Assembly: GCF_003437535.1 (NCBI RefSeq)
Contig: NZ_QSQT01000003.1
Location: forward strand, 1 to 64,000
Source of the DNA: Phocaeicola plebeius
Lineage (GTDB): Bacteria; Bacteroidota; Bacteroidia; Bacteroidales; Bacteroidaceae
Reading direction: 5' to 3'
Length of the DNA: 64,000 nt
A model generated the notes under the pieces. That model was not told the DNA's origin. It saw only the letters and a program-made list of their open reading frames with translations, and ran no database searches. A program made the position numbers and the translations under genes. Each line of letters begins with the position of its first letter. Positions within the stretch are counted from its first letter, which is position 1. Of the stretch, positions 1 to 64,000 are shown one piece after another.

Positions 1-45
1 AGAAATGCTTCAGGGTTTTTTGTATCCATAACCCAGATTTTATTG

Positions 46-53
46 TATCTTTG
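46..53 (+). promoter_or_regulatory. Bacteroidetes -7 box before fucosidase gene
   Basis: TATCTTTG matches the Bacteroidetes -7 consensus TAnnTTTG. It lies 47 bases before the fucosidase start. A TTTG at 19-22 could be the -33 element, but its 23-bp spacer is longer than usual. Confidence 0.5.
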
Positions 54-100
54 CAACTGGTTAAATCTAATTATATTGTTTTTTTAATTATCGAATAAGT

Positions 101-1423
101 ATGAGAACACGCATCTTACACCGTTGGAAAACGGTTTGTCTAGGGGGATTATTGGGTATTTCGTCATTATGTGCACAAGCAGATGGAACAGGCTATACGC
201 CCGCTCCAGAGAATCTGCAAGCCCGAAAGGAATTTCAGGATGGCAAGTTTGGCATCTTTCTGCACTGGGGAATTTATAGCATGTTTGGGCAGGGAGAATG
301 GTATATGAATACCGACAACATTGATTGCCATGAGTATGCAAAGGCTGCGTCAGGATTTTATCCTTCACGTTTTAATGCGCAGGAGTGGGTAGCTGCAATC
401 AAGGCTTCCGGAGCCAAATATATCTGTATTACTTCCCGTCATCATGATGGCTTTTCTATGTTTGATACGAAATATTCAGACTATGACATCGTGGATGCCA
501 CTCCTTTTAAACGAGATGTGATAAAGGAGCTGGCGGAAGAGTGCCGCAAGCAGGGAATAAGACTGCATTTATATTATTCACATCTGGACTGGACGCGTGA
601 AGATTATTATCCGTTGGGAAGAACGGGGCATGGAACCGGACGTACCTCACATGGAGAATGGGCAACTTATTATCAGTTCATGAATCATCAGCTTACGGAA
701 TTGCTGACTAACTATGGTCCGATTGGTGCTATCTGGTTTGATGGAATGTGGGATCAGCCCGATGGCTTTGACTGGAAATTGGAAGAACAGTATAAACTGA
801 TTCACAAATTACAGCCTGCATGTTTGATTGGAAACAATCATCATAAAACACCTTACCCAGGTGAAGACTTTCAGATGTTTGAACGTGACCTTCCCGGTGA
901 GAATAAAGCAGGACTGTCTGGACAGTCTGTAAGTGCGCTTCCGTTGGAAACTTGTGAAACGATGAATGGCATGTGGGGGTACAAAATAAAAGACCAGAAT
1001 TATAAGTCGGTTACCGATTTGGTTCGTCTGCTGGTACGTGCGGCAGGTAAAGGAGCTAATCTGCTGATGAATATCGGCCCTCAGCCTAATGGAGAATTGC
1101 CGTCTGTAGCTGTTGAACGCTTGAAAGGAGTGGGAGAGTGGATGTCGAAATATGGGGAAACCATTTATGGCACTACTGCAGGAAATGTAATGAGTGCTTC
1201 GTGGGGGACCACTACCCGTAAGGATAATATGCTTTATGTACATCTGTTAGCAGATCGTATGCCTCAGTTCGTGACCTTGCCGGTGACGGAAAAAGTTATT
1301 TCTTCTACTTTGTTCGGTACCGGTGAAAAAGTAAAATGGGAGAAAATTCAAGGTGGCATCGTATTGCATACAGAAAATTTGAAACCTTCTGTAGACTGTA
1401 TTGTGGCCTTAAAACTGAAATAA
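101..1423 (+). CDS. alpha-L-fucosidase, GH29 family, exported
   Basis: Predicted to release terminal L-fucose from host or dietary glycans in the periplasm or at the cell surface. A signal peptide of about 27 residues ends in an Ala-Gln-Ala site. The mature 413 residues form a GH29 TIM barrel. Visible motifs are FLHWG at about 53-57, HHDGF at 114-118, and WFDG at 212-215, whose Asp214 is the likely catalytic nucleophile by family analogy. At 440 residues it has the catalytic domain and a short C-terminal beta region, with no added carbohydrate-binding module. It stands alone: its own -7 box lies upstream and a strong terminator follows. No SusC/SusD genes are seen here, although the window starts only 100 bases upstream. 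Linkage preference cannot be read from the sequence. Confidence 0.9.
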   Translation: MRTRILHRWKTVCLGGLLGISSLCAQADGTGYTPAPENLQARKEFQDGKFGIFLHWGIYSMFGQGEWYMNTDNIDCHEYAKAASGFYPSRFNAQEWVAAIKASGAKYICITSRHHDGFSMFDTKYSDYDIVDATPFKRDVIKELAEECRKQGIRLHLYYSHLDWTREDYYPLGRTGHGTGRTSHGEWATYYQFMNHQLTELLTNYGPIGAIWFDGMWDQPDGFDWKLEEQYKLIHKLQPACLIGNNHHKTPYPGEDFQMFERDLPGENKAGLSGQSVSALPLETCETMNGMWGYKIKDQNYKSVTDLVRLLVRAAGKGANLLMNIGPQPNGELPSVAVERLKGVGEWMSKYGETIYGTTAGNVMSASWGTTTRKDNMLYVHLLADRMPQFVTLPVTEKVISSTLFGTGEKVKWEKIQGGIVLHTENLKPSVDCIVALKLK

Positions 1424-1442
1424 TTTGAATTTAAAATAAGAA

Positions 1443-1485
1443 AAAAGGATTGTCTGACACTTTAATAGTTGTGACAATCCTTTTT
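1443..1485 (+). terminator. Rho-independent terminator after fucosidase gene
   Basis: A 12-bp stem (1443-1454 with 1473-1484) closes an 18-base loop and runs into a T-tract. It separates the fucosidase gene from pncB. Confidence 0.85.
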
Positions 1486-1520
1486 CTTGTTTATATTTAC
1501 CACAAGAAAAACGAAATATC

Positions 1521-2693
1521 ATGGTGATAAAAACAATTTTGGATACAGATTTATATAAGTTTACTACTTCATACGCTTATATAAAGTTATTCCCTTATGC
1601 CATTGGAACCTTTACTTTTAAAGATAGGGATGAGACTGAATATACGGAAGGATTTCTGGAAGCCTTGAAAAATGAAATCCATAATCTGGAAATGGTGAAA
1701 CTGACATCGGAAGAGCAGGAATACATGACAACCCATTGTCGTTTTCTGCCCAGTGTGTATTGGGAGTGGCTTTCTTCCTTCCGGTTTGACCCGAATAAAA
1801 TAGAAGTATGGTTGGATGAGCACCATCACTTACAGATGACGGTGACCGATTACCTGTATAAGGTAACTCTTTATGAAGTGCCGCTACTGGCCATTGTTTC
1901 TGAAATAAAAAATCAATTTCTGAATCGCATTCCAGACAAGCAGGCAATATTGGCAAAACTGGCCGAAAAGGTGAACCTGTCGAATGCACACCAAATGCCT
2001 TTCTCCGAGTTTGGTACACGCCGACGTTTCTCTTTTGACGTGCAGAAGCTGGTGGTGGAATATCTGAAGGAACATGCACAGTATTGTACCGGTACATCCA
2101 ACTGTCACCTTGCCATGAAATATGATATGCGCCCTATGGGTACCCATCCTCATGAATGGTTTATGTTTCACGGAGCTCAGTTTGGTTACAAGCACGCCAA
2201 CTATATGGCATTGGAGAACTGGGTAAACGTGTATGATGGTGATTTGGGGACAGCCCTGTCTGATACCTATACATCTGATTCATTCCTCAGCAATTTCAGC
2301 CGGAAGCAGGCAAAGTTGTTTGACGGTGTACGTTGTGATTCCGGCGATGAATACGAATTTATAGAGCGGTTGATAGCCCGGTACAAGGAGTTAGGCATTG
2401 ACCCGACTACCAAAACGATTATCTTCAGTAATGCATTAGATTTCGAGAAGGCACTGAAGATTTATCAGTATTGCCAGGGAAAAATCCGCTGTTCCTTTGG
2501 TATCGGTACCAACTTGACGAACGACACAGGTTATCAGCCATCTAACATTGTGATGAAATTATCACGCTGCAAGATGAGTCAGAGTCAGGAATGGCGTGAA
2601 TGTGTCAAGCTTTCGGACGATATGGGCAAGCATATGGGAAGCATGACAGAGGTAGAAGCCTGTCTGCATGAGCTACGTTTGCTTACAGAATGA
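1521..2693 (+). CDS. pncB: nicotinate phosphoribosyltransferase
   Basis: Makes nicotinate mononucleotide from nicotinate and PRPP with ATP, the entry step of the Preiss-Handler NAD salvage route; cytosolic. The 390-residue length is normal. Visible features are the N-terminal DTDLYKFT segment, FSEFGTRRRFS at about 161-171, the GTHPHEW segment whose His211 is the likely phosphorylated histidine, and LFDGVRCDSGD, which is typical of the C-terminal barrel of this family. It starts 36 bases after the preceding T-tract. No terminator is obvious between its stop and the leu promoter at 2763, so read-through into the leu leader is possible. Confidence 0.94.
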   Translation: MVIKTILDTDLYKFTTSYAYIKLFPYAIGTFTFKDRDETEYTEGFLEALKNEIHNLEMVKLTSEEQEYMTTHCRFLPSVYWEWLSSFRFDPNKIEVWLDEHHHLQMTVTDYLYKVTLYEVPLLAIVSEIKNQFLNRIPDKQAILAKLAEKVNLSNAHQMPFSEFGTRRRFSFDVQKLVVEYLKEHAQYCTGTSNCHLAMKYDMRPMGTHPHEWFMFHGAQFGYKHANYMALENWVNVYDGDLGTALSDTYTSDSFLSNFSRKQAKLFDGVRCDSGDEYEFIERLIARYKELGIDPTTKTIIFSNALDFEKALKIYQYCQGKIRCSFGIGTNLTNDTGYQPSNIVMKLSRCKMSQSQEWRECVKLSDDMGKHMGSMTEVEACLHELRLLTE

Positions 2694-2762
2694 TAGATTT
2701 ATAGTCTGTTGCTTTTGTTTGTGTGAATTTGTTGTTTAAATAATGAAAAAACTTTCTTTTTA

Positions 2763-2793
2763 TTTTCTTATTTCAAAATATTGTATACCTTTG
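2763..2793 (+). promoter_or_regulatory. promoter of the leucine operon
   Basis: TACCTTTG at 2786-2793 is a perfect -7 box. A TTTT at 2763-2766, separated by exactly 19 bp, is a plausible weak -33 box. Transcription would start near 2798-2800, about 30 bases before the leader-peptide ORF. Confidence 0.75.
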
Positions 2794-2828
2794 CAGCATC
2801 TAAAACGAAACGTATAAAACGAACGATT

Positions 2829-2915
2829 ATGAACAACTTGTTTTTACATATTTTGCTATGCGGTCTGATTAATCTGCTGGAAAGCCCAGTGGGAAGTGAG
2901 TCGTGCGCATACTGA
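2829..2915 (+). CDS. leuL: leucine-rich leader peptide of the leu operon
   Basis: This 28-codon ORF begins ATG AAC AAC TTG and ends at TGA, directly followed by an in-frame TAG. Seven of codons 4-17 are leucine (positions 4, 6, 9, 10, 13, 16, 17) and two are isoleucine. Such enrichment just before leuA is the hallmark of an attenuation leader peptide. The N-terminal half reads MNNLFLHILLCGLINLL; the C-terminal half has no leucine and overlaps the antiterminator arm. The peptide is probably not functional itself: the act of translating it is the sensor. The symbol follows the enterobacterial leuL by analogy only; no sequence homology is claimed. Confidence 0.8.
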   Translation: MNNLFLHILLCGLINLLESPVGSESCAY

Positions 2916-2974
2916 TAGTAAAAATGAAATGATATCAAGCCTTTCTCACTTCCTTGTGCGAAAGGCTTTTTTTT
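2891..2974 (+). promoter_or_regulatory. leu operon attenuator (antiterminator and terminator)
   Basis: The terminator hairpin has a 9-bp stem (2937-2945 with 2960-2968), a mismatch, 3 more pairs (2947-2949 with 2956-2958) and a TTCCTT loop, then a run of T to 2974. Inside the leader ORF, GGAAGTGAG (2892-2900) is the exact complement of CTCACTTCC (2945-2953), which spans the upper 5' arm and the loop. Pairing of these two would disrupt the terminator. A ribosome stalled at the last Leu codons (2874-2879) leaves 2892-2900 free. One that reaches the stop at 2913 would cover part of it and let the terminator form. The sequence shows the pairings; the mechanism is inferred from classical amino-acid attenuation. 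Confidence 0.8.
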
Positions 2975-3003
2975 GAGATAACAAGAAATAAAAAGATAAT
3001 ATT

Positions 3004-4500
3004 ATGAGTGACAGATTATTTATTTTTGATACGACTCTTCGCGATGGGGAGCAGGTACCGGGATGCCAGTTGAACACAGTGGAAAAGATTCAGGTGGCAA
3101 AGCAGCTGGAAGCATTAGGTGTGGATGTAATTGAAGCCGGTTTTCCGATTTCAAGTCCGGGAGATTTTAATTCTGTAATTGAAATTTCTAAAGCGGTGAC
3201 TTGGCCGACTATCTGTGCGTTGACTCGTGCTGTGCAGAAAGATATTGATGTAGCGGCAGAAGCCCTGCAATATGCCAAACATAAACGTATTCATACGGGA
3301 ATCGGTACTTCTGATTCGCATATCAAGTATAAATTCAATTCTACCCGTGAAGAAATTATTGAACGTGCAGTAGCTGCCGTGAAATATGCAAGACGTTACG
3401 TAGATGACGTGGAGTTTTACGCAGAAGATGCCGGACGTACGGACAATGAATATCTGGCACGCGTAGTAGAAGCAGTAATTAAGGCTGGAGCTACAGTAGT
3501 GAACATTCCGGATACCACAGGCTATTGTTTGCCTGATGAATATGGTGCAAAAATCAAATACCTGATGGAGCATGTCAACGGAATAGACAAAGCAATTATC
3601 TCTACTCACTGTCATAACGATTTGGGCATGGCTACAGCCAATACCATCAGCGGAGTGTTGAACGGTGCCCGACAGGTGGAAGTAACCATTAACGGTATTG
3701 GTGAACGTGCCGGAAATACCTCGTTGGAAGAAGTGGCCATGATTTTACGTTGTCACCATGACATTCAGATTGATACCAATATCAATACACAGAAAATCTA
3801 TCCTACCAGCCGCATGGTGTCCAGTTTGATGAACATGCCGGTACAGCCTAACAAGGCTATCGTGGGACGTAATGCCTTTGCGCATTCTTCGGGTATCCAT
3901 CAGGACGGTGTGCTGAAAAATGTGCAGACTTACGAAATCATTGACCCGAAGGATGTGGGTATCGATGATAATGCCATTGTGCTGACTGCACGTAGCGGAC
4001 GTGCTGCCTTGAAGCATCGTTTGCATGTGCTGGGAGTGGAAATGACTCAGGAAAAACTGGATAAGGTATATGAGGATTTCTTGAAACTGGCTGACAAGAA
4101 AAAGGATATCACAGACGATGACATCTTGGTATTGGCAGGAGCCGACCGTAATGTGAACCACCATATCAAACTGGAATACCTGCAAGTGACAAGTGGTGTG
4201 GGTGTTCGTTCGGTAGCCAGTCTTGGACTGAATATCAGCGGAGAGCACTTTGAAGCAGCTGCTACAGGTAATGGACCGGTGGATGCCGCTATCAAGGCTG
4301 TGAAACAGATTATCAAACGCCAGATGACTTTGAAAGAGTTCACTATTCAGGCCATCAGCAAGGGTAGTGACGATGTGGGTAAAGTACACATGCAGGTGGA
4401 ATACGACGGCCAGATGTATTATGGCTTTGGCGCAAACACCGACATCATTGCCGCATCAGTAGAAGCATATATCGATTGTATCAATAAATTCAGAAAATAA
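3004..4500 (+). CDS. leuA: 2-isopropylmalate synthase
   Basis: First committed step of leucine synthesis: condenses acetyl-CoA with 2-oxoisovalerate. The 498 residues comprise an N-terminal HMGL-like TIM barrel with DTTLRDGEQ at 9-17, the metal-binding HCHND at about 202-206 and GIGERAGN near 236, followed by a C-terminal domain of the LeuA allosteric (leucine-binding) type from about residue 360. It is the first structural gene after the attenuator and is followed 19 bases later by leuC. Regulation is probably double: transcription attenuation by the leader and feedback inhibition by leucine at the C-terminal domain (family knowledge). Confidence 0.95.
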
Positions 4501-4519
4501 TAAATTAAACGAGAAACGT

Positions 4520-5917
4520 ATGGCTAATACATTATTCGACAAAATATGGGATGCACACATCGTGCAGAAGGTGGAAGACGGACCTACCCAGTTGTATATC
4601 GACCGTCTGTACTGTCATGAGGTAACCAGTCCGCAGGCTTTTGCCGGGATGCGTGCCCGTGGATTGAAGTGCTTCCGTCCGGAACGTATCTATTGTATGC
4701 CGGACCACAATACACCGACTCATGACCAGGACAAACCTATCGAAGATCCTGTATCTAAGGCACAGGTAGATGCGCTGGCAAAGAATGCAGCCGATTTCGG
4801 ACTGACGCATTTCGGAATGATGAACAAGAAAAACGGTATTATCCATGTGGTTGGTCCGGAACGAGGACTGACACTGCCGGGCATGACGATTGTGTGTGGT
4901 GACTCACATACTTCTACTCATGGAGCGATGGGAGCAGTGGCTTTTGGTATCGGTACCAGTGAAGTGGAAATGGTAATGGCTTCACAGTGTATCCTTCAGG
5001 CACGTCCCAAGACCATGCGTATCACGATTGACGGTAAGCTGGGCAAAGGTGTTACGGCAAAGGACGTTGCATTGTACATGATGTCAAAAATGACCACAAG
5101 CGGTGCGACCGGATATTTTGTGGAATATGCAGGTGAAGCTATTCGCAGTCTGACCATGGAAGGACGTCTCACATTGTGCAACTTGTCGATTGAAATGGGA
5201 GCCCGTGGAGGTATGATTGCTCCGGATGAAGTGACCTTTGAATACATCAAAGGACGTGAATATGCTCCTAAGGGTGAAGAATGGGATAAGGCCCTGGCTT
5301 ACTGGAAAACATTGAAGAGCGACGACGATGCCGTATTTGACAAGGAAGTACGTTATGACGCTGCAGATATTCAGCCGATGATTACTTACGGAACCAATCC
5401 GGGAATGGGCATGGCTGTTACATCGGATATTCCTACCACGGAAGGCATGAGTGAAGTAGAAAAAGGCTCTTTCGAAAAATCCATGCAATACATGGGATTC
5501 CAGCCGGGTGAAAGTCTGCTGGGTAAAAAAGTAGATTATGTGTTCTTGGGAGCTTGTACCAACGGACGTATTGAAGACTTCCGTGCGTTTGCTTCTATCG
5601 TGAAGGGAAGAAAGAAAGCTGATAATATCACTGCATGGCTGGTTCCGGGTTCTTGGATGGTAGACGAACAGATTCGTCAGGAAGGACTTGACAAAGTGTT
5701 GGAGGAAGCTGGATTTGAAATCCGTCAGCCGGGATGTTCTGCTTGTCTGGCCATGAACGACGACAAGATTCCTGCCGGAAAATATTCAGTATCTACAAGT
5801 AATAGAAACTTTGAAGGACGCCAGGGACCGGGTTCACGTACCTTGCTGGCAAGTCCGTTGACTGCGGCTGCCGCTGCCGTAACCGGTGTGATAACAGATC
5901 CAAGAACGTTAATGTAA
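4520..5917 (+). CDS. leuC: 3-isopropylmalate dehydratase, large subunit
   Basis: With LeuD it isomerises 2-isopropylmalate to 3-isopropylmalate; the same enzyme class can act on citramalate. It belongs to the aconitase superfamily with a 4Fe-4S cluster. The three cluster cysteines are visible: one in [10 protein letters not shown] (about residue 346) and two in [12 protein letters not shown] (about 406 and 409). [10 protein letters not shown] near residue 131 and the [10 protein letters not shown] substrate-binding segment near 430 are also present. Length 465 is standard for the bacterial LeuC type. Three bases separate its stop from the leuD start, so the subunits are likely translated together. 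Confidence 0.95.
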
Positions 5918-5920
5918 AAA

Positions 5921-6526
5921 ATGAGTGTCATGAAACAGAAATTCAATATCATAACAAGTACTTGTATCCCTTTGCCATTGGAAAATGTGGATACTGACCA
6001 GATTATCCCGGCACGCTTCCTGAAAGCAACTACACGCGATGAAAAATTCTTTGGAGACAATTTGTTTCGCGACTGGCGTTATCATCCGGATGGTTCGCTG
6101 AACAAGGATTTTGTGCTGAACAATCCTAAATACAGCGGACAGATTTTAGTGGCCGGAAAGAACTTCGGTAGCGGTTCCAGCCGTGAACACGCTGCGTGGG
6201 CTATTGCCGGATATGGTTTTCGGGTGGTAGTTTCAAGCTTCTTTGCCGATATTCATAAGAACAATGAACTGAATAACTTTGTTTTGCCGGTGGTGGTAAG
6301 CGAAGAGTTCTTGAAAGAGCTGTTTGCTTCGATTGAAGCAGACCCTCAGACGGAAGTAGAGGTGAACTTACCGGCACAGACTATTACCAACAAAGCAACC
6401 GGAAAGTCTGAAACATTTGAAATCAATGTTTATAAGAAGCATTGTTTGATGAACGGACTGGATGACATTGACTTCTTGGTAGAGAACAAAGATAAGATAG
6501 AGGCTTTTGAAAAGGCACGCAACTGA
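5921..6526 (+). CDS. leuD: 3-isopropylmalate dehydratase, small subunit
   Basis: Small swivel-domain subunit that completes the active site of LeuCD. The signature [13 protein letters not shown] is at about residues 79-91 and the length of 201 is typical. ATG at 5921 is used; a second ATG three codons later (5930) is an alternative. It sits directly behind leuC and 12 bases before the second LeuA-like gene. Confidence 0.95.
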
Positions 6527-6538
6527 CCGTAAAAAAGA

Positions 6539-8077
6539 GTGATTATGAATAATCATCCGAGAATAGAGATAATGGACACTACGTTACGCGACGGAGAACA
6601 GACCAGTGGCGTATCGTTTGTCCCTCACGAGAAGTTGATGATAGCCCGTTTGTTGCTGGAGGATTTAAAGGTAGACCGAATCGAAGTTGCTTCAGCCCGC
6701 GTGTCGGATGGTGAATTCAATGCAGTAAAAATGATTTGTGACTGGGCTGCACGCAGAGGTTTACTGCAGCGGGTAGAAGTCCTGGGATTCGTTGACGGAA
6801 AGATGTCGGTCGACTGGATTCATGATGCGGGAGGACAGGTCATCAACTTGCTTTCGAAAGGCTCTGAAAAGCATTGCCGCTATCAGTTGAAGAAGACTTT
6901 GGAGGAACATCTGGCTGACATACGGAATACGGTAGACTATGCGCACGAAAGAGGGCTTGAAGTCAATTTGTATCTGGAAGACTGGAGTAATGGTATTAAG
7001 GATTCACCGGACTATGTATTCGGATTGGTAGATGGTTTGCGCGACATCGGTATCCGTCGTTTCATGCTTCCTGATACCTTGGGAATTCTCAATCCCTTGC
7101 AGGTCATCGAATTCATGCGTAAAATGAAAAAGCGTTATCCAGACCTTCATTTTGATTTTCATGCGCACAATGACTATGATTTGGCTGTAAGTAACGTATT
7201 AGCAGCTGTATTGAGTGGGGTGAAAGGATTGCATACTACCATTAACGGGTTGGGAGAACGGGCCGGTAATGCCCCTCTGGCCAGTGTGCAGGCTATCTTG
7301 AAAGACCATTTTCATGCCATTACGCGCATCGATGAAAGTCGCTTGAATGATGTGAGTCGTGTAGTGGAATCTTATTCCGGTGTGACGATTCCGGCCAACA
7401 AGCCCATTGTGGGAGAGAGTGTGTTTACACAGGTGGCTGGCGTACATGCCGATGGAGACAATAAGAATAAACTCTACTTCAACGACCTGCTTCCGGAGCG
7501 TTTCGGACGTGTGCGTGAATATGCCTTAGGAAAAAATTCCGGGAAAGCCAACATCCGTAAGAATCTGGAGAGTATGGGCCTGGAACTGGATGAAGAATCC
7601 ATGCGCAAAGTCACCGAACGAATCATTGAACTGGGCGATCGTAAAGAACTGGTCACTCCCGAGGATTTGCCGTATATCATCAGTGACGTGTTGAAGCACG
7701 ATGGCATACAGAATAAGGTGAAATTGCTTAGTTACTTTGTAACCCTCGCCAAAGGATTGAAGCCGATGGCCACGCTTAGCATTGAGATTAACGGGAAAAC
7801 CTATCAGGAAAGTTCCAGCGGCGACGGACAGTACGATGCTTTTGTACGTGCGTTGCGCAAGATATATAAAGGTACATTAGGAAGAAAATTCCCGATGTTA
7901 CTGAACTATGCTGTGACTATTCCTCCTGGCGGACGTACGGATGCCTTTGTGCAGACTGTTATCACCTGGAATTATGAGGATAAGGAGTTCCGTACAAGAG
8001 GATTTGATGCCGACCAGACAGAAGCAGCCATCAAGGCGACAATTAAAATGTTGAACATGATAGAAGATTTAAATTAA
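6539..8077 (+). CDS. LeuA/CimA-type synthase, probable (R)-citramalate synthase
   Basis: A second HMGL-like acyl-CoA condensing enzyme in the operon. The 512 residues carry [10 protein letters not shown] at 12-21, HAHND near 214 for metal binding and GLGERAGN near 236, plus a C-terminal LeuA-type regulatory domain. The barrel diverges strongly from the upstream LeuA: it has YLEDWSNG and FMLPDTLG segments that I associate with the CimA-related branch. CimA condenses pyruvate and acetyl-CoA to citramalate, which LeuCD and LeuB can turn into 2-oxobutyrate for isoleucine. Its place between leuD and leuB suits that role. A second isopropylmalate synthase is the main alternative; the family is certain, the substrate is not. 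Confidence 0.75.
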   Translation: MIMNNHPRIEIMDTTLRDGEQTSGVSFVPHEKLMIARLLLEDLKVDRIEVASARVSDGEFNAVKMICDWAARRGLLQRVEVLGFVDGKMSVDWIHDAGGQVINLLSKGSEKHCRYQLKKTLEEHLADIRNTVDYAHERGLEVNLYLEDWSNGIKDSPDYVFGLVDGLRDIGIRRFMLPDTLGILNPLQVIEFMRKMKKRYPDLHFDFHAHNDYDLAVSNVLAAVLSGVKGLHTTINGLGERAGNAPLASVQAILKDHFHAITRIDESRLNDVSRVVESYSGVTIPANKPIVGESVFTQVAGVHADGDNKNKLYFNDLLPERFGRVREYALGKNSGKANIRKNLESMGLELDEESMRKVTERIIELGDRKELVTPEDLPYIISDVLKHDGIQNKVKLLSYFVTLAKGLKPMATLSIEINGKTYQESSSGDGQYDAFVRALRKIYKGTLGRKFPMLLNYAVTIPPGGRTDAFVQTVITWNYEDKEFRTRGFDADQTEAAIKATIKMLNMIEDLN

Positions 8078-8089
8078 AAGCATACAATT

Positions 8090-9151
8090 ATGGATTTTAA
8101 AATAGCAGTATTAGCCGGTGACGGAATCGGACCGGAAATCTCCGTTCAGGGAGTAGATGTAATGACAGCCGTTTGTGAGAAGTTTGGTCACAAGGTGGAT
8201 TATAAATATGCACTTTGTGGAGCACATGCTATCGATGAAGTAGGTGATCCGTTCCCTGAAGAAACTTATCAGATTTGTAAGGATGCCGATGCTGTGTTGT
8301 TCTCAGCAGTAGGTGACCCGAAATTTGACAATGACCCGACCGCAAAGGTACGTCCGGAACAGGGATTGCTGGCTATGCGTAAAAAACTGGGACTTTTTGC
8401 CAATATTCGTCCGGTACAGACCTTCAAGTGTCTGGTGCACAAATCTCCGTTGAAAGCCGAACTGGTAGACGGTGCAGATTTTCTCTGTATCCGCGAACTG
8501 ACAGGCGGTATGTATTTCGGAGAAAAATACCAGGATAATGACAAGGCATACGATACAAACATGTATACTCGTCCGGAAATTGAACGAATCTTGAAGGTTG
8601 GCTTTGAATATGCGATGAAACGTCGTAAACACCTGACTGTGGTAGATAAAGCTAATGTATTGGCTTCTTCTCGTTTGTGGCGTCAGATTGCACAGGAGAT
8701 GGCTCCTCAGTATCCGGAAGTGACAACTGACTACATGTTTGTGGATAATGCAGCCATGAAGATGATTCAGGAACCCAAGTTCTTTGATGTAATGGTTACA
8801 GAAAATACGTTCGGCGATATTTTGACAGACGAAGGTTCAGTAATCAGCGGCTCAATGGGCTTGTTGCCTTCGGCTTCTACAGGCGAGAGCACACCGGTGT
8901 TTGAACCGATTCACGGTTCATGGCCACAGGCAAAGGGACTGAATATTGCCAATCCGTTGGCACAGATTCTTTCCGTAGCCATGTTGTTTGAATATTTCGA
9001 TTGTAAGGAGGAAGGTGCACTTATCCGTCGTGTAGTAGATGCTTCTTTGGATGCCAATGTACGCACTCCGGAAATTCAGGTAGAAGGCGGAGCAAAATAT
9101 GGAACCAAAGAAGTTGGTGCTTGGATTGTAGACTATATTAAGAAGGCGTAA
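8090..9151 (+). CDS. leuB: 3-isopropylmalate dehydrogenase
   Basis: NAD-dependent oxidative decarboxylation of 3-isopropylmalate to 2-oxoisocaproate; could also serve 3-methylmalate in a citramalate route. It is in the isocitrate/isopropylmalate dehydrogenase family. The GDGIGPEI start motif is at 10-17 and the signature [15 protein letters not shown] follows near residue 235. The length of 353 is normal. It is the last gene of the operon, 12 bases behind the LeuA/CimA-like gene and ahead of a bidirectional terminator. Confidence 0.95.
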
Positions 9152-9176
9152 AACGAAATATCTTATTAAATAGAAG

Positions 9177-9212
9177 AAAGGGAGGTCGCTTCATGGCAGA
9201 CCTCCCTTTTTA
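9177..9212. terminator. bidirectional terminator between leuB and msrA
   Basis: Perfect 11-bp stem (9177-9187 with 9199-9209) with GGGAGGTC and GACCTCCC arms, A-rich before and T-rich after. It can end leuB on the plus strand and msrA on the minus strand. Confidence 0.85.
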
Positions 9213-9215
9213 TGT

Positions 9216-9701
9216 TTAAAACTTCTTGACTCGGATGTGGCAGTAAGGTTCTCCTCCTGTCTTGTCATAATAGTGCTGGTGATAATCTTCAGCCGGCCAG
9301 AATTCGGATGCCGGAGTAAGGCGGGTATTTACCTCGTAGCCTTTTTCTCTTAGCAGCTGGATGATTGCTTCAGCTTCTGCTTTCTGCGCTTCGTTCAGGT
9401 AGAAAATCTCACTTCGGTACTGCGGACCTATGTCAGGACCTTGTCCGTCTGTCTGTGCCGGGTCGTGTATCTCGAAGAAAAGTTTGCATAATTCCTTGTA
9501 AGTGGTCTGCTCCGCATCGTATTCCACTAATACAGCTTCGGCATGCCCTGTAGTGTGTGCTTTTACTTCCTGATAAGTTGGGTGTTGTTCTTTTCCTCCC
9601 GTATATCCTACTGTGCTGCGAATAACTCTCTTGGCTCTCTCCATCTGATGTTGTACCCCCCAGAAGCATCCGCAGGCAAAAATGGCTTTTTCTATTTTCA
9701 T
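9216..9701 (-). CDS. msrA: peptide-methionine (S)-S-oxide reductase
   Basis: Repairs the S-epimer of methionine sulfoxide in proteins and free methionine. The catalytic GCFWG motif places Cys12 at the N-terminus. GHAEAVLVEYD and the QYRSEIFY segment are also characteristic. The 161 residues cover one MsrA domain only, with no fused MsrB and no signal peptide, so it should be cytosolic. It is monocistronic and convergent with leuB. Confidence 0.95.
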   Translation of the reverse strand: MKIEKAIFACGCFWGVQHQMERAKRVIRSTVGYTGGKEQHPTYQEVKAHTTGHAEAVLVEYDAEQTTYKELCKLFFEIHDPAQTDGQGPDIGPQYRSEIFYLNEAQKAEAEAIIQLLREKGYEVNTRLTPASEFWPAEDYHQHYYDKTGGEPYCHIRVKKF

Positions 9702-9809
9702 GATAATTGTCTGTTTAATGATTGTTCAAACTTACAAAAAAATATTGTAATCCCTCCTGAGTTAGAGGAAGAAATACTACCTTCGTTACAAATTCAAACG
9801 AAAGAAGAA

Positions 9810-10631
9810 ATGAAATACATTGTGTGGATTCTTTGTGTATGGGTACTCAGCCTTCCTTTGCAGGCCCAGTCATATAACGATGTGGTAGAGCAGGCAATGG
9901 ACTGTGTGAAAAAGGACAGTCTTGTGCAGGCGGAACGTCTTTTCAGGCAAGCACTGAAAATGGAACCGGATAATGCCCGGAATGCCCTGCTGTTTTCGAA
10001 TTTAGGTACGGTGCAGAAGCGCATGGGAAAGACGGATGAGGCCATTGAATCCTATACGTTAGCACTGAATATCATACCCTATTCTACCACCATGTTATTG
10101 AACCGGGCTGCTCTCTATCTGGAAAAAGATTTGATGCAAAAGGCTTATCTGGATTATTGTAATGTGATAGACCTTTTACCCAAAAATCTGGAAGCCCGTC
10201 TTTTTCGTGCCTATATTTACATGCAACGTCGCGAATATAAAGAAGCACGTGTGGACTACAATGTAGTGCTGGAGCAGGATGTGAAAAACAAGACAGCACG
10301 TATCGGGATTATCATGCTGGATGAGAAGGAAGGACGGCATCAGTCGGCGATGGACGCTATGAACCTGCTGGTTTCAGATTACCCTCGTGATGTATCCATA
10401 CTTCGGATGCGGGCCAATATGGAGTGGGAACACGGACAGGCAGAGGCTGCTTTGTTCGATTTAGATGAAGTCTTGAAACTTGACCCGCGGGATGCTTCTT
10501 GCTATGTGATGAAGGGAGATATTTGTTTGCAGCAGAAAAAAAAGGCAGAAGCACGAGAGGCGTACGAAAAAGCGTTGGAGTTGGGAGTTTCTCGGGCTGA
10601 ATTGGCTGAAAAACTGAAACAATGTAAATAG
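9810..10631 (+). CDS. exported TPR-repeat protein
   Basis: The start at 9810 gives a 273-residue protein with a clean signal peptide (MKYIVWILCVWVLSLPLQAQ). A longer in-frame start at 9543 would overlap msrA head-on and has no signal sequence, so it is rejected. The mature protein is built from tandem tetratricopeptide helices, clearest around GTVQKRMGKTDEAIESYTLA and in the C-terminal GDICLQQKKKAEAREAYEK segment. TPR arrays mediate protein contacts. The partner is unknown, but a periplasmic scaffolding role is likely. It is followed by a separate promoter at 10657, so it is probably monocistronic. Confidence 0.8.
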   Translation: MKYIVWILCVWVLSLPLQAQSYNDVVEQAMDCVKKDSLVQAERLFRQALKMEPDNARNALLFSNLGTVQKRMGKTDEAIESYTLALNIIPYSTTMLLNRAALYLEKDLMQKAYLDYCNVIDLLPKNLEARLFRAYIYMQRREYKEARVDYNVVLEQDVKNKTARIGIIMLDEKEGRHQSAMDAMNLLVSDYPRDVSILRMRANMEWEHGQAEAALFDLDEVLKLDPRDASCYVMKGDICLQQKKKAEAREAYEKALELGVSRAELAEKLKQCK

Positions 10632-10656
10632 TATTCAATAAAAACTTTCGTTTTTG

Positions 10657-10689
10657 TTTGTACTTTTTAAAAAGTTTTTGCTATCTTTG
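10657..10689 (+). promoter_or_regulatory. promoter of the 10710 membrane-protein gene
   Basis: TTTG at 10657-10660, a 21-bp spacer, then TATCTTTG at 10682-10689. The match to the Bacteroidetes consensus is good and the start codon lies 20 bases downstream. Confidence 0.7.
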
Positions 10690-10709
10690 CCTGAAATAGG
10701 TGAAGTGTG

Positions 10710-11849
10710 ATGCAAATTCGTTCGGTTATAAAATTGGGAGTAGTGCTTTCCGTGGTACTTTTTTGTATCGGGATTGCTTTTTATGGTTTTGCCCGTTTGA
10801 GTATGGCCGACAAGGAAAACCGTGTGGATATTTTTGAATTTGTTCCTAAAGACTGTGCGGGCATTCTTGAAACGGATAACATTGATAATTTTATGCATGT
10901 CTTTTCGCAGGCTGCATATTCTTCCCAGTTGGACACGCTTCATCGTGCGGGCTTAATGAATGACATCTTGAGTGATTTGAGCCGTTATTCTTCTGCAGCA
11001 GCCCATGGGCTTTCCTATCAAATGAATCATGTAGTAATTAGTTTTCATCGTCCTCATACTGCCATGGATGTGGTGGCTTATTTCCGCATAGGAAAAGAAG
11101 GGAAACACCAGCTTATTGAGGCGGTAAAAGGGAAGCATGGTGCTGATTTCGTACCCAAGAAAGAAACTTATCGCGGTAAGAAAATAGAAATTTATCCGCT
11201 CAGTTCTACGCGATATCTGTCAGTGTACACTACAGACGGACTGGTAGTGGTCAGCTATCAGAAAAAACTGATAGAGCAGGTGATTGATGCGGTGAAGGAT
11301 AATAATTCGCTTCGTGAAGATTCTGTTTTTACTTCTATTCATCATACTCAGCCGGCAAGCTTTATTACGATTTATGGGCGTACACCTTCCGTTCCATTCT
11401 TAGGAAAAGAATCCTGTCATAGCTGGAGTGAATATGACATTCATTTGAACAGCGAAGTATTCTATCTGAGCGGGCTGATGAAAGAAGAGCAGGCTGATTG
11501 TCTAGACCGTATGTTGCAGGCTGTCCATACAGTTCCTGTAGTTTCTGAGTCGGACAGTTTGCTTGTAGTATCGGGGCGTGAACGGGTAGACTCTTGTATT
11601 TCCAAGGTAATCGCCTCTCCTTCTCATACCTTGTTTGACGAGTGTGTGTCAAATTTATCGCGTGACGCTTCCTATATTATGGTGGCTGATATGGAAAAAG
11701 TGGCAGCTGCCCCAGAGCAGTTTGCTTCATATCTTCCTCCATTCTTTATTCGTCATGCCGATTTATTCCGCTCTTTTATTCTTTCTATACAGTTTACGGA
11801 AGTAAACAATCGCTTGTCGCATATCTTTGTGTTTACGTATAAAGAGTAA
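10710..11849 (+). CDS. membrane-anchored protein of unknown function
   Basis: 379 residues from ATG at 10710; a GTG one codon earlier is also possible. One N-terminal transmembrane helix (about residues 7-28, VIKLGVVLSVVLFCIGIAFY) anchors a large, mostly beta-rich periplasmic domain. I do not recognise a catalytic motif. The text repeatedly alternates short hydrophobic strands and polar turns, resembling Bacteroidales proteins annotated only as uncharacterised. It has its own promoter and faces the convergent MFS gene seven bases away, with no clear terminator between them. Confidence 0.7.
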   Translation: MQIRSVIKLGVVLSVVLFCIGIAFYGFARLSMADKENRVDIFEFVPKDCAGILETDNIDNFMHVFSQAAYSSQLDTLHRAGLMNDILSDLSRYSSAAAHGLSYQMNHVVISFHRPHTAMDVVAYFRIGKEGKHQLIEAVKGKHGADFVPKKETYRGKKIEIYPLSSTRYLSVYTTDGLVVVSYQKKLIEQVIDAVKDNNSLREDSVFTSIHHTQPASFITIYGRTPSVPFLGKESCHSWSEYDIHLNSEVFYLSGLMKEEQADCLDRMLQAVHTVPVVSESDSLLVVSGRERVDSCISKVIASPSHTLFDECVSNLSRDASYIMVADMEKVAAAPEQFASYLPPFFIRHADLFRSFILSIQFTEVNNRLSHIFVFTYKE

Positions 11850-11855
11850 TCGGAT

Positions 11856-13055
11856 TTATCTTAATCGGTTCTTTTCAAAATGAGGTCCTGCCTTGAGGTG
11901 GAAATAAAGTAGTGATACTACTGTCAGTGAGGCTCCGAACAGGTAGGCTATTTTGAAGGTGGCTATTTCGGCCAAATATCCTCCAGTAAGCATACCTATA
12001 CCCAAACCAACATCCCATGAGGTCAGGTAGGTGCTGGTAGCTGTGCCACGCTGGCTGTTGGGGGCTAAGTTCACAAACAGGGTGTTGTAGGCCGGAAACA
12101 TGGTACCAAATCCTATTCCTAACAGCAGTGAAATCAGAAAGAAAATTCCCGTAGTCAGTTCTAAATTCCAGTTGACCAACCATCCGCATGCGGTCAGGGC
12201 GAAGTAACATCCACTTACCAGATACAATCCTGCCGCAATTACTTTGGTGACTAATCCTTTGTCGACAAGTCGGCCACTGAACAGGCGGCTCACTGCCATG
12301 CCGACAGCCATCAGCGTAAAGAAGAATCCGGTTTCTGCCGTAATACCTATTTCTTGCGCATACATAGCCACGTAGTTGGTAGTCATTCCATAAGGAATGG
12401 AGAGTAGCAGGAGGGTGAATCCGGCAGGAAGTCCTTTCAGCAGAATGAAGCGGTCGAGCGATATAGGGGCACGCTTCACTGGAGCCTTATAAGGTGTGCG
12501 GACGGTCCAAGCTGCTATAAATCCGATTACACATGAACCGAGCGCATACGAGAAAATAGTCGTATAAGAAGCACCTCCACTGTGCAGAAACAGACCGAAC
12601 ATGGGGCCGATAGACATGGCAATGTTATTGGTCAGTCCGTAGTAACCCAATCCTTCTCCCCGTCGGGAAGACGGCATGATGTCGATAACCAGCGTGTTTC
12701 CTCCTACCGTAACCATACCGAACGAAAATCCGTGTACAATGCGGAAGATAATAAATAAGGTCAGCGCTGTTGCAGTCATATAGCCGGCAAAAATCAGTGT
12801 AAAAATGAAATAAGCCAGCAGGTATAATGGTTTCCGGGCAAATGTATCCAGAATATACCCGGAGAAGGGACGGATACATAAAGAGGAAATCGTATAGCAG
12901 GAAAGAATGACTCCAATAGCGGTATGTGAAGTGTGGAATACTTCCGACAAGTAAAACGGAAGGATGGGAGTAAGGAGCCAAAATCCGAAATAGAGCAGGA
13001 AGTTGGCAGCCAGGATGGCACAGAAACTCGGGGTGACAAGTCTTTCTTTTTCCAT
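11856..13055 (-). CDS. MFS transporter, probable efflux type
   Basis: A 399-residue inner-membrane protein with about twelve transmembrane helices in two six-helix halves, typical of the major facilitator superfamily. A motif-A-like segment GYILDTFARKPLYL lies between helices 2 and 3. The helix-5 region has GYYGLTNNIAMSIGPMFG, resembling the motif C of drug/sugar exporters. The substrate cannot be inferred. It stands alone, with a long hairpin at 13101-13146 separating it from pheS upstream on the same strand. Confidence 0.85.
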   Translation of the reverse strand: MEKERLVTPSFCAILAANFLLYFGFWLLTPILPFYLSEVFHTSHTAIGVILSCYTISSLCIRPFSGYILDTFARKPLYLLAYFIFTLIFAGYMTATALTLFIIFRIVHGFSFGMVTVGGNTLVIDIMPSSRRGEGLGYYGLTNNIAMSIGPMFGLFLHSGGASYTTIFSYALGSCVIGFIAAWTVRTPYKAPVKRAPISLDRFILLKGLPAGFTLLLLSIPYGMTTNYVAMYAQEIGITAETGFFFTLMAVGMAVSRLFSGRLVDKGLVTKVIAAGLYLVSGCYFALTACGWLVNWNLELTTGIFFLISLLLGIGFGTMFPAYNTLFVNLAPNSQRGTATSTYLTSWDVGLGIGMLTGGYLAEIATFKIAYLFGASLTVVSLLYFHLKAGPHFEKNRLR

Positions 13056-13100
13056 ATTTCGCCGAAAGAAAAAGGGGAGATGGCAGGTTTGAATAGATAA

Positions 13101-13146
13101 ACACGGATTACACTAAGGAAGTCGATACCTCCGGTGTAATCCGTGT
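13101..13146. repeat. 13-bp perfect inverted repeat between pheS and MFS gene
   Basis: ACACGGATTACAC (13101-13113) and its exact complement (13134-13146) enclose a 20-base loop that can pair further (AGG with CCT). No T-run follows on either strand. It may act as a weak terminator, RNA-stability hairpin or protein site downstream of pheS. Confidence 0.6.
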
Positions 13147-13169
13147 TCTTATGATGATGTTACGATAAA

Positions 13170-14189
13170 TCAGTTAGCTGATTCAAATTCTTCAAGGAAG
13201 CGTGTGTCATTTTCAGAGAACATACGCAAGTCTTTAACTTTGTATTTCAGGTTGGTGATACGTTCCACTCCCATACCGAATGCATAACCGGTGTAGACTT
13301 TACTGTCGATACCGTTTGCTTCCAGTACAGCCGGGTCTACCATACCGCATCCCAAAATTTCTACCCATCCAGTATATTTACAGAACGGACAGCCTTCGCC
13401 ACCACAGATGTCGCAGCTGATATCCATTTCAGCACTGGGTTCTGTGAACGGGAAGTAAGACGGACGAAGACGGATTTTAGTTTCCGGACCGAACATTTCT
13501 TGTGCAAACTGCAGCAATACCTGTTTTAAGTCTGTAAATGAAACGTTCTTGTCGATATACAGACCTTCTACCTGATGGAAGAAGCAGTGTGCACGGTAGC
13601 TGATAGCTTCATTACGATATACACGTCCCGGACAGATTACACGGATAGGAGGCTGTGATACTTCCATCACACGGCTCTGTACAGAAGAGGTGTGTGTACG
13701 AAGAATGATGTCAGGGTGACTTTCAATGAAGAATGTATCCTGCATGTCGCGTGCGGGATGGTCTTCTGCAAAGTTCATGGAAGAGAATACATGCCAGTCA
13801 TCTTCTACTTCCGGACCGTCGGCAATAGTAAAGCCCATACGGCTGAAAATGTCGATGATTTCATTGCGGACAATCGTCAACGGATGACGTGTTCCAAGAT
13901 TAACCGGGTAAGCCGTACGGGTCAGGTCAAGTTCGGCAGCTCCGTTGTCCTGGTTATCGAATGCTTCTTTTAAGGTTGCAATCCGTTCCTGTGCAAGGTT
14001 CTTCAACTCATTTAATTTCATACCTACTTCTTTCTTCTGTTCAGCAGGTACATTACGGAAGTCAGCCATCAGTGCGTTGATGGCACCTTTTTTGCTCAGG
14101 TATTTGATTCGTAACGCTTCCAGTTCTTCTGGATTCTGCGCTGTGAGTCCTTTTACTTCCTGAAGCAACTGTTCTATTTTTGCTAACAT
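13170..14189 (-). CDS. pheS: phenylalanine--tRNA ligase alpha subunit
   Basis: Catalytic alpha subunit of the alpha2-beta2 PheRS, charging tRNA-Phe in the cytosol. An N-terminal coiled coil (about residues 1-90) precedes the class II core. Visible class II elements are PGRVYRNEAISYRAH (motif 2 region) and GYAFGMGVERIT (motif 3 region). A cysteine-rich insert with CDICGGEGCPFCKYTGW around residue 260 resembles the insert seen in many bacterial PheS proteins. The length of 339 is normal. The beta subunit gene pheT is not in the window, so the two are unlinked here. Confidence 0.95.
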   Translation of the reverse strand: MLAKIEQLLQEVKGLTAQNPEELEALRIKYLSKKGAINALMADFRNVPAEQKKEVGMKLNELKNLAQERIATLKEAFDNQDNGAAELDLTRTAYPVNLGTRHPLTIVRNEIIDIFSRMGFTIADGPEVEDDWHVFSSMNFAEDHPARDMQDTFFIESHPDIILRTHTSSVQSRVMEVSQPPIRVICPGRVYRNEAISYRAHCFFHQVEGLYIDKNVSFTDLKQVLLQFAQEMFGPETKIRLRPSYFPFTEPSAEMDISCDICGGEGCPFCKYTGWVEILGCGMVDPAVLEANGIDSKVYTGYAFGMGVERITNLKYKVKDLRMFSENDTRFLEEFESAN

Positions 14190-14214
14190 ATCTCTTCTTT
14201 AATTATTTTGTTTG

Positions 14215-14222
14215 CAAAGGTA
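14215..14222 (-). promoter_or_regulatory. -7 box of pheS (minus strand)
   Basis: On the minus strand the sequence reads TACCTTTG, a perfect -7 box, 26 bases before the pheS start codon. No clear -33 TTTG was found at the usual distance. Confidence 0.6.
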
Positions 14223-14229
14223 AGGATTT

Positions 14230-14248
14230 AAACTGAAAAATTCAGTTT
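14230..14248. repeat. palindrome upstream of pheS
   Basis: AAACTGAA and TTCAGTTT flank an AAA centre. It lies just upstream of the minus-strand -7 box of pheS, where an operator or a poor -33 substitute could sit. Confidence 0.5.
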
Positions 14249-14272
14249 TTCATCCAACAAAAAAGAAAACTC

Positions 14273-14288
14273 TTGTTTCATGAAACAA
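14273..14288. repeat. perfect 16-bp palindrome in divergent promoter region
   Basis: TTGTTTCATGAAACAA is a perfect 16-bp palindrome located between pheS and the divergent lipoprotein gene, covering the expected -33 area of the latter. It looks like a binding site for a dimeric regulator, which is inference. Confidence 0.5.
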
Positions 14289-14306
14289 TGATACGAAAAA
14301 AAAAGG

Positions 14307-14314
14307 TATTTTTG
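14307..14314 (+). promoter_or_regulatory. -7 box of the 14337 lipoprotein gene
   Basis: TATTTTTG matches TAnnTTTG and lies 22 bases before the lipoprotein start. The upstream -33 position overlaps the 16-bp palindrome. Confidence 0.55.
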
Positions 14315-14336
14315 CGGCGATATTTGAGGAGACCAG

Positions 14337-15191
14337 ATGAAGAGACTAATCATTGGGTGCTGTCTGCTGGTGCTGATGGCATCTTGCGGAGGAGGACAGA
14401 AGAAAGTCGATCCTTTTGCCGCGTTGACAGAACAAATTGATTCCATGAAAGTTCTGCCTGATTCGATTCAGGATACCACTGTGGTGGAAGAACAGATACC
14501 TGCTTCGGCTGACGAGAGTTTTGCCGACTTTTTCTATAATTTCGCTTCGGATGCAAAGTTCCAGCGGTCGCGCGTGGTATTTCCTTTCTCATTGTACAAA
14601 GGCAAACAGGTGAAGCGTATTCAAAAAGAGGAGTGGAAACACGATCCTTTATTTAGTCGCGAACAGGCCTATACGGTGCTTTTCGATAAGGAAGAGGATA
14701 TGGAAATGGAAAAAGACACCAGTATGCACAGCGTACAGGTGGACTGGATTTTTCTGACAGAGAAAAAAATCAAGCGTTATTATTTTGAGCGGAAAAAAGA
14801 TTCCTGGTTTCTCGAAGCCATTAATGTAGAAAAAATGGCAGAAGAACACGATGGAAAAGAGGATTTCTATACCTTTTATGAACGTTTTTCGCGCGACTCA
14901 CTTTTCCAGCAGGAGCGTCTGCATGAACCTTTGTATTTTGTAACGGCTGACCCCGAAGATGAATTTCAGATATTGGAAACCACACTGGAGCCGGGACAAT
15001 GGTTTGCTTTTCGTCCTCCGATGATAAAGGGTAAAATGACCAATGTACACTACGGCCAGCCTGAAAATATACATTCCGACTATAAGGTAGTAGAATTCAA
15101 AGGCTTTGGAAACGGCTTTAGTAATACCCTCTATTTTGAACGGCGTGAAAACATCTGGCAACTTATCCGGTTTGAAGATTTGAGCGATTGA
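14337..15191 (+). CDS. lipoprotein of unknown function (possibly DUF4348)
   Basis: A type II signal peptide with lipobox ASCG puts the modified cysteine at residue 17, so the 284-residue precursor should be a lipoprotein. The mature part has an acidic linker and then a globular alpha/beta domain with aromatic-rich strands (FADFFYNFASDAKFQ, WKHDPLFSREQAYTVLFD). From memory this resembles Bacteroidales DUF4348 proteins, but I cannot confirm it. It lies seven bases ahead of murB and may share its transcript. No enzymatic motif is visible. Confidence 0.75.
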   Translation: MKRLIIGCCLLVLMASCGGGQKKVDPFAALTEQIDSMKVLPDSIQDTTVVEEQIPASADESFADFFYNFASDAKFQRSRVVFPFSLYKGKQVKRIQKEEWKHDPLFSREQAYTVLFDKEEDMEMEKDTSMHSVQVDWIFLTEKKIKRYYFERKKDSWFLEAINVEKMAEEHDGKEDFYTFYERFSRDSLFQQERLHEPLYFVTADPEDEFQILETTLEPGQWFAFRPPMIKGKMTNVHYGQPENIHSDYKVVEFKGFGNGFSNTLYFERRENIWQLIRFEDLSD

Positions 15192-15197
15192 TGCATT

Positions 15198-16223
15198 ATG
15201 AAAAACTATACAAATTACTCATTGCTTCCTTATAATACATTCGGAATGGATGTAAAGGCAGCTCGTTTCGTAGAATATGAATCAGTGAATGAACTGCTCT
15301 GCTTTTTGAAAGAGTGGAAAGCACAAAAGACTCCTCTTTTACATGTAGGAAGGGGAAGTAATCTGTTGTTTGTGTCCGATTATCAAGGAACCGTTTTGCA
15401 TTCAGGCATTAAAGGAATGCAGGTGGTAAGTGAAATCGACGAGTGGGTGGAGATACGCGTCGGTGCCGGTGAAGTGTGGGATGACTTTGTAGACTACACA
15501 GTTAAGCAGGGATGGTATGGTGCCGAGAATCTGTCTTTGATACCTGGAGAGGTAGGGGCTTCGGCCGTGCAGAATATCGGAGCGTATGGAGTAGAAGCTA
15601 AGGATTTGATTGTGTCGGTCGAAACGGTAGCGGTGAATGATGGAACCACTCGTCTTTTCAAGCAAGATGAGTGTGGATATGCGTACCGTGAAAGTATATT
15701 TAAACGGGAGTTGAAAGGGCTTTACATTGTGACTTATGTCACTTATCGCCTGAAAAAACAGCCGGAGTTTCATCTGGATTATGGAAATATCCGGTCCGAA
15801 CTGGAGAAGGAGGGAGGAGTGTTGTCACTGGAAAAACTTCGTCGTGTGATTATACGTATCCGTGAGGCGAAACTTCCCGATCCGGAAAAGATAGGAAATG
15901 CCGGCAGTTTCTTTATGAATCCCATTGTACCGCTTGCACAATTTGAAGATTTGCTCAAGGAATATCCTGATATGCCTTTTTATAAAGTAGGTGCCGATCG
16001 TGTAAAAATTCCTGCAGGATGGATGATTGACCGTTGCGGATGGAAGGGCAAACGGCTGGGAAATGCCGGAGTACATGACAAGCAGGCATTGGTGTTGGTG
16101 AATCTGGGAGGAGCTACCGGAAGTGAAGTAGTCAAGCTGGCAGAAGAAGTCGTTCGTTCTGTGAAAGAAAAATTTGGAGTGGCCATTCATCCGGAAGTGA
16201 ACTTTATTGGAGTAAAACAATGA
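15198..16223 (+). CDS. murB: UDP-N-acetylmuramate dehydrogenase
   Basis: Reduces UDP-GlcNAc-enolpyruvate to UDP-MurNAc with NADPH and FAD, a cytosolic step of peptidoglycan synthesis. FAD-binding segments are visible in [14 protein letters not shown] and [19 protein letters not shown]. The catalytic serine lies in NAGSFFMNP near residue 236. The C-terminal [12 protein letters not shown] is typical of type I (E. coli-like) MurB. The length of 341 is standard. The last four bases overlap the start of the following hydrolase gene (ATGA), suggesting translational coupling. Confidence 0.95.
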
Positions 16224-17017
16224 AAATAACAATTTTAGGAAGCGGAACGTCTACGGGAGTGCCTCAGGTGGGATGTACTTGTAAAGTATGTACAAGTTCC
16301 GACCCGCGTGACAACCGTTTGCGTTGTTCCGGTCTGGTAGAAGTAAACGGAGTACGCATTCTTATCGACTGCGGCCCGGATTTTCGCGAACAGATGCTTC
16401 GGCTGAATGATTTTCGTGCGATAGACGGAGTACTGATTACCCATGAACATTATGACCATGTGGGTGGTCTGGACGATTTGCGACCTTTCTGTCAGTTTCG
16501 TGACATTCCGGTGTATGCGGAAGATTACACTGCCACTCGTTTGAAGAACCGCATGCCTTATTGCTTTACGGAAAACCTTTATCCCGGTGTACCTCATATT
16601 CCCTTGAATTATATTAAAGAAGGCGAACCGTTCGTCGTTTCTAATGTAGCCGGAAATCAGGTGGAAGTAATTCCTTTCCGCGTGATGCATGGAAAGCTTC
16701 CGATTATGGGCTTCCGTATCGGAGGTATGGCCTGGATTACCGATATGCTGCATCTTCCTGAAAGTTCATACGCGTACCTGAAAGGATTGGATTGTCTGGT
16801 GATGAATGCCCTGCGTATTGAATACCATTGGACGCACCAGTCTTTGTCCGCAGCATTGGAGCAGACAGCCCGTATTGCAGCTGGAAAAACCTACTTTATT
16901 CACATGAGCCATCAGATAGGTTTGCATGCGGAAGTGCAGGAACAGTTGCCGGAAAATGTGTTCCTGACATACGATGGACTTGTGATAGAATGGGATGAGG
17001 CAGGGGAGAAGAAATAA
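16220..17017 (+). CDS. metallo-beta-lactamase-fold hydrolase (PhnP-like)
   Basis: 265 residues of the metallo-beta-lactamase fold. The metal-binding [10 protein letters not shown] motif is near residues 75-84, with later ligands in [11 protein letters not shown] and the C-terminal HMSHQIG. The N-terminal [18 protein letters not shown] is like PhnP-type phosphodiesterases, which carry an extra zinc-binding cysteine set. This points to a nucleotide or cyclic phosphate diesterase rather than a beta-lactamase. The native substrate is unknown. It is coupled to murB by a 4-base overlap. Confidence 0.85.
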
Positions 17018-17067
17018 CTCATAAGATAAATTAATACACCTATCATGCTTTTTTATTGATAAATCTG

Positions 17068-17075
17068 TATCTTTG
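17068..17075 (+). promoter_or_regulatory. -7 box of glyS
   Basis: TATCTTTG lies 51 bases before the glyS start. No well-spaced -33 box is obvious. Confidence 0.55.
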
Positions 17076-17125
17076 TGCCCTATTAAGTAGACATTTAAGT
17101 AGAAAAAATCAAAATAATAGGAAAA

Positions 17126-18667
17126 ATGGCACAAGAAGACGTTTTCAAGAAACTTGTTTCGCATTGTAAAGAATATGGTTTTGTATTCCCGTCAAGTGAT
17201 ATTTATGATGGGCTGGGAGCCGTATATGATTACGGTCAGAACGGTGTGGAACTGAAAAACAATATCAAACAATACTGGTGGCAGAGCATGGTGCTGTTGC
17301 ACGACAACATCGTAGGTATTGACTCTGCTATCTTCATGCACCCTACTATCTGGAAGGCTTCTGGTCATGTAGATGCTTTCAATGACCCTTTGATTGACAA
17401 CCGTGATTCAAAGAAGCGCTATCGTGCCGATGTCTTGATTGAAGATCAAATTGCTAAATACGACGAGAAAATCAATAAAGAAGTAGCGAAGGCTGCCAAG
17501 AAATACGGAGAAGCATTCAATGAAGAAGAGTTCCGTAGCACCAATGCACGTGTGCTGGAACATCAGGCAAAACGTGATGCATTGCATGAACGTTATTCAA
17601 AGGCTATGAATGCCAACGACCTGGCCGAACTTCGTCAGATTATTCTGGATGAAGAAATCGTATGTCCGATTTCTGGTACAAAGAACTGGACAGAAGTTCG
17701 TCAGTTCAACCTGATGTTTACCACTGAAATGGGATCTACTGCAGACGGTGCCATGAAGGTATACCTGCGTCCGGAAACTGCTCAGGGTATTTTTGTGAAC
17801 TACCTGAACGTACAGAAAACAGGACGTATGAAGATTCCGTTCGGTATTGCACAGATTGGTAAGGCTTTCCGTAATGAAATTGTAGCTCGTCAGTTCATCT
17901 TCCGTATGCGTGAGTTCGAACAGATGGAAATGCAGTTCTTCGTAAAACCGGGCACAGAACTTGACTGGTTCAAGAAATGGAAAGAAATCCGTTTGAAATG
18001 GCATAAGGCACTGGGCTTCGGTGACGACCACTATCGTTATCATGACCATGAAAAACTGGCTCACTATGCCAATGCAGCTACGGATATTGAATTCCTGATG
18101 CCGTTCGGATTCAAGGAAGTAGAAGGTATCCACTCACGTACTAACTTTGACTTGAGCCAGCACGAAAAATTCTCAGGAAAGAGCATCAAGTACTTTGATC
18201 CGGAAATCAACGAAAGCTACACTCCGTATGTCATCGAAACTTCTATCGGTGTAGACCGTATGTTCCTGAGCGTGATGAGTGCGGCTTATCATGAAGAAAA
18301 ACTGGAAAATGGTGAAACTCGTGTGGTATTGAAATTGCCTGCAGCTTTGGCACCGGTGAAACTGGCTGTCATGCCGTTGGTAAAGAAAGACGGTCTGCCT
18401 GAAAAGGCTCGTGAAATCGTGAACGACCTGAAATTCCACTTCCACTGCCAGTACGATGAAAAAGATTCTATCGGAAAGCGTTACCGTCGTCAGGATGCCA
18501 TCGGTACTCCGTACTGTATCACCATCGACCATCAGACATTGGAAGACAACTGCGTAACTCTGCGTAACCGTGACACTATGGAACAGGAACGTGTGGCTAT
18601 TGCAGATTTGAATAATATCATTGCAGACAAGGTAAGCATCACCAGCTTGCTGAAAACATTGCAGTAA
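17126..18667 (+). CDS. glyS: glycine--tRNA ligase (alpha2, eukaryote-like type)
   Basis: Charges tRNA-Gly in the cytosol. At 513 residues in one chain it is the homodimeric class IIa type shared by eukaryotes, archaea and some bacteria, not the alpha2-beta2 GlyQS type. Visible pieces are YGFVFPSSDIYDGLG at the N-terminus, RPETAQGIFVNY, the motif 2-like FRNEI and REFEQMEMQFF, motif 3-like SIGVDRMF, and a C-terminal anticodon-binding domain from about residue 400. It has its own -7 box. The FKBP lipoprotein gene follows 13 bases later on the same strand. Confidence 0.95.
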   Translation: MAQEDVFKKLVSHCKEYGFVFPSSDIYDGLGAVYDYGQNGVELKNNIKQYWWQSMVLLHDNIVGIDSAIFMHPTIWKASGHVDAFNDPLIDNRDSKKRYRADVLIEDQIAKYDEKINKEVAKAAKKYGEAFNEEEFRSTNARVLEHQAKRDALHERYSKAMNANDLAELRQIILDEEIVCPISGTKNWTEVRQFNLMFTTEMGSTADGAMKVYLRPETAQGIFVNYLNVQKTGRMKIPFGIAQIGKAFRNEIVARQFIFRMREFEQMEMQFFVKPGTELDWFKKWKEIRLKWHKALGFGDDHYRYHDHEKLAHYANAATDIEFLMPFGFKEVEGIHSRTNFDLSQHEKFSGKSIKYFDPEINESYTPYVIETSIGVDRMFLSVMSAAYHEEKLENGETRVVLKLPAALAPVKLAVMPLVKKDGLPEKAREIVNDLKFHFHCQYDEKDSIGKRYRRQDAIGTPYCITIDHQTLEDNCVTLRNRDTMEQERVAIADLNNIIADKVSITSLLKTLQ

Positions 18668-18680
18668 TAAATTAAACTAC

Positions 18681-19385
18681 ATGAACAAGAACCTATTTTG
18701 GCTGATTGCCCTGCTATTTACTCTTTCTTTCGGCTTTATGTCGTGTGCAGAAGACACTACAGTGGAAGATCCGTATGCGAATTGGGATGACCGTAATGTG
18801 CGATATTTGGACTCCATTGCGGATGTGGCCCGTGCAAACGAAATTCCCGAACTTAATGAAGTTGAAAAATGGGTAATAAAGTGTAATTATAAAATTTCGA
18901 ATGAAAGTTCGCTGAATCCGGGATTAGGAGGAAGTTCGGTTAGTTCGAATCCATTTGAAACTCCTCCCAGTGTGAATGATTCTGTATACATGAAAGTTTT
19001 GGAAGTGGGAGAAGGAGATGGAAATTCTCCTTTGTTCACGGATACCGTAAGTGTGTACTATCGTGGAAAGTTGATTAATGGAACCGTGTTCGATCAGAAT
19101 TATTCGGGAGATTTGAATACGGAGGTACATGTACCTACTCATTTTGCATTGCAGGCCAAACAGTCAGATGGTGTATTCGGTGACGGATTGATTGTTGGTT
19201 GGATTACTGCATTGCAATATATGAAAGAAGGTGACCGGGTGGAATTATATATCCCGTCAGCTCTTGGATATGGTACGCAAGGTCAGTCATCTATTCCAGC
19301 CAATTCCGTGTTGAAATTTGATTTGAAACTGGAAAAAGTGATTCATCCTGATGGCTTAGAAAGCTATAGCTTGAAAGTTGACTGA
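18681..19385 (+). CDS. FKBP-type peptidyl-prolyl isomerase lipoprotein
   Basis: A 234-residue precursor with a type II signal peptide (lipobox FMSC, Cys22) and a C-terminal FKBP domain. The linker of about 90 residues after the cysteine is low in complexity and Ser/Asn-rich. FKBP landmarks are DTVSVYYRGKLINGTVFD, the GWITALQYMKEGDRVELYIPS stretch split around residue 185, and LGYGTQG with the ANSVLKFDLKLE end. It should assist folding of exported proteins in the periplasm, anchored to a membrane. A strong terminator follows. Confidence 0.9.
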   Translation: MNKNLFWLIALLFTLSFGFMSCAEDTTVEDPYANWDDRNVRYLDSIADVARANEIPELNEVEKWVIKCNYKISNESSLNPGLGGSSVSSNPFETPPSVNDSVYMKVLEVGEGDGNSPLFTDTVSVYYRGKLINGTVFDQNYSGDLNTEVHVPTHFALQAKQSDGVFGDGLIVGWITALQYMKEGDRVELYIPSALGYGTQGQSSIPANSVLKFDLKLEKVIHPDGLESYSLKVD

Positions 19386-19414
19386 TTATAAATAATAAGT
19401 ACAGATTGGAAAGA

Positions 19415-19457
19415 CGGTGAGGAAGTGGTTTAGATACACTTCTTCACCGCTTTTTTT
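19415..19457 (+). terminator. terminator after FKBP gene
   Basis: A 13-bp stem (19415-19427 with 19437-19449, one G-U pair) with a 9-base loop is followed by CTTTTTTT. It ends the glyS-FKBP transcript. Confidence 0.9.
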
Positions 19458-19476
19458 ATGATATAAGTTGCTCTTG

Positions 19477-19566
19477 CCAGTACTTCCTTGGAAGTACTGG
19501 AGTACTGCTTAGGGAGTACTGAAGTATTTTCGGGGAAGTACTGCAGTACTGGCTTGGAAGTACTGA
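19477..19566. repeat. AGTACT palindrome array
   Basis: Within 90 intergenic bases the palindrome AGTACT occurs seven times, plus one AGTATT variant, usually in the context GGAAGTACTG. The first two form an inverted repeat with 11-bp perfect arms (19477-19487 and 19490-19500). AGTACTGCAGTACT at 19537-19550 is a 14-bp perfect palindrome. Spacings are irregular, unlike a CRISPR. Function unknown: repeat-derived hairpins or an operator array upstream of the metal efflux operon are both possible. Confidence 0.8.
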
Positions 19567-19593
19567 GACTTTGACTTTTCCTGATGCGACTCT

Positions 19594-19625
19594 TTTGTTT
19601 GTTAGGAGATTTCTTCGTATTTTTG
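19594..19625 (+). promoter_or_regulatory. promoter of the metal efflux operon
   Basis: TTTG at 19594-19597, a 20-bp spacer and TATTTTTG at 19618-19625 match the consensus. Its location rules against the longer upstream start of the first gene and supports ATG at 19643. Confidence 0.75.
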
Positions 19626-19642
19626 TGCCCGACAGAAAAAGA

Positions 19643-20065
19643 ATGAAGCAGATTTTAGGTACATATTGTTTGCTGTTGGTCAGCCTGTGGGTGCTGGTGG
19701 TAGGTGTGTTTCCACACCATCATCACAATGAGGCGTTTTGTGTCAGTCCGGATATGGAGACTTGCGCCTCGTCATCGCATGACGGATGCGAAGGACGACA
19801 CCATTGTGCAGGAGATGCCGACAAGCATGCGTGCGACATCAGTTGTGTCACCCACCTGTCTTTTTCTGTTCCTCATCATTTGCCGGATTTTACACCGGAC
19901 TATACATTCTATACGTTGATTTATCTGTCATCCCTTTGTTTGGAAGCTCCATCTGTTTCCTTTGAACGAGGGGATATGATTTCCTATTACGTAGAAAAAC
20001 TGCACGCACGGCATTTTTCTGCCGTTCGCAATTTCCGTGCACCTCCTTTTGCTGTTGTAGCTTGA
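19643..20065 (+). CDS. exported His/Cys-rich protein of metal efflux operon
   Basis: 140 residues from ATG at 19643. A hydrophobic N-terminal segment (about residues 4-24) is a signal peptide or anchor. It is followed by HHHHNE and a stretch with several cysteines and histidines (CASSSHDGC, RHHCAGDADKHAC). That composition suggests metal ions are bound in the periplasm. It is the first gene of an operon with an RND efflux system, so a metallochaperone or sensor role like CusF is tempting, but there is no sequence similarity to CusF that I can see. No family was recognised with confidence. Confidence 0.65.
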   Translation: MKQILGTYCLLLVSLWVLVVGVFPHHHHNEAFCVSPDMETCASSSHDGCEGRHHCAGDADKHACDISCVTHLSFSVPHHLPDFTPDYTFYTLIYLSSLCLEAPSVSFERGDMISYYVEKLHARHFSAVRNFRAPPFAVVA

Positions 20066-20115
20066 TTTTTAGGGAAGTTACTGCACTTTGCAACCTGCTT
20101 GCAACGTGTAGAATT

Positions 20116-20123
20116 TATTTTTG
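20116..20123 (+). promoter_or_regulatory. possible internal -7 box before adaptor gene
   Basis: TATTTTTG lies 23 bases before the adaptor start. The nearest TTTG (20087-20090) is 25 bp upstream, so this would be a weak promoter. Confidence 0.4.
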
Positions 20124-20146
20124 CAAACAAAAAACAACAGTATTCA

Positions 20147-21301
20147 ATGAAAAACTATATTTTGACAGGAACATTGTGTATGTTCCTTTTTGGGGGATGC
20201 GGAGAACACGCACACGACCATGAGCATGAAGGTCATGACCATGAAGCGGAAATACATGCAGAAGAAAAAACAGCTCATTCAGATGAAATCGTACTGACGC
20301 CGGAGAAAGCAGAAGCGGCTGGGGTGGAAGCTGAAGTGGTTCACCCGGGAGCCTTTCGGGAAGTGATACAGGCTGGCGGACAGATTCTGTCGGCACAAGG
20401 CCAGGAGGAAACGGTGGTAGCGGCTTCCTCGGGAGTGGTGTCTTTCTCCCGCAAAATTGCGGAAGGAATTGAAGTGGGCAAGGGCAGTGAACTGCTGAGT
20501 GTATCTGCCGAGCACATTCAGGAGGGTGACCCCGTGAGAAAGGCAAAGGTGGCCTATGAAAAAGCCAAGGAAGAATACGAACGTGCAGAGAAACTGGTAG
20601 GCAGCCAGATTGTGTCGCAAAAAGAATTTGCGGCTTTGCGTGAGGCATACCAGAATGCCCGTCTGGCATACGAGGCTTTGCTGCCCAGCAAGTCGGGTAA
20701 AGGAGTAGCCGTGAAGGCACCTATCGGCGGGTTCGTGAAGAATTGTCTGGTGAAGGAAGGCGATTACGTAACGATAGGACAGCCGTTGATGACGGTGACT
20801 CAGATGCGCCGCTTGGTGCTGAAGGCCGATGTGTCGGAACGTTATTATGCACAACTTCCTCGCATTGTGTCGGCTAACTTCAAGACACCTTATAATAATA
20901 AAGTCTACAGCCTGGAGAACTTGGGCGGAAAAGTGCTTTCGTTTGGAAAATCATCAGGCGATACGTCTTATTATGTACCGGTGACATTCGAATTTGACAA
21001 CCGTGGCGACATGGTTCCAGGTGCATTTGTGGAAGTCTTCCTGCTGTCGGGTGAACGTCAGGGAGTCATCAGCCTGCCGGAATCGGCACTGACCGAAGAA
21101 CAGGGACTTTATTTTGTGTACCTGAAACTCGACGACGAGTGTTATAAGAAACAAGAAGTACAATTAGGAACTTCCAACGGAGAGCGGGTAGAAATTCTTT
21201 CCGGTCTGAAAGACGGAGATACCGTGGTGACCCGTGGTGCCATTCATGTGAAACTGGCTGCCGCTTCCAATGCCATTCCGGCTCATTCACACAACCATTA
21301 A
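20147..21301 (+). CDS. RND efflux periplasmic adaptor lipoprotein
   Basis: Start at ATG 20147, which gives a type II signal peptide with lipobox GGCG; the upstream in-frame start lacks one. The mature N-terminus is very His-rich (HAHDHEHEGHDHEAEIH), a probable metal-binding tail. The rest follows membrane-fusion protein order: barrel-sandwich halves around a helical hairpin (about residues 115-185, AKVAYEKAKEEYERAEKL), a beta-barrel, and a membrane-proximal domain near the C-terminus, which ends HSHNH. It bridges the pump and outer-membrane channel encoded next. Family: HlyD/CusB-type adaptor. Confidence 0.9.
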   Translation: MKNYILTGTLCMFLFGGCGEHAHDHEHEGHDHEAEIHAEEKTAHSDEIVLTPEKAEAAGVEAEVVHPGAFREVIQAGGQILSAQGQEETVVAASSGVVSFSRKIAEGIEVGKGSELLSVSAEHIQEGDPVRKAKVAYEKAKEEYERAEKLVGSQIVSQKEFAALREAYQNARLAYEALLPSKSGKGVAVKAPIGGFVKNCLVKEGDYVTIGQPLMTVTQMRRLVLKADVSERYYAQLPRIVSANFKTPYNNKVYSLENLGGKVLSFGKSSGDTSYYVPVTFEFDNRGDMVPGAFVEVFLLSGERQGVISLPESALTEEQGLYFVYLKLDDECYKKQEVQLGTSNGERVEILSGLKDGDTVVTRGAIHVKLAAASNAIPAHSHNH

Positions 21302-21313
21302 AAGTGACACGCT

Positions 21314-24300
21314 ATGCTGAATAAAATTATACAATTTTCGCTACAGAACCGCTTGCTGGTTCTGGTGGCTTCGGTGTTGTTGCTGATAGGAGGAACCTAT
21401 ACAGCTTTCCATACCGAAGTGGACGTGTTCCCTGACTTGAATGCGCCTACCGTAGTGGTGATGACCGAAGCCAACGGGATGGCTGCCGAAGAGGTAGAAC
21501 AGCTGGTTACTTTCCCGATAGAGACTGCCGTAAACGGGGCTACTCATGTACGCAGGGTACGTTCTTCCTCTACCACGGGATTTTCTGTCGTATGGGTGGA
21601 ATTTGAGTGGGATACCGACATCTACCTGGCACGCCAGATTGTGTCGGAAAAATTAGCGGCGGCGGGCGAGGACTTGCCCGACAATGTGGGTAAACCGACA
21701 TTGGGCCCTCAGTCGTCTATCTTAGGAGAGCTGTTGATTGTGGGACTGACTTCCGACTCCACTTCCATGCAGGATTTGCGTACTATGGCCGACTGGACCA
21801 TCCGTCCGCGTCTGCTGTCTACCGGAGGTGTGGCTCAGGTAGCTGTACTGGGAGGCGACATCAAGGAATATCAGATTCTGGTTCATCCGGACCGTATGCG
21901 CCACTACGGCGTGACGTTGGGCGAAGTGATGGAAGTGTCACGAGGCATGAACCAGAACACCAACGGAGGAGTCATTTATGAATACGGAAATGAATACATC
22001 GTGCGTGGAGTCATCTCTACCGACGATGTGCGTAAGTTGGGACGTGCTGTCATCAAGACTACTCCAGACGGGGCACCCATTACCTTGGAGGATGTGGCCG
22101 ATGTACGTATCGGGTCACAGCAACCCAAGTTGGGACTGGCTTCTGAAAAAGGAAAGCCGGCGGTACTCATTACGGTGACCAAGCAACCGAATACCGGAAC
22201 CATTGAGCTGACCGAAAAACTGGAAGCCGCTTTGGCCGATTTGCAGAAGAACTTGCCGAAGGATGTACATATCTCTACCGACATTTTCCGTCAGTCACGT
22301 TTTATTGAAAGTTCTATCAGCAACGTGCAGGATTCACTTTACGAAGGTGCCATTTTCGTAGTGATTGTGCTGTTCCTGTTCCTGGCCAACACACGTACTA
22401 CGATTATTTCACTGATAACCCTTCCCTTGTCGCTTGTGGTAGCCATCCTGACCTTGCATTACCTGGGACTTAGTATCAATACCATGAGTCTGGGTGGTAT
22501 GGCCATAGCCATCGGTTCGCTGGTGGACGATGCCATTGTGGACGTGGAAAATGTATGGAAGCATCTGCGTGAAAACCGTCAGTTGCCGTTAGCGGAACGG
22601 AAACCGGTACGGGAAGTTGTCTTTCAGGCTTCACGTGAGGTACGTATGCCTATTCTGAACTCTACGTTGATTATCATTGTCAGCTTTATTCCTCTTTTCT
22701 TTCTGAGCGGAATGGAAGGACGTATGCTGGTGCCGCTGGGTATTTCTTTTATCGTGTCTTTGTTTGCTTCTACGATAGTAGCTTTGACCCTGACTCCGGT
22801 ACTTTGCAGCTACTTGTTGGGTAAAAATACGTTCAAGGGAGAGGGATTGCCCAAGGAAGCCTTCCTTGCTGTATGGCTGAAGAAATATTATGAGCGTGCC
22901 TTGCTCTGGGCGCTGGAACATAAGAAGACGGTATTGGGAGGAACGATAGCTTTCTTTATCGTGGCGTTAGGAATTTTCTTTACCTTGGGACACAGCTTCC
23001 TTCCTTCTTTCAATGAAGGTTCCTTCACCATCAATGTCAGTTCATTGCCGGGTATTTCACTGGAAGAATCCGACAAGATAGGCCGTCAGGCAGAGGAACT
23101 GCTGCTTTCGATTCCTGAAATTCAGACCGTAGCCCGTAAGACTGGACGTGCGGAACTGGATGAACATGCGCTGGGAGTGAATGTATCCGAAATAGAAGCA
23201 CCTTTTGAACTGAAAGACCGCTCGCATGCCGAATTATTGGATGAAGTGCGTCACAAACTGTCGGTCATTACGGGTGCCAACATTGAAATCGGGCAGCCCA
23301 TCAGCCATCGTATTGATGCCATGTTGAGCGGTACACAGGCCAGCATTGCCATCAAGCTGTTCGGCGACGACCTGAACCGGATGTTTGCCATCGGTAACCA
23401 GATAAAGGAGGCGGTGAGTGATGTAGAAGGAATTGCCGACCTGAATGTGGAGCAGCAGATTGAGCGTCCGGAACTGAAGATTGTGCCGAAGCGTGAAATG
23501 TTGGCCAAGTACGGTATTTCGTTGCCGCAGTTCAGTGAGTTTGTCACGGTTAACATGGCCGGTGAGGTCGTGTCGCAGGTATATGAACAGGGAAAGACCT
23601 TTAACCTGGTGGTACGTGCTGCAGAATCTGACCGTGGTACGATGGAACGTGTCAAGGAACTGATGATTGACGATGCACAAGGCCGGAAGATTCCTCTTTC
23701 ATACGTGGCAGATGTGACTTCTTCTATGGGTCCCAATACCATCAACCGTGAGAACGTAAAACGAAAAATTGTAATCTCGGCCAATACCAGCGGGCGTGAC
23801 CTGCGCAGTGTGGTGAACGACATCCAGCACCGGGTAGAAGAAAAAATCAGCTTGCCGGAAGGGTATCATATAGAATACGGCGGACAGTTTGAAAGTGAAC
23901 AGGCTGCCAGTCGTACCTTGTTGCTGACTTCCCTGATGAGCATTGCAGTGATTTTCCTGTTGCTGTACATGCAGTTCCACGATGCGGCAGAGAGTGGCGT
24001 TATCCTGTTGAATCTGCCTTTGGCCCTGATTGGAGGAGTCTTTGCCCTCTTCCTGACTACGGGTGAAGTCAGCATTCCAGCCATTATCGGTTTCATCTCG
24101 TTGTTCGGAATCGCTACCCGTAACGGAATGCTGCTTGTCACACACTACAATCTGTTGCGTGAAGAACAGCAGTTGGGAGTGCGTGAAAGTGTGGTGCGCG
24201 GTTCGCTCGACCGTCTGAATCCGATTCTGATGACGGCTCTTTCCTCTGCTTTTGCATTGATTCCGCTGGCTTTGCGCGGCGATTTGCCGGGAAATGAAAT

Positions 24301-24427
24301 TCAGAGTCCGATGGCGAAGGTCATTCTGGGAGGTCTGCTGACTTCTACTTTCCTGAATGCGTTTGTCATTCCTATTGTGTACGAGTTAATGAACCGGAAG
24401 AAAAACCTTAAAAGAACAGAAGAATGA
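21314..24427 (+). CDS. heavy-metal efflux RND pump (CusA/CzcA family)
   Basis: A 1037-residue inner-membrane proton antiporter with twelve predicted helices and two large periplasmic loops. The N-terminal EVDVFPDLNAPTVVV and the helix-4 region GSLVDDAIVDVEN (about residues 400-412) mark the heavy-metal-efflux branch of RND proteins. In that helix the first CzcA aspartate position is Ala/Ile-like, as in CusA, while Asp and Glu of VDDAIVDVEN remain. The three methionines that line the E. coli CusA channel do not appear at matching positions, so the cargo is uncertain. The final ATGA overlaps the channel gene. Confidence 0.9.
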   Translation: MLNKIIQFSLQNRLLVLVASVLLLIGGTYTAFHTEVDVFPDLNAPTVVVMTEANGMAAEEVEQLVTFPIETAVNGATHVRRVRSSSTTGFSVVWVEFEWDTDIYLARQIVSEKLAAAGEDLPDNVGKPTLGPQSSILGELLIVGLTSDSTSMQDLRTMADWTIRPRLLSTGGVAQVAVLGGDIKEYQILVHPDRMRHYGVTLGEVMEVSRGMNQNTNGGVIYEYGNEYIVRGVISTDDVRKLGRAVIKTTPDGAPITLEDVADVRIGSQQPKLGLASEKGKPAVLITVTKQPNTGTIELTEKLEAALADLQKNLPKDVHISTDIFRQSRFIESSISNVQDSLYEGAIFVVIVLFLFLANTRTTIISLITLPLSLVVAILTLHYLGLSINTMSLGGMAIAIGSLVDDAIVDVENVWKHLRENRQLPLAERKPVREVVFQASREVRMPILNSTLIIIVSFIPLFFLSGMEGRMLVPLGISFIVSLFASTIVALTLTPVLCSYLLGKNTFKGEGLPKEAFLAVWLKKYYERALLWALEHKKTVLGGTIAFFIVALGIFFTLGHSFLPSFNEGSFTINVSSLPGISLEESDKIGRQAEELLLSIPEIQTVARKTGRAELDEHALGVNVSEIEAPFELKDRSHAELLDEVRHKLSVITGANIEIGQPISHRIDAMLSGTQASIAIKLFGDDLNRMFAIGNQIKEAVSDVEGIADLNVEQQIERPELKIVPKREMLAKYGISLPQFSEFVTVNMAGEVVSQVYEQGKTFNLVVRAAESDRGTMERVKELMIDDAQGRKIPLSYVADVTSSMGPNTINRENVKRKIVISANTSGRDLRSVVNDIQHRVEEKISLPEGYHIEYGGQFESEQAASRTLLLTSLMSIAVIFLLLYMQFHDAAESGVILLNLPLALIGGVFALFLTTGEVSIPAIIGFISLFGIATRNGMLLVTHYNLLREEQQLGVRESVVRGSLDRLNPILMTALSSAFALIPLALRGDLPGNEIQSPMAKVILGGLLTSTFLNAFVIPIVYELMNRKKNLKRTEE

Positions 24428-25599
24428 AAAAAATAGGATGGATGTGGCTTGCAGGACTGGCATTTGCCAGCAGCGTGCAGGCACAGAAAATAGAAGAAGT
24501 ATTGCAGTCTGTAGAGCAGAATAACAAGGAACTGCAGGCGGTCTTTCATTCTACGGAAGCTGCCAAGATGGAAGTGCAGACGCAGAATAACCTGGAAGAC
24601 CCCAGTGTGGAGTACAGCCCGTTTTTTGCTAAAGGAATAGATGGAATGGCCAGTTCGGAACTGGTGGTGACACAGGGATTTGATTTCCCGACCTTGTATG
24701 CGGCACGTAATCGTTCCGGGAAACTGCAGAAAGATGTGCTCGACCGTCAGCAGCAGGCGCTTCGCCGTGATATTCTGCTACAGGCCAAGAATCTGTGTCT
24801 CGACTTGATTCGCCTGAATCAGGAGCAGGCTTTGCTCATGGAACGGCAGAAAAATGCCGATGCCCTGTTGCAGTTGTTTGAAAAGCGTTTGAAAGAAGGA
24901 GATGCGAATGCCTTGGAGGTGAATAAAATCAAGATGGAACGCATGAAGGTGCAGACGGAAGTGGCACAGAACCATGCGGCACATCGTACGGCACTTCAGC
25001 AACTGCTGGCGATGAACGGTAACCTCCCGTTGGAGTTTGCAGAAGACCGTTATCCGGCAGTGGAAGCTATTCGTGACTATCATACATTGTATAACGAAGT
25101 AATGATGCAGGATGCAGACCTTCAGGCGGCAGATGCGGCTTCCCGTGCGGCTGAGGAACAGGTAAGCGTGAACAAGCAGAACTGGTTGCCCAAGCTGGAG
25201 GTAGGTTACCGTCGCAATACGTCGGTAGGTGAGAAAAGCAACGGTTTTCTGGTGGGAGGAAGTTTCCCGATATTTTCTAACCGGAAGAAACTGAAGATTG
25301 CCAAGGCACAGGCTTTGAGTGCCAATCTGCAACTGGACAATACCCGCTTGCAGGTGGAAGCAAGAATACAGGGACAGTTCAATGAAATGCAGCAGCTTCA
25401 GGAGGCAATGCAGGCTTACGATGTGCCTTTGATGCATCATACTCTCCGCTTGCTTTATGATGCCGTGACTGCCGGACAACTTTCGATTATTGACTTCTAT
25501 GTAGAGGCCGATAACGTGTACGGCAACCTGCAAAGTTATATTACCCTTGAAAACCAGTATCAGAAACTGATGGCGGATATTTATAAAAACCGTCTTTGA
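24424..25599 (+). CDS. TolC-family outer-membrane efflux protein
   Basis: 391 residues with a signal peptide ending in VQAQ (about 21 residues). Two repeated coiled-coil halves are visible (LQKDVLDRQQQALRRD and the C-terminal LQLDNTRLQVEARIQGQFNE), typical of the trimeric channel family. The length is at the short end, as common in CzcC/CusC-like proteins of Bacteroidetes. It is translationally coupled to the RND pump and completes a tripartite system. A strong terminator follows. Confidence 0.88.
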   Translation: MKKIGWMWLAGLAFASSVQAQKIEEVLQSVEQNNKELQAVFHSTEAAKMEVQTQNNLEDPSVEYSPFFAKGIDGMASSELVVTQGFDFPTLYAARNRSGKLQKDVLDRQQQALRRDILLQAKNLCLDLIRLNQEQALLMERQKNADALLQLFEKRLKEGDANALEVNKIKMERMKVQTEVAQNHAAHRTALQQLLAMNGNLPLEFAEDRYPAVEAIRDYHTLYNEVMMQDADLQAADAASRAAEEQVSVNKQNWLPKLEVGYRRNTSVGEKSNGFLVGGSFPIFSNRKKLKIAKAQALSANLQLDNTRLQVEARIQGQFNEMQQLQEAMQAYDVPLMHHTLRLLYDAVTAGQLSIIDFYVEADNVYGNLQSYITLENQYQKLMADIYKNRL

Positions 25600-25616
25600 T
25601 AGGTTCTAAAAAAATC

Positions 25617-25658
25617 CGTCCCCGGTAATTTATCGCTAATTACCGGGGGCGATTTTTT
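25617..25658. terminator. bidirectional terminator between efflux operon and katA
   Basis: CCCCGGTAATT (25620-25630) pairs perfectly with AATTACCGGGG (25638-25648), extended by three outer pairs, with a T-run after it and an A-run before it. It serves both converging operons. Confidence 0.9.
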
Positions 25659-25677
25659 AGTCAAGTCAGTTTGTCAT

Positions 25678-27132
25678 TCAAATCTTTTCTAATGGAATAT
25701 TCAGGGCTTTTGCCACTCCCTTTCCATAATTTTCATCTGCTTTCATGCAGTTTCGTATGTGGCGAAGCTTGATTTCTTCTGGAATATCTCCCATAGCTCT
25801 TGCCGTATTTTCGAAGAGCACCTGCTGCTGGGCGGGAGTCATCAGTCGGAACAGGTCGCCCGGCTGAGAGTAGTAATCTGAATCATCTTCCCGGTAGTCC
25901 CATTGGTAAGCGGCTCCATCGAGTTCCAACGGCGGCTCCTTGTATTCCGTCTGGTGCTGCCATTCTCCGTAGCTGTTGGGCTCATATCCTAACGTAGACC
26001 CGTGGTTTCCGTCTACGCGCATCTGTCCGTCCCGATGATACATATTCAGGAAAGGACAACGACTGCGGTTGACCGGAATCTGGTGATGGTTCACTCCCAG
26101 TCGGTAGCGCTGTGTATCTCCGTAAGAGAACAGACGTCCTTGCAGCATACGGTCGGGTGAGAAACTGATACCCGGCACCACATTGGCCGGATTGAACGCC
26201 GCCTGCTCTACATCTGCAAAGTAGTTTTCCGGATTGCGGTTCAGTTCCATCACGCCCACCTCAATCAACGGATATTCTTTCTGCGACCAGACTTTGGTCA
26301 GGTCGAACGGATTGAACGGACAGTTCTTGGCCTGCTCTTCCGTCATTACCTGAATGTACATAGTCCATTTGGGGAAGTCGCCCTTCTCAATGCTTTCATA
26401 CAAATCGCGCTGGTGGCTTTCACGGTCTTTGGCAATGATGGCTTCTGCCTCCGCATCGGTCAGGTTCTTGATGCCCTGCTGCGTATGCAGGTGGAATTTC
26501 ACCCAAGTGCGTTTTCCTTCTGCGTTGATAAGTGAGAATGTATGGCTTCCGTATCCGTGCATGTGGCGGTAAGAGGCTGGAATACCTCGGTCGCTCATGG
26601 TGATGGTTACCTGATGCAGTGCTTCAGGTAGTAATGTCCAGAAATCCCAGTTGTTGCGTGCGCTTCGCATGTTGGTGCGCGGGTCACGTTTTACCGCATG
26701 ATTCAGGTCGGGGAATTTCAGCGGGTCACGAAGGAAGAAGACGGGGGTGTTGTTACCTACCAAATCCCAGTTACCTTCTTCTGTATAGAATTTGATGGCG
26801 AATCCGCGAATATCACGTTCGGCATCTGCCGCTCCTCGTTCACCGGCTACGGTAGAGAAACGGACAAACAGTTCTGTTTCTTTTCCAATCTGTGAGAAAA
26901 TAGCTGCCTTGGTGTAGGCTGTAATGTCATGAGTGACCGTAAATTTTCCGAAGGCACCGGAGCCTTTGGCGTGCATGCGTCGTTCCGGAATCACTTCGCG
27001 GTCAAAGTGTGCCAGTTTCTCAAGAAACCATACGTCTTGTAAAAGCATCGGGCCTCTCCGTCCTGCGGTGGCCACATTGTGGTTGTCGGCTACAGGTGCT
27101 CCTGAAGCGCTGGTCAGTTTTTTATTTTCCAT
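25678..27132 (-). CDS. katA: catalase, monofunctional heme type
   Basis: Dismutates hydrogen peroxide in the cytosol. The 484-residue small-subunit clade type is complete: the active-site His is in [10 protein letters not shown] (His54), the distal Asn in [12 protein letters not shown], and the heme-ligating Tyr in [14 protein letters not shown] near residue 337. There is no C-terminal flavodoxin-like domain, so it is not a large-subunit catalase. On the minus strand it follows the flavodoxin-like gene by 18 bases, suggesting a shared transcript from the promoter at 27714. Confidence 0.96.
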
Positions 27133-27150
27133 ACAATATTACATTTATAA

Positions 27151-27585
27151 TTAATAAAAAAGGGATGTACTGATAAATTGGTCTAATATCTTTTTGTCTG
27201 TTTCTGTCAGCAATCCGTTTTTGGATTTCAGGAAAGGTATGTGGGTGTTCCGTGAAATCTTCAATGTTTTCTTCATTTTCCGGTACATACTGCCTGTCCT
27301 GAATTTATACGTGGTAAAAAGGAGTGTACGATGCGGAGATATGCGTCCTGCCATCTTCCGGCTGCATGCACTCCATTTCTTGTGAGGGTGCTGTCCGACG
27401 ACGAACCAGCCGCACGTCCAGCATCCGGAAATAAGAAAGTCCGTCTCGTTCAGCTTTTGAGTGTCAAAATCAGAAATGGCACTCAGGCTGACGTTCAACC
27501 CTTTTGACCAGAGATACATGGCTATTTCTCGTGCGAAAAAGGCGGTCTTTCTTTTGTGGCTGTAATATAAGACAGTGGCTTTCAT
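27151..27585 (-). CDS. flavodoxin-like protein
   Basis: 144 residues from ATG at 27585 (the in-frame start at 27672 would add 29 residues that fit no family). The N-terminal TVLYYSHKRKTAFFAREIA is a flavodoxin-type first strand and phosphate-binding loop, though with Lys in place of Gly. ISGCWTCGWFVVG follows near residue 50, then a LLFTTYKFRTG strand. Likely binds FMN and transfers electrons, cytosolic. It precedes katA, which suggests a role in oxidative-stress redox supply. Partner proteins are unknown. Confidence 0.75.
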   Translation of the reverse strand: MKATVLYYSHKRKTAFFAREIAMYLWSKGLNVSLSAISDFDTQKLNETDFLISGCWTCGWFVVGQHPHKKWSACSRKMAGRISPHRTLLFTTYKFRTGSMYRKMKKTLKISRNTHIPFLKSKNGLLTETDKKILDQFISTSLFY

Positions 27586-27695
27586 CTTATTGGCAACAAC
27601 ATAGTTCTTTGGCAATCTTTGTTCACTGTATTTGCGGTTTGTGCCGAGACAGTTATTGCCAGCCAGGCACACATTAAACTGATGATTTTTTTCAT
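27582..27695 (-). CDS. 37-residue signal-peptide-like micro-ORF
   Basis: ATG at 27695 opens a 37-codon frame that reads MKKIISLMCAWLAITVSAQ at its start, an excellent signal peptide with an Ala-Gln cleavage context, then an 18-residue tail. Its TGA overlaps the ATG of the flavodoxin-like gene (ATGA). It lies 19 bases behind a perfect minus-strand -7 box. It could be a translated leader coupling the flavodoxin gene, a tiny exported peptide, or the stump of a formerly secreted flavodoxin separated by frameshift. Not in ordinary gene calls because of its length. Confidence 0.5.
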   Translation of the reverse strand: MKKIISLMCAWLAITVSAQTANTVNKDCQRTMLLPIR

Positions 27696-27713
27696 ATAGC
27701 GTTTCTTTTTTAA

Positions 27714-27721
27714 CAAAGATA
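27714..27721 (-). promoter_or_regulatory. -7 box of the flavodoxin-katA transcript
   Basis: The minus strand reads TATCTTTG. It is placed correctly to start a transcript that includes the micro-ORF, the flavodoxin-like gene and katA. It is divergent from the lysR promoter 22 bases away. Confidence 0.6.
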
Positions 27722-27742
27722 AGCGGGATGAGAATATTTATT

Positions 27743-27750
27743 TATATTTG
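27743..27750 (+). promoter_or_regulatory. -7 box of lysR
   Basis: TATATTTG matches the consensus, 47 bases before the LysR start. The untranslated leader contains TATC and GATA arms around CATA near 27772-27783, a possible autoregulatory site. Confidence 0.5.
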
Positions 27751-27797
27751 CAAAATTCATTTTTTCGATAATATCCATAGATAAAAACGATAAGGAA

Positions 27798-28691
27798 ATG
27801 GAACTGCGTCAATTGAAATACTTTAAAGAGGCCTGCGAACTACAGAACTTTTCAGAGGCTGCGCGTGTGCTGCACATCTCTCAAAGTACCCTTTCACAGC
27901 AAATCAAACAGCTGGAAGATGAGCTGGATGTGCTGCTGTTCGACCGCATCGGCAAGCGAATTGTACCCACAGAGGCTGGGCTGGCTTTTCTGCCTTATGC
28001 TGTCAGGGCAATACGTGATGCGGAAAACGGAAAACAGATTATTCGCGACCTGAAAGGTATTGAAACGGGAGTGCTTCATGTAGGAGTGACTTACAGCATG
28101 AGTCCGTTATTGATTGCAGCGTTGGGATTATTTTCCAAGACTTATCCCAAAATAAAGGTCAATGTCAGTTTTGGCACTTCCGAAGAGTTGTTGGACAGAT
28201 TAGAGGCAAATCAGTTGGATTTTGTGTTGTCCTTTAAACCGGAAGGCGTGTCAGAGCATATGGAAACCATGCCTTTGTTCTCTTCCATGCTCCGCTTTAT
28301 TGTGCATTGTTCTCATCCGTTGGCCGAATTGTCGTCCATCACCTTGAAGCGGCTTTCTGAAACTCCCCTGATTCTGCCGGGAAAAGGATTTGCCACCCGA
28401 AAAAGAATAGACGACCTGTGCCGGAAGCATCAGTTGGAGCTGACGGTAGGCGTGGAGATGAATGACGTGCATACCATCATTCATACCTTGCGCGAAGGCT
28501 ATTGGGGAACGATATTGACGCAGGCGGCTGTACGGGGAGAAGAGAACCTGGTACAAATTCCGATACTATGTGCCGACAAACTGACTTCACAGGGCTTTTT
28601 GTTCTGGGCACAGGGAGATTACCGTAAGAAATCGGCATTGGCTTTTGCTGATTTTCTCCGAAAAGTGGCAGGAGGAGAAGAGAGAAGCTAA
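27798..28691 (+). CDS. LysR-family transcriptional regulator
   Basis: 297 residues: an N-terminal winged helix-turn-helix (about residues 1-60, FSEAARVLHISQSTLSQQIKQLE) and a C-terminal periplasmic-binding-like effector domain. It is divergent from the flavodoxin-katA genes, so it may control them. It has only a few scattered cysteines and lacks a pair spaced like Cys199/Cys208 of OxyR, so direct thiol-based peroxide sensing is not supported. The effector is unknown. A weak hairpin (ACAGG/CCTGT) follows before the metA promoter. Confidence 0.88.
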   Translation: MELRQLKYFKEACELQNFSEAARVLHISQSTLSQQIKQLEDELDVLLFDRIGKRIVPTEAGLAFLPYAVRAIRDAENGKQIIRDLKGIETGVLHVGVTYSMSPLLIAALGLFSKTYPKIKVNVSFGTSEELLDRLEANQLDFVLSFKPEGVSEHMETMPLFSSMLRFIVHCSHPLAELSSITLKRLSETPLILPGKGFATRKRIDDLCRKHQLELTVGVEMNDVHTIIHTLREGYWGTILTQAAVRGEENLVQIPILCADKLTSQGFLFWAQGDYRKKSALAFADFLRKVAGGEERS

Positions 28692-28724
28692 ATAATGATA
28701 AGATGTAAAAAAGACAGGTTCCTG

Positions 28725-28757
28725 TTTCTCTTAATCCGTTCTGAATTATTAACTTTG
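28725..28757 (+). promoter_or_regulatory. promoter of metA operon
   Basis: TTTC at 28725-28728, a 21-bp spacer and TAACTTTG at 28750-28757. The metA ATG lies 36 bases downstream. The leader is too short for a SAM riboswitch. Confidence 0.6.
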
Positions 28758-28792
28758 TCGGTCGATAAAAACTAAAACAGAAACACAGCGCT

Positions 28793-29716
28793 ATGCCATT
28801 AAATTTACCCGATAAACTGCCCGCAATTGATTTGCTGAAGGAGGAGAATATTTTCGTTATCGATAATTCTCGTGCCAGCTCACAGGATATTCGTCCGCTG
28901 AAAATTGTGGTGCTGAACCTGATGCCCATCAAGATTACTACAGAAACCGATTTGATTCGTTTGCTTTCGAACTCTCCTCTTCAGATAGAGGTGAGCCTGA
29001 TGAAGCTGAAAAGTCATACGTCAAAAAATACGCCGGTGGAACACATGAAAGCTTTCTACCGTGATTTTGAACTGATGAAGAATGAGAAGTTCGACGGAAT
29101 GATTATTACGGGTGCGCCGGTAGAACATCTCGATTTTGAGGATGTAAATTATTGGGATGAAATCACGGAGATTTTCGAATGGACCCGTACGCATGTGACT
29201 TCTACTTTTTATATCTGCTGGGCAGCACAGGCGGGATTGTATTATCATTATGGCATTCCGAAATATCCGCTGGAAAAGAAAATGTTCGGAATTTTTGAAC
29301 ATCATATCTGCGACGGATTCCAGCATTTACCTATTTTCCGTGGGTTTGACGATGTGTTTTATGTACCGCACAGCCGTCATACGGAAGTCCGTCGGGAAGA
29401 CATCGAGAAGTGTGAAGGCTTGCAGGTGATTTCGGAATCGGCCGACTCAGGTGTACACATTGTGATGGCTCGCGGCGGACGTGAGTTTTTCGTGACCGGA
29501 CATTCCGAATATTCTCCTTATACTTTGGACACGGAGTATCGCCGTGACCTGGATAAGGGACTTCCTATTGAAATGCCTCGAAACTATTATCGTGAGGACA
29601 ATCCGGAGAAAGGACCGCTGGTACGCTGGCGAAGTGTGGCCAACCTCTTGTTCTCCAATTGGTTGAACTATTATGTATATCAGGAAACTCCTTACGACAT
29701 CAATCAGATAAAATAA
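28793..29716 (+). CDS. metA: homoserine O-acyltransferase (MetA, predicted acetyl-CoA type)
   Basis: Activates homoserine for methionine synthesis. The 307-residue protein belongs to the HTS/MetA family with a glutamine-amidotransferase-like fold. Catalytic Cys142 is in ICWAAQAG, the His in TGHSEY, and the Glu in the GGREFFVTG neighbourhood. Residue 111 is Glu in GAPVEH. In published work on this family Glu111 favours acetyl-CoA and Gly111 succinyl-CoA, so the protein is predicted to be an O-acetyltransferase despite the name homoserine O-succinyltransferase often given to it. The stop overlaps the U32 start (TAATG). Confidence 0.93.
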   Translation: MPLNLPDKLPAIDLLKEENIFVIDNSRASSQDIRPLKIVVLNLMPIKITTETDLIRLLSNSPLQIEVSLMKLKSHTSKNTPVEHMKAFYRDFELMKNEKFDGMIITGAPVEHLDFEDVNYWDEITEIFEWTRTHVTSTFYICWAAQAGLYYHYGIPKYPLEKKMFGIFEHHICDGFQHLPIFRGFDDVFYVPHSRHTEVRREDIEKCEGLQVISESADSGVHIVMARGGREFFVTGHSEYSPYTLDTEYRRDLDKGLPIEMPRNYYREDNPEKGPLVRWRSVANLLFSNWLNYYVYQETPYDINQIK

Positions 29717-31557
29717 TGCTCAGACAACGTCCTATCGAACTGCTTGCTCCGGCAAAGAACTTGGAGTGTGGAATGGAAGCCATTAATCATGGTGCCGATG
29801 CGGTGTATATCGGTGCACCTCGTTTTGGCGCGCGTGCAGCTGCCGGAAATTCCCTGGAAGACATTGAAGCCCTGGTGCGTTACGCACATTTGTATCGGGT
29901 GCGTATTTACGTGACTGTCAATACAATTTTGAAAGATGAGGAACTGGCAGAAACGGAGAAAATGATTTGGGATTTGTACCGGATTGGGGTGGACGCCTTG
30001 ATTGTGCAGGATATGGGGATTACCCGTCTGAATCTTCCTCCGATTCCTTTGCATGCCAGTACGCAGATGGACAACCGCACTCCGCAAAAAGTGAAATTCC
30101 TGGCTGAGGCAGGTTTCCGTCAGGTGGTGTTGGCCCGTGAACTGACGCTTGATGAAATTGCAAAGATTCATGCAGCTTGTCCGGAAACACCGCTGGAAGT
30201 GTTTGTACACGGAGCCTTGTGCGTAAGCTATAGCGGACAATGTTATGTCAGCCAGGCTTGCTTTGGCCGTAGTGCCAACCGGGGAGAGTGTGCACAGTTC
30301 TGTCGCCTGAGTTTTGATATGGTAGACGCCGACGGGAAAATGATTGCCCGGGGCAAACATCTGTTGTCCTTGAAAGATATGAATCAGAGCGAGAACCTGG
30401 AAGCCTTGCTGGATGCCGGTGCTTCTTCACTGAAAATAGAAGGACGTTTGAAGGATGTGGCCTATGTAAAGAATGTGACGGCTTACTATCGCCAGAAACT
30501 GGATGCGATATTCAAACGCCGCAAAGAATATATACGTGCTTCTTCCGGCACGGTCCGGCTGGCTTTTCGTCCGCAATTGGACAAGAGTTTCAGCAGGGGC
30601 TTTACCGATTATTTCCTGCACGGACGTACACCGGATATTTTCTCCTTCCATACGCCAAAGTCGCTAGGTGAGGAAATGGGGGTGGTGAAGGAAGTACGCG
30701 GCAACTATTTTACCGTGGCAGGTGTCAAACCTTTCAGTAACGGTGACGGACTTTGTTATCTGGATGAGGCGGGAAAACTGCATGGATTCCGGGTAAATCG
30801 CGTAGAAAACAATAAACTTTATCCGCAGGAAATGCCACGCCTTCGACCGAAGACCAAGCTTTACCGTAACTTTGACCAGGAGTTTGAACGAGTGATGCAG
30901 AAGAAATCGGCAGAGCGAAAGATGGCCGTGGCCATGGCATTGGAAGAAAACAATTTCGGATTTACACTGACTTTGACCGATGAGGACGATAATAGCATCA
31001 GCGTGACGTTGCCGTACGAAAAAGCACCGGCCCGTACACCCCAGGCTGAAAACCTGAGAAATCAGTTGGGCAAGTTGGGAAATACGCCTTTTGAACTGGA
31101 ACGTTTGGATATTTCTTTATCGGGCGACTGGTTTATTCCTTCGTCAGTGCTTGCAGATTTACGTCGTACGGCAGTGGAGAAACTGCTGGAGGCTCGTCGT
31201 ATCAACTATCCGCAGGAAAGAGTCCGTTTCCCGAAAACAGTTCATGCCTTTCCGGCAGGCGAACTGACCTATTTAGGTAATGTGATGAACGGCAAGGCGC
31301 AGGCTTTCTACCATGACCATGGAGTGAAGCGCGTGGAGCCGGCTTTTGAAAAGGAAGCACAGGCTGATGCGGTGTTGATGTTCTGCAAGCATTGCCTGCG
31401 TTATAGCATGGGATGGTGTCCGGTGCATCATAAGGTGAAGTCGCCTTATCGTGAGCCGTATTATCTGGTAAGTACGGACGGACGACGTTTCCGCCTTGAT
31501 TTTGACTGTAAGGTTTGTCAGATGAAAGTCTCATTGGATAATCGGGCATCTTCATGA
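29716..31557 (+). CDS. U32 family peptidase-like protein (RlhA-like)
   Basis: 613 residues from ATG at 29716, overlapping the metA stop by one base; the earlier in-frame start at 29659 lies inside metA and is rejected. The N-terminal collagenase-like U32 domain carries the signature GALCVSYSGQCYVSQ near residues 164-178 and SANRGECAQFCR near 183-194, whose cysteines probably hold an iron-sulfur cluster. The added C-terminal region and the length suggest the RlhA/YdcP branch, which hydroxylates 23S rRNA in E. coli. Protease activity is doubtful for this branch. It is translationally coupled to metA and to the next gene. Confidence 0.85.
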   Translation: MLRQRPIELLAPAKNLECGMEAINHGADAVYIGAPRFGARAAAGNSLEDIEALVRYAHLYRVRIYVTVNTILKDEELAETEKMIWDLYRIGVDALIVQDMGITRLNLPPIPLHASTQMDNRTPQKVKFLAEAGFRQVVLARELTLDEIAKIHAACPETPLEVFVHGALCVSYSGQCYVSQACFGRSANRGECAQFCRLSFDMVDADGKMIARGKHLLSLKDMNQSENLEALLDAGASSLKIEGRLKDVAYVKNVTAYYRQKLDAIFKRRKEYIRASSGTVRLAFRPQLDKSFSRGFTDYFLHGRTPDIFSFHTPKSLGEEMGVVKEVRGNYFTVAGVKPFSNGDGLCYLDEAGKLHGFRVNRVENNKLYPQEMPRLRPKTKLYRNFDQEFERVMQKKSAERKMAVAMALEENNFGFTLTLTDEDDNSISVTLPYEKAPARTPQAENLRNQLGKLGNTPFELERLDISLSGDWFIPSSVLADLRRTAVEKLLEARRINYPQERVRFPKTVHAFPAGELTYLGNVMNGKAQAFYHDHGVKRVEPAFEKEAQADAVLMFCKHCLRYSMGWCPVHHKVKSPYREPYYLVSTDGRRFRLDFDCKVCQMKVSLDNRASS

Positions 31558-32513
31558 AGCACTTACGATATTTTCTGGGCATACTCTTTCTGTTGCTGTG
31601 TATGACGGCCTGTCATTACCGCACCACCTTGTCTTCGGCTGTGAAGAACGGTTCGGAAGACTCGGTTGCCGTGTCGGTACAGAAAGAACGCCCGTATGCA
31701 CTGAACAGCAATTTTCGTGTGACAGCTGATACGCTCTGGTTGCGTCTGCTTCCGTTGCTCGACTCTATTCCGGTAAGGGAAGGAGATGAACTGGTGGTGG
31801 CTGAAATATCGCTGCGCACGGAAATGCAGGATGACTCTGTGTGGGTGAAGGTGGCACGCGACCAGGAAACCATAGGCTGGATTCCGGAACATCAGCTTTT
31901 GACGCACATTGTCCCTGTAGACCCGATATCACGTTGCATCCACTTGTTCAGTAATTCACACACCTTACCGTTCTTTCTGGTATTGGCAGTGTTCTTCCTT
32001 TGCTTTGTGTACCGTGCCGTACGGCGCAAGCAGATAAAACTCATCTGGCTGAACGACATAGACAGTGTGTTCCCCATTACGTTGTCATGGTTGCTTGTGG
32101 CAGCTGCTACACTTTATAACAGCATGCAGCATTTTGTGCCGGAAACCTGGGAGCGGTATTATTATGACCCGTCCCTGAATCCGTTCGACCTGCCTTTTGT
32201 ATTAGGGTTGTTTGTGCTCAGTGTGTTCTTTATTTTGCTGTTAGGAGTCGCTTTGCTGGATGATTTGTTTCATCAGACCTCTTTTGAAGTAGCCTTCTTC
32301 TATCTGCTGGGACTGGCTTCCTATTGCATATTTCTTTATATCTTCTTTACTTATTTATGGGTGTACCTGGCTTATGTGGGCTTTATCGGATATACCTTGT
32401 GGTGTATTCGTCAGCTCAGGAAATCGCACGGTTATCCATACGCCTGTGGTTCTTGTGGCGCAAAAATGAGATCGAAAGGCATTTGCCCGCACTGTGGCGC
32501 ATTGAATGAGTAA
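31554..32513 (+). CDS. membrane lipoprotein with SH3-like region and C-terminal zinc ribbon
   Basis: 319 residues. A type II signal peptide ends at a MTAC lipobox (Cys20). A beta-rich SH3-like segment (TLWLRLLPLLDSI to WIPEHQL, about residues 60-120) is followed by about four transmembrane helices (residues 135-290). The protein ends with a C-x2-C/C-x2-C zinc ribbon (CGSCGAKMRSKGICPHCG). The mixture of lipoprotein anchor, bacterial SH3-like domain, membrane bundle and a cytosolic zinc ribbon is unusual. Function unknown. It overlaps the U32 gene by four bases. Confidence 0.75.
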   Translation: MKHLRYFLGILFLLLCMTACHYRTTLSSAVKNGSEDSVAVSVQKERPYALNSNFRVTADTLWLRLLPLLDSIPVREGDELVVAEISLRTEMQDDSVWVKVARDQETIGWIPEHQLLTHIVPVDPISRCIHLFSNSHTLPFFLVLAVFFLCFVYRAVRRKQIKLIWLNDIDSVFPITLSWLLVAAATLYNSMQHFVPETWERYYYDPSLNPFDLPFVLGLFVLSVFFILLLGVALLDDLFHQTSFEVAFFYLLGLASYCIFLYIFFTYLWVYLAYVGFIGYTLWCIRQLRKSHGYPYACGSCGAKMRSKGICPHCGALNE

Positions 32514-32575
32514 GAATCGGCAGAATTTTGTAATTTTGCATTTTCCAAAATCAAAAATCTTAAAACGTACCAAAT

Positions 32576-34219
32576 ATGATTAGTATAGATGGACTGACCG
32601 TAGAATTCGGAGGGACCACCTTGTTCAGTGACCTGAACTTTCAGATTAACGAGAAAGACCGTATCGCCCTGATGGGTAAAAATGGTGCCGGAAAATCGAC
32701 ACTTCTTAAAATTTTGGCAGGCGTTCGGCAGCCCACCCGTGGAAAAGTGACGGCACCGAAGGACTGTGTGATTGCCTATCTGCCCCAGCACCTGATGACG
32801 GAGGATGGCCGTACGGTGTTTGAAGAAGCCTCTCAGGCGTTTGCCCATTTGAAAGAAATGGAAGAAGAGATAGAGCGGATGAACAACGAACTGGCCACTC
32901 GTACGGATTATGAGAGTGACTCCTATATGGCTTTAATCGAGAAAGTGGCAGCCATGAGCGAGAAGTTCTATGCCATCGACATGACGCATTTTGAAGAAGA
33001 TGTGGAGAAGGCTTTGCTGGGACTGGGATTCTTGCGGGAAGACTTTAACCGTCCGACCAGTGATTTCAGTGGAGGATGGCGTATGCGTATCGAACTGGCC
33101 AAGCTGTTGCTGCAGAATCCGGACGTCCTTTTGCTGGATGAGCCTACCAACCACCTGGACATTGAATCTATCCAGTGGCTGGAAGATTTTCTGATTAACA
33201 GTGCCAAGGCCGTGGTAGTCATCAGTCACGACCGTAAGTTTGTCGATAATATTACCACACGTACTATTGAAGTCACGATGGGGCGCATCTATGATTATAA
33301 GGTGAACTATTCTCAGTATCTTGTATTGCGGAAGGAACGCCGTGAGCAACAGATGAAGCAGTATGAGGAACAGCAGAAAATGATTCAGGAAACCAAGGAC
33401 TTTATCGAACGCTTCAAGGGTACATACAGCAAGACGCTTCAGGTACAGAGCCGTGTGAAGATGCTGGAGAAACTGGAACTGATAGAGGTGGACGAAGAAG
33501 ATACTTCGGCCTTGCGTTTGAAGTTTCCTCCCTCTCCGCGTAGTGGAAACTATCCGGTTATCATGGAAGGAGTCGGTAAAACATACGGCGATCATGTAGT
33601 CTTTAAAAATGCCAATCTGACCATTGAGAGAGGAGATAAGGTGGCATTCGTCGGAAAGAACGGAGAAGGAAAGTCTACTTTGGTGAAATGTATCATGAAT
33701 GAAATAGATCATGAAGGTACGCTGACGTTGGGGCATAACGTACAAATCGGATACTTTGCACAGAACCAGGCATCCTTGCTGGATGAAAATCTGACGGTGT
33801 TCCAGACTATTGACGATGTAGCCAAAGGTGAAATCCGTAATAAAATCAGAGACCTGCTGGGAGCATTCATGTTTGGTAGTCCGGAGGCTTCCATGAAAAA
33901 GGTAAAAGTGTTGTCAGGAGGAGAACGTACCCGTCTGGCGATGATAAAGCTTTTATTAGAGCCGGTCAACCTGTTGATTTTGGACGAGCCGACCAATCAC
34001 CTGGACATGAAAACAAAAGATATTCTGAAGCAGGCACTGGTAGATTTCGACGGCACACTGATTGTCGTATCTCACGACCGTGACTTCCTGGATGGGCTTG
34101 TGACGAAAGTATATGAATTCGGAAACCAGCGTGTGAAAGAACATTTGTGTGGCATTTATGAATTCCTGGAGACGAAAAAAATGGAAAACTTGCAGGAACT
34201 GGAGCGTAAAAATGCCTGA
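32576..34219 (+). CDS. ABC-F family ATPase
   Basis: 547 residues with two complete ABC cassettes and no transmembrane helices. The first has Walker A GKNGAGKS at 34-41 and signature FSGGWRMRIELAK; the second has GKNGEGKS and signature LSGGERTRLAM, with LDEPTNHLD after each. The charged linker between cassettes (EERREQQMKQYEEQQKM area) is the P-site tRNA interaction motif region. ABC-F proteins act on ribosomes to relieve stalls or protect against antibiotics. Which subtype it is cannot be set here. A -7 box TAATTTTG at 32531-32538 precedes it. Confidence 0.92.
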   Translation: MISIDGLTVEFGGTTLFSDLNFQINEKDRIALMGKNGAGKSTLLKILAGVRQPTRGKVTAPKDCVIAYLPQHLMTEDGRTVFEEASQAFAHLKEMEEEIERMNNELATRTDYESDSYMALIEKVAAMSEKFYAIDMTHFEEDVEKALLGLGFLREDFNRPTSDFSGGWRMRIELAKLLLQNPDVLLLDEPTNHLDIESIQWLEDFLINSAKAVVVISHDRKFVDNITTRTIEVTMGRIYDYKVNYSQYLVLRKERREQQMKQYEEQQKMIQETKDFIERFKGTYSKTLQVQSRVKMLEKLELIEVDEEDTSALRLKFPPSPRSGNYPVIMEGVGKTYGDHVVFKNANLTIERGDKVAFVGKNGEGKSTLVKCIMNEIDHEGTLTLGHNVQIGYFAQNQASLLDENLTVFQTIDDVAKGEIRNKIRDLLGAFMFGSPEASMKKVKVLSGGERTRLAMIKLLLEPVNLLILDEPTNHLDMKTKDILKQALVDFDGTLIVVSHDRDFLDGLVTKVYEFGNQRVKEHLCGIYEFLETKKMENLQELERKNA

Positions 34220-34273
34220 AATCACCCTTTTTTAGAGAAAAAACAGGGATTTGAGAAAAAAGTTCCCAAATGT

Positions 34274-34304
34274 TTTGCAGGTTTAAAATAAGTTACTACC
34301 TTTG
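34274..34304 (+). promoter_or_regulatory. promoter of tRNA-Lys
   Basis: TTTG (34274-34277), exactly 19 bp, then TACCTTTG (34297-34304): a perfect Bacteroidetes promoter. Identical in form to those of the tRNA-His and Tyr/Gly genes. Confidence 0.85.
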
Positions 34305-34342
34305 CACTCGCAATCGGGAAATGACCGATGCGGCAAAGGATT

Positions 34343-34415
34343 GATTCGCTAGCTCAGCAGGTAGAGCACAACACTTTTAATGTTGGGGTCCTGGGTTCGA
34401 GCCCCAGGCGGATCA
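34343..34415 (+). tRNA. tRNA-Lys (anticodon TTT)
   Basis: A 73-base cloverleaf: acceptor GATTCGC pairs with GCGGATC, the D and T arms are standard, and the anticodon loop CTTTTAA has TTT. The 3' CCA is not encoded. Confidence 0.95.
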
Positions 34416-34422
34416 CTCAGAG

Positions 34423-34458
34423 AAAAGCGGTTATCTTGAAAAAGATAATCGCTTTTTT
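34423..34458 (+). terminator. terminator of tRNA-Lys
   Basis: A 13-bp stem (34425-34437 with 34442-34454, one G-U pair) with a GAAA tetraloop, followed by TTTTTT. It begins eight bases after the tRNA end. Confidence 0.9.
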
Positions 34459-34489
34459 CGTGTTTGTATGATGCTATAAATGTACTTTT

Positions 34490-34521
34490 GGGTCAACGTA
34501 AAAACGGGTCAACGTAAAAAC
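34490..34521 (+). repeat. tandem 16-bp duplication downstream of tRNA-Lys
   Basis: GGGTCAACGTAAAAAC is present twice back to back (34490-34505 and 34506-34521) with no mismatch. It lies in a 615-base gene-poor stretch after the tRNA, a common landing region for integrative elements, but no integrase or att repeat of the tRNA end is seen. Confidence 0.75.
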
Positions 34522-34571
34522 CTGAGGGCTTCATTGTTTAGGCATAAATTTTAGTCAGTCTGAACAAAAAG

Positions 34572-34599
34572 AAAGCCGCCGGTGTTGTGCGGCGGCTTT
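34572..34599 (-). terminator. terminator of the relic gene (minus strand)
   Basis: AAAGCCGCCG (34572-34581) and CGGCGGCTTT (34590-34599) form a strong 10-bp hairpin. On the minus strand it is followed by TTTCTTTTTG. It suits the end of the relic reading frame at 34617-34730. Confidence 0.7.
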
Positions 34600-34616
34600 T
34601 GTACATAATGTAAAGT

Positions 34617-34730
34617 TTAGTTAAGCCCTTTGTATGATTTACGTGCGGCTTCTTTCCTTGTTAAAAAGGGGGGATTCTGTAAAGGAGTTATGTCATATCA
34701 ACAAGCGGAAGGGTGAAATTGTTCATCCAT
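34617..34730 (-). pseudogene. possible small relic gene with in-frame TGA
   Basis: On the minus strand a frame from ATG at 34730 reads ten codons, meets TGA at 34698-34700, then continues in frame for 26 codons (YDITPLQNPPFLTRKEAARK and a short tail KSYKGLN) to a TAA at 34617. The downstream text is protein-like, and its own terminator sits 17 bases beyond. It could be the C-terminus of a lost gene or a small gene killed by a nonsense change. The opposite-strand reading is less convincing. No family recognised. Confidence 0.35.
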
Positions 34731-34787
34731 TGTATTAAAAAATATGTTTATAAAAAAGCTTGATAATGACTTCCCGTTTTTTTTCTG

Positions 34788-34795
34788 TACTTTTG
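34788..34795 (+). promoter_or_regulatory. -7 box of the PurF-like gene
   Basis: TACTTTTG matches the consensus, 39 bases before the start. There is no sign of a purine riboswitch in the 40-base leader. Confidence 0.5.
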
Positions 34796-34834
34796 CACCC
34801 GAAAATCATAACAACTAAATAACATACATACAGA

Positions 34835-36241
34835 ATGGGTGGTTTTTTCGGAACAGTCTCTAAGGCTGAATGCGTGACCGATTTATTTTACGGTACGGAT
34901 TATAATTCACATTTAGGAACGAAACGCGCCGGAATGGCGACATACGCCGAAGGCGAGGGTTTCATACGTTCGATTCACAATCTGGAGAGTTCTTATTTTC
35001 GCACGAAGTTCGAGAGTGAACTTCCTAAATTCAAGGGAAAGGCAGGAATCGGTGTCATCAGTGATACGGATCCGCAACCGATGATGATTAATTCTCATCT
35101 GGGGCGTTTTGCCATTGTAACGGTAGCGAAGATTAACAACATGGACGAACTGGTGCAGGAATTGTTGAGCAACAATATGCACTTCTCGGAGATGAGCATG
35201 GGAAAAACCAACCCTACGGAGCTGGTAGCATTGCTTATTGTGCAAGGAAAGGATTTTGTGGATGGTATTGAAAATGTATTCAACAAAATCAAGGGTTCCT
35301 GCTCTATGCTGATTCTGACTGAGGACGGTATCATCGTGGCTCGTGACAAGTGGGGACGTACGCCAATTATCATTGGAAAGAAGGATGGCGCATACGCTGC
35401 CACCAGCGAATCAAGCAGTTTGCCGAACCTGGATTTTGAAATCGACAAATATGTAGGACCGGGTGAAATTCTGCGCATGCGTGCTGACGGTCTTGAACAG
35501 CTTCGCAAACCGAATGAGAAGATGCAGATCTGCTCTTTCTTGTGGGTGTATTATGGTTTCCCTGTTTCTTGTTATGAAGGTAAGAACGTGGAAGAGGTTC
35601 GTTTTATGAGCGGATACAAGATGGGACAGACGGATGAGTCTGAAGTGGACTGTGCCTGCGGTATCCCTGATTCGGGGGTAGGTATGGCTTTGGGATATGC
35701 AGAAGGTAAGGGAATTCCTTATCATCGTGCTATAGCCAAGTACACTCCGACCTGGCCCAGAAGCTTTACTCCGAGCAACCAGAACATGCGTTCGCTGGTA
35801 GCTAAGATGAAGTTGATTCCTAACCGTGCCATGCTGCAGGGAAAGCGTCTGTTGTTCTGCGATGATTCTATCGTTCGTGGTACTCAGCTTCGTGACAATG
35901 TGAACATTCTTTACGATTACGGAGCAAAGGAGGTACACATGCGTATTGCTTGTCCGCCGCTGATTTACGGATGTCCTTTCATTGGCTTTACTTCTTCTAA
36001 GGGTGATATGGAATTGATTACCCGTCGTATCATCAAGGAAATCGAGGGTGATGAAAATGCCAAACTCGACAAATACGCTACTACAGATTCTCCGGAATAC
36101 AAGGAACTGGTAGAACGTATTCGTGCCCGTTTCGGATTGACTTCATTGAAGTTCAATACGCTGGAAACCTTGATTGAAGCTATTGGCTTGCCGAAGTGCA
36201 AAGTTTGTACACATTGCTTCGATGGCTCCAGCTGTTTCTGA
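34835..36241 (+). CDS. amidophosphoribosyltransferase-like protein lacking catalytic Cys
   Basis: 468 residues with the PurF two-domain order: an N-terminal Ntn-hydrolase glutaminase domain and a C-terminal phosphoribosyltransferase domain. The PRPP motif is complete (LLFCDDSIVRGTQ, near residues 345-357), and C-terminal cysteines (CKVCTHC) resemble the Fe-S ligands of the B. subtilis PurF type. The key catalytic residue, however, is missing: canonical PurF starts Met-Cys-Gly and uses Cys2 after Met removal, while this one starts Met-Gly-Gly. It should not hydrolyse glutamine by the known mechanism. It may use ammonia, have another PRPP reaction, or be regulatory. Genuine PurF would be elsewhere in the genome. 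Confidence 0.8.
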   Translation: MGGFFGTVSKAECVTDLFYGTDYNSHLGTKRAGMATYAEGEGFIRSIHNLESSYFRTKFESELPKFKGKAGIGVISDTDPQPMMINSHLGRFAIVTVAKINNMDELVQELLSNNMHFSEMSMGKTNPTELVALLIVQGKDFVDGIENVFNKIKGSCSMLILTEDGIIVARDKWGRTPIIIGKKDGAYAATSESSSLPNLDFEIDKYVGPGEILRMRADGLEQLRKPNEKMQICSFLWVYYGFPVSCYEGKNVEEVRFMSGYKMGQTDESEVDCACGIPDSGVGMALGYAEGKGIPYHRAIAKYTPTWPRSFTPSNQNMRSLVAKMKLIPNRAMLQGKRLLFCDDSIVRGTQLRDNVNILYDYGAKEVHMRIACPPLIYGCPFIGFTSSKGDMELITRRIIKEIEGDENAKLDKYATTDSPEYKELVERIRARFGLTSLKFNTLETLIEAIGLPKCKVCTHCFDGSSCF

Positions 36242-36266
36242 TGAATATTGCTGAATATAAATATAG

Positions 36267-36297
36267 AAAGGGAGGTTCAAACGAACCTCCCTTTTTT
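36267..36297. terminator. bidirectional terminator after the PurF-like gene
   Basis: A 12-bp perfect stem (36267-36278 with 36283-36294) around AAAC, A-rich before and T-rich after. It is close to the beta-barrel gene end at 36358 on the other strand. Confidence 0.9.
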
Positions 36298-36357
36298 ATA
36301 TATAGAAACTCTTTGAAATTCTCTTTGGTGAAGAGGGATGAATGTCGGTGTGCTTTT

Positions 36358-37554
36358 TTAGAACGCTTCGGTCATGTTGAAATAAAACAGATTCTGCTTG
36401 TTGGTGAAATCGCGTCCTAAATCCAGGCGGACATTCATGCGGGGCTGTACCTCTATGCGAAGTCCTAATCCGGCATTAGGAAGCACTCCTTCTATTTTTC
36501 CGGGAGTAGGTCCCATAAAGCCACATCCTCCCCAGGCAACGAAGCCCAGACGATTGATTACTCTTTTAATCCAGTTGCTCTGGTCGGTATTGAACATCTG
36601 GCGATATTCGGCCAGTGCCACGTGCGAAGATTTATCGCGGTATTGTCCCATGTAATATCCTCGTAAGTCGAAAGGAGTACCACTCAGTACGTACTTATTC
36701 AGCGGAAGATTGTGTCCGAAAGAGTGCTTGCTCTGTACCGTCCATGCCACTACCTTTCGTTTCCCGACGCTCTTGTATTGTCTGTAATCCAGTTCCAGAT
36801 GGGAGAAATTAGAGTAGCTGCCTAAGAATTTTTGGTATATCAGTCCTCTCAGGTCGAAGTAGAGCCCTTTGTAAGGGTTGGCCGGTACATCGCGTGTGTC
36901 GTAAGTAAGCAGGAAACCTACTCCGGAACTGAAATCCTTGTAGCCGTCGGCGGTACCTCCTGCACGTTTGTAGTCAGGCTGTTCCACCAGGTACTTGGCC
37001 GGATCCATGATGTGGTCATAGGTAATGTCAATCTGTGGACCTGCAAAGAAGTTACTTTCTCCCAGACGGAAAAGGAACCACGGATTAATCTGTATGCCGC
37101 TGTAGCGATACTGGCTGGTCGTATCGCTTCGTACATAATTCTTATTGGTATCGTATCCCACCCCATAGAAGTTTTCCTGGGTATTCTTGAATGTAAACTG
37201 TCCGAAGATACGGAAGCGGTCGTTCTTGAAGAAAAGCTGTGGCTTGACTACCAGATTTAGTCCCCCGTTGAACATGAAAGCTACGGAAGCCGGGATAACC
37301 GAACGGCGCATGGTGGTATCTTTCGGGTTCATGCGGAACGTCATCAGGGCGCTTCCGCCTATCAGCAGACCAAAGTCTGGAGTATAACTCGGGCCTCCCA
37401 ATATGTTATAGTGAAAATTGCGGGCTGCTTTTTTCTGTTTTTTGAGCTCTTTCTCCGTCTGTTGCTGGCGTAACAGGCTGTCTTGAGGAGATTCTTGTGC
37501 ATTTCCTGCTATGATGAACAGGCAATAGATGCAAATGAGTAAGTATTTTTTCAT
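36358..37554 (-). CDS. BamA/TamA-like outer-membrane beta-barrel protein
   Basis: 398 residues with a signal peptide ending in GNAQ. After a short charged helix (QQQTEKELKKQKKAARN), the rest is alternating strands as in the surface-antigen (Omp85) barrel, including GGTADGYKDFSSGVG and the GTPFDLRGYYMGQYRD segment similar to the conserved barrel-lid loop. It ends in Phe, as expected for insertion by BamA. No POTRA domains are present, so it is a short barrel-only form of unknown cargo. It is monocistronic and convergent with the PurF-like gene. Confidence 0.8.
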   Translation of the reverse strand: MKKYLLICIYCLFIIAGNAQESPQDSLLRQQQTEKELKKQKKAARNFHYNILGGPSYTPDFGLLIGGSALMTFRMNPKDTTMRRSVIPASVAFMFNGGLNLVVKPQLFFKNDRFRIFGQFTFKNTQENFYGVGYDTNKNYVRSDTTSQYRYSGIQINPWFLFRLGESNFFAGPQIDITYDHIMDPAKYLVEQPDYKRAGGTADGYKDFSSGVGFLLTYDTRDVPANPYKGLYFDLRGLIYQKFLGSYSNFSHLELDYRQYKSVGKRKVVAWTVQSKHSFGHNLPLNKYVLSGTPFDLRGYYMGQYRDKSSHVALAEYRQMFNTDQSNWIKRVINRLGFVAWGGCGFMGPTPGKIEGVLPNAGLGLRIEVQPRMNVRLDLGRDFTNKQNLFYFNMTEAF

Positions 37555-37774
37555 GCGACAAAATTACAAAAAAGGGCCGAATCTGATTGGGCTTATTTTA
37601 AGAGTTTTTGGATTCCCTTGTCTTTTTAACTTAAAAGGCAGACTGGTGTCTGAATTTTCGCCGTAAGTAGGTAAATCATCCTTGCGTTCTGATAAAAAAT
37701 GGTAAGTCTTTTGGTCATTCTCTGGGTATTTTTTACTTTTACAGAAGTAAGATATTTGTAAATAATAAAGTGAT

Positions 37775-39004
37775 ATGACAGTAATTGAACGCTTTTTAAA
37801 GTATGTGACTTTTGATACGCAGTCGGATGAATCGACCGGTGTCACTCCGAGTACGCCGAAGCAGATGGTATTTGCGCAATACCTGAAAACGGAGCTGGAG
37901 GAACTGGGATTGAAAGATATTTCCTTGGATGAAAACGGGTATTTGTTTGCCACACTTCCTTCGAATGTGAACCATGAGGTTCCGGTAGTCGGCTTTATTG
38001 CTCACATGGATACCAGTCCCGATATGAGCGGAGAGAATGTGAAACCGCGCATCGTTGAGAAATACGATGGAAAGGATATTCCTCTATGTGCGGAAGAGAA
38101 TATCATTCTGTCTCCTGCTAATTTCCCGGAACTGCTGGATCATGTAGGTGAGGATTTGATTGTGACCGACGGACATACCTTGCTGGGAGCGGACGATAAG
38201 GCCGGAATTGCAGAAATTGTAGGTGCGGTGGCTTATCTGATTGCACATCCGGAAATCAAGCATGGTGACATCCGTATCGGTTTTAATCCGGATGAAGAAA
38301 TCGGTCTGGGAGCTCACAAGTTTGATGTAGAGAAATTCGGTGCGAAATGGGCTTATACCATGGACGGGGGAGAAGTCGGCGAACTGGAATTTGAGAATTT
38401 CAATGCCGCAGCTGCAAAGATTCGGGTAAAGGGACGCAATGTACACCCGGGATATGCAAAGAACAAGATGATTAACTCTTTGTTGGTGGCCAATGAATAT
38501 GCTTCTTTGTTGCCTGCAAATGAAACACCGGGTACTACAGAAGGATACGAAGGCTTTTACCATTTGATTGGTATGGAAGGTGAAGTGGAAAATACGGTGC
38601 TTTCATATATTGTTCGCGACCATGACCGTGAGAAGTTTGAAGCACGTAAGCAGGCTTTGCTGAACTATGCTGCACAGTTGAACGAGAAGTACGGAGAGGG
38701 TACGGTTACCGTAGAGCTGAAAGACCAGTACTATAACATGCGCCAGCAGGTGGAACCGTTGATGCATATCATTGATATAGCTTTTGCAGCAATGCAGGAA
38801 GCTGGGGTGACTCCGAAAGTAAAAGCAATTCGTGGAGGTACGGACGGTGCGCAACTTTCATTCAAAGGACTTCCGTGTCCGAATATCTTTGCCGGCGGAT
38901 TGAATTTCCACGGACGTTATGAGTTTGTTCCTGTACAGTCTATCGAGAAAGCCATGAACGTGGTAGTGAAGATTGCGGAACTTACTGCTAAAAGATACTG
39001 CTAA
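37775..39004 (+). CDS. pepT: peptidase T (tripeptide aminopeptidase)
   Basis: Removes the N-terminal residue of tripeptides in the cytosol. M20 zinc metallopeptidase with 409 residues. Metal and catalytic residues are visible in [22 protein letters not shown] and [15 protein letters not shown], and a later [12 protein letters not shown]. Upstream a GATATTTG box (close to consensus) lies about 20 bases before the start. gcvT follows 73 bases later and may be co-transcribed. Confidence 0.95.
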
Positions 39005-39077
39005 TTATACAACGGTTGCGGGTCTGCCTTGCTGAGGTCGGGCTCGCAACTTATTTATCAACCTTAATATATACCTT

Positions 39078-40163
39078 ATGAAAACAACTCCATTTACCGA
39101 GAAACATATTGCACTCGGAGCCAAGATGCATGAGTTTGCGGGTTACAACATGCCGATTGAATATTCTGGAATTATTGATGAACATCTCACGGTCTGCCAT
39201 TCGGTAGGTGTTTTCGATGTATCTCACATGGGTGAATTTTGGGTAAAAGGCCCTCATGCACTCGAATTTATTCAGGAAGTGACTTCCAATAACGCTGCTG
39301 TACTTACACCGGGCAAGGTGCAGTACACTTGTTTTCCTAATGAAACCGGAGGAATTGTAGACGACCTGTTGGTGTATGCATACGAACCGGAGAAATACAT
39401 GCTGGTGGTCAATGCAGCGAATATCGAAAAGGACTGGAACTGGTGTGTGGCTCATAATCGGGTAGGGGCAGAACTGGAGAATTCTTCCGACCGTATGGCA
39501 CAGCTGGCCATTCAGGGACCTAAGGCTTGCGAAACGCTTCAGAAACTGACTTCCGTAGATTTGTCATCTATTCCTTATTATACATTCAAAGTAGGCGAGT
39601 TTGCCGGAGTTCCGAATGTGATTCTTTCCAATACCGGATACACCGGAGCAGGTGGCTTTGAATTATATTTCTATCCGGAAGTAGCCATGAAAATTTGGGA
39701 TGCAATTTTCGAAGCAGGTCAGGAATTTGGCATCAAGCCGATTGGTTTGGGAGCTCGCGATACATTGCGTTTGGAAATGGGTTTCTGTCTGTACGGAAAT
39801 GACATCACGGATGAAACTTCTCCGTTGGAAGCCGGATTGGGTTGGATTACCAAGTTTGTGGAGGGTAAGAACTTTACTAATCGTGCAGCCTTGGAGAAAC
39901 AAAAAGCAGAAGGTGTCAGCCGGAAATTAGTAGGTTTTGAAATGATTGACCGTGGAATTCCCCGTCATGGCTATGCGTTGCTGAATGAGGCAGGAGAGCC
40001 TATCGGTCAGGTCACTTCAGGAACCATGTCGCCTATGCGTAAGATAGGTATCGGTATGGGATACGTGAAGACTGAATACAGTAAGCCGGGGACAGAGATT
40101 TATCTGGACAACCGTGGAAGAAAACTGAAAGCGCAGGTAGTGAAACCTCCTTTCCGGAAATAG
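39078..40163 (+). CDS. gcvT: aminomethyltransferase (glycine cleavage T protein)
   Basis: Transfers the aminomethyl methylene group to tetrahydrofolate, releasing ammonia, as part of the glycine cleavage complex. The 361 residues show the family order: an N-terminal folate-binding fold with [13 protein letters not shown] and [18 protein letters not shown] near 140, [11 protein letters not shown] near 188, and a C-terminal beta-barrel with [16 protein letters not shown]. Other complex members (gcvP, gcvH) are not in the window. A strong bidirectional terminator follows. Confidence 0.95.
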
Positions 40164-40180
40164 CAAGAAAAGGATACGAA

Positions 40181-40210
40181 AAAAAAGCCTGTCGAAAGAC
40201 AGGCTTTTTT
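40181..40210. terminator. bidirectional terminator between gcvT and tRNA cluster
   Basis: A 13-bp perfect stem (40181-40193 with 40198-40210), GAAA loop, A-run and T-run on its two sides. It can end both gcvT and the minus-strand tRNA operon. Confidence 0.95.
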
Positions 40211-40214
40211 CATG

Positions 40215-40287
40215 AGCGGAAGACGGGACTCAAACCCGCGACCCTCAGCTTGGAAGGCTAATGCTCTATCAACTGAGCTACTTCCGC
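40215..40287 (-). tRNA. tRNA-Gly (anticodon TCC), copy 1
   Basis: A 73-base cloverleaf on the minus strand: acceptor GCGGAAG pairs with CTTCCGC, and the anticodon loop CTTCCAA has TCC. No encoded CCA. It is last in a Tyr-Gly-Tyr-Gly transcript. Confidence 0.95.
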
Positions 40288-40296
40288 AATTTTTAG

Positions 40297-40379
40297 TGGG
40301 CAAAGATGGATTCGAACCACCGAAGGCGTAAGCCAGCAGATTTACAGTCTGCCCCATTTGGCCACTCTGGTACTTGCCC
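40297..40379 (-). tRNA. tRNA-Tyr (anticodon GTA), copy 1
   Basis: 83 bases with the long variable arm of type II tRNAs. The anticodon loop CTGTAAA has GTA. The acceptor GGGCAAG pairs with TTTGCCC, leaving one G-U pair. Confidence 0.95.
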
Positions 40380-40396
40380 AACAATATTTTAAAAAG

Positions 40397-40469
40397 AGCG
40401 GAAGACGGGGCTCAAACCCGCGACCCTCAGCTTGGAAGGCTAATGCTCTATCAACTGAGCTACTTCCGC
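40397..40469 (-). tRNA. tRNA-Gly (anticodon TCC), copy 2
   Basis: Same as copy 1 except for one T-loop base. It is second in transcription order. Confidence 0.95.
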
Positions 40470-40478
40470 AATTTTTAG

Positions 40479-40561
40479 TGGGCAAAGATGGATTCGAACC
40501 ACCGAAGGCGTAAGCCAGCAGATTTACAGTCTGCCCCATTTGGCCACTCTGGTATTTGCCC
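40479..40561 (-). tRNA. tRNA-Tyr (anticodon GTA), copy 2
   Basis: Same as copy 1 except that its acceptor starts GGGCAAA and pairs fully with TTTGCCC. It is first in the transcript. Confidence 0.95.
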
Positions 40562-40600
40562 GTCCGCAATCAAGATTTAGTGCTTTTCTCAATTGCGATG

Positions 40601-40631
40601 CAAAGGTACGATTATTTTTTTAACTTGCAAA
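40601..40631 (-). promoter_or_regulatory. promoter of the Tyr/Gly tRNA operon
   Basis: On the minus strand TTTG (40631-40628), exactly 19 bp, then TACCTTTG (40608-40601). It overlaps the 3' end of ribH, so the tRNAs can be transcribed independently of it. Confidence 0.85.
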
Positions 40632-41106
40632 TAAAATCAATCATTTTTATTGCTGTAATTGCACATTCGTCACCTTTATTTCCTAATTTCCCTCCGGCAC
40701 GGTCTTCTGCCTGCTGCATGTTATTGGTTGTGATGAGGCCGTAAATGACTGGTGTATCGGTAGTTGCATTCAGTTCTGTGATACCTTGGGTGGCTCCGGC
40801 ACACACATAGTCAAAATGAGGCGTATCGCCACGTACTACGCAGCCTAATGCGATGACTGCATCTACTTTTCCGCTTTTTACGAGCTGTGATGAGCCGAAA
40901 GTCAGTTCGAAGCTGCCCGGAACGTAATATACCAGGATGTTTTCATTCTTTGCCCCGTGTTTTTTCAATGTGTTGACTGCTCCTTCAAGCAAAGCTCCTG
41001 TAATGTTATGATTCCATTCAGACACTACGATACCAAAGCGCATCTGTGAGGCATCGGGTACGGAGTTAAAGTCGTAATCTGAAAGATTGTGATAAGCTGT
41101 AGCCAT
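40612..41106 (-). CDS. ribH: 6,7-dimethyl-8-ribityllumazine synthase
   Basis: Penultimate step of riboflavin synthesis. 164 residues, with [15 protein letters not shown] near residue 30, [10 protein letters not shown], and the [14 protein letters not shown] region with the catalytic His. The family forms pentamers or icosahedra. On the minus strand it lies downstream of the TPR gene, but a terminator sits between them. The tRNA promoter is inside its last codons. No FMN riboswitch is seen in the short upstream gap. Confidence 0.95.
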
Positions 41107-41143
41107 ATTGTTTGTCTTTTTAAGTTTGTATGTTAAAGAAAAA

Positions 41144-41170
41144 AGCCGGACCGAAAAACCTCGGTCCGGC
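41144..41170 (-). terminator. terminator of the TPR membrane protein gene
   Basis: A 10-bp perfect stem (41145-41154 with 41161-41170); on the minus strand it runs into TTTTTTCTTT. It lies between the TPR gene and ribH. Confidence 0.85.
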
Positions 41171-41211
41171 CTGAATGATACTTATACTAATAGAAGTATG
41201 TTTCTTGTGGT

Positions 41212-41889
41212 TTATTTCAAAGAAGCACGTTCGATGTACTTATCGATATCCATTGCCTGATATGAGTTACCGTATTTGTTCTTAACCTGCTTGTAAGCTT
41301 CTACGGCTTCTGCATTCTTTCCTTGTTTTTCCAGAATTTGTCCAGCCTGAATCAGGAAAATCGGGCTAATTGACAAGCTGTTGGCACGGTCAGCTGCTTT
41401 CAGCAAAATAGCAGCAGCCTTGTCAAGCTGTCCAGTCTGTGCATAGCAGTTGCCCAGAGCGCCCATTACTGAAGGAGCAACCAGTAAATCATCACCGCTG
41501 AATTTATCCAGATACTTGATAGCATCTTCGTATTTACCCAACTGTGCATAGCAAAGTCCTGCGTATGCGTTTGCCAGGTTTCCTGCATCTGTACCGCTGA
41601 ACTCGTCTGCCAGTTTCACAAAACCTGCATATCCCAGACTGTCACCTTTCAAGGCAACTTCAAAGTTATCAGCTCCGAAGTACTGTTCACCTTTGAAGAT
41701 AGCTTCTGAAGCTTTCAGCTCATTCGGCTCAGAAATGAAATGTTTGTATCCGAGGAAACCTCCGACGATAACTACTAGAGCAACTACTGCTCCCAAAAGT
41801 ACATTCTTGTTTTTAATCAGGAATGCTTCTGAAGTGCTGAGCGCTTCGTCTACATTCAACGGGTCATTAGTGTGTTTTTGTTCAGTCAT
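41212..41889 (-). CDS. membrane-anchored TPR protein (YfgM-like)
   Basis: 225 residues: a short cytosolic N-terminus, one transmembrane helix at about residues 29-51 (VLLGAVVALVVIVGGFLGY), then a periplasmic tetratricopeptide array (YAGLCYAQLGKYEDAIKYL, GNCYAQTGQLDKAAAIL, KNAEAVEAYKQVKNKYG). The layout resembles YfgM, which in E. coli is an ancillary SecYEG/chaperone protein. A similar role is inference. It has its own terminator and is divergent from recF. Confidence 0.85.
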   Translation of the reverse strand: MTEQKHTNDPLNVDEALSTSEAFLIKNKNVLLGAVVALVVIVGGFLGYKHFISEPNELKASEAIFKGEQYFGADNFEVALKGDSLGYAGFVKLADEFSGTDAGNLANAYAGLCYAQLGKYEDAIKYLDKFSGDDLLVAPSVMGALGNCYAQTGQLDKAAAILLKAADRANSLSISPIFLIQAGQILEKQGKNAEAVEAYKQVKNKYGNSYQAMDIDKYIERASLK

Positions 41890-42006
41890 TTGATATTTGT
41901 TTTTTATTATTTTTCTAATCCACGTATTTGGACAGCAAAAGTAGTTGATTTATGTGTATAAATGAAATTTGCGGGCAGTTTTTTTAATCAATCTTGCTTT
42001 TATTGT

Positions 42007-42014
42007 TAATTTTG
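42007..42014 (+). promoter_or_regulatory. -7 box of recF
   Basis: TAATTTTG matches the consensus, 24 bases before the recF ATG at 42038. This location argues against the longer upstream start. Confidence 0.55.
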
Positions 42015-42037
42015 TATCCCAAATAGTGATTGTTTTT

Positions 42038-43159
42038 ATGTGGCTTAAACGCATTTCGATATTAAACTATAAGAATCTGGAACAGGCCGAGCTGGCTTTT
42101 TCCCGCAAGATGAACTGCATCATCGGAAAAAACGGGATGGGAAAGACCAACCTGATGGATGCTGTGTATTATCTGTCTTTCTGTAAGAGTGCAACCAATC
42201 CCATTGATTCTCAGAATATACGGCACGAACAGGACTTTTTTGTGCTGCAAGGTTTTTATGAAACTGAAGGTGGTGATCCGGAAGAAGTGTATTGCGGGTT
42301 GAAGCGTCGGCAGAAGAAGCAGTTCAAGCGGAATAAGAAAGAATATACCCGTTTGTCCGATCACATCGGATTGATTCCTTTAGTGATGGTTTCTCCGGCT
42401 GATACGTTGCTTATTGCTGGGGGGAGTGAGGAAAGAAGACGCTTCATGGACGTGGTGATTTCGCAGTTCGACCGGGAATATCTGGATGCGCTGATTCGCT
42501 ACAACAAGGCCTTGGTGCAGCGTAATACGTTGCTGAAAGCGGAACTGGAGCCCGACGAAGAACTGATGAACGTATGGGAAGAGATGATGGCTTCTACGGG
42601 TGAAGTGGTATTCCGCAAACGTCAGCAGTTTATCGAAGAGTTTATTCCGATTTTCCAGTCATACTATTCTTATATATCCCAAAACCAGGAGGAGGTAAAG
42701 CTTTCTTACCAGTCGCATGCGGCAGAGGGTGATTTGCTTGCCTTACTGCGTGCCAACCGTCAGCGTGACCGGGTGATGGGGTATTCCTTGAAAGGCATTC
42801 ATAAGGATGATTTGATTATGCAGCTAGGAGAATTCCCTATGAAGCGGGAAGGTTCTCAAGGGCAGAACAAAACGTATCTGATTGCTCTCAAGTTGGCACA
42901 GTTTGAATTTTTGAAGCGTACTGGAAGCGGTACGACTCCTTTGATTCTTCTGGATGATATTTTCGACAAGCTGGATGCGCTTCGTGTAGAGCAGATTGTC
43001 AAGTTAGTGGCAGGAGATAATTTCGGACAGATTTTTATTACCGATACCAACCGTGACCATCTGGACCGTATCTTGAAAAAGATAGAGGGCGATTACAAGC
43101 TGTTTGAGGTGGAAAACGGAGAAGTGTCCGAACGGAAGGAGTCTTATGAAGCGGAATAA
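42038..43159 (+). CDS. recF: DNA replication and repair protein RecF
   Basis: SMC-like ATPase that helps load RecA at gapped DNA. 373 residues from ATG at 42038; the frame extends 23 codons further upstream but across the promoter. Walker A is GKNGMGKT at 30-37, SQGQNKTYLIALKLAQ is the signature motif, and LLDDIFDKLD is Walker B plus the D-loop. The last 14 bases overlap the DciA-like gene in another frame. Confidence 0.94.
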   Translation: MWLKRISILNYKNLEQAELAFSRKMNCIIGKNGMGKTNLMDAVYYLSFCKSATNPIDSQNIRHEQDFFVLQGFYETEGGDPEEVYCGLKRRQKKQFKRNKKEYTRLSDHIGLIPLVMVSPADTLLIAGGSEERRRFMDVVISQFDREYLDALIRYNKALVQRNTLLKAELEPDEELMNVWEEMMASTGEVVFRKRQQFIEEFIPIFQSYYSYISQNQEEVKLSYQSHAAEGDLLALLRANRQRDRVMGYSLKGIHKDDLIMQLGEFPMKREGSQGQNKTYLIALKLAQFEFLKRTGSGTTPLILLDDIFDKLDALRVEQIVKLVAGDNFGQIFITDTNRDHLDRILKKIEGDYKLFEVENGEVSERKESYEAE

Positions 43160-43436
43160 CGCAGAACAGATTGGCGATGTGCTCCGGCAGTTTCTCCGCC
43201 AGCAAGGACTGGAGACTCCCTTGAATGAATATCGTCTGGTAGATGCCTGGAAAGATGTGGTGGGACCAGTCATTACTCGTTACACCACGAATCTTTTTAT
43301 TAAAAACCAGGTACTTTATGTCAGCCTTTCTTCTTCCGTGATTCGTCAGGAACTGATGATGGGACGTGAAATGCTGATTCGTAACCTGAATGCCCAGGTC
43401 GGCTCTCAGGTTATTGTGAATATTGTGTTCCGCTGA
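43146..43436 (+). CDS. DUF721 / DciA-like protein
   Basis: 96 residues from ATG at 43146, which overlaps the recF end by 14 bases and suggests coupling. The family (DUF721) includes DciA, the ancestral bacterial loader of replicative helicase DnaB. Visible family text is VDAWKDVVGPVITRYTTNLF, then LYVSLSSSVIRQELMM. Its 3' end overlaps the convergent cyclo-ligase gene by 26 bases. A role in replication suits its link to recF and to dnaA in this window. Confidence 0.85.
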   Translation: MKRNNAEQIGDVLRQFLRQQGLETPLNEYRLVDAWKDVVGPVITRYTTNLFIKNQVLYVSLSSSVIRQELMMGREMLIRNLNAQVGSQVIVNIVFR

Positions 43437-43974
43437 ATACGCAGCCTTGTTCCGTCCATACTTCGTCCATGGGCAGGTCTGTGGCTTCTACGGGAATATG
43501 TGGAAGCAGTTGGAGTTGGAAGCACACTCCTATGCGATAGGATTGCAGCTTGGTCAAAGCGCGGTCGTAGTATCCTTTTCCCCGTCCTAACCGGTTGCCT
43601 GAGCGGTCGAAGGCCACACCAGGAATAATACTCAACTCTATTTCATGCAGATTTTCTACCAGGCTGCCGGTGGGCTCTTCGATGCCGAAAGCACCAGCTT
43701 GTAATGAATCCTCCCCTTCATAATACCGGAATTCCAGTTCCTCTCCTTTGACAAGGGGAAGTACGATGCGCTTGTATGGATGCCAGCGCTTGATGAATTC
43801 GTGAGTCTGTACCTCATCGGGCAGTGAGTGATAGAGCAGGAGAGTATGTGCCTGTAAAAACAATGGATGGCCCTCCAGCTTTTGAAATAAGCTGGAAGAC
43901 CATTCAGTTTTTTGAGCAACGGAATAATTCCGTTTTTGTTGTGCGATGTATCGTCGCAATTCCTTTTTATCCAT
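43411..43974 (-). CDS. 5-formyltetrahydrofolate cyclo-ligase
   Basis: Converts 5-formyl-THF to 5,10-methenyl-THF with ATP. 187 residues of the 5-FTHF cyclo-ligase family. The signature GNRLGRGKGYYDRAL lies near residues 130-144 and the N-terminal RRYIAQQKRNYSV helix is typical. It is the last gene of the minus-strand run with ctpA (gap of six bases) and overlaps the DciA-like gene tail to tail. Confidence 0.92.
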   Translation of the reverse strand: MDKKELRRYIAQQKRNYSVAQKTEWSSSLFQKLEGHPLFLQAHTLLLYHSLPDEVQTHEFIKRWHPYKRIVLPLVKGEELEFRYYEGEDSLQAGAFGIEEPTGSLVENLHEIELSIIPGVAFDRSGNRLGRGKGYYDRALTKLQSYRIGVCFQLQLLPHIPVEATDLPMDEVWTEQGCVFSGTQYSQ

Positions 43975-43980
43975 GAAGTA

Positions 43981-45633
43981 TCATTTCTTGTTGTCGGTTG
44001 TTGCCTGAGGAGCCGGAGCCTGAGGGAAAGATTCACCTTTTTCCAGAATTTCTACGGCTTTCAGTACGGTCTTGTCCGATTCATTCAGGTATTCCACGTA
44101 TGCTTCCATACCCAGCATGTTATAGATAATGTTTCCGTACAAGCTCATTTCGAACAAGCGGCGTGACTTCATCATCAGGTTGTTACGGCGTTTCAAGCCT
44201 TTTTTCTCCGCCCATGCGGCAAACTTGTTCAGCAGGTTTTGTCCTTTCAGATAAGCTTCCATCTTTTCCGGAGTATCATATTTCTGCAAGGTACTGCGAT
44301 TCTGGTCGGTATAGTCGAACGTGTAGCGGATAATTAGTCCGCGGTTGGCAGCCATGCGGAAGTACGAGGTCATGCCGGTTGTATCCTGTGGTACGAAAAT
44401 ATCGGGCATTATACCTCCTCCTCCGTATACCGGACGGCCCAGGCGGGTGTGATATACTTCAGTCTCATCCTGCTTGATGCTGTCGGCAGAGAAGAACTCA
44501 CCGTGTTCATAACGGGTGAGCAAATCCAGTTCGTATTCTGATTCTTTCCCTTTTTCGTAAGGTTTCTGTATGCAGCGTCCGGATGGGGTATAGTAGCGTG
44601 CAATGGTCAGTCGGATGGCCGAACCGTCGCTGAATTCAATGGGCTGCTGTACCAGACCTTTTCCGAAAGAACGGCGTCCTACGATGGTACCGCGGTCATT
44701 GTCCTGGATGGCTCCGGCAAAGATTTCGCTGGCAGAAGCCGAACCTTCGTCCACCAGTACCACAAGCGGCATCTTCTGGTTGCTTCCTGTTCCGTTGGAG
44801 TTATAGTCTTCGCGCGGCGACTTGCGTCCTTGGGTGTAGACAATCAGACGGTTGTTAGGCAAGAACTCGTTGACCATCTGGATGGCAGCAGCCATGTAAC
44901 CTCCCGTATTTCCACGCAGGTCGACAATCAGACCTTCACAGTTCTTCTGATTCAGTTTGGCCAGTGCGATAAGCAGTTCCGGATAAGTGGTTTCACCAAA
45001 CTTGTTGACTTTTATGTAGCCTACCTTCTCATTAATCATATAGGCGGCATCGATACTCTTCACCGGAATGTTTCCACGGATAACGGTGAAATGAAGCAAG
45101 TCCTTTTCGCCCGGACGATAAACGCCCAGTTTCACCTTGCTGCCTTTTTCACCTTTCAGGCGTTTCATGGCTTCACTGTTTGTCACAATCTTGCCGACAA
45201 AAGCAGAATCATCTACTTCTACAATACGGTCGCCTGCCATCAAACCCACTTTTTCCGAGGGACCGCCCTGAATGACGCTGTTTACATGAATGGTATCGTT
45301 CTGAATGGTAAACTGGATACCGATACCGCTGAAACTACCTTTCAAATCGGCGTTTACAGCCTCCAGGTCCTTGGCCGGAATATAAGAAGAATGCGGGTCG
45401 AGTTCCGAAAGAATCTGCGGCATGGCTTCTTCCACCAGTTCGCCCATGTTTACCGTATCTACATACTGGTCGTCGATAATGCGCAACAACGCATTCAGCT
45501 TGTTGGATGAAGTGTTGATGATGCCCAGCTTGTTTCCTGAGAAATGGTTGGCGTAGAATGTGCCGATGGCGATGCCCGCAATCAGGCAGATGGCCAACAG
45601 GAACGGGATAAAGCGTGTGTTATTGTTTTTCAT
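43981..45633 (-). CDS. C-terminal processing protease, S41 family
   Basis: 550 residues: signal anchor (about residues 8-29), an N-terminal helical region, PDZ domain (about residues 90-175, GLMAGDRIVEVDDSAF), and S41 catalytic domain. The nucleophile Ser is in DEGSASASEIF and the Lys in SFGKGLVQQ, the usual Ser/Lys dyad. It acts in the periplasm on protein C-termini. The run with the deaminase upstream (5-base gap) and the cyclo-ligase downstream suggests one transcript. Confidence 0.93.
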   Translation of the reverse strand: MKNNNTRFIPFLLAICLIAGIAIGTFYANHFSGNKLGIINTSSNKLNALLRIIDDQYVDTVNMGELVEEAMPQILSELDPHSSYIPAKDLEAVNADLKGSFSGIGIQFTIQNDTIHVNSVIQGGPSEKVGLMAGDRIVEVDDSAFVGKIVTNSEAMKRLKGEKGSKVKLGVYRPGEKDLLHFTVIRGNIPVKSIDAAYMINEKVGYIKVNKFGETTYPELLIALAKLNQKNCEGLIVDLRGNTGGYMAAAIQMVNEFLPNNRLIVYTQGRKSPREDYNSNGTGSNQKMPLVVLVDEGSASASEIFAGAIQDNDRGTIVGRRSFGKGLVQQPIEFSDGSAIRLTIARYYTPSGRCIQKPYEKGKESEYELDLLTRYEHGEFFSADSIKQDETEVYHTRLGRPVYGGGGIMPDIFVPQDTTGMTSYFRMAANRGLIIRYTFDYTDQNRSTLQKYDTPEKMEAYLKGQNLLNKFAAWAEKKGLKRRNNLMMKSRRLFEMSLYGNIIYNMLGMEAYVEYLNESDKTVLKAVEILEKGESFPQAPAPQATTDNKK

Positions 45634-45638
45634 GTTAT

Positions 45639-46073
45639 TTATTCATTGGGGTTAAGATATACAACTTCAATATTGGCTCTTTTCAGCAAGTCCAGTCCGT
45701 CTTCCAACCGATACTTTTCTGCATATACCACTCGTTTGATGCCAGCCTGAATAATCAGTTTGGCACATTCGATGCAAGGAGAAGCAGTGACATACATGGT
45801 AGCTCCTTCACTGTTGTTGCTGGAGCGGGCTATCTTGGTGATGGCGTTAGCTTCGGCATGAAGCACATAGGGGCGGGTTACTCCGTTCTCGTCTTCGCAT
45901 ACATTCTCAAAGCCGGCGGGAGTACCGTTGTAACCATCCGAAATAATCATCTTGTCTTTGACAATCAATGCGCCTACCTGCCGCCGTTGGCAATAGGAAT
46001 TTTCTGCCCAGATTAAGGCCATGCGCATGTAGCGTTTGTCCAGTATTTCTTGCTTATGTTCTGTTGGTTTCAT
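45639..46073 (-). CDS. dCMP deaminase family protein (ComEB-like)
   Basis: 144 residues from ATG at 46073; the frame extends upstream to 46181 but that would overlap the lipoprotein gene. Zinc cytidine-deaminase fold with HAEANAI and the SPCIECAK motif, giving one His/Cys-Cys zinc site. Deaminates dCMP or related deoxynucleotides, supplying dUMP. It is the fourth of the six-gene minus-strand run. Confidence 0.92.
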   Translation of the reverse strand: MKPTEHKQEILDKRYMRMALIWAENSYCQRRQVGALIVKDKMIISDGYNGTPAGFENVCEDENGVTRPYVLHAEANAITKIARSSNNSEGATMYVTASPCIECAKLIIQAGIKRVVYAEKYRLEDGLDLLKRANIEVVYLNPNE

Positions 46074-46083
46074 AGTGGTATGC

Positions 46084-46557
46084 TTAATCGTTGAATCCTT
46101 TAGGATAGAATTGAATATAATGATTCTTGTCGAGGTTGAACAGTTTGATGGTTCTGGAACTTCCCCGATAGAATTTAGCATTGCTTATTTCGTCATAAAA
46201 AGTCTTGTCCAGTCCGCTGCGGTTTCCACTAGGCTTTAACTGGATAGAAAAACTCTGGTCTTCTCCGTTGGCACTCCATGTACCGGTAAAGCTGAAATTA
46301 CTTCCGTTGCCTTCCACGGTGCCGTCTTCCTTGAAAATGATGTTGTAGCTGTCCTGACTGTCGTTGATTTTAGCTACTTCATCACGTGTCAGTGTGGAAT
46401 TGAAATTGTTGTCATCCTTCCAGTCACTGGTACTATAGGAGTTGCTCCAGTGCCACGTCTGTCCGCTGGAGAAAATTTCGTGTACGTTGTCTTTCTGATT
46501 ACATCCGGTCAGTAACAGGAGTAACGTAAAGAACCAGTAGAGTCTGAATGTTTTCAT
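46084..46557 (-). CDS. lipocalin-like lipoprotein of unknown function
   Basis: 157 residues with a type II signal peptide (lipobox LTGC, Cys19). The mature part is rich in beta strands (YNIIFKEDGTVEGNGSN, FTGTWSANGEDQSFSIQL), as in small lipocalin-like or DUF4847-type Bacteroidales proteins; the family name is from memory. No catalytic residues are evident. It is tightly packed between dcp (8-base gap) and the deaminase gene (10-base gap). Confidence 0.75.
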   Translation of the reverse strand: MKTFRLYWFFTLLLLLTGCNQKDNVHEIFSSGQTWHWSNSYSTSDWKDDNNFNSTLTRDEVAKINDSQDSYNIIFKEDGTVEGNGSNFSFTGTWSANGEDQSFSIQLKPSGNRSGLDKTFYDEISNAKFYRGSSRTIKLFNLDKNHYIQFYPKGFND

Positions 46558-46565
46558 TTGTATCC

Positions 46566-48605
46566 TTATTTTATACCATTTCTTTTTAATAGAGCTTCAA
46601 TGGTCGGTTCCTGACCACGGAAACGTTTGTATAATGTCATCGGGTGCTCGGTACCTCCTTTTGACAGGATATTCTCACGGAACGAACGAGCGGTGTCCTG
46701 ATTGAAGATACCTGTTTCCTTGAATACGGAAAAAGCATCGGCATCCAGTACCTCAGCCCATTTGTAGCTGTAATATCCGGCAGAATATCCTCCCGACATG
46801 ATGTGCCCAAACTGTACGCTCATACAAGTGTCTTTCGGTTGCGGAAGCAATTGTGTACGTTGCCATGCCTCTTTTTCGTAGGCTTTTACATCACCTTCGA
46901 ACTTGCTCTGGCGAGTGTACCAGGCCATGTCAAGGAATCCGAAGCTGAGCTGGCGCAGGCAGGCGTATGCCACGTTGAAGTTGGAAGCGTCTACGATGCG
47001 CTGAATCAGTTCTTGCGGAATGGGTTCGCCTGTCTGGTAATGACATGCGAATGTATTCAAAAATTCTTTTTCTATGGCAAAGTTTTCCATGATTTGTGAA
47101 GGAAGCTCCACAAAATCCCAATATACATTGGTTCCGCTCATGCTTTGGAAGCGGGTATTGGCGAACATGCCGTGCAATGCGTGTCCGAACTCATGCAGGA
47201 AAGTATTCACCTCCGAGAATGTCAGCAGGGCAGGCTTGTCTTTGGTTGCTTTAGTGAAATTCATGGTGACGGACACATGCGGACGGCTGTTGCATCCGTT
47301 GTCGTCTATCCATTGTTCTTTGTAGCTGGTCATCCAGGCACCCGAACGCTTGCCTTCGCGGGGATGGAAGTCAGTGTAGAGTACAGCCAGGAAACTTCCG
47401 TCGCGGTCGAACACTTCATATGCCTGTACGTCCGGATGATATACCGGAATTTCCTTGTTTTCCTTGAAGGTGATGCCATACAAGCGGGTAGCCAGCCCAA
47501 ATACACCGGCTTTTACACGGCTCAGTTCAAAGTAAGGTCGGAGCGCTTCTTCATCCAGACTGAATTTCCGGTTTTTCAACTTTTCCGCATAGTAAGAGAA
47601 GTCCCACGGCATCAGCTCGAAGTCCTCGCCTTCCAGTTCGCGAGCCAGGGCACGGATTTCTTCTACTTCCTGACGGGCAGTCGGTGTATAAGCCTCCAGC
47701 AGGTCGTTCAACAGCTTGTACACATTCTCGCTGTGTTCGGCCATGCGTTTTTTCAGTACATATTCAGCGTAATTCTTGAAACCCAACAGTTGCGCCAGTT
47801 CCATGCGGAGGTTGACCAGCTGTTCCACAATCTTCAGGTTGTTGAATTCATTGTCGTGACAGCACTGGGTGTTATAAGCCATGTAGAGCGTCTTTCTCAC
47901 TTCCCTCTTGTCACTGTATTTCATAAAAGGCACGTAGCTTGGATCCTGCAGAGTGATTACCCAGCAGCCTTCCTTCCCTTTCTCGTGTGCCGTATGTGCG
48001 GCTGCCTCTATGGCACTTTCCGGAAGTCCGGCCAGTTCATCTTCGGTGTGCAGCACCAGTTCGTAGCCATTGGTCTCTTTCAGGTGATTCTGCGAGAATT
48101 TCAACGTCAGGCTGCTCAGTTCCATGCTCAGCTTTCGGAAAGTAGCCTTGTCTTCTTCAGACAGATTGGCTCCGTTGCGGACAAAGCCGTCGTATGATTT
48201 TTCCAGCAGACGACGTTCTTCAGGAGTCAGCTGCAGGGATTCTCTTTTATCGTACACTGCTTTTACGCGGGCAAAGAGCTGCTCGTTGAGGCTGATGTTG
48301 TTAGCATGTTCAGACAGTGCCGGGGTCAGCTTTTCTGCTATTTCTTCCAGCGCGTCGCAGGTTTCCGCACTCAGCAAGTTAAAAAGCACGGTAGTGACCC
48401 GGTCGAGGGCTTTCCCAGCATGCTCCAGAGCTAAAATGGTGTTCTGGAAAGTCGGTTCTTCCGGATTACCGGTGATTTGCTGAATTTCTTCGTCCTCCAG
48501 TCGCATGCCTTCCCGAACGGCCGGCTCGTAGTCTTCAATCCGTATCTGCTGGAAAGGAGTAGTATCGTGGAGTGTATGATAGGGTTGTAAAAATGGATTG
48601 TTCAT
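46566..48605 (-). CDS. dcp: M3 family peptidyl-dipeptidase
   Basis: Zinc metallopeptidase of 679 residues, close in length to E. coli Dcp. The zinc motif HEFGHALHGMFA is near residues 470-481, followed by the third ligand in DFVELPSQIMENF. There is no signal peptide, so it is cytosolic or non-classical. It removes dipeptides from peptide C-termini. It lies 33 bases behind the Crp/Fnr gene. A 350-codon frame lies on the other strand (47145-48197), a shadow. Confidence 0.93.
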   Translation of the reverse strand: MNNPFLQPYHTLHDTTPFQQIRIEDYEPAVREGMRLEDEEIQQITGNPEEPTFQNTILALEHAGKALDRVTTVLFNLLSAETCDALEEIAEKLTPALSEHANNISLNEQLFARVKAVYDKRESLQLTPEERRLLEKSYDGFVRNGANLSEEDKATFRKLSMELSSLTLKFSQNHLKETNGYELVLHTEDELAGLPESAIEAAAHTAHEKGKEGCWVITLQDPSYVPFMKYSDKREVRKTLYMAYNTQCCHDNEFNNLKIVEQLVNLRMELAQLLGFKNYAEYVLKKRMAEHSENVYKLLNDLLEAYTPTARQEVEEIRALARELEGEDFELMPWDFSYYAEKLKNRKFSLDEEALRPYFELSRVKAGVFGLATRLYGITFKENKEIPVYHPDVQAYEVFDRDGSFLAVLYTDFHPREGKRSGAWMTSYKEQWIDDNGCNSRPHVSVTMNFTKATKDKPALLTFSEVNTFLHEFGHALHGMFANTRFQSMSGTNVYWDFVELPSQIMENFAIEKEFLNTFACHYQTGEPIPQELIQRIVDASNFNVAYACLRQLSFGFLDMAWYTRQSKFEGDVKAYEKEAWQRTQLLPQPKDTCMSVQFGHIMSGGYSAGYYSYKWAEVLDADAFSVFKETGIFNQDTARSFRENILSKGGTEHPMTLYKRFRGQEPTIEALLKRNGIK

Positions 48606-48638
48606 ATTGCTTCAAATAAATAAAGGTTGTAATTACGC

Positions 48639-49325
48639 TCAGTCTTTCTTGTCTAACAGCTGCACCACTTCCCTCAGTTCAGGAATGCTGAAGGTGCGCC
48701 GTCCCAGCTGAATCAGTCCCCGGTTCTGAAGGTCGTTCAGCACGTTTGATACGTTGATACGGGTATCGTCAATCAGGCGTGCCAAATCTTCCATTCGGAT
48801 GGACAGTTTTTTCGCGCCGTAGGGAGTCATGCAGCGCAGCAGAAGGAAGTTGATAATCTTGTCGCGCGTTTTTCCGATATGCGCATTCCACAATTTGTTG
48901 TAAATCACCTGACTCCGGTTGCTCAGCATGTTCATGTAGTTCAGGTTGAACACCTCATACCGGCATAGCTCATTGAGAATGTATGATTTGTCAATGTTCA
49001 GTGTGTTGACCTCCGTAACCGCCGTGTAAGAAGCCGTGAAGTAAGGGCGCATACCAAACAGAGAATAAGGCTCAATCACATTCGGGCTTTTGAAATTTTC
49101 CCAAAGTGTATATTTGTGAGTCTTGTCATTGGATTCTATCTGTACTTCTCCATCCAGCACGAAAATAAGTTGATTGCATGGAGTGTCTTGTCTTACCAGG
49201 CAGCTTCCAGGTTCATATTTATTGAAGTGAATTTTTACTTTTTCCAGAATGTCAGTGAAGTCAAATTTCGACATACCCTGAAATAGAGGCAGCTGTAAAA
49301 GCTTGTCGTACATTGTCAATTCCAT
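48639..49325 (-). CDS. Crp/Fnr family transcriptional regulator
   Basis: 228 residues: a cyclic-nucleotide-binding-type beta roll (about residues 20-120) and a C-terminal winged helix (about 150-215, RMEDLARLIDDTRINVSNVLNDL). It lacks the N-terminal cysteine set of Fnr, so an Fe-S oxygen sensor is unlikely. The effector is unknown. It may regulate the downstream peptidase run. ATG at 49325 is used; another at 49313 is possible. Confidence 0.85.
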   Translation of the reverse strand: MELTMYDKLLQLPLFQGMSKFDFTDILEKVKIHFNKYEPGSCLVRQDTPCNQLIFVLDGEVQIESNDKTHKYTLWENFKSPNVIEPYSLFGMRPYFTASYTAVTEVNTLNIDKSYILNELCRYEVFNLNYMNMLSNRSQVIYNKLWNAHIGKTRDKIINFLLLRCMTPYGAKKLSIRMEDLARLIDDTRINVSNVLNDLQNRGLIQLGRRTFSIPELREVVQLLDKKD

Positions 49326-49360
49326 TTCTCGTTAACTTTATTAAGTTATCTTTTAACATA

Positions 49361-49368
49361 CAAAGTTA
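49361..49368 (-). promoter_or_regulatory. -7 box of the Crp/Fnr gene
   Basis: TAACTTTG on the minus strand, 35 bases before the start codon. The -33 element is not clear. Confidence 0.5.
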
Positions 49369-49454
49369 AGTATATTTCCCTACTGAAAGTATCGTCCGAT
49401 AATACCTTTTATCTTTTTTATTCTTTCTTACAGTCTGATAATGTTTGTTCTTTC

Positions 49455-49485
49455 CTTGCAAGTGTGTAGAAAAATCATAACTTTG
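49455..49485 (+). promoter_or_regulatory. promoter of marC
   Basis: CTTG at 49455-49458, a 19-bp spacer, then TAACTTTG at 49478-49485. The ATG at 49509 lies 23 bases downstream. Confidence 0.6.
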
Positions 49486-49508
49486 CAGTAATAATTTTGG
49501 ATATAGCT

Positions 49509-50108
49509 ATGAGTGGATTAGATTTTCAGCAGTTTCTGAGTGCCTTTATCGTTCTTTTCGCCGTGATTGACATCATTGGTTCCATTCCCATTATTCTGGA
49601 CCTGAAACAAAAAGGGCGGTCCGTGAATGCCCTTAAAGCCACTCTCATTGCTTTTGCGCTTCTGATAGGATTCTTTTATGCAGGCGACATGATGTTGCGT
49701 CTGTTTCAAGTGGACATCGCTTCGTTTGCGGTGGCTGGTGCGTTTGTCATTTTCCTGATGTCGCTGGAAATGATTCTGGATATTGAAATTTTCAAGAATA
49801 CAGGTCCTATCAAAGAAGCTACGCTGGTGCCTTTGGTTTTTCCTTTGCTGGCAGGTGCCGGTGCGTTTACCACCCTGCTTTCATTGCGGGCGGAATATGC
49901 GCCAATTAACATTGTACTGGCCTTGATACTCAATATGGTATGGGTGTTCATCGTCTTGAAACTGACCGACCGCATTGAGCGTATGTTGGGAAAAGGAGGT
50001 ATTTACGTAATCCGTAAGTTTTTCGGTATCATCTTGTTGGCTATCTCAGCCCGCTTGTTTACGGCAAACATTACTTCACTTATCGAGCAGTTCCAGGCCC
50101 TGAAATGA
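49509..50108 (+). CDS. MarC family integral membrane protein
   Basis: 199 residues from ATG at 49509 (a TTG four codons earlier is less likely). Six hydrophobic helices and the IDIIGSIPIIL start are typical of MarC/YchE. Function is unknown; the original multiple-antibiotic-resistance link was not upheld (family knowledge). A small ATACCC/GGGTAT hairpin follows at 50112-50129. Confidence 0.88.
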   Translation: MSGLDFQQFLSAFIVLFAVIDIIGSIPIILDLKQKGRSVNALKATLIAFALLIGFFYAGDMMLRLFQVDIASFAVAGAFVIFLMSLEMILDIEIFKNTGPIKEATLVPLVFPLLAGAGAFTTLLSLRAEYAPINIVLALILNMVWVFIVLKLTDRIERMLGKGGIYVIRKFFGIILLAISARLFTANITSLIEQFQALK

Positions 50109-50151
50109 GATATACCCTGAAAAGGGTATTGGGCATTTGGGAGGCCGGTGG

Positions 50152-50159
50152 TATATTTG
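50152..50159 (+). promoter_or_regulatory. -7 box of mnmA
   Basis: TATATTTG with a TTG 20 bp upstream (50129-50131). The mnmA start lies 20 bases downstream. Confidence 0.5.
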
Positions 50160-50178
50160 CCGTTAAAAAAAGAAAGAT

Positions 50179-51249
50179 ATGAATATAGCAGCGTTGATTT
50201 CGGGAGGAGTGGACAGTGCGGTAGCCGTGCACCTGTTGTGTGAACAAGGATACAAGCCCGATTTGTTTTACATAAAAATCGGTATGGATACAGATGACGG
50301 ACTAACCTGTACGGCGGAGGAAGACATTGAACTGGCTTCTGCCACTGCACGTAAGTATGGCCTTTCTTTTCATATTGTCGATTTGCAGCAGGCTTATTGG
50401 GACAATGTGGTGGCTTATACGGTGGACAGGGTGCGTCGTGGGCTGACTCCCAATCCGGACGTGATGTGCAACAAGCTGATAAAATTCGGCTGTTTTGACC
50501 GGGAGGCCGGACAGGGTTACGATAAGATTGCCACGGGGCATTATGCTTCTACACTGGATATAGACGGATATACATGGCTGGCTACAGCCAAAGACCCGGT
50601 GAAAGATCAGACCGATTTCCTGGCTCAGATTGATTACCTGCAGGTGTCACGCCTGATATTTCCCTTGGGAGGTTTTCTCAAGGAAGAAGTGCGGGATATG
50701 GCATTGAAAGCTTCTTTACCCAGTGCCCGACGAAAAGACAGCCAGGGCATCTGTTTCCTGGGAAAGATAAATTACAATGATTTTATCCGCCGTTTCTTGG
50801 GAGAACGTCCGGGACCGGTCGTAGAACTGGAAACCGGAAAGGTTATCGGACAGCACCGCGGATACTGGTTTCATACCATTGGCCAGCGTAAAGGACTGGG
50901 ACTGGGCGGTGGTCCGTGGTTTGTGGTAGACAAGAATGTGGAAGATAACATTATCTATGTGTCGCATGGATATGATACAGAAAAGCAGTTCGGACATTCC
51001 TTCTGTGTAAAGGATTTTCATTTTATCACCTTGAATCCATGGAAAGAACAGGAAACTGAAATTTGTTTCAAGATACGTCACACGGATACCTTTCAGACTG
51101 GAAAAGTGTGCTTTGCCGAAGACGGAACGCTGCAGGTTTCCAGTGAGGAACCGATACAGGGCATTGCGCCCGGACAATTCGGGGTGATTTATGACAAAGA
51201 TGCTCGTTTGTGCATAGGTAGTGGTGAGATTCGAGCAAAGATTTATTAA
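50179..51249 (+). CDS. mnmA: tRNA 2-thiouridylase (MnmA/TrmU)
   Basis: Thiolates U34 of tRNA Lys, Glu and Gln. 356 residues. PP-loop SGGVDS is at 8-13; Cys97 (in VMCNKL) and Cys192 (in GICFLGK) are the predicted thiolation pair. DQTDFLAQI and the central [19 protein letters not shown] segment also fit. Bacteroidales often carry two MnmA copies, so another may exist. The Sel1 gene follows 17 bases later. Confidence 0.93.
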
Positions 51250-51266
51250 AGGCAGAAAGGGTAACT

Positions 51267-52367
51267 ATGCGAATTTCTTTTCAACTGAATGCGGCATCTC
51301 CTTTGCAAATAAAGGATTTTTTTCGCAAGCTGGAGGTTCCTGTGGAACTGACCGTACAGGGTACTTACCGTGGGGAAACTCATTATTATTTTCATCGTCC
51401 GGAGCATTCCACCACTTCGTTTGTCATTTCCGACGACATGCATGGCAAAATTGTGATAGGCATGGACGGACTGTCTTCATACGATGACTATAAATTCTTT
51501 CCTTACCTGATTGATACGCTGGGCTTGCATTTGAACGGGCATAGTCCGAAACTGATGTCGCGGGAAGATGGGAAGACTTACAGCGTATATGAAAGGCTGG
51601 GTGCGCAATGGATAGAAGACTGTATCGGAGAGGAGATAGCCTCGCTGAAGGTGATACTGTCTGTCATTCCCCGCTGTTACCTGGAGCTTCCGAAAAACGG
51701 AATCCACTATGTTTCTCTGGAACAGTTGAAAAGATATGGGGTGAATCTTCATTCTTCCACTTCACGCATTTATGGTTACATACAATACCTACTTCGGAAA
51801 GGCTGGCTGTTAGAAGCGACTAAGGAAGAGTTTCTGGCCGACCGGATGGCCTATGCGATGGACGTGGAGATTGATGTGCCGCAACATGTGTCCATCGGAC
51901 GTGTCAAATCATGGCAGACAGACGGTACAGAAACCTGGGAAAGTTTTTCGCGGGAAGATGTGGATATGCTGCTGGAGCTAGGAAAAGAGTATCGTGAAGG
52001 AACGCCCGTAGACGGGGTGGTATTGAATGATATTGGTACCTTGTATCAGGAAGGGGTAGGGGTATTCCCCGACGGCTATCAGGCAGAGTTCTGGTTTAAG
52101 GAAGCTGTCCGTCAGGGAGATTTGACCTATGCTTCGGCCAACCTGGGCGATTTGTACCGGAAAGGATGCGGTACGTTGCCCGTGTCACTTCCACAAGCTT
52201 TTGAGGCTTATCGTCATTCGTCCGACCCTTATGCTTTCTATCGCATCGGACAGGGGTACGAGGAAGGTTGGGCAGGAGTGCCGGATTTACACCTGGCCAT
52301 GTTCTGGTATAAGAAGGCAGCTCAAGCCGGGCATCATCTGGCTCTCAAACGGCTTGCTCGCGAGTGA
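51267..52367 (+). CDS. Sel1-repeat protein with novel N-terminal region
   Basis: 366 residues. The C-terminal third shows two to three Sel1-like repeats (GVFPDGYQAEFWFKEAVRQG, LHLAMFWYKKAAQAGHH), which form alpha/alpha solenoids. The N-terminal 210 residues look like a globular alpha/beta domain (residues 1-120) and a winged-helix-like part around 150-180 (SLEQLKRYGVNLHSSTSRIYG); I recognise no family. No signal peptide. Likely cytosolic adaptor. Four-base-rich spacing to mnmA suggests co-transcription. Confidence 0.75.
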   Translation: MRISFQLNAASPLQIKDFFRKLEVPVELTVQGTYRGETHYYFHRPEHSTTSFVISDDMHGKIVIGMDGLSSYDDYKFFPYLIDTLGLHLNGHSPKLMSREDGKTYSVYERLGAQWIEDCIGEEIASLKVILSVIPRCYLELPKNGIHYVSLEQLKRYGVNLHSSTSRIYGYIQYLLRKGWLLEATKEEFLADRMAYAMDVEIDVPQHVSIGRVKSWQTDGTETWESFSREDVDMLLELGKEYREGTPVDGVVLNDIGTLYQEGVGVFPDGYQAEFWFKEAVRQGDLTYASANLGDLYRKGCGTLPVSLPQAFEAYRHSSDPYAFYRIGQGYEEGWAGVPDLHLAMFWYKKAAQAGHHLALKRLARE

Positions 52368-52385
52368 TTTTTCGGCCTTGGAAAA

Positions 52386-52495
52386 ACGCCCTTGCGTTTG
52401 AAGTAAAATGTACTTGCGTTTTAACTGAAACGCACTTACGTTTTATCTTAAATGCACTTGCGTTTTGAGTCAAACGTCCTTGCGTTTTGGAGGAA
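52386..52495. repeat. five-copy 22-bp intergenic repeat array
   Basis: Five 22-base units start at 52386, 52408, 52430, 52452 and 52474. The shared core is ACTTGCGTTTT, with the first base A, a C/T at position 2 and a variable 3' part (AAGTAA, AACTGA, ATCTTA, GAGTCA, GGAGGA). A partial inverted CACAAGG follows at 52497. Copies differ by several bases each. Not a CRISPR: no constant repeat and unique spacer of equal length. Confidence 0.85.
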
Positions 52496-52531
52496 GCACA
52501 AGGACGCCTGAGAATGTTTGCTTTCTGGGGG

Positions 52532-53188
52532 TTAAGCGAGTTGCAGAAAGTCTGCGATTTCTTCCGGATTTTCCACCAACAGGTCAGGCTGAAATGCCTC
52601 TAATTCGTTTTTCGGACGGAATCCCCAGCATACGCCTATGGTAGTCACTCCTGCATTAAGTCCTGTTTGCATGTCTACTCCTGAATCACCGATGTAGACC
52701 ACCTCCTCTTTCTGTACGCCACTTATTCCTATGATTTCATGAATGACTTGCGGGTCGGGCTTAGTTGGTACGTTTTCCCGCTGTCCGAATACGGCTGTAA
52801 AATGGATGGAGGGAAAGTATTGGCGGATAAGTTTCTCTGTCGCTTCCTGATACTTGTTGGAAGCAACGGCTACCTGAATGTGTTGCTCCTGAAGTTGGGT
52901 GAGCAGTTGCTCAATACCGGGGTAGGGGCGACTTAAATCTGCATTGTGCAGGTTGTAGTAAGGTACAAATTGGGAACGTATGCGCAGCACATTCTCCGGT
53001 GTCCTTTCCGATTCAGGAAGAGCTCTTTCGAACAGCTTGTTGATGCCGTTTCCCACGAAAAAACGATAAGCGTCCGTGTCATGTGTGGGATAACCGAACT
53101 GATTCAGCGCGTAATTAGTAGCCGCTGCCAGGTCGGCAATGGTGTTTAGTAAAGTTCCGTCCAGGTCAAAAATTACAAGTCTTTTCAT
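52532..53188 (-). CDS. HAD-family phosphatase (phosphoglycolate phosphatase-like)
   Basis: 218 residues of the haloacid dehalogenase superfamily with a cap domain. Motif I is DLDGTLLNT, motif II VAVASN, the Lys in KPDP and motif III GDSGVDMQTG. It resembles Gph, which removes phosphate from 2-phosphoglycolate, but this family is broad and substrates vary. It is six bases behind folB. Confidence 0.85.
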   Translation of the reverse strand: MKRLVIFDLDGTLLNTIADLAAATNYALNQFGYPTHDTDAYRFFVGNGINKLFERALPESERTPENVLRIRSQFVPYYNLHNADLSRPYPGIEQLLTQLQEQHIQVAVASNKYQEATEKLIRQYFPSIHFTAVFGQRENVPTKPDPQVIHEIIGISGVQKEEVVYIGDSGVDMQTGLNAGVTTIGVCWGFRPKNELEAFQPDLLVENPEEIADFLQLA

Positions 53189-53194
53189 ATCGCG

Positions 53195-53566
53195 TTAGTC
53201 TTTGGTGTAAATGGATTCCACTCCCGTTTCCTGGCATTCAGCCCCCATGGGAGGATTCTGTTTGAACAAGGCTATTTTGATTTCCGTGATTTGTGGGAAA
53301 TCGTGAAACAGTCGTCCGGCAATGCGCTGGATGACATGCTCCAGCAGCTGGGAAGGGATTTTCATTTCTTCTTTCACGGCCTCGAACACTTCAGCATAGT
53401 TGATGGTATAGTTCAGGTCGTCGGTTTGGGAAGCCCGGCTGAAGTCGGTTTTCAACCGCAGGTTGAGGGTGTATTCGGCACCTACCTTGTTTTCCTGTGG
53501 AAGTACCCCGTGGAAAGCGAAAAGCTTCAGTCCCTTCAAATGAATATACATGTCACTTTGTTTCAT
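53195..53566 (-). CDS. folB: dihydroneopterin aldolase
   Basis: Cleaves dihydroneopterin in folate synthesis. 123 residues from ATG at 53566; the frame extends eight residues upstream, and ATG at 53551 (MYIHL) is a further alternative. Landmarks: FAFHGVLPQENKVGAEY and the C-terminal KIALFKQNPPMGAECQ. It precedes the HAD gene. Octameric tunnel-fold family. Confidence 0.93.
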   Translation of the reverse strand: MKQSDMYIHLKGLKLFAFHGVLPQENKVGAEYTLNLRLKTDFSRASQTDDLNYTINYAEVFEAVKEEMKIPSQLLEHVIQRIAGRLFHDFPQITEIKIALFKQNPPMGAECQETGVESIYTKD

Positions 53567-53585
53567 CTTTTTTATGAATAAGAGA

Positions 53586-53635
53586 GGCATGAATCGTATG
53601 ATTACTGAATTTCAGAAACCCGTACGATTCATGCC
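53586..53635. repeat. 13-bp perfect inverted repeat between nrdJ and folB
   Basis: GGCATGAATCGTA (53586-53598) pairs exactly with TACGATTCATGCC (53623-53635). The 24-base loop has its own CTGAA/TTCAG palindrome. No T-run follows. It resembles the hairpin at 13101. Confidence 0.6.
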
Positions 53636-53668
53636 TGCGCATTTATAAAATATGTATTTCGTCGGCGA

Positions 53669-56215
53669 TTATCCGCAACGTGAAGAACCGCATGTCTTAC
53701 AAATCAGACAGCCTTCCTGATATACCAGTGTTTCATGGCCGCAGTTCGGGCATTTCACGCCTTTGGCCTCGGTACCATCCTGTACGTATTTCTTCAGTGC
53801 TCTTTCCACACCGTTTTTCCAGGTGTTGATGTTTTCACTGTCGAGTTGCAGAGAACCTACCAGTTTGATAACCTGTTCGATAGGCATTCTCCAGCGGAGT
53901 ACTCCTGAAATCAGTTTGGCGTAGTTCCAGTATTCCTTGTTGAACTTTTCAGAAAGGCCTTCAATGGTCATCTTATAGCCACGCTTGTTTTCGAACTGGA
54001 AGTCATAATGCTTGGTTCCGTCCTCATCGTAGCTCTTGATGATACGTCCGCTGGTGACAGATTTCGGTAATACGATACCTTCTTCATCATCCTGCAGACC
54101 GGTAAAGATTTCGTAAGGTCTTCCGTCGAGCAAGCCTACGAATGCCACCCATTTTTCCTTGTTGTTCTGGAATCGTACTACATCAGCTTCCAGCACTTTC
54201 GGGCGTACCTCTACCACCTGAGGCGGTTTGCAACGGCATTCTTCCTCTTCTTCTTTCTTGTCTTTTTTCTTGGTAGAAATCAGCACTCCGGCACGTGAAC
54301 CGTCACGGTATACCGTACATCCCTTACATCCTGAACGCCATGCTTCCACATACAACTGGTTGACGAGGTCTTCGCTTACGTTGTTGGGCAGGTTGATGGT
54401 CACACTGATAGAGTGGTCCACCCATTTCTGGATACGTCCTTGCATCTTCACTTTCATCAGCCAGTCCACATCGTTTGAGGTGGCTCTGTAATAGGGTGAT
54501 TTTGCTACCAGCTCGTCAATCTCTTCCTGCGTGTAACGTTTGTCCGGATCGTATCCGTTGATTTTCATCCAGGTGAGGAATTTGTGGTGGAATACCACGT
54601 ATTCTTCGAATGCATCTCCTGTTTCGTCTACAAAGTCTACGTGTACATTCGCATCGTTCGGGTTTACTTTGCGGCGGCGTTTGTACACAGGCATAAATAC
54701 CGGTTCGATACCGGAAGTAGTCTGTGTCATCAAGCTGGTAGTTCCTGTCGGAGCAATGGTCAAGCAGGCAATGTTTCTTCTACCGTATTTTTTCATTTCT
54801 TCGTACAGTTCCGGGTCAGCTTCTTTCAGGCGGTTGATGAACGGGTTGTTCTTTTCACGTTCTGCGTCGTAGATTTCGAAAGCACCACGTTCTTTGGCCA
54901 TGTTTACAGATGAACGGTAAGCCTCCAATGCGATTGTCTTGTGAACTTTCTCAGAGAATTCAGTAGCTTCTTCCGTACCATAACGCAATCCCATAGCTGC
55001 CAGCATGTCACCTTCTGCAGTGATACCTACACCCGTACGGCGTCCCAGTCCTGATTTGTGGTAAATTTTCTCCCACAAGTGACGTTCGCTTCCTTTTACT
55101 TCCATGCTCTCAGGGTCAGAGTCAATCTTTTCAAGGATGCGTTCAATCTTTTCCAATTCCAGATCGATGATATCATCCATGATGCGCTGAGCCAGTGCTA
55201 CATGTTTCTTGAATAAATCAAAGTCGAAGTATGCTTCCGGTGTAAAAGGATTTACTACGTATGAGTACAAGTTGATGGCCAGCAGGCGGCATGAATCGTA
55301 CGGACACAATGGAATTTCACCGCATGGATTGGTAGATACCGTACGGAAGCCTAAGTCTGCATAGCAGTCGGGCACAGATTCACGGATAATTGTATCCCAG
55401 AACAATACACCCGGTTCGGCAGATTTCCATGCGTTGTGTACGATTTTTTTCCATAGAGCTGACGCATCTATTTCTTTTGAAACCATCGGGTTGGGTGAAT
55501 CTATCGGGTACTGCTGGGTATAAGGCTTTCCTTCTACAGCAGCTTGCATGAATTCGTCGTCTAATTTTACAGAGACGTTGGCTCCGGTTACCTTTCCTTC
55601 GGTCATTTTGGCATCGATGAAAGATTCAGAGTCCGGATGCTTGATGGATACGCTCAGCATCAGGGCACCACGGCGTCCGTCTTGTGCTACTTCACGGGTA
55701 GAATTAGAATAGCGCTCCATGAAAGGAACAAGACCCGTTGAAGTCAGAGCTGAGTTTTTTACCGGAGAACCTTTCGGACGGATGTGTGACAAGTCATGTC
55801 CTACACCACCACGTCGCTTCATCAGCTGTACCTGCTCTTCGTCGATGCGGATAATAGCTCCGTATGAGTCAGCGCTTCCGTCAAGTCCGATTACAAAGCA
55901 GTTTGATAATGAAGCAATCTGGTAGTCATTTCCAATTCCGGTCATCGGGCTTCCCTGAGGAACGATGTACTTGAAATGGTCAAGCAAATCAAAAAGTTCT
56001 TGAGAACTGAGAGCATTAGGATATTTAGCCTCTACGCGGGCTACTTCATTGGCAATTCGCCAATGCATATCCTCTGGCGATTTTTCATAGATGTTTCCAA
56101 ATGAGTCTTTCACCGCGTATTTGTTTACCCAAACACGTGCGGCCAACTCGTCTCCTTTGAAATACTCCAATGAAGCGTTGTAGGCTTCATCGTAGCTGTA
56201 CGTTTTTTTTTCCAC
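53669..56215 (-). CDS. nrdJ: adenosylcobalamin-dependent ribonucleotide reductase
   Basis: Class II ribonucleotide reductase making deoxynucleotides without oxygen, using vitamin B12. 848 residues with an ATP-cone-like N-terminal part, STNPCGEIPLCPYDSC (active-site cysteine region), and the TIAPTGTTSLMTQTTSG loop. The C-terminus has cysteine pairs CPNCG and CLICKTCGSSRCG, a zinc-ribbon type tail with likely reductant cysteines. Its promoter is a perfect consensus at 56296. No B12 riboswitch is evident in the 80-base leader. Confidence 0.95.
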   Translation of the reverse strand: MEKKTYSYDEAYNASLEYFKGDELAARVWVNKYAVKDSFGNIYEKSPEDMHWRIANEVARVEAKYPNALSSQELFDLLDHFKYIVPQGSPMTGIGNDYQIASLSNCFVIGLDGSADSYGAIIRIDEEQVQLMKRRGGVGHDLSHIRPKGSPVKNSALTSTGLVPFMERYSNSTREVAQDGRRGALMLSVSIKHPDSESFIDAKMTEGKVTGANVSVKLDDEFMQAAVEGKPYTQQYPIDSPNPMVSKEIDASALWKKIVHNAWKSAEPGVLFWDTIIRESVPDCYADLGFRTVSTNPCGEIPLCPYDSCRLLAINLYSYVVNPFTPEAYFDFDLFKKHVALAQRIMDDIIDLELEKIERILEKIDSDPESMEVKGSERHLWEKIYHKSGLGRRTGVGITAEGDMLAAMGLRYGTEEATEFSEKVHKTIALEAYRSSVNMAKERGAFEIYDAEREKNNPFINRLKEADPELYEEMKKYGRRNIACLTIAPTGTTSLMTQTTSGIEPVFMPVYKRRRKVNPNDANVHVDFVDETGDAFEEYVVFHHKFLTWMKINGYDPDKRYTQEEIDELVAKSPYYRATSNDVDWLMKVKMQGRIQKWVDHSISVTINLPNNVSEDLVNQLYVEAWRSGCKGCTVYRDGSRAGVLISTKKKDKKEEEEECRCKPPQVVEVRPKVLEADVVRFQNNKEKWVAFVGLLDGRPYEIFTGLQDDEEGIVLPKSVTSGRIIKSYDEDGTKHYDFQFENKRGYKMTIEGLSEKFNKEYWNYAKLISGVLRWRMPIEQVIKLVGSLQLDSENINTWKNGVERALKKYVQDGTEAKGVKCPNCGHETLVYQEGCLICKTCGSSRCG

Positions 56216-56295
56216 GGTTGTTATATGAATAAGTTTGTTTTCAATAAAAATAGTAAAGGTGTAGAAAGTTTGCTTTTATTGCTAACAAACGTCTG

Positions 56296-56326
56296 CAAAT
56301 CTAAAGATGTTTTTTTAATTGGCAAA
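56296..56326 (-). promoter_or_regulatory. promoter of nrdJ
   Basis: On the minus strand TTTG (56326-56323), a 19-bp spacer, then TAGATTTG (56303-56296). Perfect Bacteroidetes promoter. The leader is about 75 bases. Confidence 0.8.
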
Positions 56327-56505
56327 ATAAAAAAGAAATAAGTTATTAACAATGTGGATGGTTTTCTGTTTTTATTTTTTATTGTATTGATAATTAATTG
56401 TTTGTGGAATTTGTAAATCTGAAAAGTTTTCCAAAACGGGAAACATGCTTGAAATATGCGTGTTTCTTGCTTGAGAATGAAGTAGGGATATTCAAGGATT
56501 CTTGT

Positions 56506-56513
56506 TACCTTTG
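56506..56513 (+). promoter_or_regulatory. -7 box of nitroreductase gene
   Basis: TACCTTTG, 27 bases before the start. No clear -33 TTTG at the usual distance. Confidence 0.55.
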
Positions 56514-56540
56514 TGTAGTATCATATAAAGCCTATATATT

Positions 56541-57281
56541 ATGGAATCAATAAAGAACAGACGGACCATTCGTAAATACAAGCAGGATGATGTGCCTGCC
56601 GCTTTACTGAATGAATTGTTGGAGGAGTCTTTCCGTGCTTCTACGATGGGAAATATGCAGTTGTATAGTGTGGTGGTAACCCGGAATGCAGAAATGAAAT
56701 CGCGTTTGGCACCGGCTCATTTTAATCAGCCAATGGTTACTTCAGCCCCTGTAGTGCTCACTTTCTGTGCCGATTTTAACCGCTTCAGTAAATGGTGTGA
56801 ACAGCGCAAGGCGGTACCGGGGTATAATAATTTTATTTCTTTCTTGAATGCGGCTACGGATGCGCTGTTGGTGACACAGAACTTCTGTACGTTAGCAGAG
56901 GAAGCCGGATTGGGAATTTGTTATTTGGGAACTACCATTTATAATCCGGATCAGATTATTGATTTGCTGGAGCTCCCAGAGCTGGTTGTTCCTGTAGCAA
57001 CGATTACTGTTGGTTATCCGGATGAGTGCCCTGAACAGCCGGACCGCTTACCTGTGCAGGGGATTATTCATGAAGAAAAGTATCAGGATTACACACCTTC
57101 CATGATTGACCAGATTTATGCTTATAAGGAAGCGTTGCCGGAGAACAAGCATTTTGTCGAAATCAATCATACCGAGACATTGGCTCAAATCTTTACGGAC
57201 ATCCGCTATAAGAAGGCTGATAATGAATTTATGTCTGAAGGTTTGAAGAAGGTGCTGAAGCGTCAGGGATTTGATAAGTGA
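56541..57281 (+). CDS. nitroreductase-family FMN oxidoreductase
   Basis: 246 residues of the nitroreductase fold. The N-terminal SIKNRRTIRKYKQDDV is the FMN-phosphate-binding Arg-rich segment, and GLGICYLGTTIYNPDQI is the usual later segment. It is homodimeric in related proteins and NAD(P)H-dependent. The physiological substrate is unknown. It is convergent with dnaA. Confidence 0.9.
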   Translation: MESIKNRRTIRKYKQDDVPAALLNELLEESFRASTMGNMQLYSVVVTRNAEMKSRLAPAHFNQPMVTSAPVVLTFCADFNRFSKWCEQRKAVPGYNNFISFLNAATDALLVTQNFCTLAEEAGLGICYLGTTIYNPDQIIDLLELPELVVPVATITVGYPDECPEQPDRLPVQGIIHEEKYQDYTPSMIDQIYAYKEALPENKHFVEINHTETLAQIFTDIRYKKADNEFMSEGLKKVLKRQGFDK

Positions 57282-57300
57282 TTATAGTTGATAGTTGAAA

Positions 57301-57346
57301 GATAATAAAAATGGCGGCTGGAACTCCAGTCGCCATTTTTATTATC
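57301..57346. terminator. bidirectional terminator between nitroreductase and dnaA
   Basis: A 16-bp perfect stem (57301-57316 with 57331-57346), extended inside by CTGG/CCAG, with A and T runs in the arms. It overlaps the dnaA stop codon. Confidence 0.85.
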
Positions 57347-58757
57347 TTGTGCGAAGACTCATTTCAATTTCTTCGATTTCTGCCTTAAATGATTTGTCTA
57401 CGTCTACCTGATCTTTCACAATCTTGCATGCGTGCAATACGGTAGCATGGTCTTTGTTTCCGATGAGCTGACCAATTTTGGAGGAAGACGTATCGGTATG
57501 CTTCTTGGCCAGATACATTGCCACTTGTCTCACCTGCACTACTTCCCGTTTACGGGTTTTGGTATGGATGGCTGTTTCATCTATCTTGTAATGCTCGCAT
57601 ACTTTGGCAATGATATCGCTTACCGTCATCGGTTTGCTTTCTGCGCACTTCACAGCCTTTCTGACGATGCGTTGAGCCAAATCCAAGTCGATTTCCCGTT
57701 TGAACAAAATAGACTGTGCCAATAATGAGTTGACGATACCTTCCAGTTCACGTACGCTTTCGTTCACGCTTTCTGCGATGTAGCCGATGACAGATTCCGG
57801 AATGGTCAGTCCGTCGCGTTTTATCTTATTACGCAAGATGTTTTTCCGCAATTCAATATCCGGTTTTTCCAATTCCGCTACCAGTCCCCATTTGAAACGG
57901 GTCAGCAATCGTTCCTCCATTCCTTGAAGCATCACAGGGGCACGGTCTGAAGTCAGAATCAGCTGTTTTCCGTTCTGGTGAAGATGGTTGAAAATATGGA
58001 AGAATGTATTCTGCGTTTTGGTTACTCCGGCAAACTCCTGAATATCATCAATGATGAGCACGTCGATAGTTTGGTAGAAGCTGATGAAATCATTGAAGTG
58101 GTTTGTACGTACTGAGTCTGTATACTGCACCTGGAAAAGGTGAGCAGATACATACAATACGCGTTTTTCCGGATATAATTCCTTGATACGGGTTCCGATG
58201 GCATTGATAAGATGAGTCTTACCCACACCTGATGGACCGTAGATGAATAACGGGTTGAAGGTACGTGCTGGATTCTGTGCTACAGTTTCCGCTACCGTTC
58301 TCGAAAATTCATTGCTATTTCCTTTGATGAAATTCTCAAAGTTATAGTTCGGGTTCAAATGCGGATCCAAATCCTGTGGAGCCGGAGCTTGCAGAGGATT
58401 GGGTGCTTTATTCCCATTGTAAACAGGAGCCTGTTCTGGCAATGCAGAAGAACGTTTGGTTCCTTCTATATTAACAGTGATATGGTTTGTCTTATCTGTC
58501 AGGATAGAATACATCAACTCCGTGCCTTCACCTATTTCTTTATAGATGGCGGCGCGCAGCAGTCCCACATATTTTTCTTCCAGATATTCATAGAAGAAAG
58601 GGCTGGGGACGCCGATTGTCAATGCCTTTTCCGTAGCTTCATATTTTAAAGGTACGATAGGCTCAAACCATGTTTTAAAAGCCGTAGCATTTACATTGTC
58701 TTTAATGAAAGAGAGGCAACGATTCCACAATGCAACGGCTTGGTTATGTTCAATCAT
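57342..58757 (-). CDS. dnaA: chromosomal replication initiator protein DnaA
   Basis: Binds oriC and opens DNA for replication. 471 residues: N-terminal domain (about 1-90), a Pro/Asn-rich linker (105-140), AAA+ core with Walker A GPSGVGKT at 174-181 and Walker [10 protein letters not shown], and C-terminal DnaA-box-binding helix-turn-helix with [11 protein letters not shown]. It lies 430 bases from the nearest gene upstream. The nearby oriC was not demonstrated. Confidence 0.96.
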
Positions 58758-58954
58758 ACGTGCGTTGTTATTAATAAAGCGAAACTTCTACGCTTGCAAA
58801 TTTCGTAATCAAATTTCAGAAAAACAAATGGCTTTTTCCTTGCTTTTTATTTTAATAAATTAAGGGGTTGATAAATAGGAGGTTACAAAGTTGTTAAATT
58901 ATTGATAAAATGAATTTGACTTGCTTTTTAGTAATCTCTTATTTTTCAGTTATT

Positions 58955-58962
58955 TAACTTTG
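58955..58962 (+). promoter_or_regulatory. orphan plus-strand -7 box
   Basis: TAACTTTG matches the consensus, but no -33 is clear and no ORF follows. It could start a small RNA ending at the hairpin at 59135. Confidence 0.35.
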
Positions 58963-59134
58963 CCTATATGTAAGGCTACATACTACTCTATTTTGTCGTT
59001 TCCCTTTGAAAATCATAAGGTTGCATTCTTATAAGAAAATGTATCTTTAGAGCTTTGCTATTTAGAATATTTCTATATAGTAACCTGTTCGTAATATTTT
59101 ATGCTTAGAAATGGTGCTCTGTTTAAGGAGACAA

Positions 59135-59167
59135 AAAAGAAGGCATAAACTGGATATGCCTTCTTTT
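59135..59167. terminator. bidirectional terminator after the MCE-domain gene
   Basis: A 13-bp perfect stem (59135-59147 with 59155-59167) and a 7-base loop. A T-run follows on the minus strand (ends the mlaD/amidase transcript) and TTTTATC on the plus strand. Confidence 0.9.
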
Positions 59168-59188
59168 ATCTGTTTGATTTATATGTGT

Positions 59189-60076
59189 TTATTTATCTTT
59201 CTTTCCGAAGAGTGAGAAGTGTACATAACGTTTCGGATGCTCTTGCAGGTCTTTAAGAAGTGAGGCTGCATTGGCAGATGTAGCGTTAAGGTTCTTATAC
59301 AGTGCATCATCATTCAACAGCAATCCGATAGAGTTATCCTTGCTGCCTAACTTTTCGGTCAGCAGGTGTACATTCTGAAGGGTGGAGTCTACTTTTTGGA
59401 AAGTAGCTGCATAGTCAATTCCTTTCAAGTTTTCACTGATACCTTTCAGGTTTTCAGTGATAGCGGTTACGTTGCTTGTCAGTTGAGGGATGTCTTTGCT
59501 CATCAGTCCATGAAGCTGTACGCTGGTCGCATTAAGTGATGCTGTCAGCTTTTCTGCGTTGTGTAGCGTTTGTTTTAATGACGGGTCAGCTAACAACTGG
59601 TTTAGTGAACTCAGGATAGAGTCCAGCTTCGGCATCATCTGTTCTACCTTCGGGAGCAAGTCTTTCTCTGCTTTTCCCAGGATACCGGTATTGGCAGTTC
59701 CTTCAATGGTATCTCCCGGGTTCAGGAAGGTGGTTGACTCATATTGCAGCATCATGTTCATCTTAACGGTTCCCAGCATTTCTGTCACCAATTCAGCTTT
59801 ACTTCCTGTGGGGATACGCAAGTCCTGATCTACTTCAATGCCCACAATGACATGTCCGGGATGCTGATGGTCGTATTGCAAGTCGCGTACGATACCTATT
59901 TTATAACCATTGGCAAATACAGGGCTTGATTGAGCCAGTCCATTCACATCGGTAAAGTCTACGTAATAGTAACTTTCCGGTTTGAACATGCTGATTCCTT
60001 TCAGGTAGTTGATGCCGAAAAAAAGAATCAGTAATGCTCCGATTCCTGCTAATCCGATTTTTACTTCTTTCTTCAT
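59189..60076 (-). CDS. MCE-domain (MlaD-like) lipid transport protein
   Basis: 295 residues: one N-terminal transmembrane helix (about residues 7-26), an MCE domain (about 37-115, YYYVDFTDVNGLAQSSPVFANGYK), and a C-terminal coiled-coil-like part of repeated NLKGISENLKGI type. Such proteins form a hexameric ring for phospholipid transport between membranes with MlaEF ATPase/permease partners, which are not here. It follows the amidase gene by 19 bases. Confidence 0.88.
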   Translation of the reverse strand: MKKEVKIGLAGIGALLILFFGINYLKGISMFKPESYYYVDFTDVNGLAQSSPVFANGYKIGIVRDLQYDHQHPGHVIVGIEVDQDLRIPTGSKAELVTEMLGTVKMNMMLQYESTTFLNPGDTIEGTANTGILGKAEKDLLPKVEQMMPKLDSILSSLNQLLADPSLKQTLHNAEKLTASLNATSVQLHGLMSKDIPQLTSNVTAITENLKGISENLKGIDYAATFQKVDSTLQNVHLLTEKLGSKDNSIGLLLNDDALYKNLNATSANAASLLKDLQEHPKRYVHFSLFGKKDK

Positions 60077-60095
60077 ATATATTCTTTCTCTTTTG

Positions 60096-61289
60096 TTATC
60101 TGTTTTGTTTGAATTCTCGTATTGCTTGGTTGATGTTCATTTTTACCCCGTCTTTAAAGGCAATAATAAACGCATCCTTAAATTTACTGTCTACTTTACT
60201 TCTTTTCAAGCGGAGTATCTTGTTGTAGTTTGTATCTGAACCGTATGTGTATTTTATGATACCTTTTTCTTTATAACTGTCTACAGGAGAAAGTCCTTTG
60301 AACTGTTTGCTCTTGGGTGAAAGCTTACGGTCGGAAGTTAATATCTGTATTTTGAATACAGGCTTTCCCGCAGGGCTCACTTCATTGCTTCGCGAAGCAG
60401 CTTGTTTTGCGGGTGTGGTAGTCACTTCTGATGCTTCTACTTCTGGCGTATCTGGAGTTTCCATTGGAGGAGCAGCATTTTCAACAGCCATCAGTCGGGT
60501 GCTTCCCGCAACTTTTTCTCCTTTATAATTCAGAAATGCCCGATAGATACTTTGTGCCAGTGTAGAACTACCTTGCTCAGACAATAGGAATGATTCTTCT
60601 GTGGGATTAGTGATATATCCAAGTTCTATCAGCACACTGGGCATCGATGTGGCGCGTAGTACCAGAAATCCGGCCTGATGTACTCCTTTGTTGGTACGGT
60701 TGGCATTCCGGAAACACCGTTGCACTGCTGTTGCGAAATTGACACTTTGTGCCATGTTCTTGTCTTGCAGAAATTCGAATATGATGTAACTTTCTGCTGA
60801 GTTCGGGTTGAATCCGGCATAACGCTGTTTATAGTCATCTTCGATGAGAATTACCGCATTTTCTTTCTTGGCTACTTCCAGATTCTCTTCTGTTCGGTGA
60901 AGACCAAGGGTATAGGTTTCAGTACCGCTAACCTTGCTGCTTCTTGAAGCTATTGAATTGGTGTGGATAGAAATAAAGAGGTCAGCTTTGGCGTCATTCG
61001 CAATTTCAGCCCTTCTATGCAGCGGAATAAACACATCTTTTTCGCGTGTGTATACAACCTTTGTGTCCGGACAGTTTTGTTTGATGAGCCGTCCCAGTTT
61101 TAGAGCTACACTCAAGTTGATGTTTTTTTCCTTGCCTCTTCTGCCTACTGCTCCAGGGTCGTGTCCCCCGTGTCCGGCGTCAATTACGACGGTGAATTTT
61201 GTTTCCGCAGCGTATGTCTGTGGAAACAAGCTGAAGGTCAGTAACAAGCTTGTTGCAAAAAACAGTATGTGGAATATTCTCTTCTGCAT
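60096..61289 (-). CDS. N-acetylmuramoyl-L-alanine amidase
   Basis: 397 residues with a signal peptide ending in TYAAE. The Amidase_3 catalytic domain has zinc ligands in DAGHGGHDPG, the His of SIHTNS, and the Glu of LIELGYITNP. The C-terminal 100 residues (VFKIQILTSDRKLSPKSK) are like a SPOR-type fold that binds denuded glycan. It cleaves peptidoglycan amide bonds, likely at division. The MCE-domain gene follows. Confidence 0.92.
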   Translation of the reverse strand: MQKRIFHILFFATSLLLTFSLFPQTYAAETKFTVVIDAGHGGHDPGAVGRRGKEKNINLSVALKLGRLIKQNCPDTKVVYTREKDVFIPLHRRAEIANDAKADLFISIHTNSIASRSSKVSGTETYTLGLHRTEENLEVAKKENAVILIEDDYKQRYAGFNPNSAESYIIFEFLQDKNMAQSVNFATAVQRCFRNANRTNKGVHQAGFLVLRATSMPSVLIELGYITNPTEESFLLSEQGSSTLAQSIYRAFLNYKGEKVAGSTRLMAVENAAPPMETPDTPEVEASEVTTTPAKQAASRSNEVSPAGKPVFKIQILTSDRKLSPKSKQFKGLSPVDSYKEKGIIKYTYGSDTNYNKILRLKRSKVDSKFKDAFIIAFKDGVKMNINQAIREFKQNR

Positions 61290-61305
61290 AATTAAAATAA
61301 CGGGG

Positions 61306-61313
61306 CAAAGTTA
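61306..61313 (-). promoter_or_regulatory. -7 box of the amidase/MCE transcript
   Basis: TAACTTTG on the minus strand, 16 bases before the amidase start. Confidence 0.5.
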
Positions 61314-61417
61314 ATATTTTTTTGTCGACTTGTTTTCTGTTGCTTCAAGAATTCTTCTATAGCTGTAATAATTGCTATAAAAACCGAAAAATAAGCAGGT
61401 CTTTGTTTTAAAATTTC

Positions 61418-61425
61418 TACATTTG
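61418..61425 (+). promoter_or_regulatory. -7 box of folD
   Basis: TACATTTG, 30 bases before the start. The TTTG upstream is only 12 bp away, so the -33 element is unclear. Confidence 0.5.
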
Positions 61426-61455
61426 TGTAATTCGTAAAACAGAAAGGAGTAATTT

Positions 61456-62334
61456 ATGACATTAATTGATGGAAAAGCTGTTTCAGAACAGGTGAAACAG
61501 GAAATTGCTGCCGAAGTGGCTGAGATTGTAGCCAAGGGAGGGAAGCGTCCTCATTTAGCTGCCATTTTAGTCGGACATGACGGAGGTAGTGAAACTTACG
61601 TAGCTGCAAAGGTCAAGGCTTGTGAAGTATGCGGATTCAAATCAACTTTGATTCGCTACGAGTCAGATGTGACAGAAGAAGAACTTCTGGCAAAGGTACA
61701 GGAACTGAATGCTGATCCCGATGTGGACGGTTTTATCGTACAGCTTCCGTTGCCTGCTCATATCTCCGAGCAAAAAGTTATTGAAACGATAGACTATCGT
61801 AAAGACGTCGACGGTTTCCATCCTATCAATGTTGGACGTTTGTCGATTGGTCTTCCTTGTTATATCTCTGCAACGCCTAATGGTATTATGGAGCTGCTGC
61901 GTCGTTATCAGATTGAGACAAAAGGTAAGAAGTGCGTTATTTTAGGGCGAAGCAACATTGTTGGAAAACCAATGGCTATGCTGATGATGCAGAAAGCGTG
62001 TCCGGGGGATGCCACAGTAACCGTATGTCACAGCCGGAGCAAGGATTTGGTGAAGGAATGTCAGGAAGCCGATATTCTGATAGCTGCCATGGGACAACCT
62101 AACTTTGTGACAGCCGACATGGTGAAGGAAGGAGCTGTTGTGATTGATGTAGGTACCACACGTGTGCCCGATGCCACTAAAAAATCCGGTTTTAAATTGA
62201 CGGGTGATGTGAAGTTTGACGAAGTAGCTCCGAAGTGCTCTTACATTACGCCGGTACCGGGTGGGGTAGGTCCTATGACCATTGTTTCATTGATGAAAAA
62301 TACGCTGTTGGCTGGGAAAAAAGCAATATATTGA
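61456..62334 (+). CDS. folD: methylenetetrahydrofolate dehydrogenase / cyclohydrolase
   Basis: Bifunctional one-carbon enzyme interconverting 5,10-methylene-, methenyl- and 10-formyl-THF with NADP. 292 residues. Substrate-binding [10 protein letters not shown] with the catalytic Lys near residue 56, [11 protein letters not shown], and Rossmann motif [11 protein letters not shown] are visible. The usual PGGVGPMT end motif is intact. Complements the cyclo-ligase, folB and gcvT in this window. Confidence 0.95.
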
Positions 62335-62362
62335 GAAAATAGAAGATTTTTTTGAAGAAAAG

Positions 62363-62393
62363 TTTGCAGATTCAGAAAAATCCTCTACCTTTG
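62363..62393 (+). promoter_or_regulatory. promoter of the tRNA-His pair
   Basis: TTTG (62363-62366), exactly 19 bp, then TACCTTTG (62386-62393): same form as the other tRNA promoters here. Confidence 0.85.
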
Positions 62394-62420
62394 CATCGCT
62401 TTTGAGAAGGAAGCCAACAT

Positions 62421-62495
62421 GGTGACTATAGTTCAGTTGGTTAGAGCGTCAGATTGTGGTTCTGAATGTCGTGGGTTCGAGTCCCACTAGTCACC
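62421..62495 (+). tRNA. tRNA-His (anticodon GTG), copy 1
   Basis: Acceptor GTGACTA pairs with TAGTCAC, preceded by the additional G-1 opposite the C73. The anticodon loop TTGTGGT has GTG. No encoded CCA. Confidence 0.95.
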
Positions 62496-62527
62496 CTTTC
62501 TTTAAAAGCGATTTTTCATACCAACAT

Positions 62528-62602
62528 GGTGACTATAGTTCAGTTGGTTAGAGCGTCAGATTGTGGTTCTGAATGTCGTGGGTTCGAGTCCCACTAGTCA
62601 CC
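62528..62602 (+). tRNA. tRNA-His (anticodon GTG), copy 2
   Basis: Identical to copy 1, shifted by 107 bases together with the preceding CCAACAT, which marks a recent tandem duplication. Confidence 0.95.
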
Positions 62603-62615
62603 CGTTTAAGAATTG

Positions 62616-62645
62616 AAAGTCCTGCAGTTTTGCGGGACTTTTTTA
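62616..62645 (+). terminator. terminator of the tRNA-His pair
   Basis: AAGTCCTGCA (62617-62626) pairs with TGCGGGACTT (62631-62640, one G-U pair), then TTTT. Confidence 0.85.
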
Positions 62646-62670
62646 TTTCTCTATGGTTTTGTTTGTATAC

Positions 62671-62709
62671 AAAAAATGCGCTATCAGACCTTCACAGGCG
62701 GATAGCGCA
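62671..62709 (-). terminator. possible gdhA terminator (minus strand)
   Basis: TGCGCTATC (62677-62685) and GATAGCGCA (62701-62709) form a 9-bp stem. On the minus strand it is followed by TTTTTT. It sits 125 bases behind the gdhA stop. Confidence 0.7.
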
Positions 62710-62833
62710 AGCTACAATACAAAATACAAATACAACTAAACGAGATTTTGTGCTAAAAATTAAAGCATTCAAAGATATGAATAAAAATTATCTTTTGTTC
62801 ATGTTTGCTTTAAATTTTAATTATCCTTAATAT

Positions 62834-64000
62834 TCAGACTATTCCCTGAGCCATCATGGCGTGAGCCACTTTCATAAATCCGGCAATGTTTGCACCCTTC
62901 ACATAATTGATGTATCCATCGCTTTCCTTACCGTATTTCACGCATTGTTCATGAATGTTGTGCATAATCAGATGAAGCTTTTCATCTACTTCCTGAGCAG
63001 TCCAGCTCAAATGCATGGCGTTCTGACTCATTTCAAGACCGGAAGTAGCTACACCACCTGCATTGACAGCCTTTCCAGGAGCATACATCATCTTATGTTC
63101 GATAAATGCGTCAATAGCCTCCGGTGTACATCCCATGTTGGAAATTTCTCCTACGCAGAGCACTTGGTTCTTGATCAGGTTCTGTGCATCCTCGCCGTTC
63201 AATTCGTTCTGGGTAGCACATGGCAGTGCGATGTCTACTTTTACTTCCCACGGACGACGTCCCGGTACGAAAGTAGAGCCAGGGAATTTTTCAGCGTATG
63301 GAGCCACGATATCGTTACCCGATGCACGCAGTTCGAGCATATAGTCAATCTTTTCTCCGCTGATACCTTCCGGGTCATAAATATAACCGTCCGGTCCGGA
63401 GATGGTAACTACCTTTGCTCCCAATTGAGTAGCTTTGGTGGCAGCTCCCCATGCCACATTACCGAATCCGGAGATGGCTACTGTCTTTCCTTTTATTTCG
63501 ATGCCCTTTTCGTCGAGCATGTGTTTTACGAAATACAAGCCGCCGAAGCCCGTAGCTTCCGGACGAATCAGTGAACCTCCGAATTCAAGTCCCTTGCCGG
63601 TAAATGTACCTGTAAATTCGCGGGTCAGTTTCTTGTACATGCCGAACATGTAACCTACTTCACGTCCGCCTACACCAATATCACCAGCCGGAACATCCAT
63701 ATCCGGTCCTAAATGACGCCACAATTCCAGCATGAAAGCCTGGCAGAAGCGCATGATTTCTGCATTGCTCTTGCCGCGTGGAGAGAAATCAGAACCACCT
63801 TTACCGCCACCCATCGGCAGGGTAGTCAAAGCATTCTTGAATGTCTGTTCAAATCCTAGGAATTTCAAGATAGACAAGTTCACGGAAGCGTGGAAGCGGA
63901 TACCTCCCTTGTACGGGCCAATGGCATTGTTGAACTGTACGCGGTAGCCTAAGTTTGTCTGCACTTCGCCTTTGTCGTCTACCCATGTCACACGGAATGT
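62834..64000 (-). CDS. gdhA: NADP-type glutamate dehydrogenase (5' end outside window)
   Basis: Aminates 2-oxoglutarate to glutamate. 389 residues are visible; the frame runs open through the last base (TFRVTWVDD at the edge), so the true start lies beyond the window, about 55 residues further upstream by family length. The GTG at 63991 is internal. Catalytic Lys is in PMGGGKGGSDF, and the Rossmann motif is in VAISGFGNVAWG. It is a class I hexameric type. Nothing suggests a defect. Confidence 0.94.
   Translation of the reverse strand, partial: TFRVTWVDDKGEVQTNLGYRVQFNNAIGPYKGGIRFHASVNLSILKFLGFEQTFKNALTTLPMGGGKGGSDFSPRGKSNAEIMRFCQAFMLELWRHLGPDMDVPAGDIGVGGREVGYMFGMYKKLTREFTGTFTGKGLEFGGSLIRPEATGFGGLYFVKHMLDEKGIEIKGKTVAISGFGNVAWGAATKATQLGAKVVTISGPDGYIYDPEGISGEKIDYMLELRASGNDIVAPYAEKFPGSTFVPGRRPWEVKVDIALPCATQNELNGEDAQNLIKNQVLCVGEISNMGCTPEAIDAFIEHKMMYAPGKAVNAGGVATSGLEMSQNAMHLSWTAQEVDEKLHLIMHNIHEQCVKYGKESDGYINYVKGANIAGFMKVAHAMMAQGIV

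Follow-up and report, generated by a model that had tools for sequence, protein, structure and literature searches.

A candidate ribosome-mediated attenuator with leucine and isoleucine codons upstream of the leuA operon in Bacteroidales

The leucine locus of Phocaeicola plebeius

The window analysed here, a stretch of 64,000 nucleotides from Phocaeicola plebeius, carries on its plus strand a leucine operon in the order leuA-leuC-leuD-cimA-like-leuB, with intergenic gaps of 3-19 bp. The genes leuA (2-isopropylmalate synthase, 3004..4500; NCBIfam NF002086 and TIGR00973), leuC (4520..5917; TIGR00170), leuD (5921..6526; TIGR00171) and leuB (3-isopropylmalate dehydrogenase, 8090..9151; TIGR00169) all score above the cut-offs of the families named, while the nearest family of the fourth gene (6539..8077) is the Leptospira (R)-citramalate synthase CimA, at a score under the family cut-off (NF042433, 646 bits against 950). 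The closest named LeuA, with 99% identity, is that of P. coprocola (L031). A cluster of four tRNA genes elsewhere in the window (40215-40561, minus strand) is ordinary.

Between the upstream neighbour, a nicotinate phosphoribosyltransferase gene (1521-2693, stop at 2693), and leuA lie, in this order, a promoter-type box, a 28-codon ORF, and a terminator made up of a hairpin and a T tract. The ORF runs on the plus strand from an ATG at 2829 to a TGA at 2913-2915 (2829..2915), is conserved in relatives and encodes the peptide MNNLFLHILLCGLINLLESPVGSESCAY. It is dominated by Leu, with seven Leu (codons 4, 6, 9, 10, 13, 16 and 17) and two Ile, and its core is the run of control codons L-I-N-L-L (2865..2879, plus strand; last Leu codon 2877-2879), the commonest run in relatives being I-I-I-L-L. 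An ATG ORF with at least 7 Leu per 14 codons arose in 2 of 2000 dinucleotide shuffles of the window's upstream region. The initial annotation, made from the letters of the window, had described a 28-codon ORF with seven Leu among codons 4-17; this is borne out base by base, and its coordinates proved correct when the sequence was read again. In genome G001 the leader ORF and the terminator are identical to those of the window.

Upstream of the ORF, the probable -7 promoter box TACCTTTG (2786..2793, plus strand) is a sequence match to TAnnTTTG, the Bacteroides-type -7 consensus, and the leader transcript would start near 2800. Such a box lies at most 70 nt upstream of the ATG in 99 of the 105 leaders introduced below, window included, against 5.6% in mononucleotide shuffles. 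A generic sigma-70 scan of 2600-3100 returned three sigma-70-like sites where 1.8 were expected and was uninformative.

Downstream of the ORF, an intrinsic terminator (2937..2974, plus strand) consists of a lower stem (2937-2945/2960-2968), an upper stem (2947-2949/2956-2958) and a T tract (2967-2974). Folding of this segment gives -17.1 kcal/mol with a z of -4.8, equalled by none of 200 shuffles, and the fold of the whole leader has a z of -2.45 (equalled by 3 of 200). A generic terminator scan of this region (2600-3100) reported no terminator, probably because that scan admits loops of 3-8 nt, whereas here 14 nt sit above a long lower stem.

The putative antiterminator 5' arm GGAAGTGAG (2892..2900, plus strand), which a Watson-Crick match, covariation and folding all point to, lies inside the leader ORF, and its 3' partner CTCACTTCC (2945..2953, plus strand) comprises the last base of the terminator's lower 5' arm, its upper stem and its loop. 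The two match in 9 of 9 Watson-Crick pairs, and the predicted helix has 10 pairs once G2891-U2954 is included; both this complementarity and the Rho-independent terminator had been noted beforehand, and both are confirmed in the sequence. The pairing with the terminator 5' side reaches -18.6 kcal/mol, which was matched by 19 of 5000 shuffles of the region after the control codons. From the last control codon to the arm there are 11 nt, counted to G2891, or 12, counted to G2892.

Conservation of the leader across Bacteroidales

Conservation was assessed in 170 leuA upstream regions, made up of the window, 90 regions taken from 393 drawn genomes of the order and 79 named loci (that is, the window and L001-L170 minus L082, which begins within leuA; L095 has only 202 upstream bases). 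A leader ORF, defined by at least 8 Leu/Ile/Val in 14 codons, is present in 115 of these regions, against 4.6% of 1700 shuffles, and absent by this rule from 55; since the rule skips degenerate leaders (L013, L014, L022 and L124 are leader-like but score below 8), the figure of 115 is probably low. Under a more permissive rule, by which a few hairpins are weak, a hairpin with a T tract follows 122 of 126 ORFs scoring at least 7. From these 122, the 105 leaders kept for further analysis are non-identical, score at least 8 and have a hairpin of -9 kcal/mol or better that starts after the ORF end. Wrong or weak picks are L057 (where an upstream ORF was taken in place of the real leader, MNSSIHILLCGIISLLAKPVGSECRA), L128 (-6.1 kcal/mol) and L170 (-9.9). 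All 105 leaders enter the gap statistic below. The position table and the calculation of folding states are limited to the 74 whose gap is 9-14 nt, and alignment A1 is a Bacteroidaceae-type sample of 30 leaders hand-chosen from 54, some of them extended to an upstream ATG.

The distance from the last Leu or Ile codon to the first paired base of the arm is 10-13 nt in 70 of the 105 leaders, against 10% in shuffles. A ribosome whose A site holds the last control codon covers roughly the 10-13 nt that follow, so that, when stalled there, it would just free the arm. The placement of the last Leu codons before the arm, proposed for the window, where the gap is 11 nt, recurs in these relatives. Among Leu codons, the rare CTA accounts for 37% in leaders and for 2% in leuA genes, an enrichment of about 18-fold. 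Ile mostly stands two to four codons ahead of the last control codon (59, 56 and 41 of 74 leaders, respectively). In Prevotella-type leaders such as L071, L097 and L108, L-L is replaced by R-L, with a CGA Arg codon before the last Leu, and Arg occurs in the control run of 13 of the 74.

A covariance model of the leader, applied to 151 genomes of the family, matches 75 of them, some through a sister leader alone. Outside the order, 40 leuA upstream regions from the class and phylum, which are part of the places listed, held no leader scoring at least 9. The covariance model gave a single weak candidate there, L215 (G728, 23.9 bits), which may represent the same system in a sister order. Its leader reads MIIKYTISLNRLPLTKTV, and GAGAAGGG faces CCCTTTCTC, before leuA.

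Compensatory pairing between leader and terminator

Across the 105 leaders, the region after the control codons pairs with the 5' side of its native terminator at -16.76 kcal/mol on average, against -14.11 (sd 0.20) for permuted partners, a value reached in none of 5000 permutations, and likewise in none of 5000 for a deduplicated set (n=82). The corresponding control counts were 1799 and 200 of 5000 for two other regions of matching length, and 4999 for the far part of the tested region itself. These permutations and the Fisher test given further on ignore relatedness, for which the deduplicated run is a partial remedy.

In the 30 Bacteroidaceae-type leaders of alignment A1, all 269 cells of the helix 2892-2900/2945-2953 are paired, against 66.7% at most when the register is slid; three of its pairs are altered on both sides, in one cell each. 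Paired changes of arm and terminator are seen in L016 (GGAAGCG/CGCTTCC), in L136 and L138 (GGAGTGAG/CTCACTCC), in L140 and L141 (GGTAGTGAG/CTTGCTACC) and in L161 (GTGAGAATGG/CCATTCTCAC). The ORF, the position of its control codons and the covarying pairing are kept across many Bacteroidales families, and this comparison supports the attenuator mechanism that had been put forward for the window. A lack of such conservation, which the initial annotation had named as grounds for rejecting it, was not observed.

How far the antiterminator invades the terminator varies. In the Prevotella-type leaders L069, L102, L107 and L108, the arm extends into the lower 5' arm of the terminator (CCTTT). In the window, the perfect helix covers the upper stem and loop and reaches a single pair into the lower stem, a weak extension adding 2-3 pairs to it, and a pseudoknot with the remaining 8 lower-stem pairs is conceivable; this shallow reach into the lower stem is the least satisfying detail of the attenuator model. 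Two ORF layouts are found among the relatives, in which the ORF either passes through the arm, as in the window, or has its stop codon within it, and in both a terminating ribosome would cover the arm wholly or partly.

Folding states and a probable kinetic decision

A tentative protector hairpin 1:2 (2873..2893, plus strand; 2873-2880 with 2886-2893; -9.1 kcal/mol) overlaps both the control codons and the antiterminator arm. Its covariation score was reached in none of 500 shuffles, yet 72.1% of cells in alignment A1 are paired in its register against 74.6% at a slide of +1. In the RNAalifold consensus of the 30 leaders, conserved structure is limited to the terminator, the protector region and a small helix. 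A long-range hairpin in the minimum-energy fold of the window (from about 2838 to 2930) is absent from that consensus.

When folding is calculated with a stalled ribosome and before the terminator 3' arm has been made, the antiterminator has a mean probability of 0.97 and exceeds 0.5 in 74 of 74 leaders. The nascent antiterminator without a ribosome has a mean of 0.38 in the 74 leaders, against 0.93 in the window and 0.00 in the E. coli controls, a value which suggests that the protector hairpin of the window is weak. Once the terminator is complete, equilibrium folding of the stalled state favours the terminator in 63 of 74 leaders (in the window, terminator 0.89 and antiterminator 0.03). The terminator wins in the same calculation for E. 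coli leuL and trpL, which are proven attenuators, so that this result points to antitermination under kinetic control and does not refute it. Equilibrium folding was dropped as a criterion of antitermination, as both E. coli leaders fail it too.

Proposed mechanism

Taken together, the comparison of sequences makes it very likely that the leuA-leuC-leuD-cimA-leuB operon is controlled by a classical ribosome-mediated transcription attenuator. The anatomy, conservation, spacing and compensatory pairing are the established part of this model. Beyond these we infer a promoter, a ribosome stall, an in vivo response and a dual Leu/Ile input, which would combine as follows. RNA polymerase would start near 2800 and a ribosome would translate the leader. 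With charged tRNA-Leu scarce (or tRNA-Ile in relatives with IIILL), the ribosome would stall on the last control codons (2865-2879), opening the protector hairpin, with its front edge halted just before 2891-2892. The arm 2891-2900 would then pair with 2945-2954 as the latter emerges, ahead of synthesis of the terminator 3' arm, which would pre-empt the terminator and allow the operon to be transcribed. With Leu and Ile plentiful, the ribosome would reach the stop codon at 2913 and cover part of the arm, the terminator (2937-2968) would form and transcription would end at about 2974.

Sister leaders upstream of other amino acid operons

The weaker second hits of the covariance model point beyond leuA. 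Twenty such places were fetched, of which 18 precede an ilvD-like gene (3 of the 18 checked against NCBIfam, the remainder read by eye) and two trpB. The ilvD leaders (L181-L195, L197, L198 and L200, all Bacteroidaceae) encode Ile/Val/Leu peptides followed by a terminator and, in those read closely, the arm pairs with the terminator 5' arm; in L186, for example, the leader is MNLHTSINLAVLHIIRVVVVSSRV and GTGAGAAAGG stands opposite CCTTTCTCAC.

Upstream of hisG (L241-L252), again in Bacteroidaceae, a leader-like ORF with at least 3 His per eight codons is found in 9 of 12 regions, a count that has no shuffled control and that includes the hisG leader of G001 (L242, MILNTVHHRHHHYLTVHTVG). L247 provides another example (MRTVITHHHHHHPGE), and the arm of a His leader, e.g. 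CGGTGGGC, stands opposite GCTTACCG in the terminator. L251, with 3 His in 8 codons at -412, reaches the threshold and was not counted as a leader. Among Bacteroidaceae trpB upstream regions whose gene lies above the family cut-off (L253-L263 and L265), 11 of 12 have a leader-like ORF with at least 2 Trp (WW/WWW). Two of them match the Bacteroid-trp family of Rfam (L255 at 90.7 bits, L253 at 52.4 bits) and L262 falls below its cut-off, while none of 12 leu, ilv and his leaders compared with Rfam (the window, L015, L043, L108, L140, L161, L186, L188, L197, L243, L247 and L250) matched any family at gathering score. Among the sister and leu leaders tested, only trp leaders thus match Rfam.

Leucine alone, or leucine and isoleucine

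The initial annotation had described the leader as leucine-responsive. An average leader of the 105 contains 4.8 Leu, 4.4 Ile and 0.9 Val, with at least 3 Ile in 94 leaders and at least 3 Val in 7, and, judged from its codons, the leader of most relatives reads Leu and Ile (IIILL), a point absent from that annotation. The leuCDB genes can work in leucine synthesis and, where a citramalate synthase is present, in that of isoleucine. In this operon the predicted cimA-like gene and leuCDB probably feed isoleucine synthesis as well, which the coding of the leader for both Leu and Ile would fit. Of the 90 genomes of the order draw, 57 have a leader or leader-like ORF and 33 have none; cimA adjoins leuA in 53 of the former and in 20 of the latter (Fisher p 0.0004, ignoring relatedness and with some non-adjacent cases, such as G001, being contig breaks).

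A different reading is that the attenuator responds to leucine only, the Ile codons of relatives being incidental and the final Leu pair alone being what matters. In its favour, the control run ends in Leu in 70 of the 74 leaders whose gap measures 9-14 nt, the window and L034 have no Ile run (LINLL), and ATT, the codon used for 80% of the Ile residues in leaders, makes up 36% in leuA genes, where it does not count as rare. Moreover, in G303 and G366 cimA lies on another contig than leuA, yet their short leaders retain 3 and 2 Ile, respectively. These facts have to be set against the share of Ile among leader residues (19%, against 4% for Val), the presence of at least 3 Ile in 46 of the 47 strict leaders with an adjacent cimA, and the leaders of genus g61, which have Leu runs and no Ile run where cimA is separate or not found. 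In that genus, G258 has 0 Ile, and about 600 kb separate its cimA from leuA along a single contig; G165 has 0 Ile with cimA and leuA on separate contigs, both short, and G059 has 2 Ile and no cimA match at E 1e-120 or better. These three leaders come from one clade and so amount to one event at most, and G258 alone offers firm separation. The link between the Ile codons of the leader and the location of cimA is therefore suggestive, and we consider the leucine-only reading rather improbable, though deserving of attention. The 16-codon leaders of G366 and G303 (L273 and L274, the latter MERIHTILLCLLISLR) are much shorter than the others and have a different arm (AAGGGG/CCCCTT), possibly representing an independently rebuilt attenuator.

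We lean, with some hesitation, towards the view that Bacteroidales run Leu and Ile synthesis as a unit, that leader codons follow the genes of the operon and that the same architecture, re-coded, controls ilvD and hisG. Tandem Ile and Leu codons would then share one leader because the two pathways have leuCDB and the cimA-like gene in common.

Alternatives to attenuation

Three further explanations dispense with attenuation by the ribosome. The first supposes that the ORF makes a functional small hydrophobic membrane (or toxin-like) peptide and that the RNA pairing is secondary. The IIILL core is indeed hydrophobic and transmembrane-like; the scarcity of Val noted above, the enrichment of CTA and the fixed distance of the control codons from an RNA arm nevertheless speak against such a peptide. 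So do the residues GSE/GSG, which follow from the RNA arm, the stop codon that other lineages have inside this arm, and the runs of His and Trp that take the place of IIILL in hisG and trpB leaders, and we regard this explanation as very unlikely. An equally poor prospect is a terminator controlled by a ligand or a protein (riboswitch, T-box-like element or repressor), with the ORF as a bystander. Such a system would in part resemble what is seen, a structured leader and a terminator ahead of a biosynthetic operon, but Rfam matches in the whole window at gathering score were tRNAs only, a search of 2700-3010 at E up to 10 gave only weak hits (the best being Phe_leader, 22.5 bits against a cut-off of 55, E 0.13), the 30-leader consensus holds no larger conserved fold, and the codon evidence is against it too. 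Least plausible of all is an ordinary, non-regulatory terminator of the nicotinate phosphoribosyltransferase gene, since the hairpin, although no other one with a T tract was noticed between the stop at 2693 and leuA, starts 243 nt past that gene, beyond the promoter-like box, and such a hairpin comes after 122 of the 126 leader ORFs counted above.

Relation to known attenuators

Ribosome-mediated attenuation is a textbook mechanism, and the Bacteroidales leu attenuator very probably works like E. coli leuL (NP_414617), homology to which is not claimed. Both have a 28-codon leader with a Leu run, an antiterminator right after the control codons and a terminator before leuA, and both behave in the same way in the folding control. 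E. coli leuL also uses rare Leu codons. It differs in having four consecutive Leu codons and no Ile run, and by the same measure its spacing, like that of trpL, is 14 nt against 11 in the window. Furthermore, the Bacteroidales antiterminator pairs with the loop and upper arm of the terminator, and the operon includes a cimA-like gene, unlike the E. coli system. The leader model (R1) found no match up to E 1 in the E. coli leuL comparison (L267). In the E. coli ilvGMEDA and thr leaders, one peptide reads the codons of several pathway amino acids; such multi-amino-acid reading is shared with the Bacteroidales leu leaders, whereas the codon sets differ.

Leader-peptide attenuators have also been described or proposed within the phylum. 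Vitreschak et al. (2004) reportedly listed candidate attenuators, possibly leu among them, in some Bacteroidetes/Chlorobi. Rfam RF01692, Bacteroid-trp (Weinberg et al. 2010, PMC2864571), is a trp leader; it is likewise a Bacteroidetes peptide-leader RNA before a biosynthetic operon, and differs in its Trp codons and trp genes, the leu leader being unmatched by it. In a transcriptome study of Flavobacterium psychrophilum, ‘strong clues’ of leader-peptide attenuation before amino acid operons were reported (PMC9723704). The phylum, the type of operon and the structured 5' regions are shared with the case described here; operon-level detail is absent from the sections of that report considered, and our own 40 outside-order leuA upstream regions gave the one weak candidate. 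A map of B. thetaiotaomicron contains sORFs reminiscent of leader peptides, and leuA goes unmentioned in its main text (PMC7366714). The suggestion that such attenuators are rarely annotated in the phylum holds for leu, but is weakened by the presence of Bacteroid-trp in Rfam and by the F. psychrophilum proposal. No description of a leu attenuator in Bacteroidales was found in the literature searched, most subscription journals being outside its scope. The mechanism is hence a known one, of which an order-wide leu member in Bacteroidales was not found in the sources searched.

Implications for Bacteroidales

Beyond the initial annotation, the comparison of sequences points to a conserved coding for both Leu and Ile, to sister leaders before other operons and to an association of the leu leader with cimA. 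Bacteroidales are dominant bacteria of the gut, and little of how they regulate amino acid synthesis has been annotated. An attenuator that reads Leu and Ile across the order predicts how cells would respond to branched-chain amino acids, and accounts for an unannotated small ORF. If our preferred view is true, Ile codons would be kept for as long as cimA stays in the operon and lost on its departure, and Bacteroidales would use a family of codon-swapped attenuators missing from Rfam. The leu attenuator would also be a test bed for transcription-translation coupling in Bacteroides, and the leu leaders may give a natural experiment on the evolution of leader codons with operon content.
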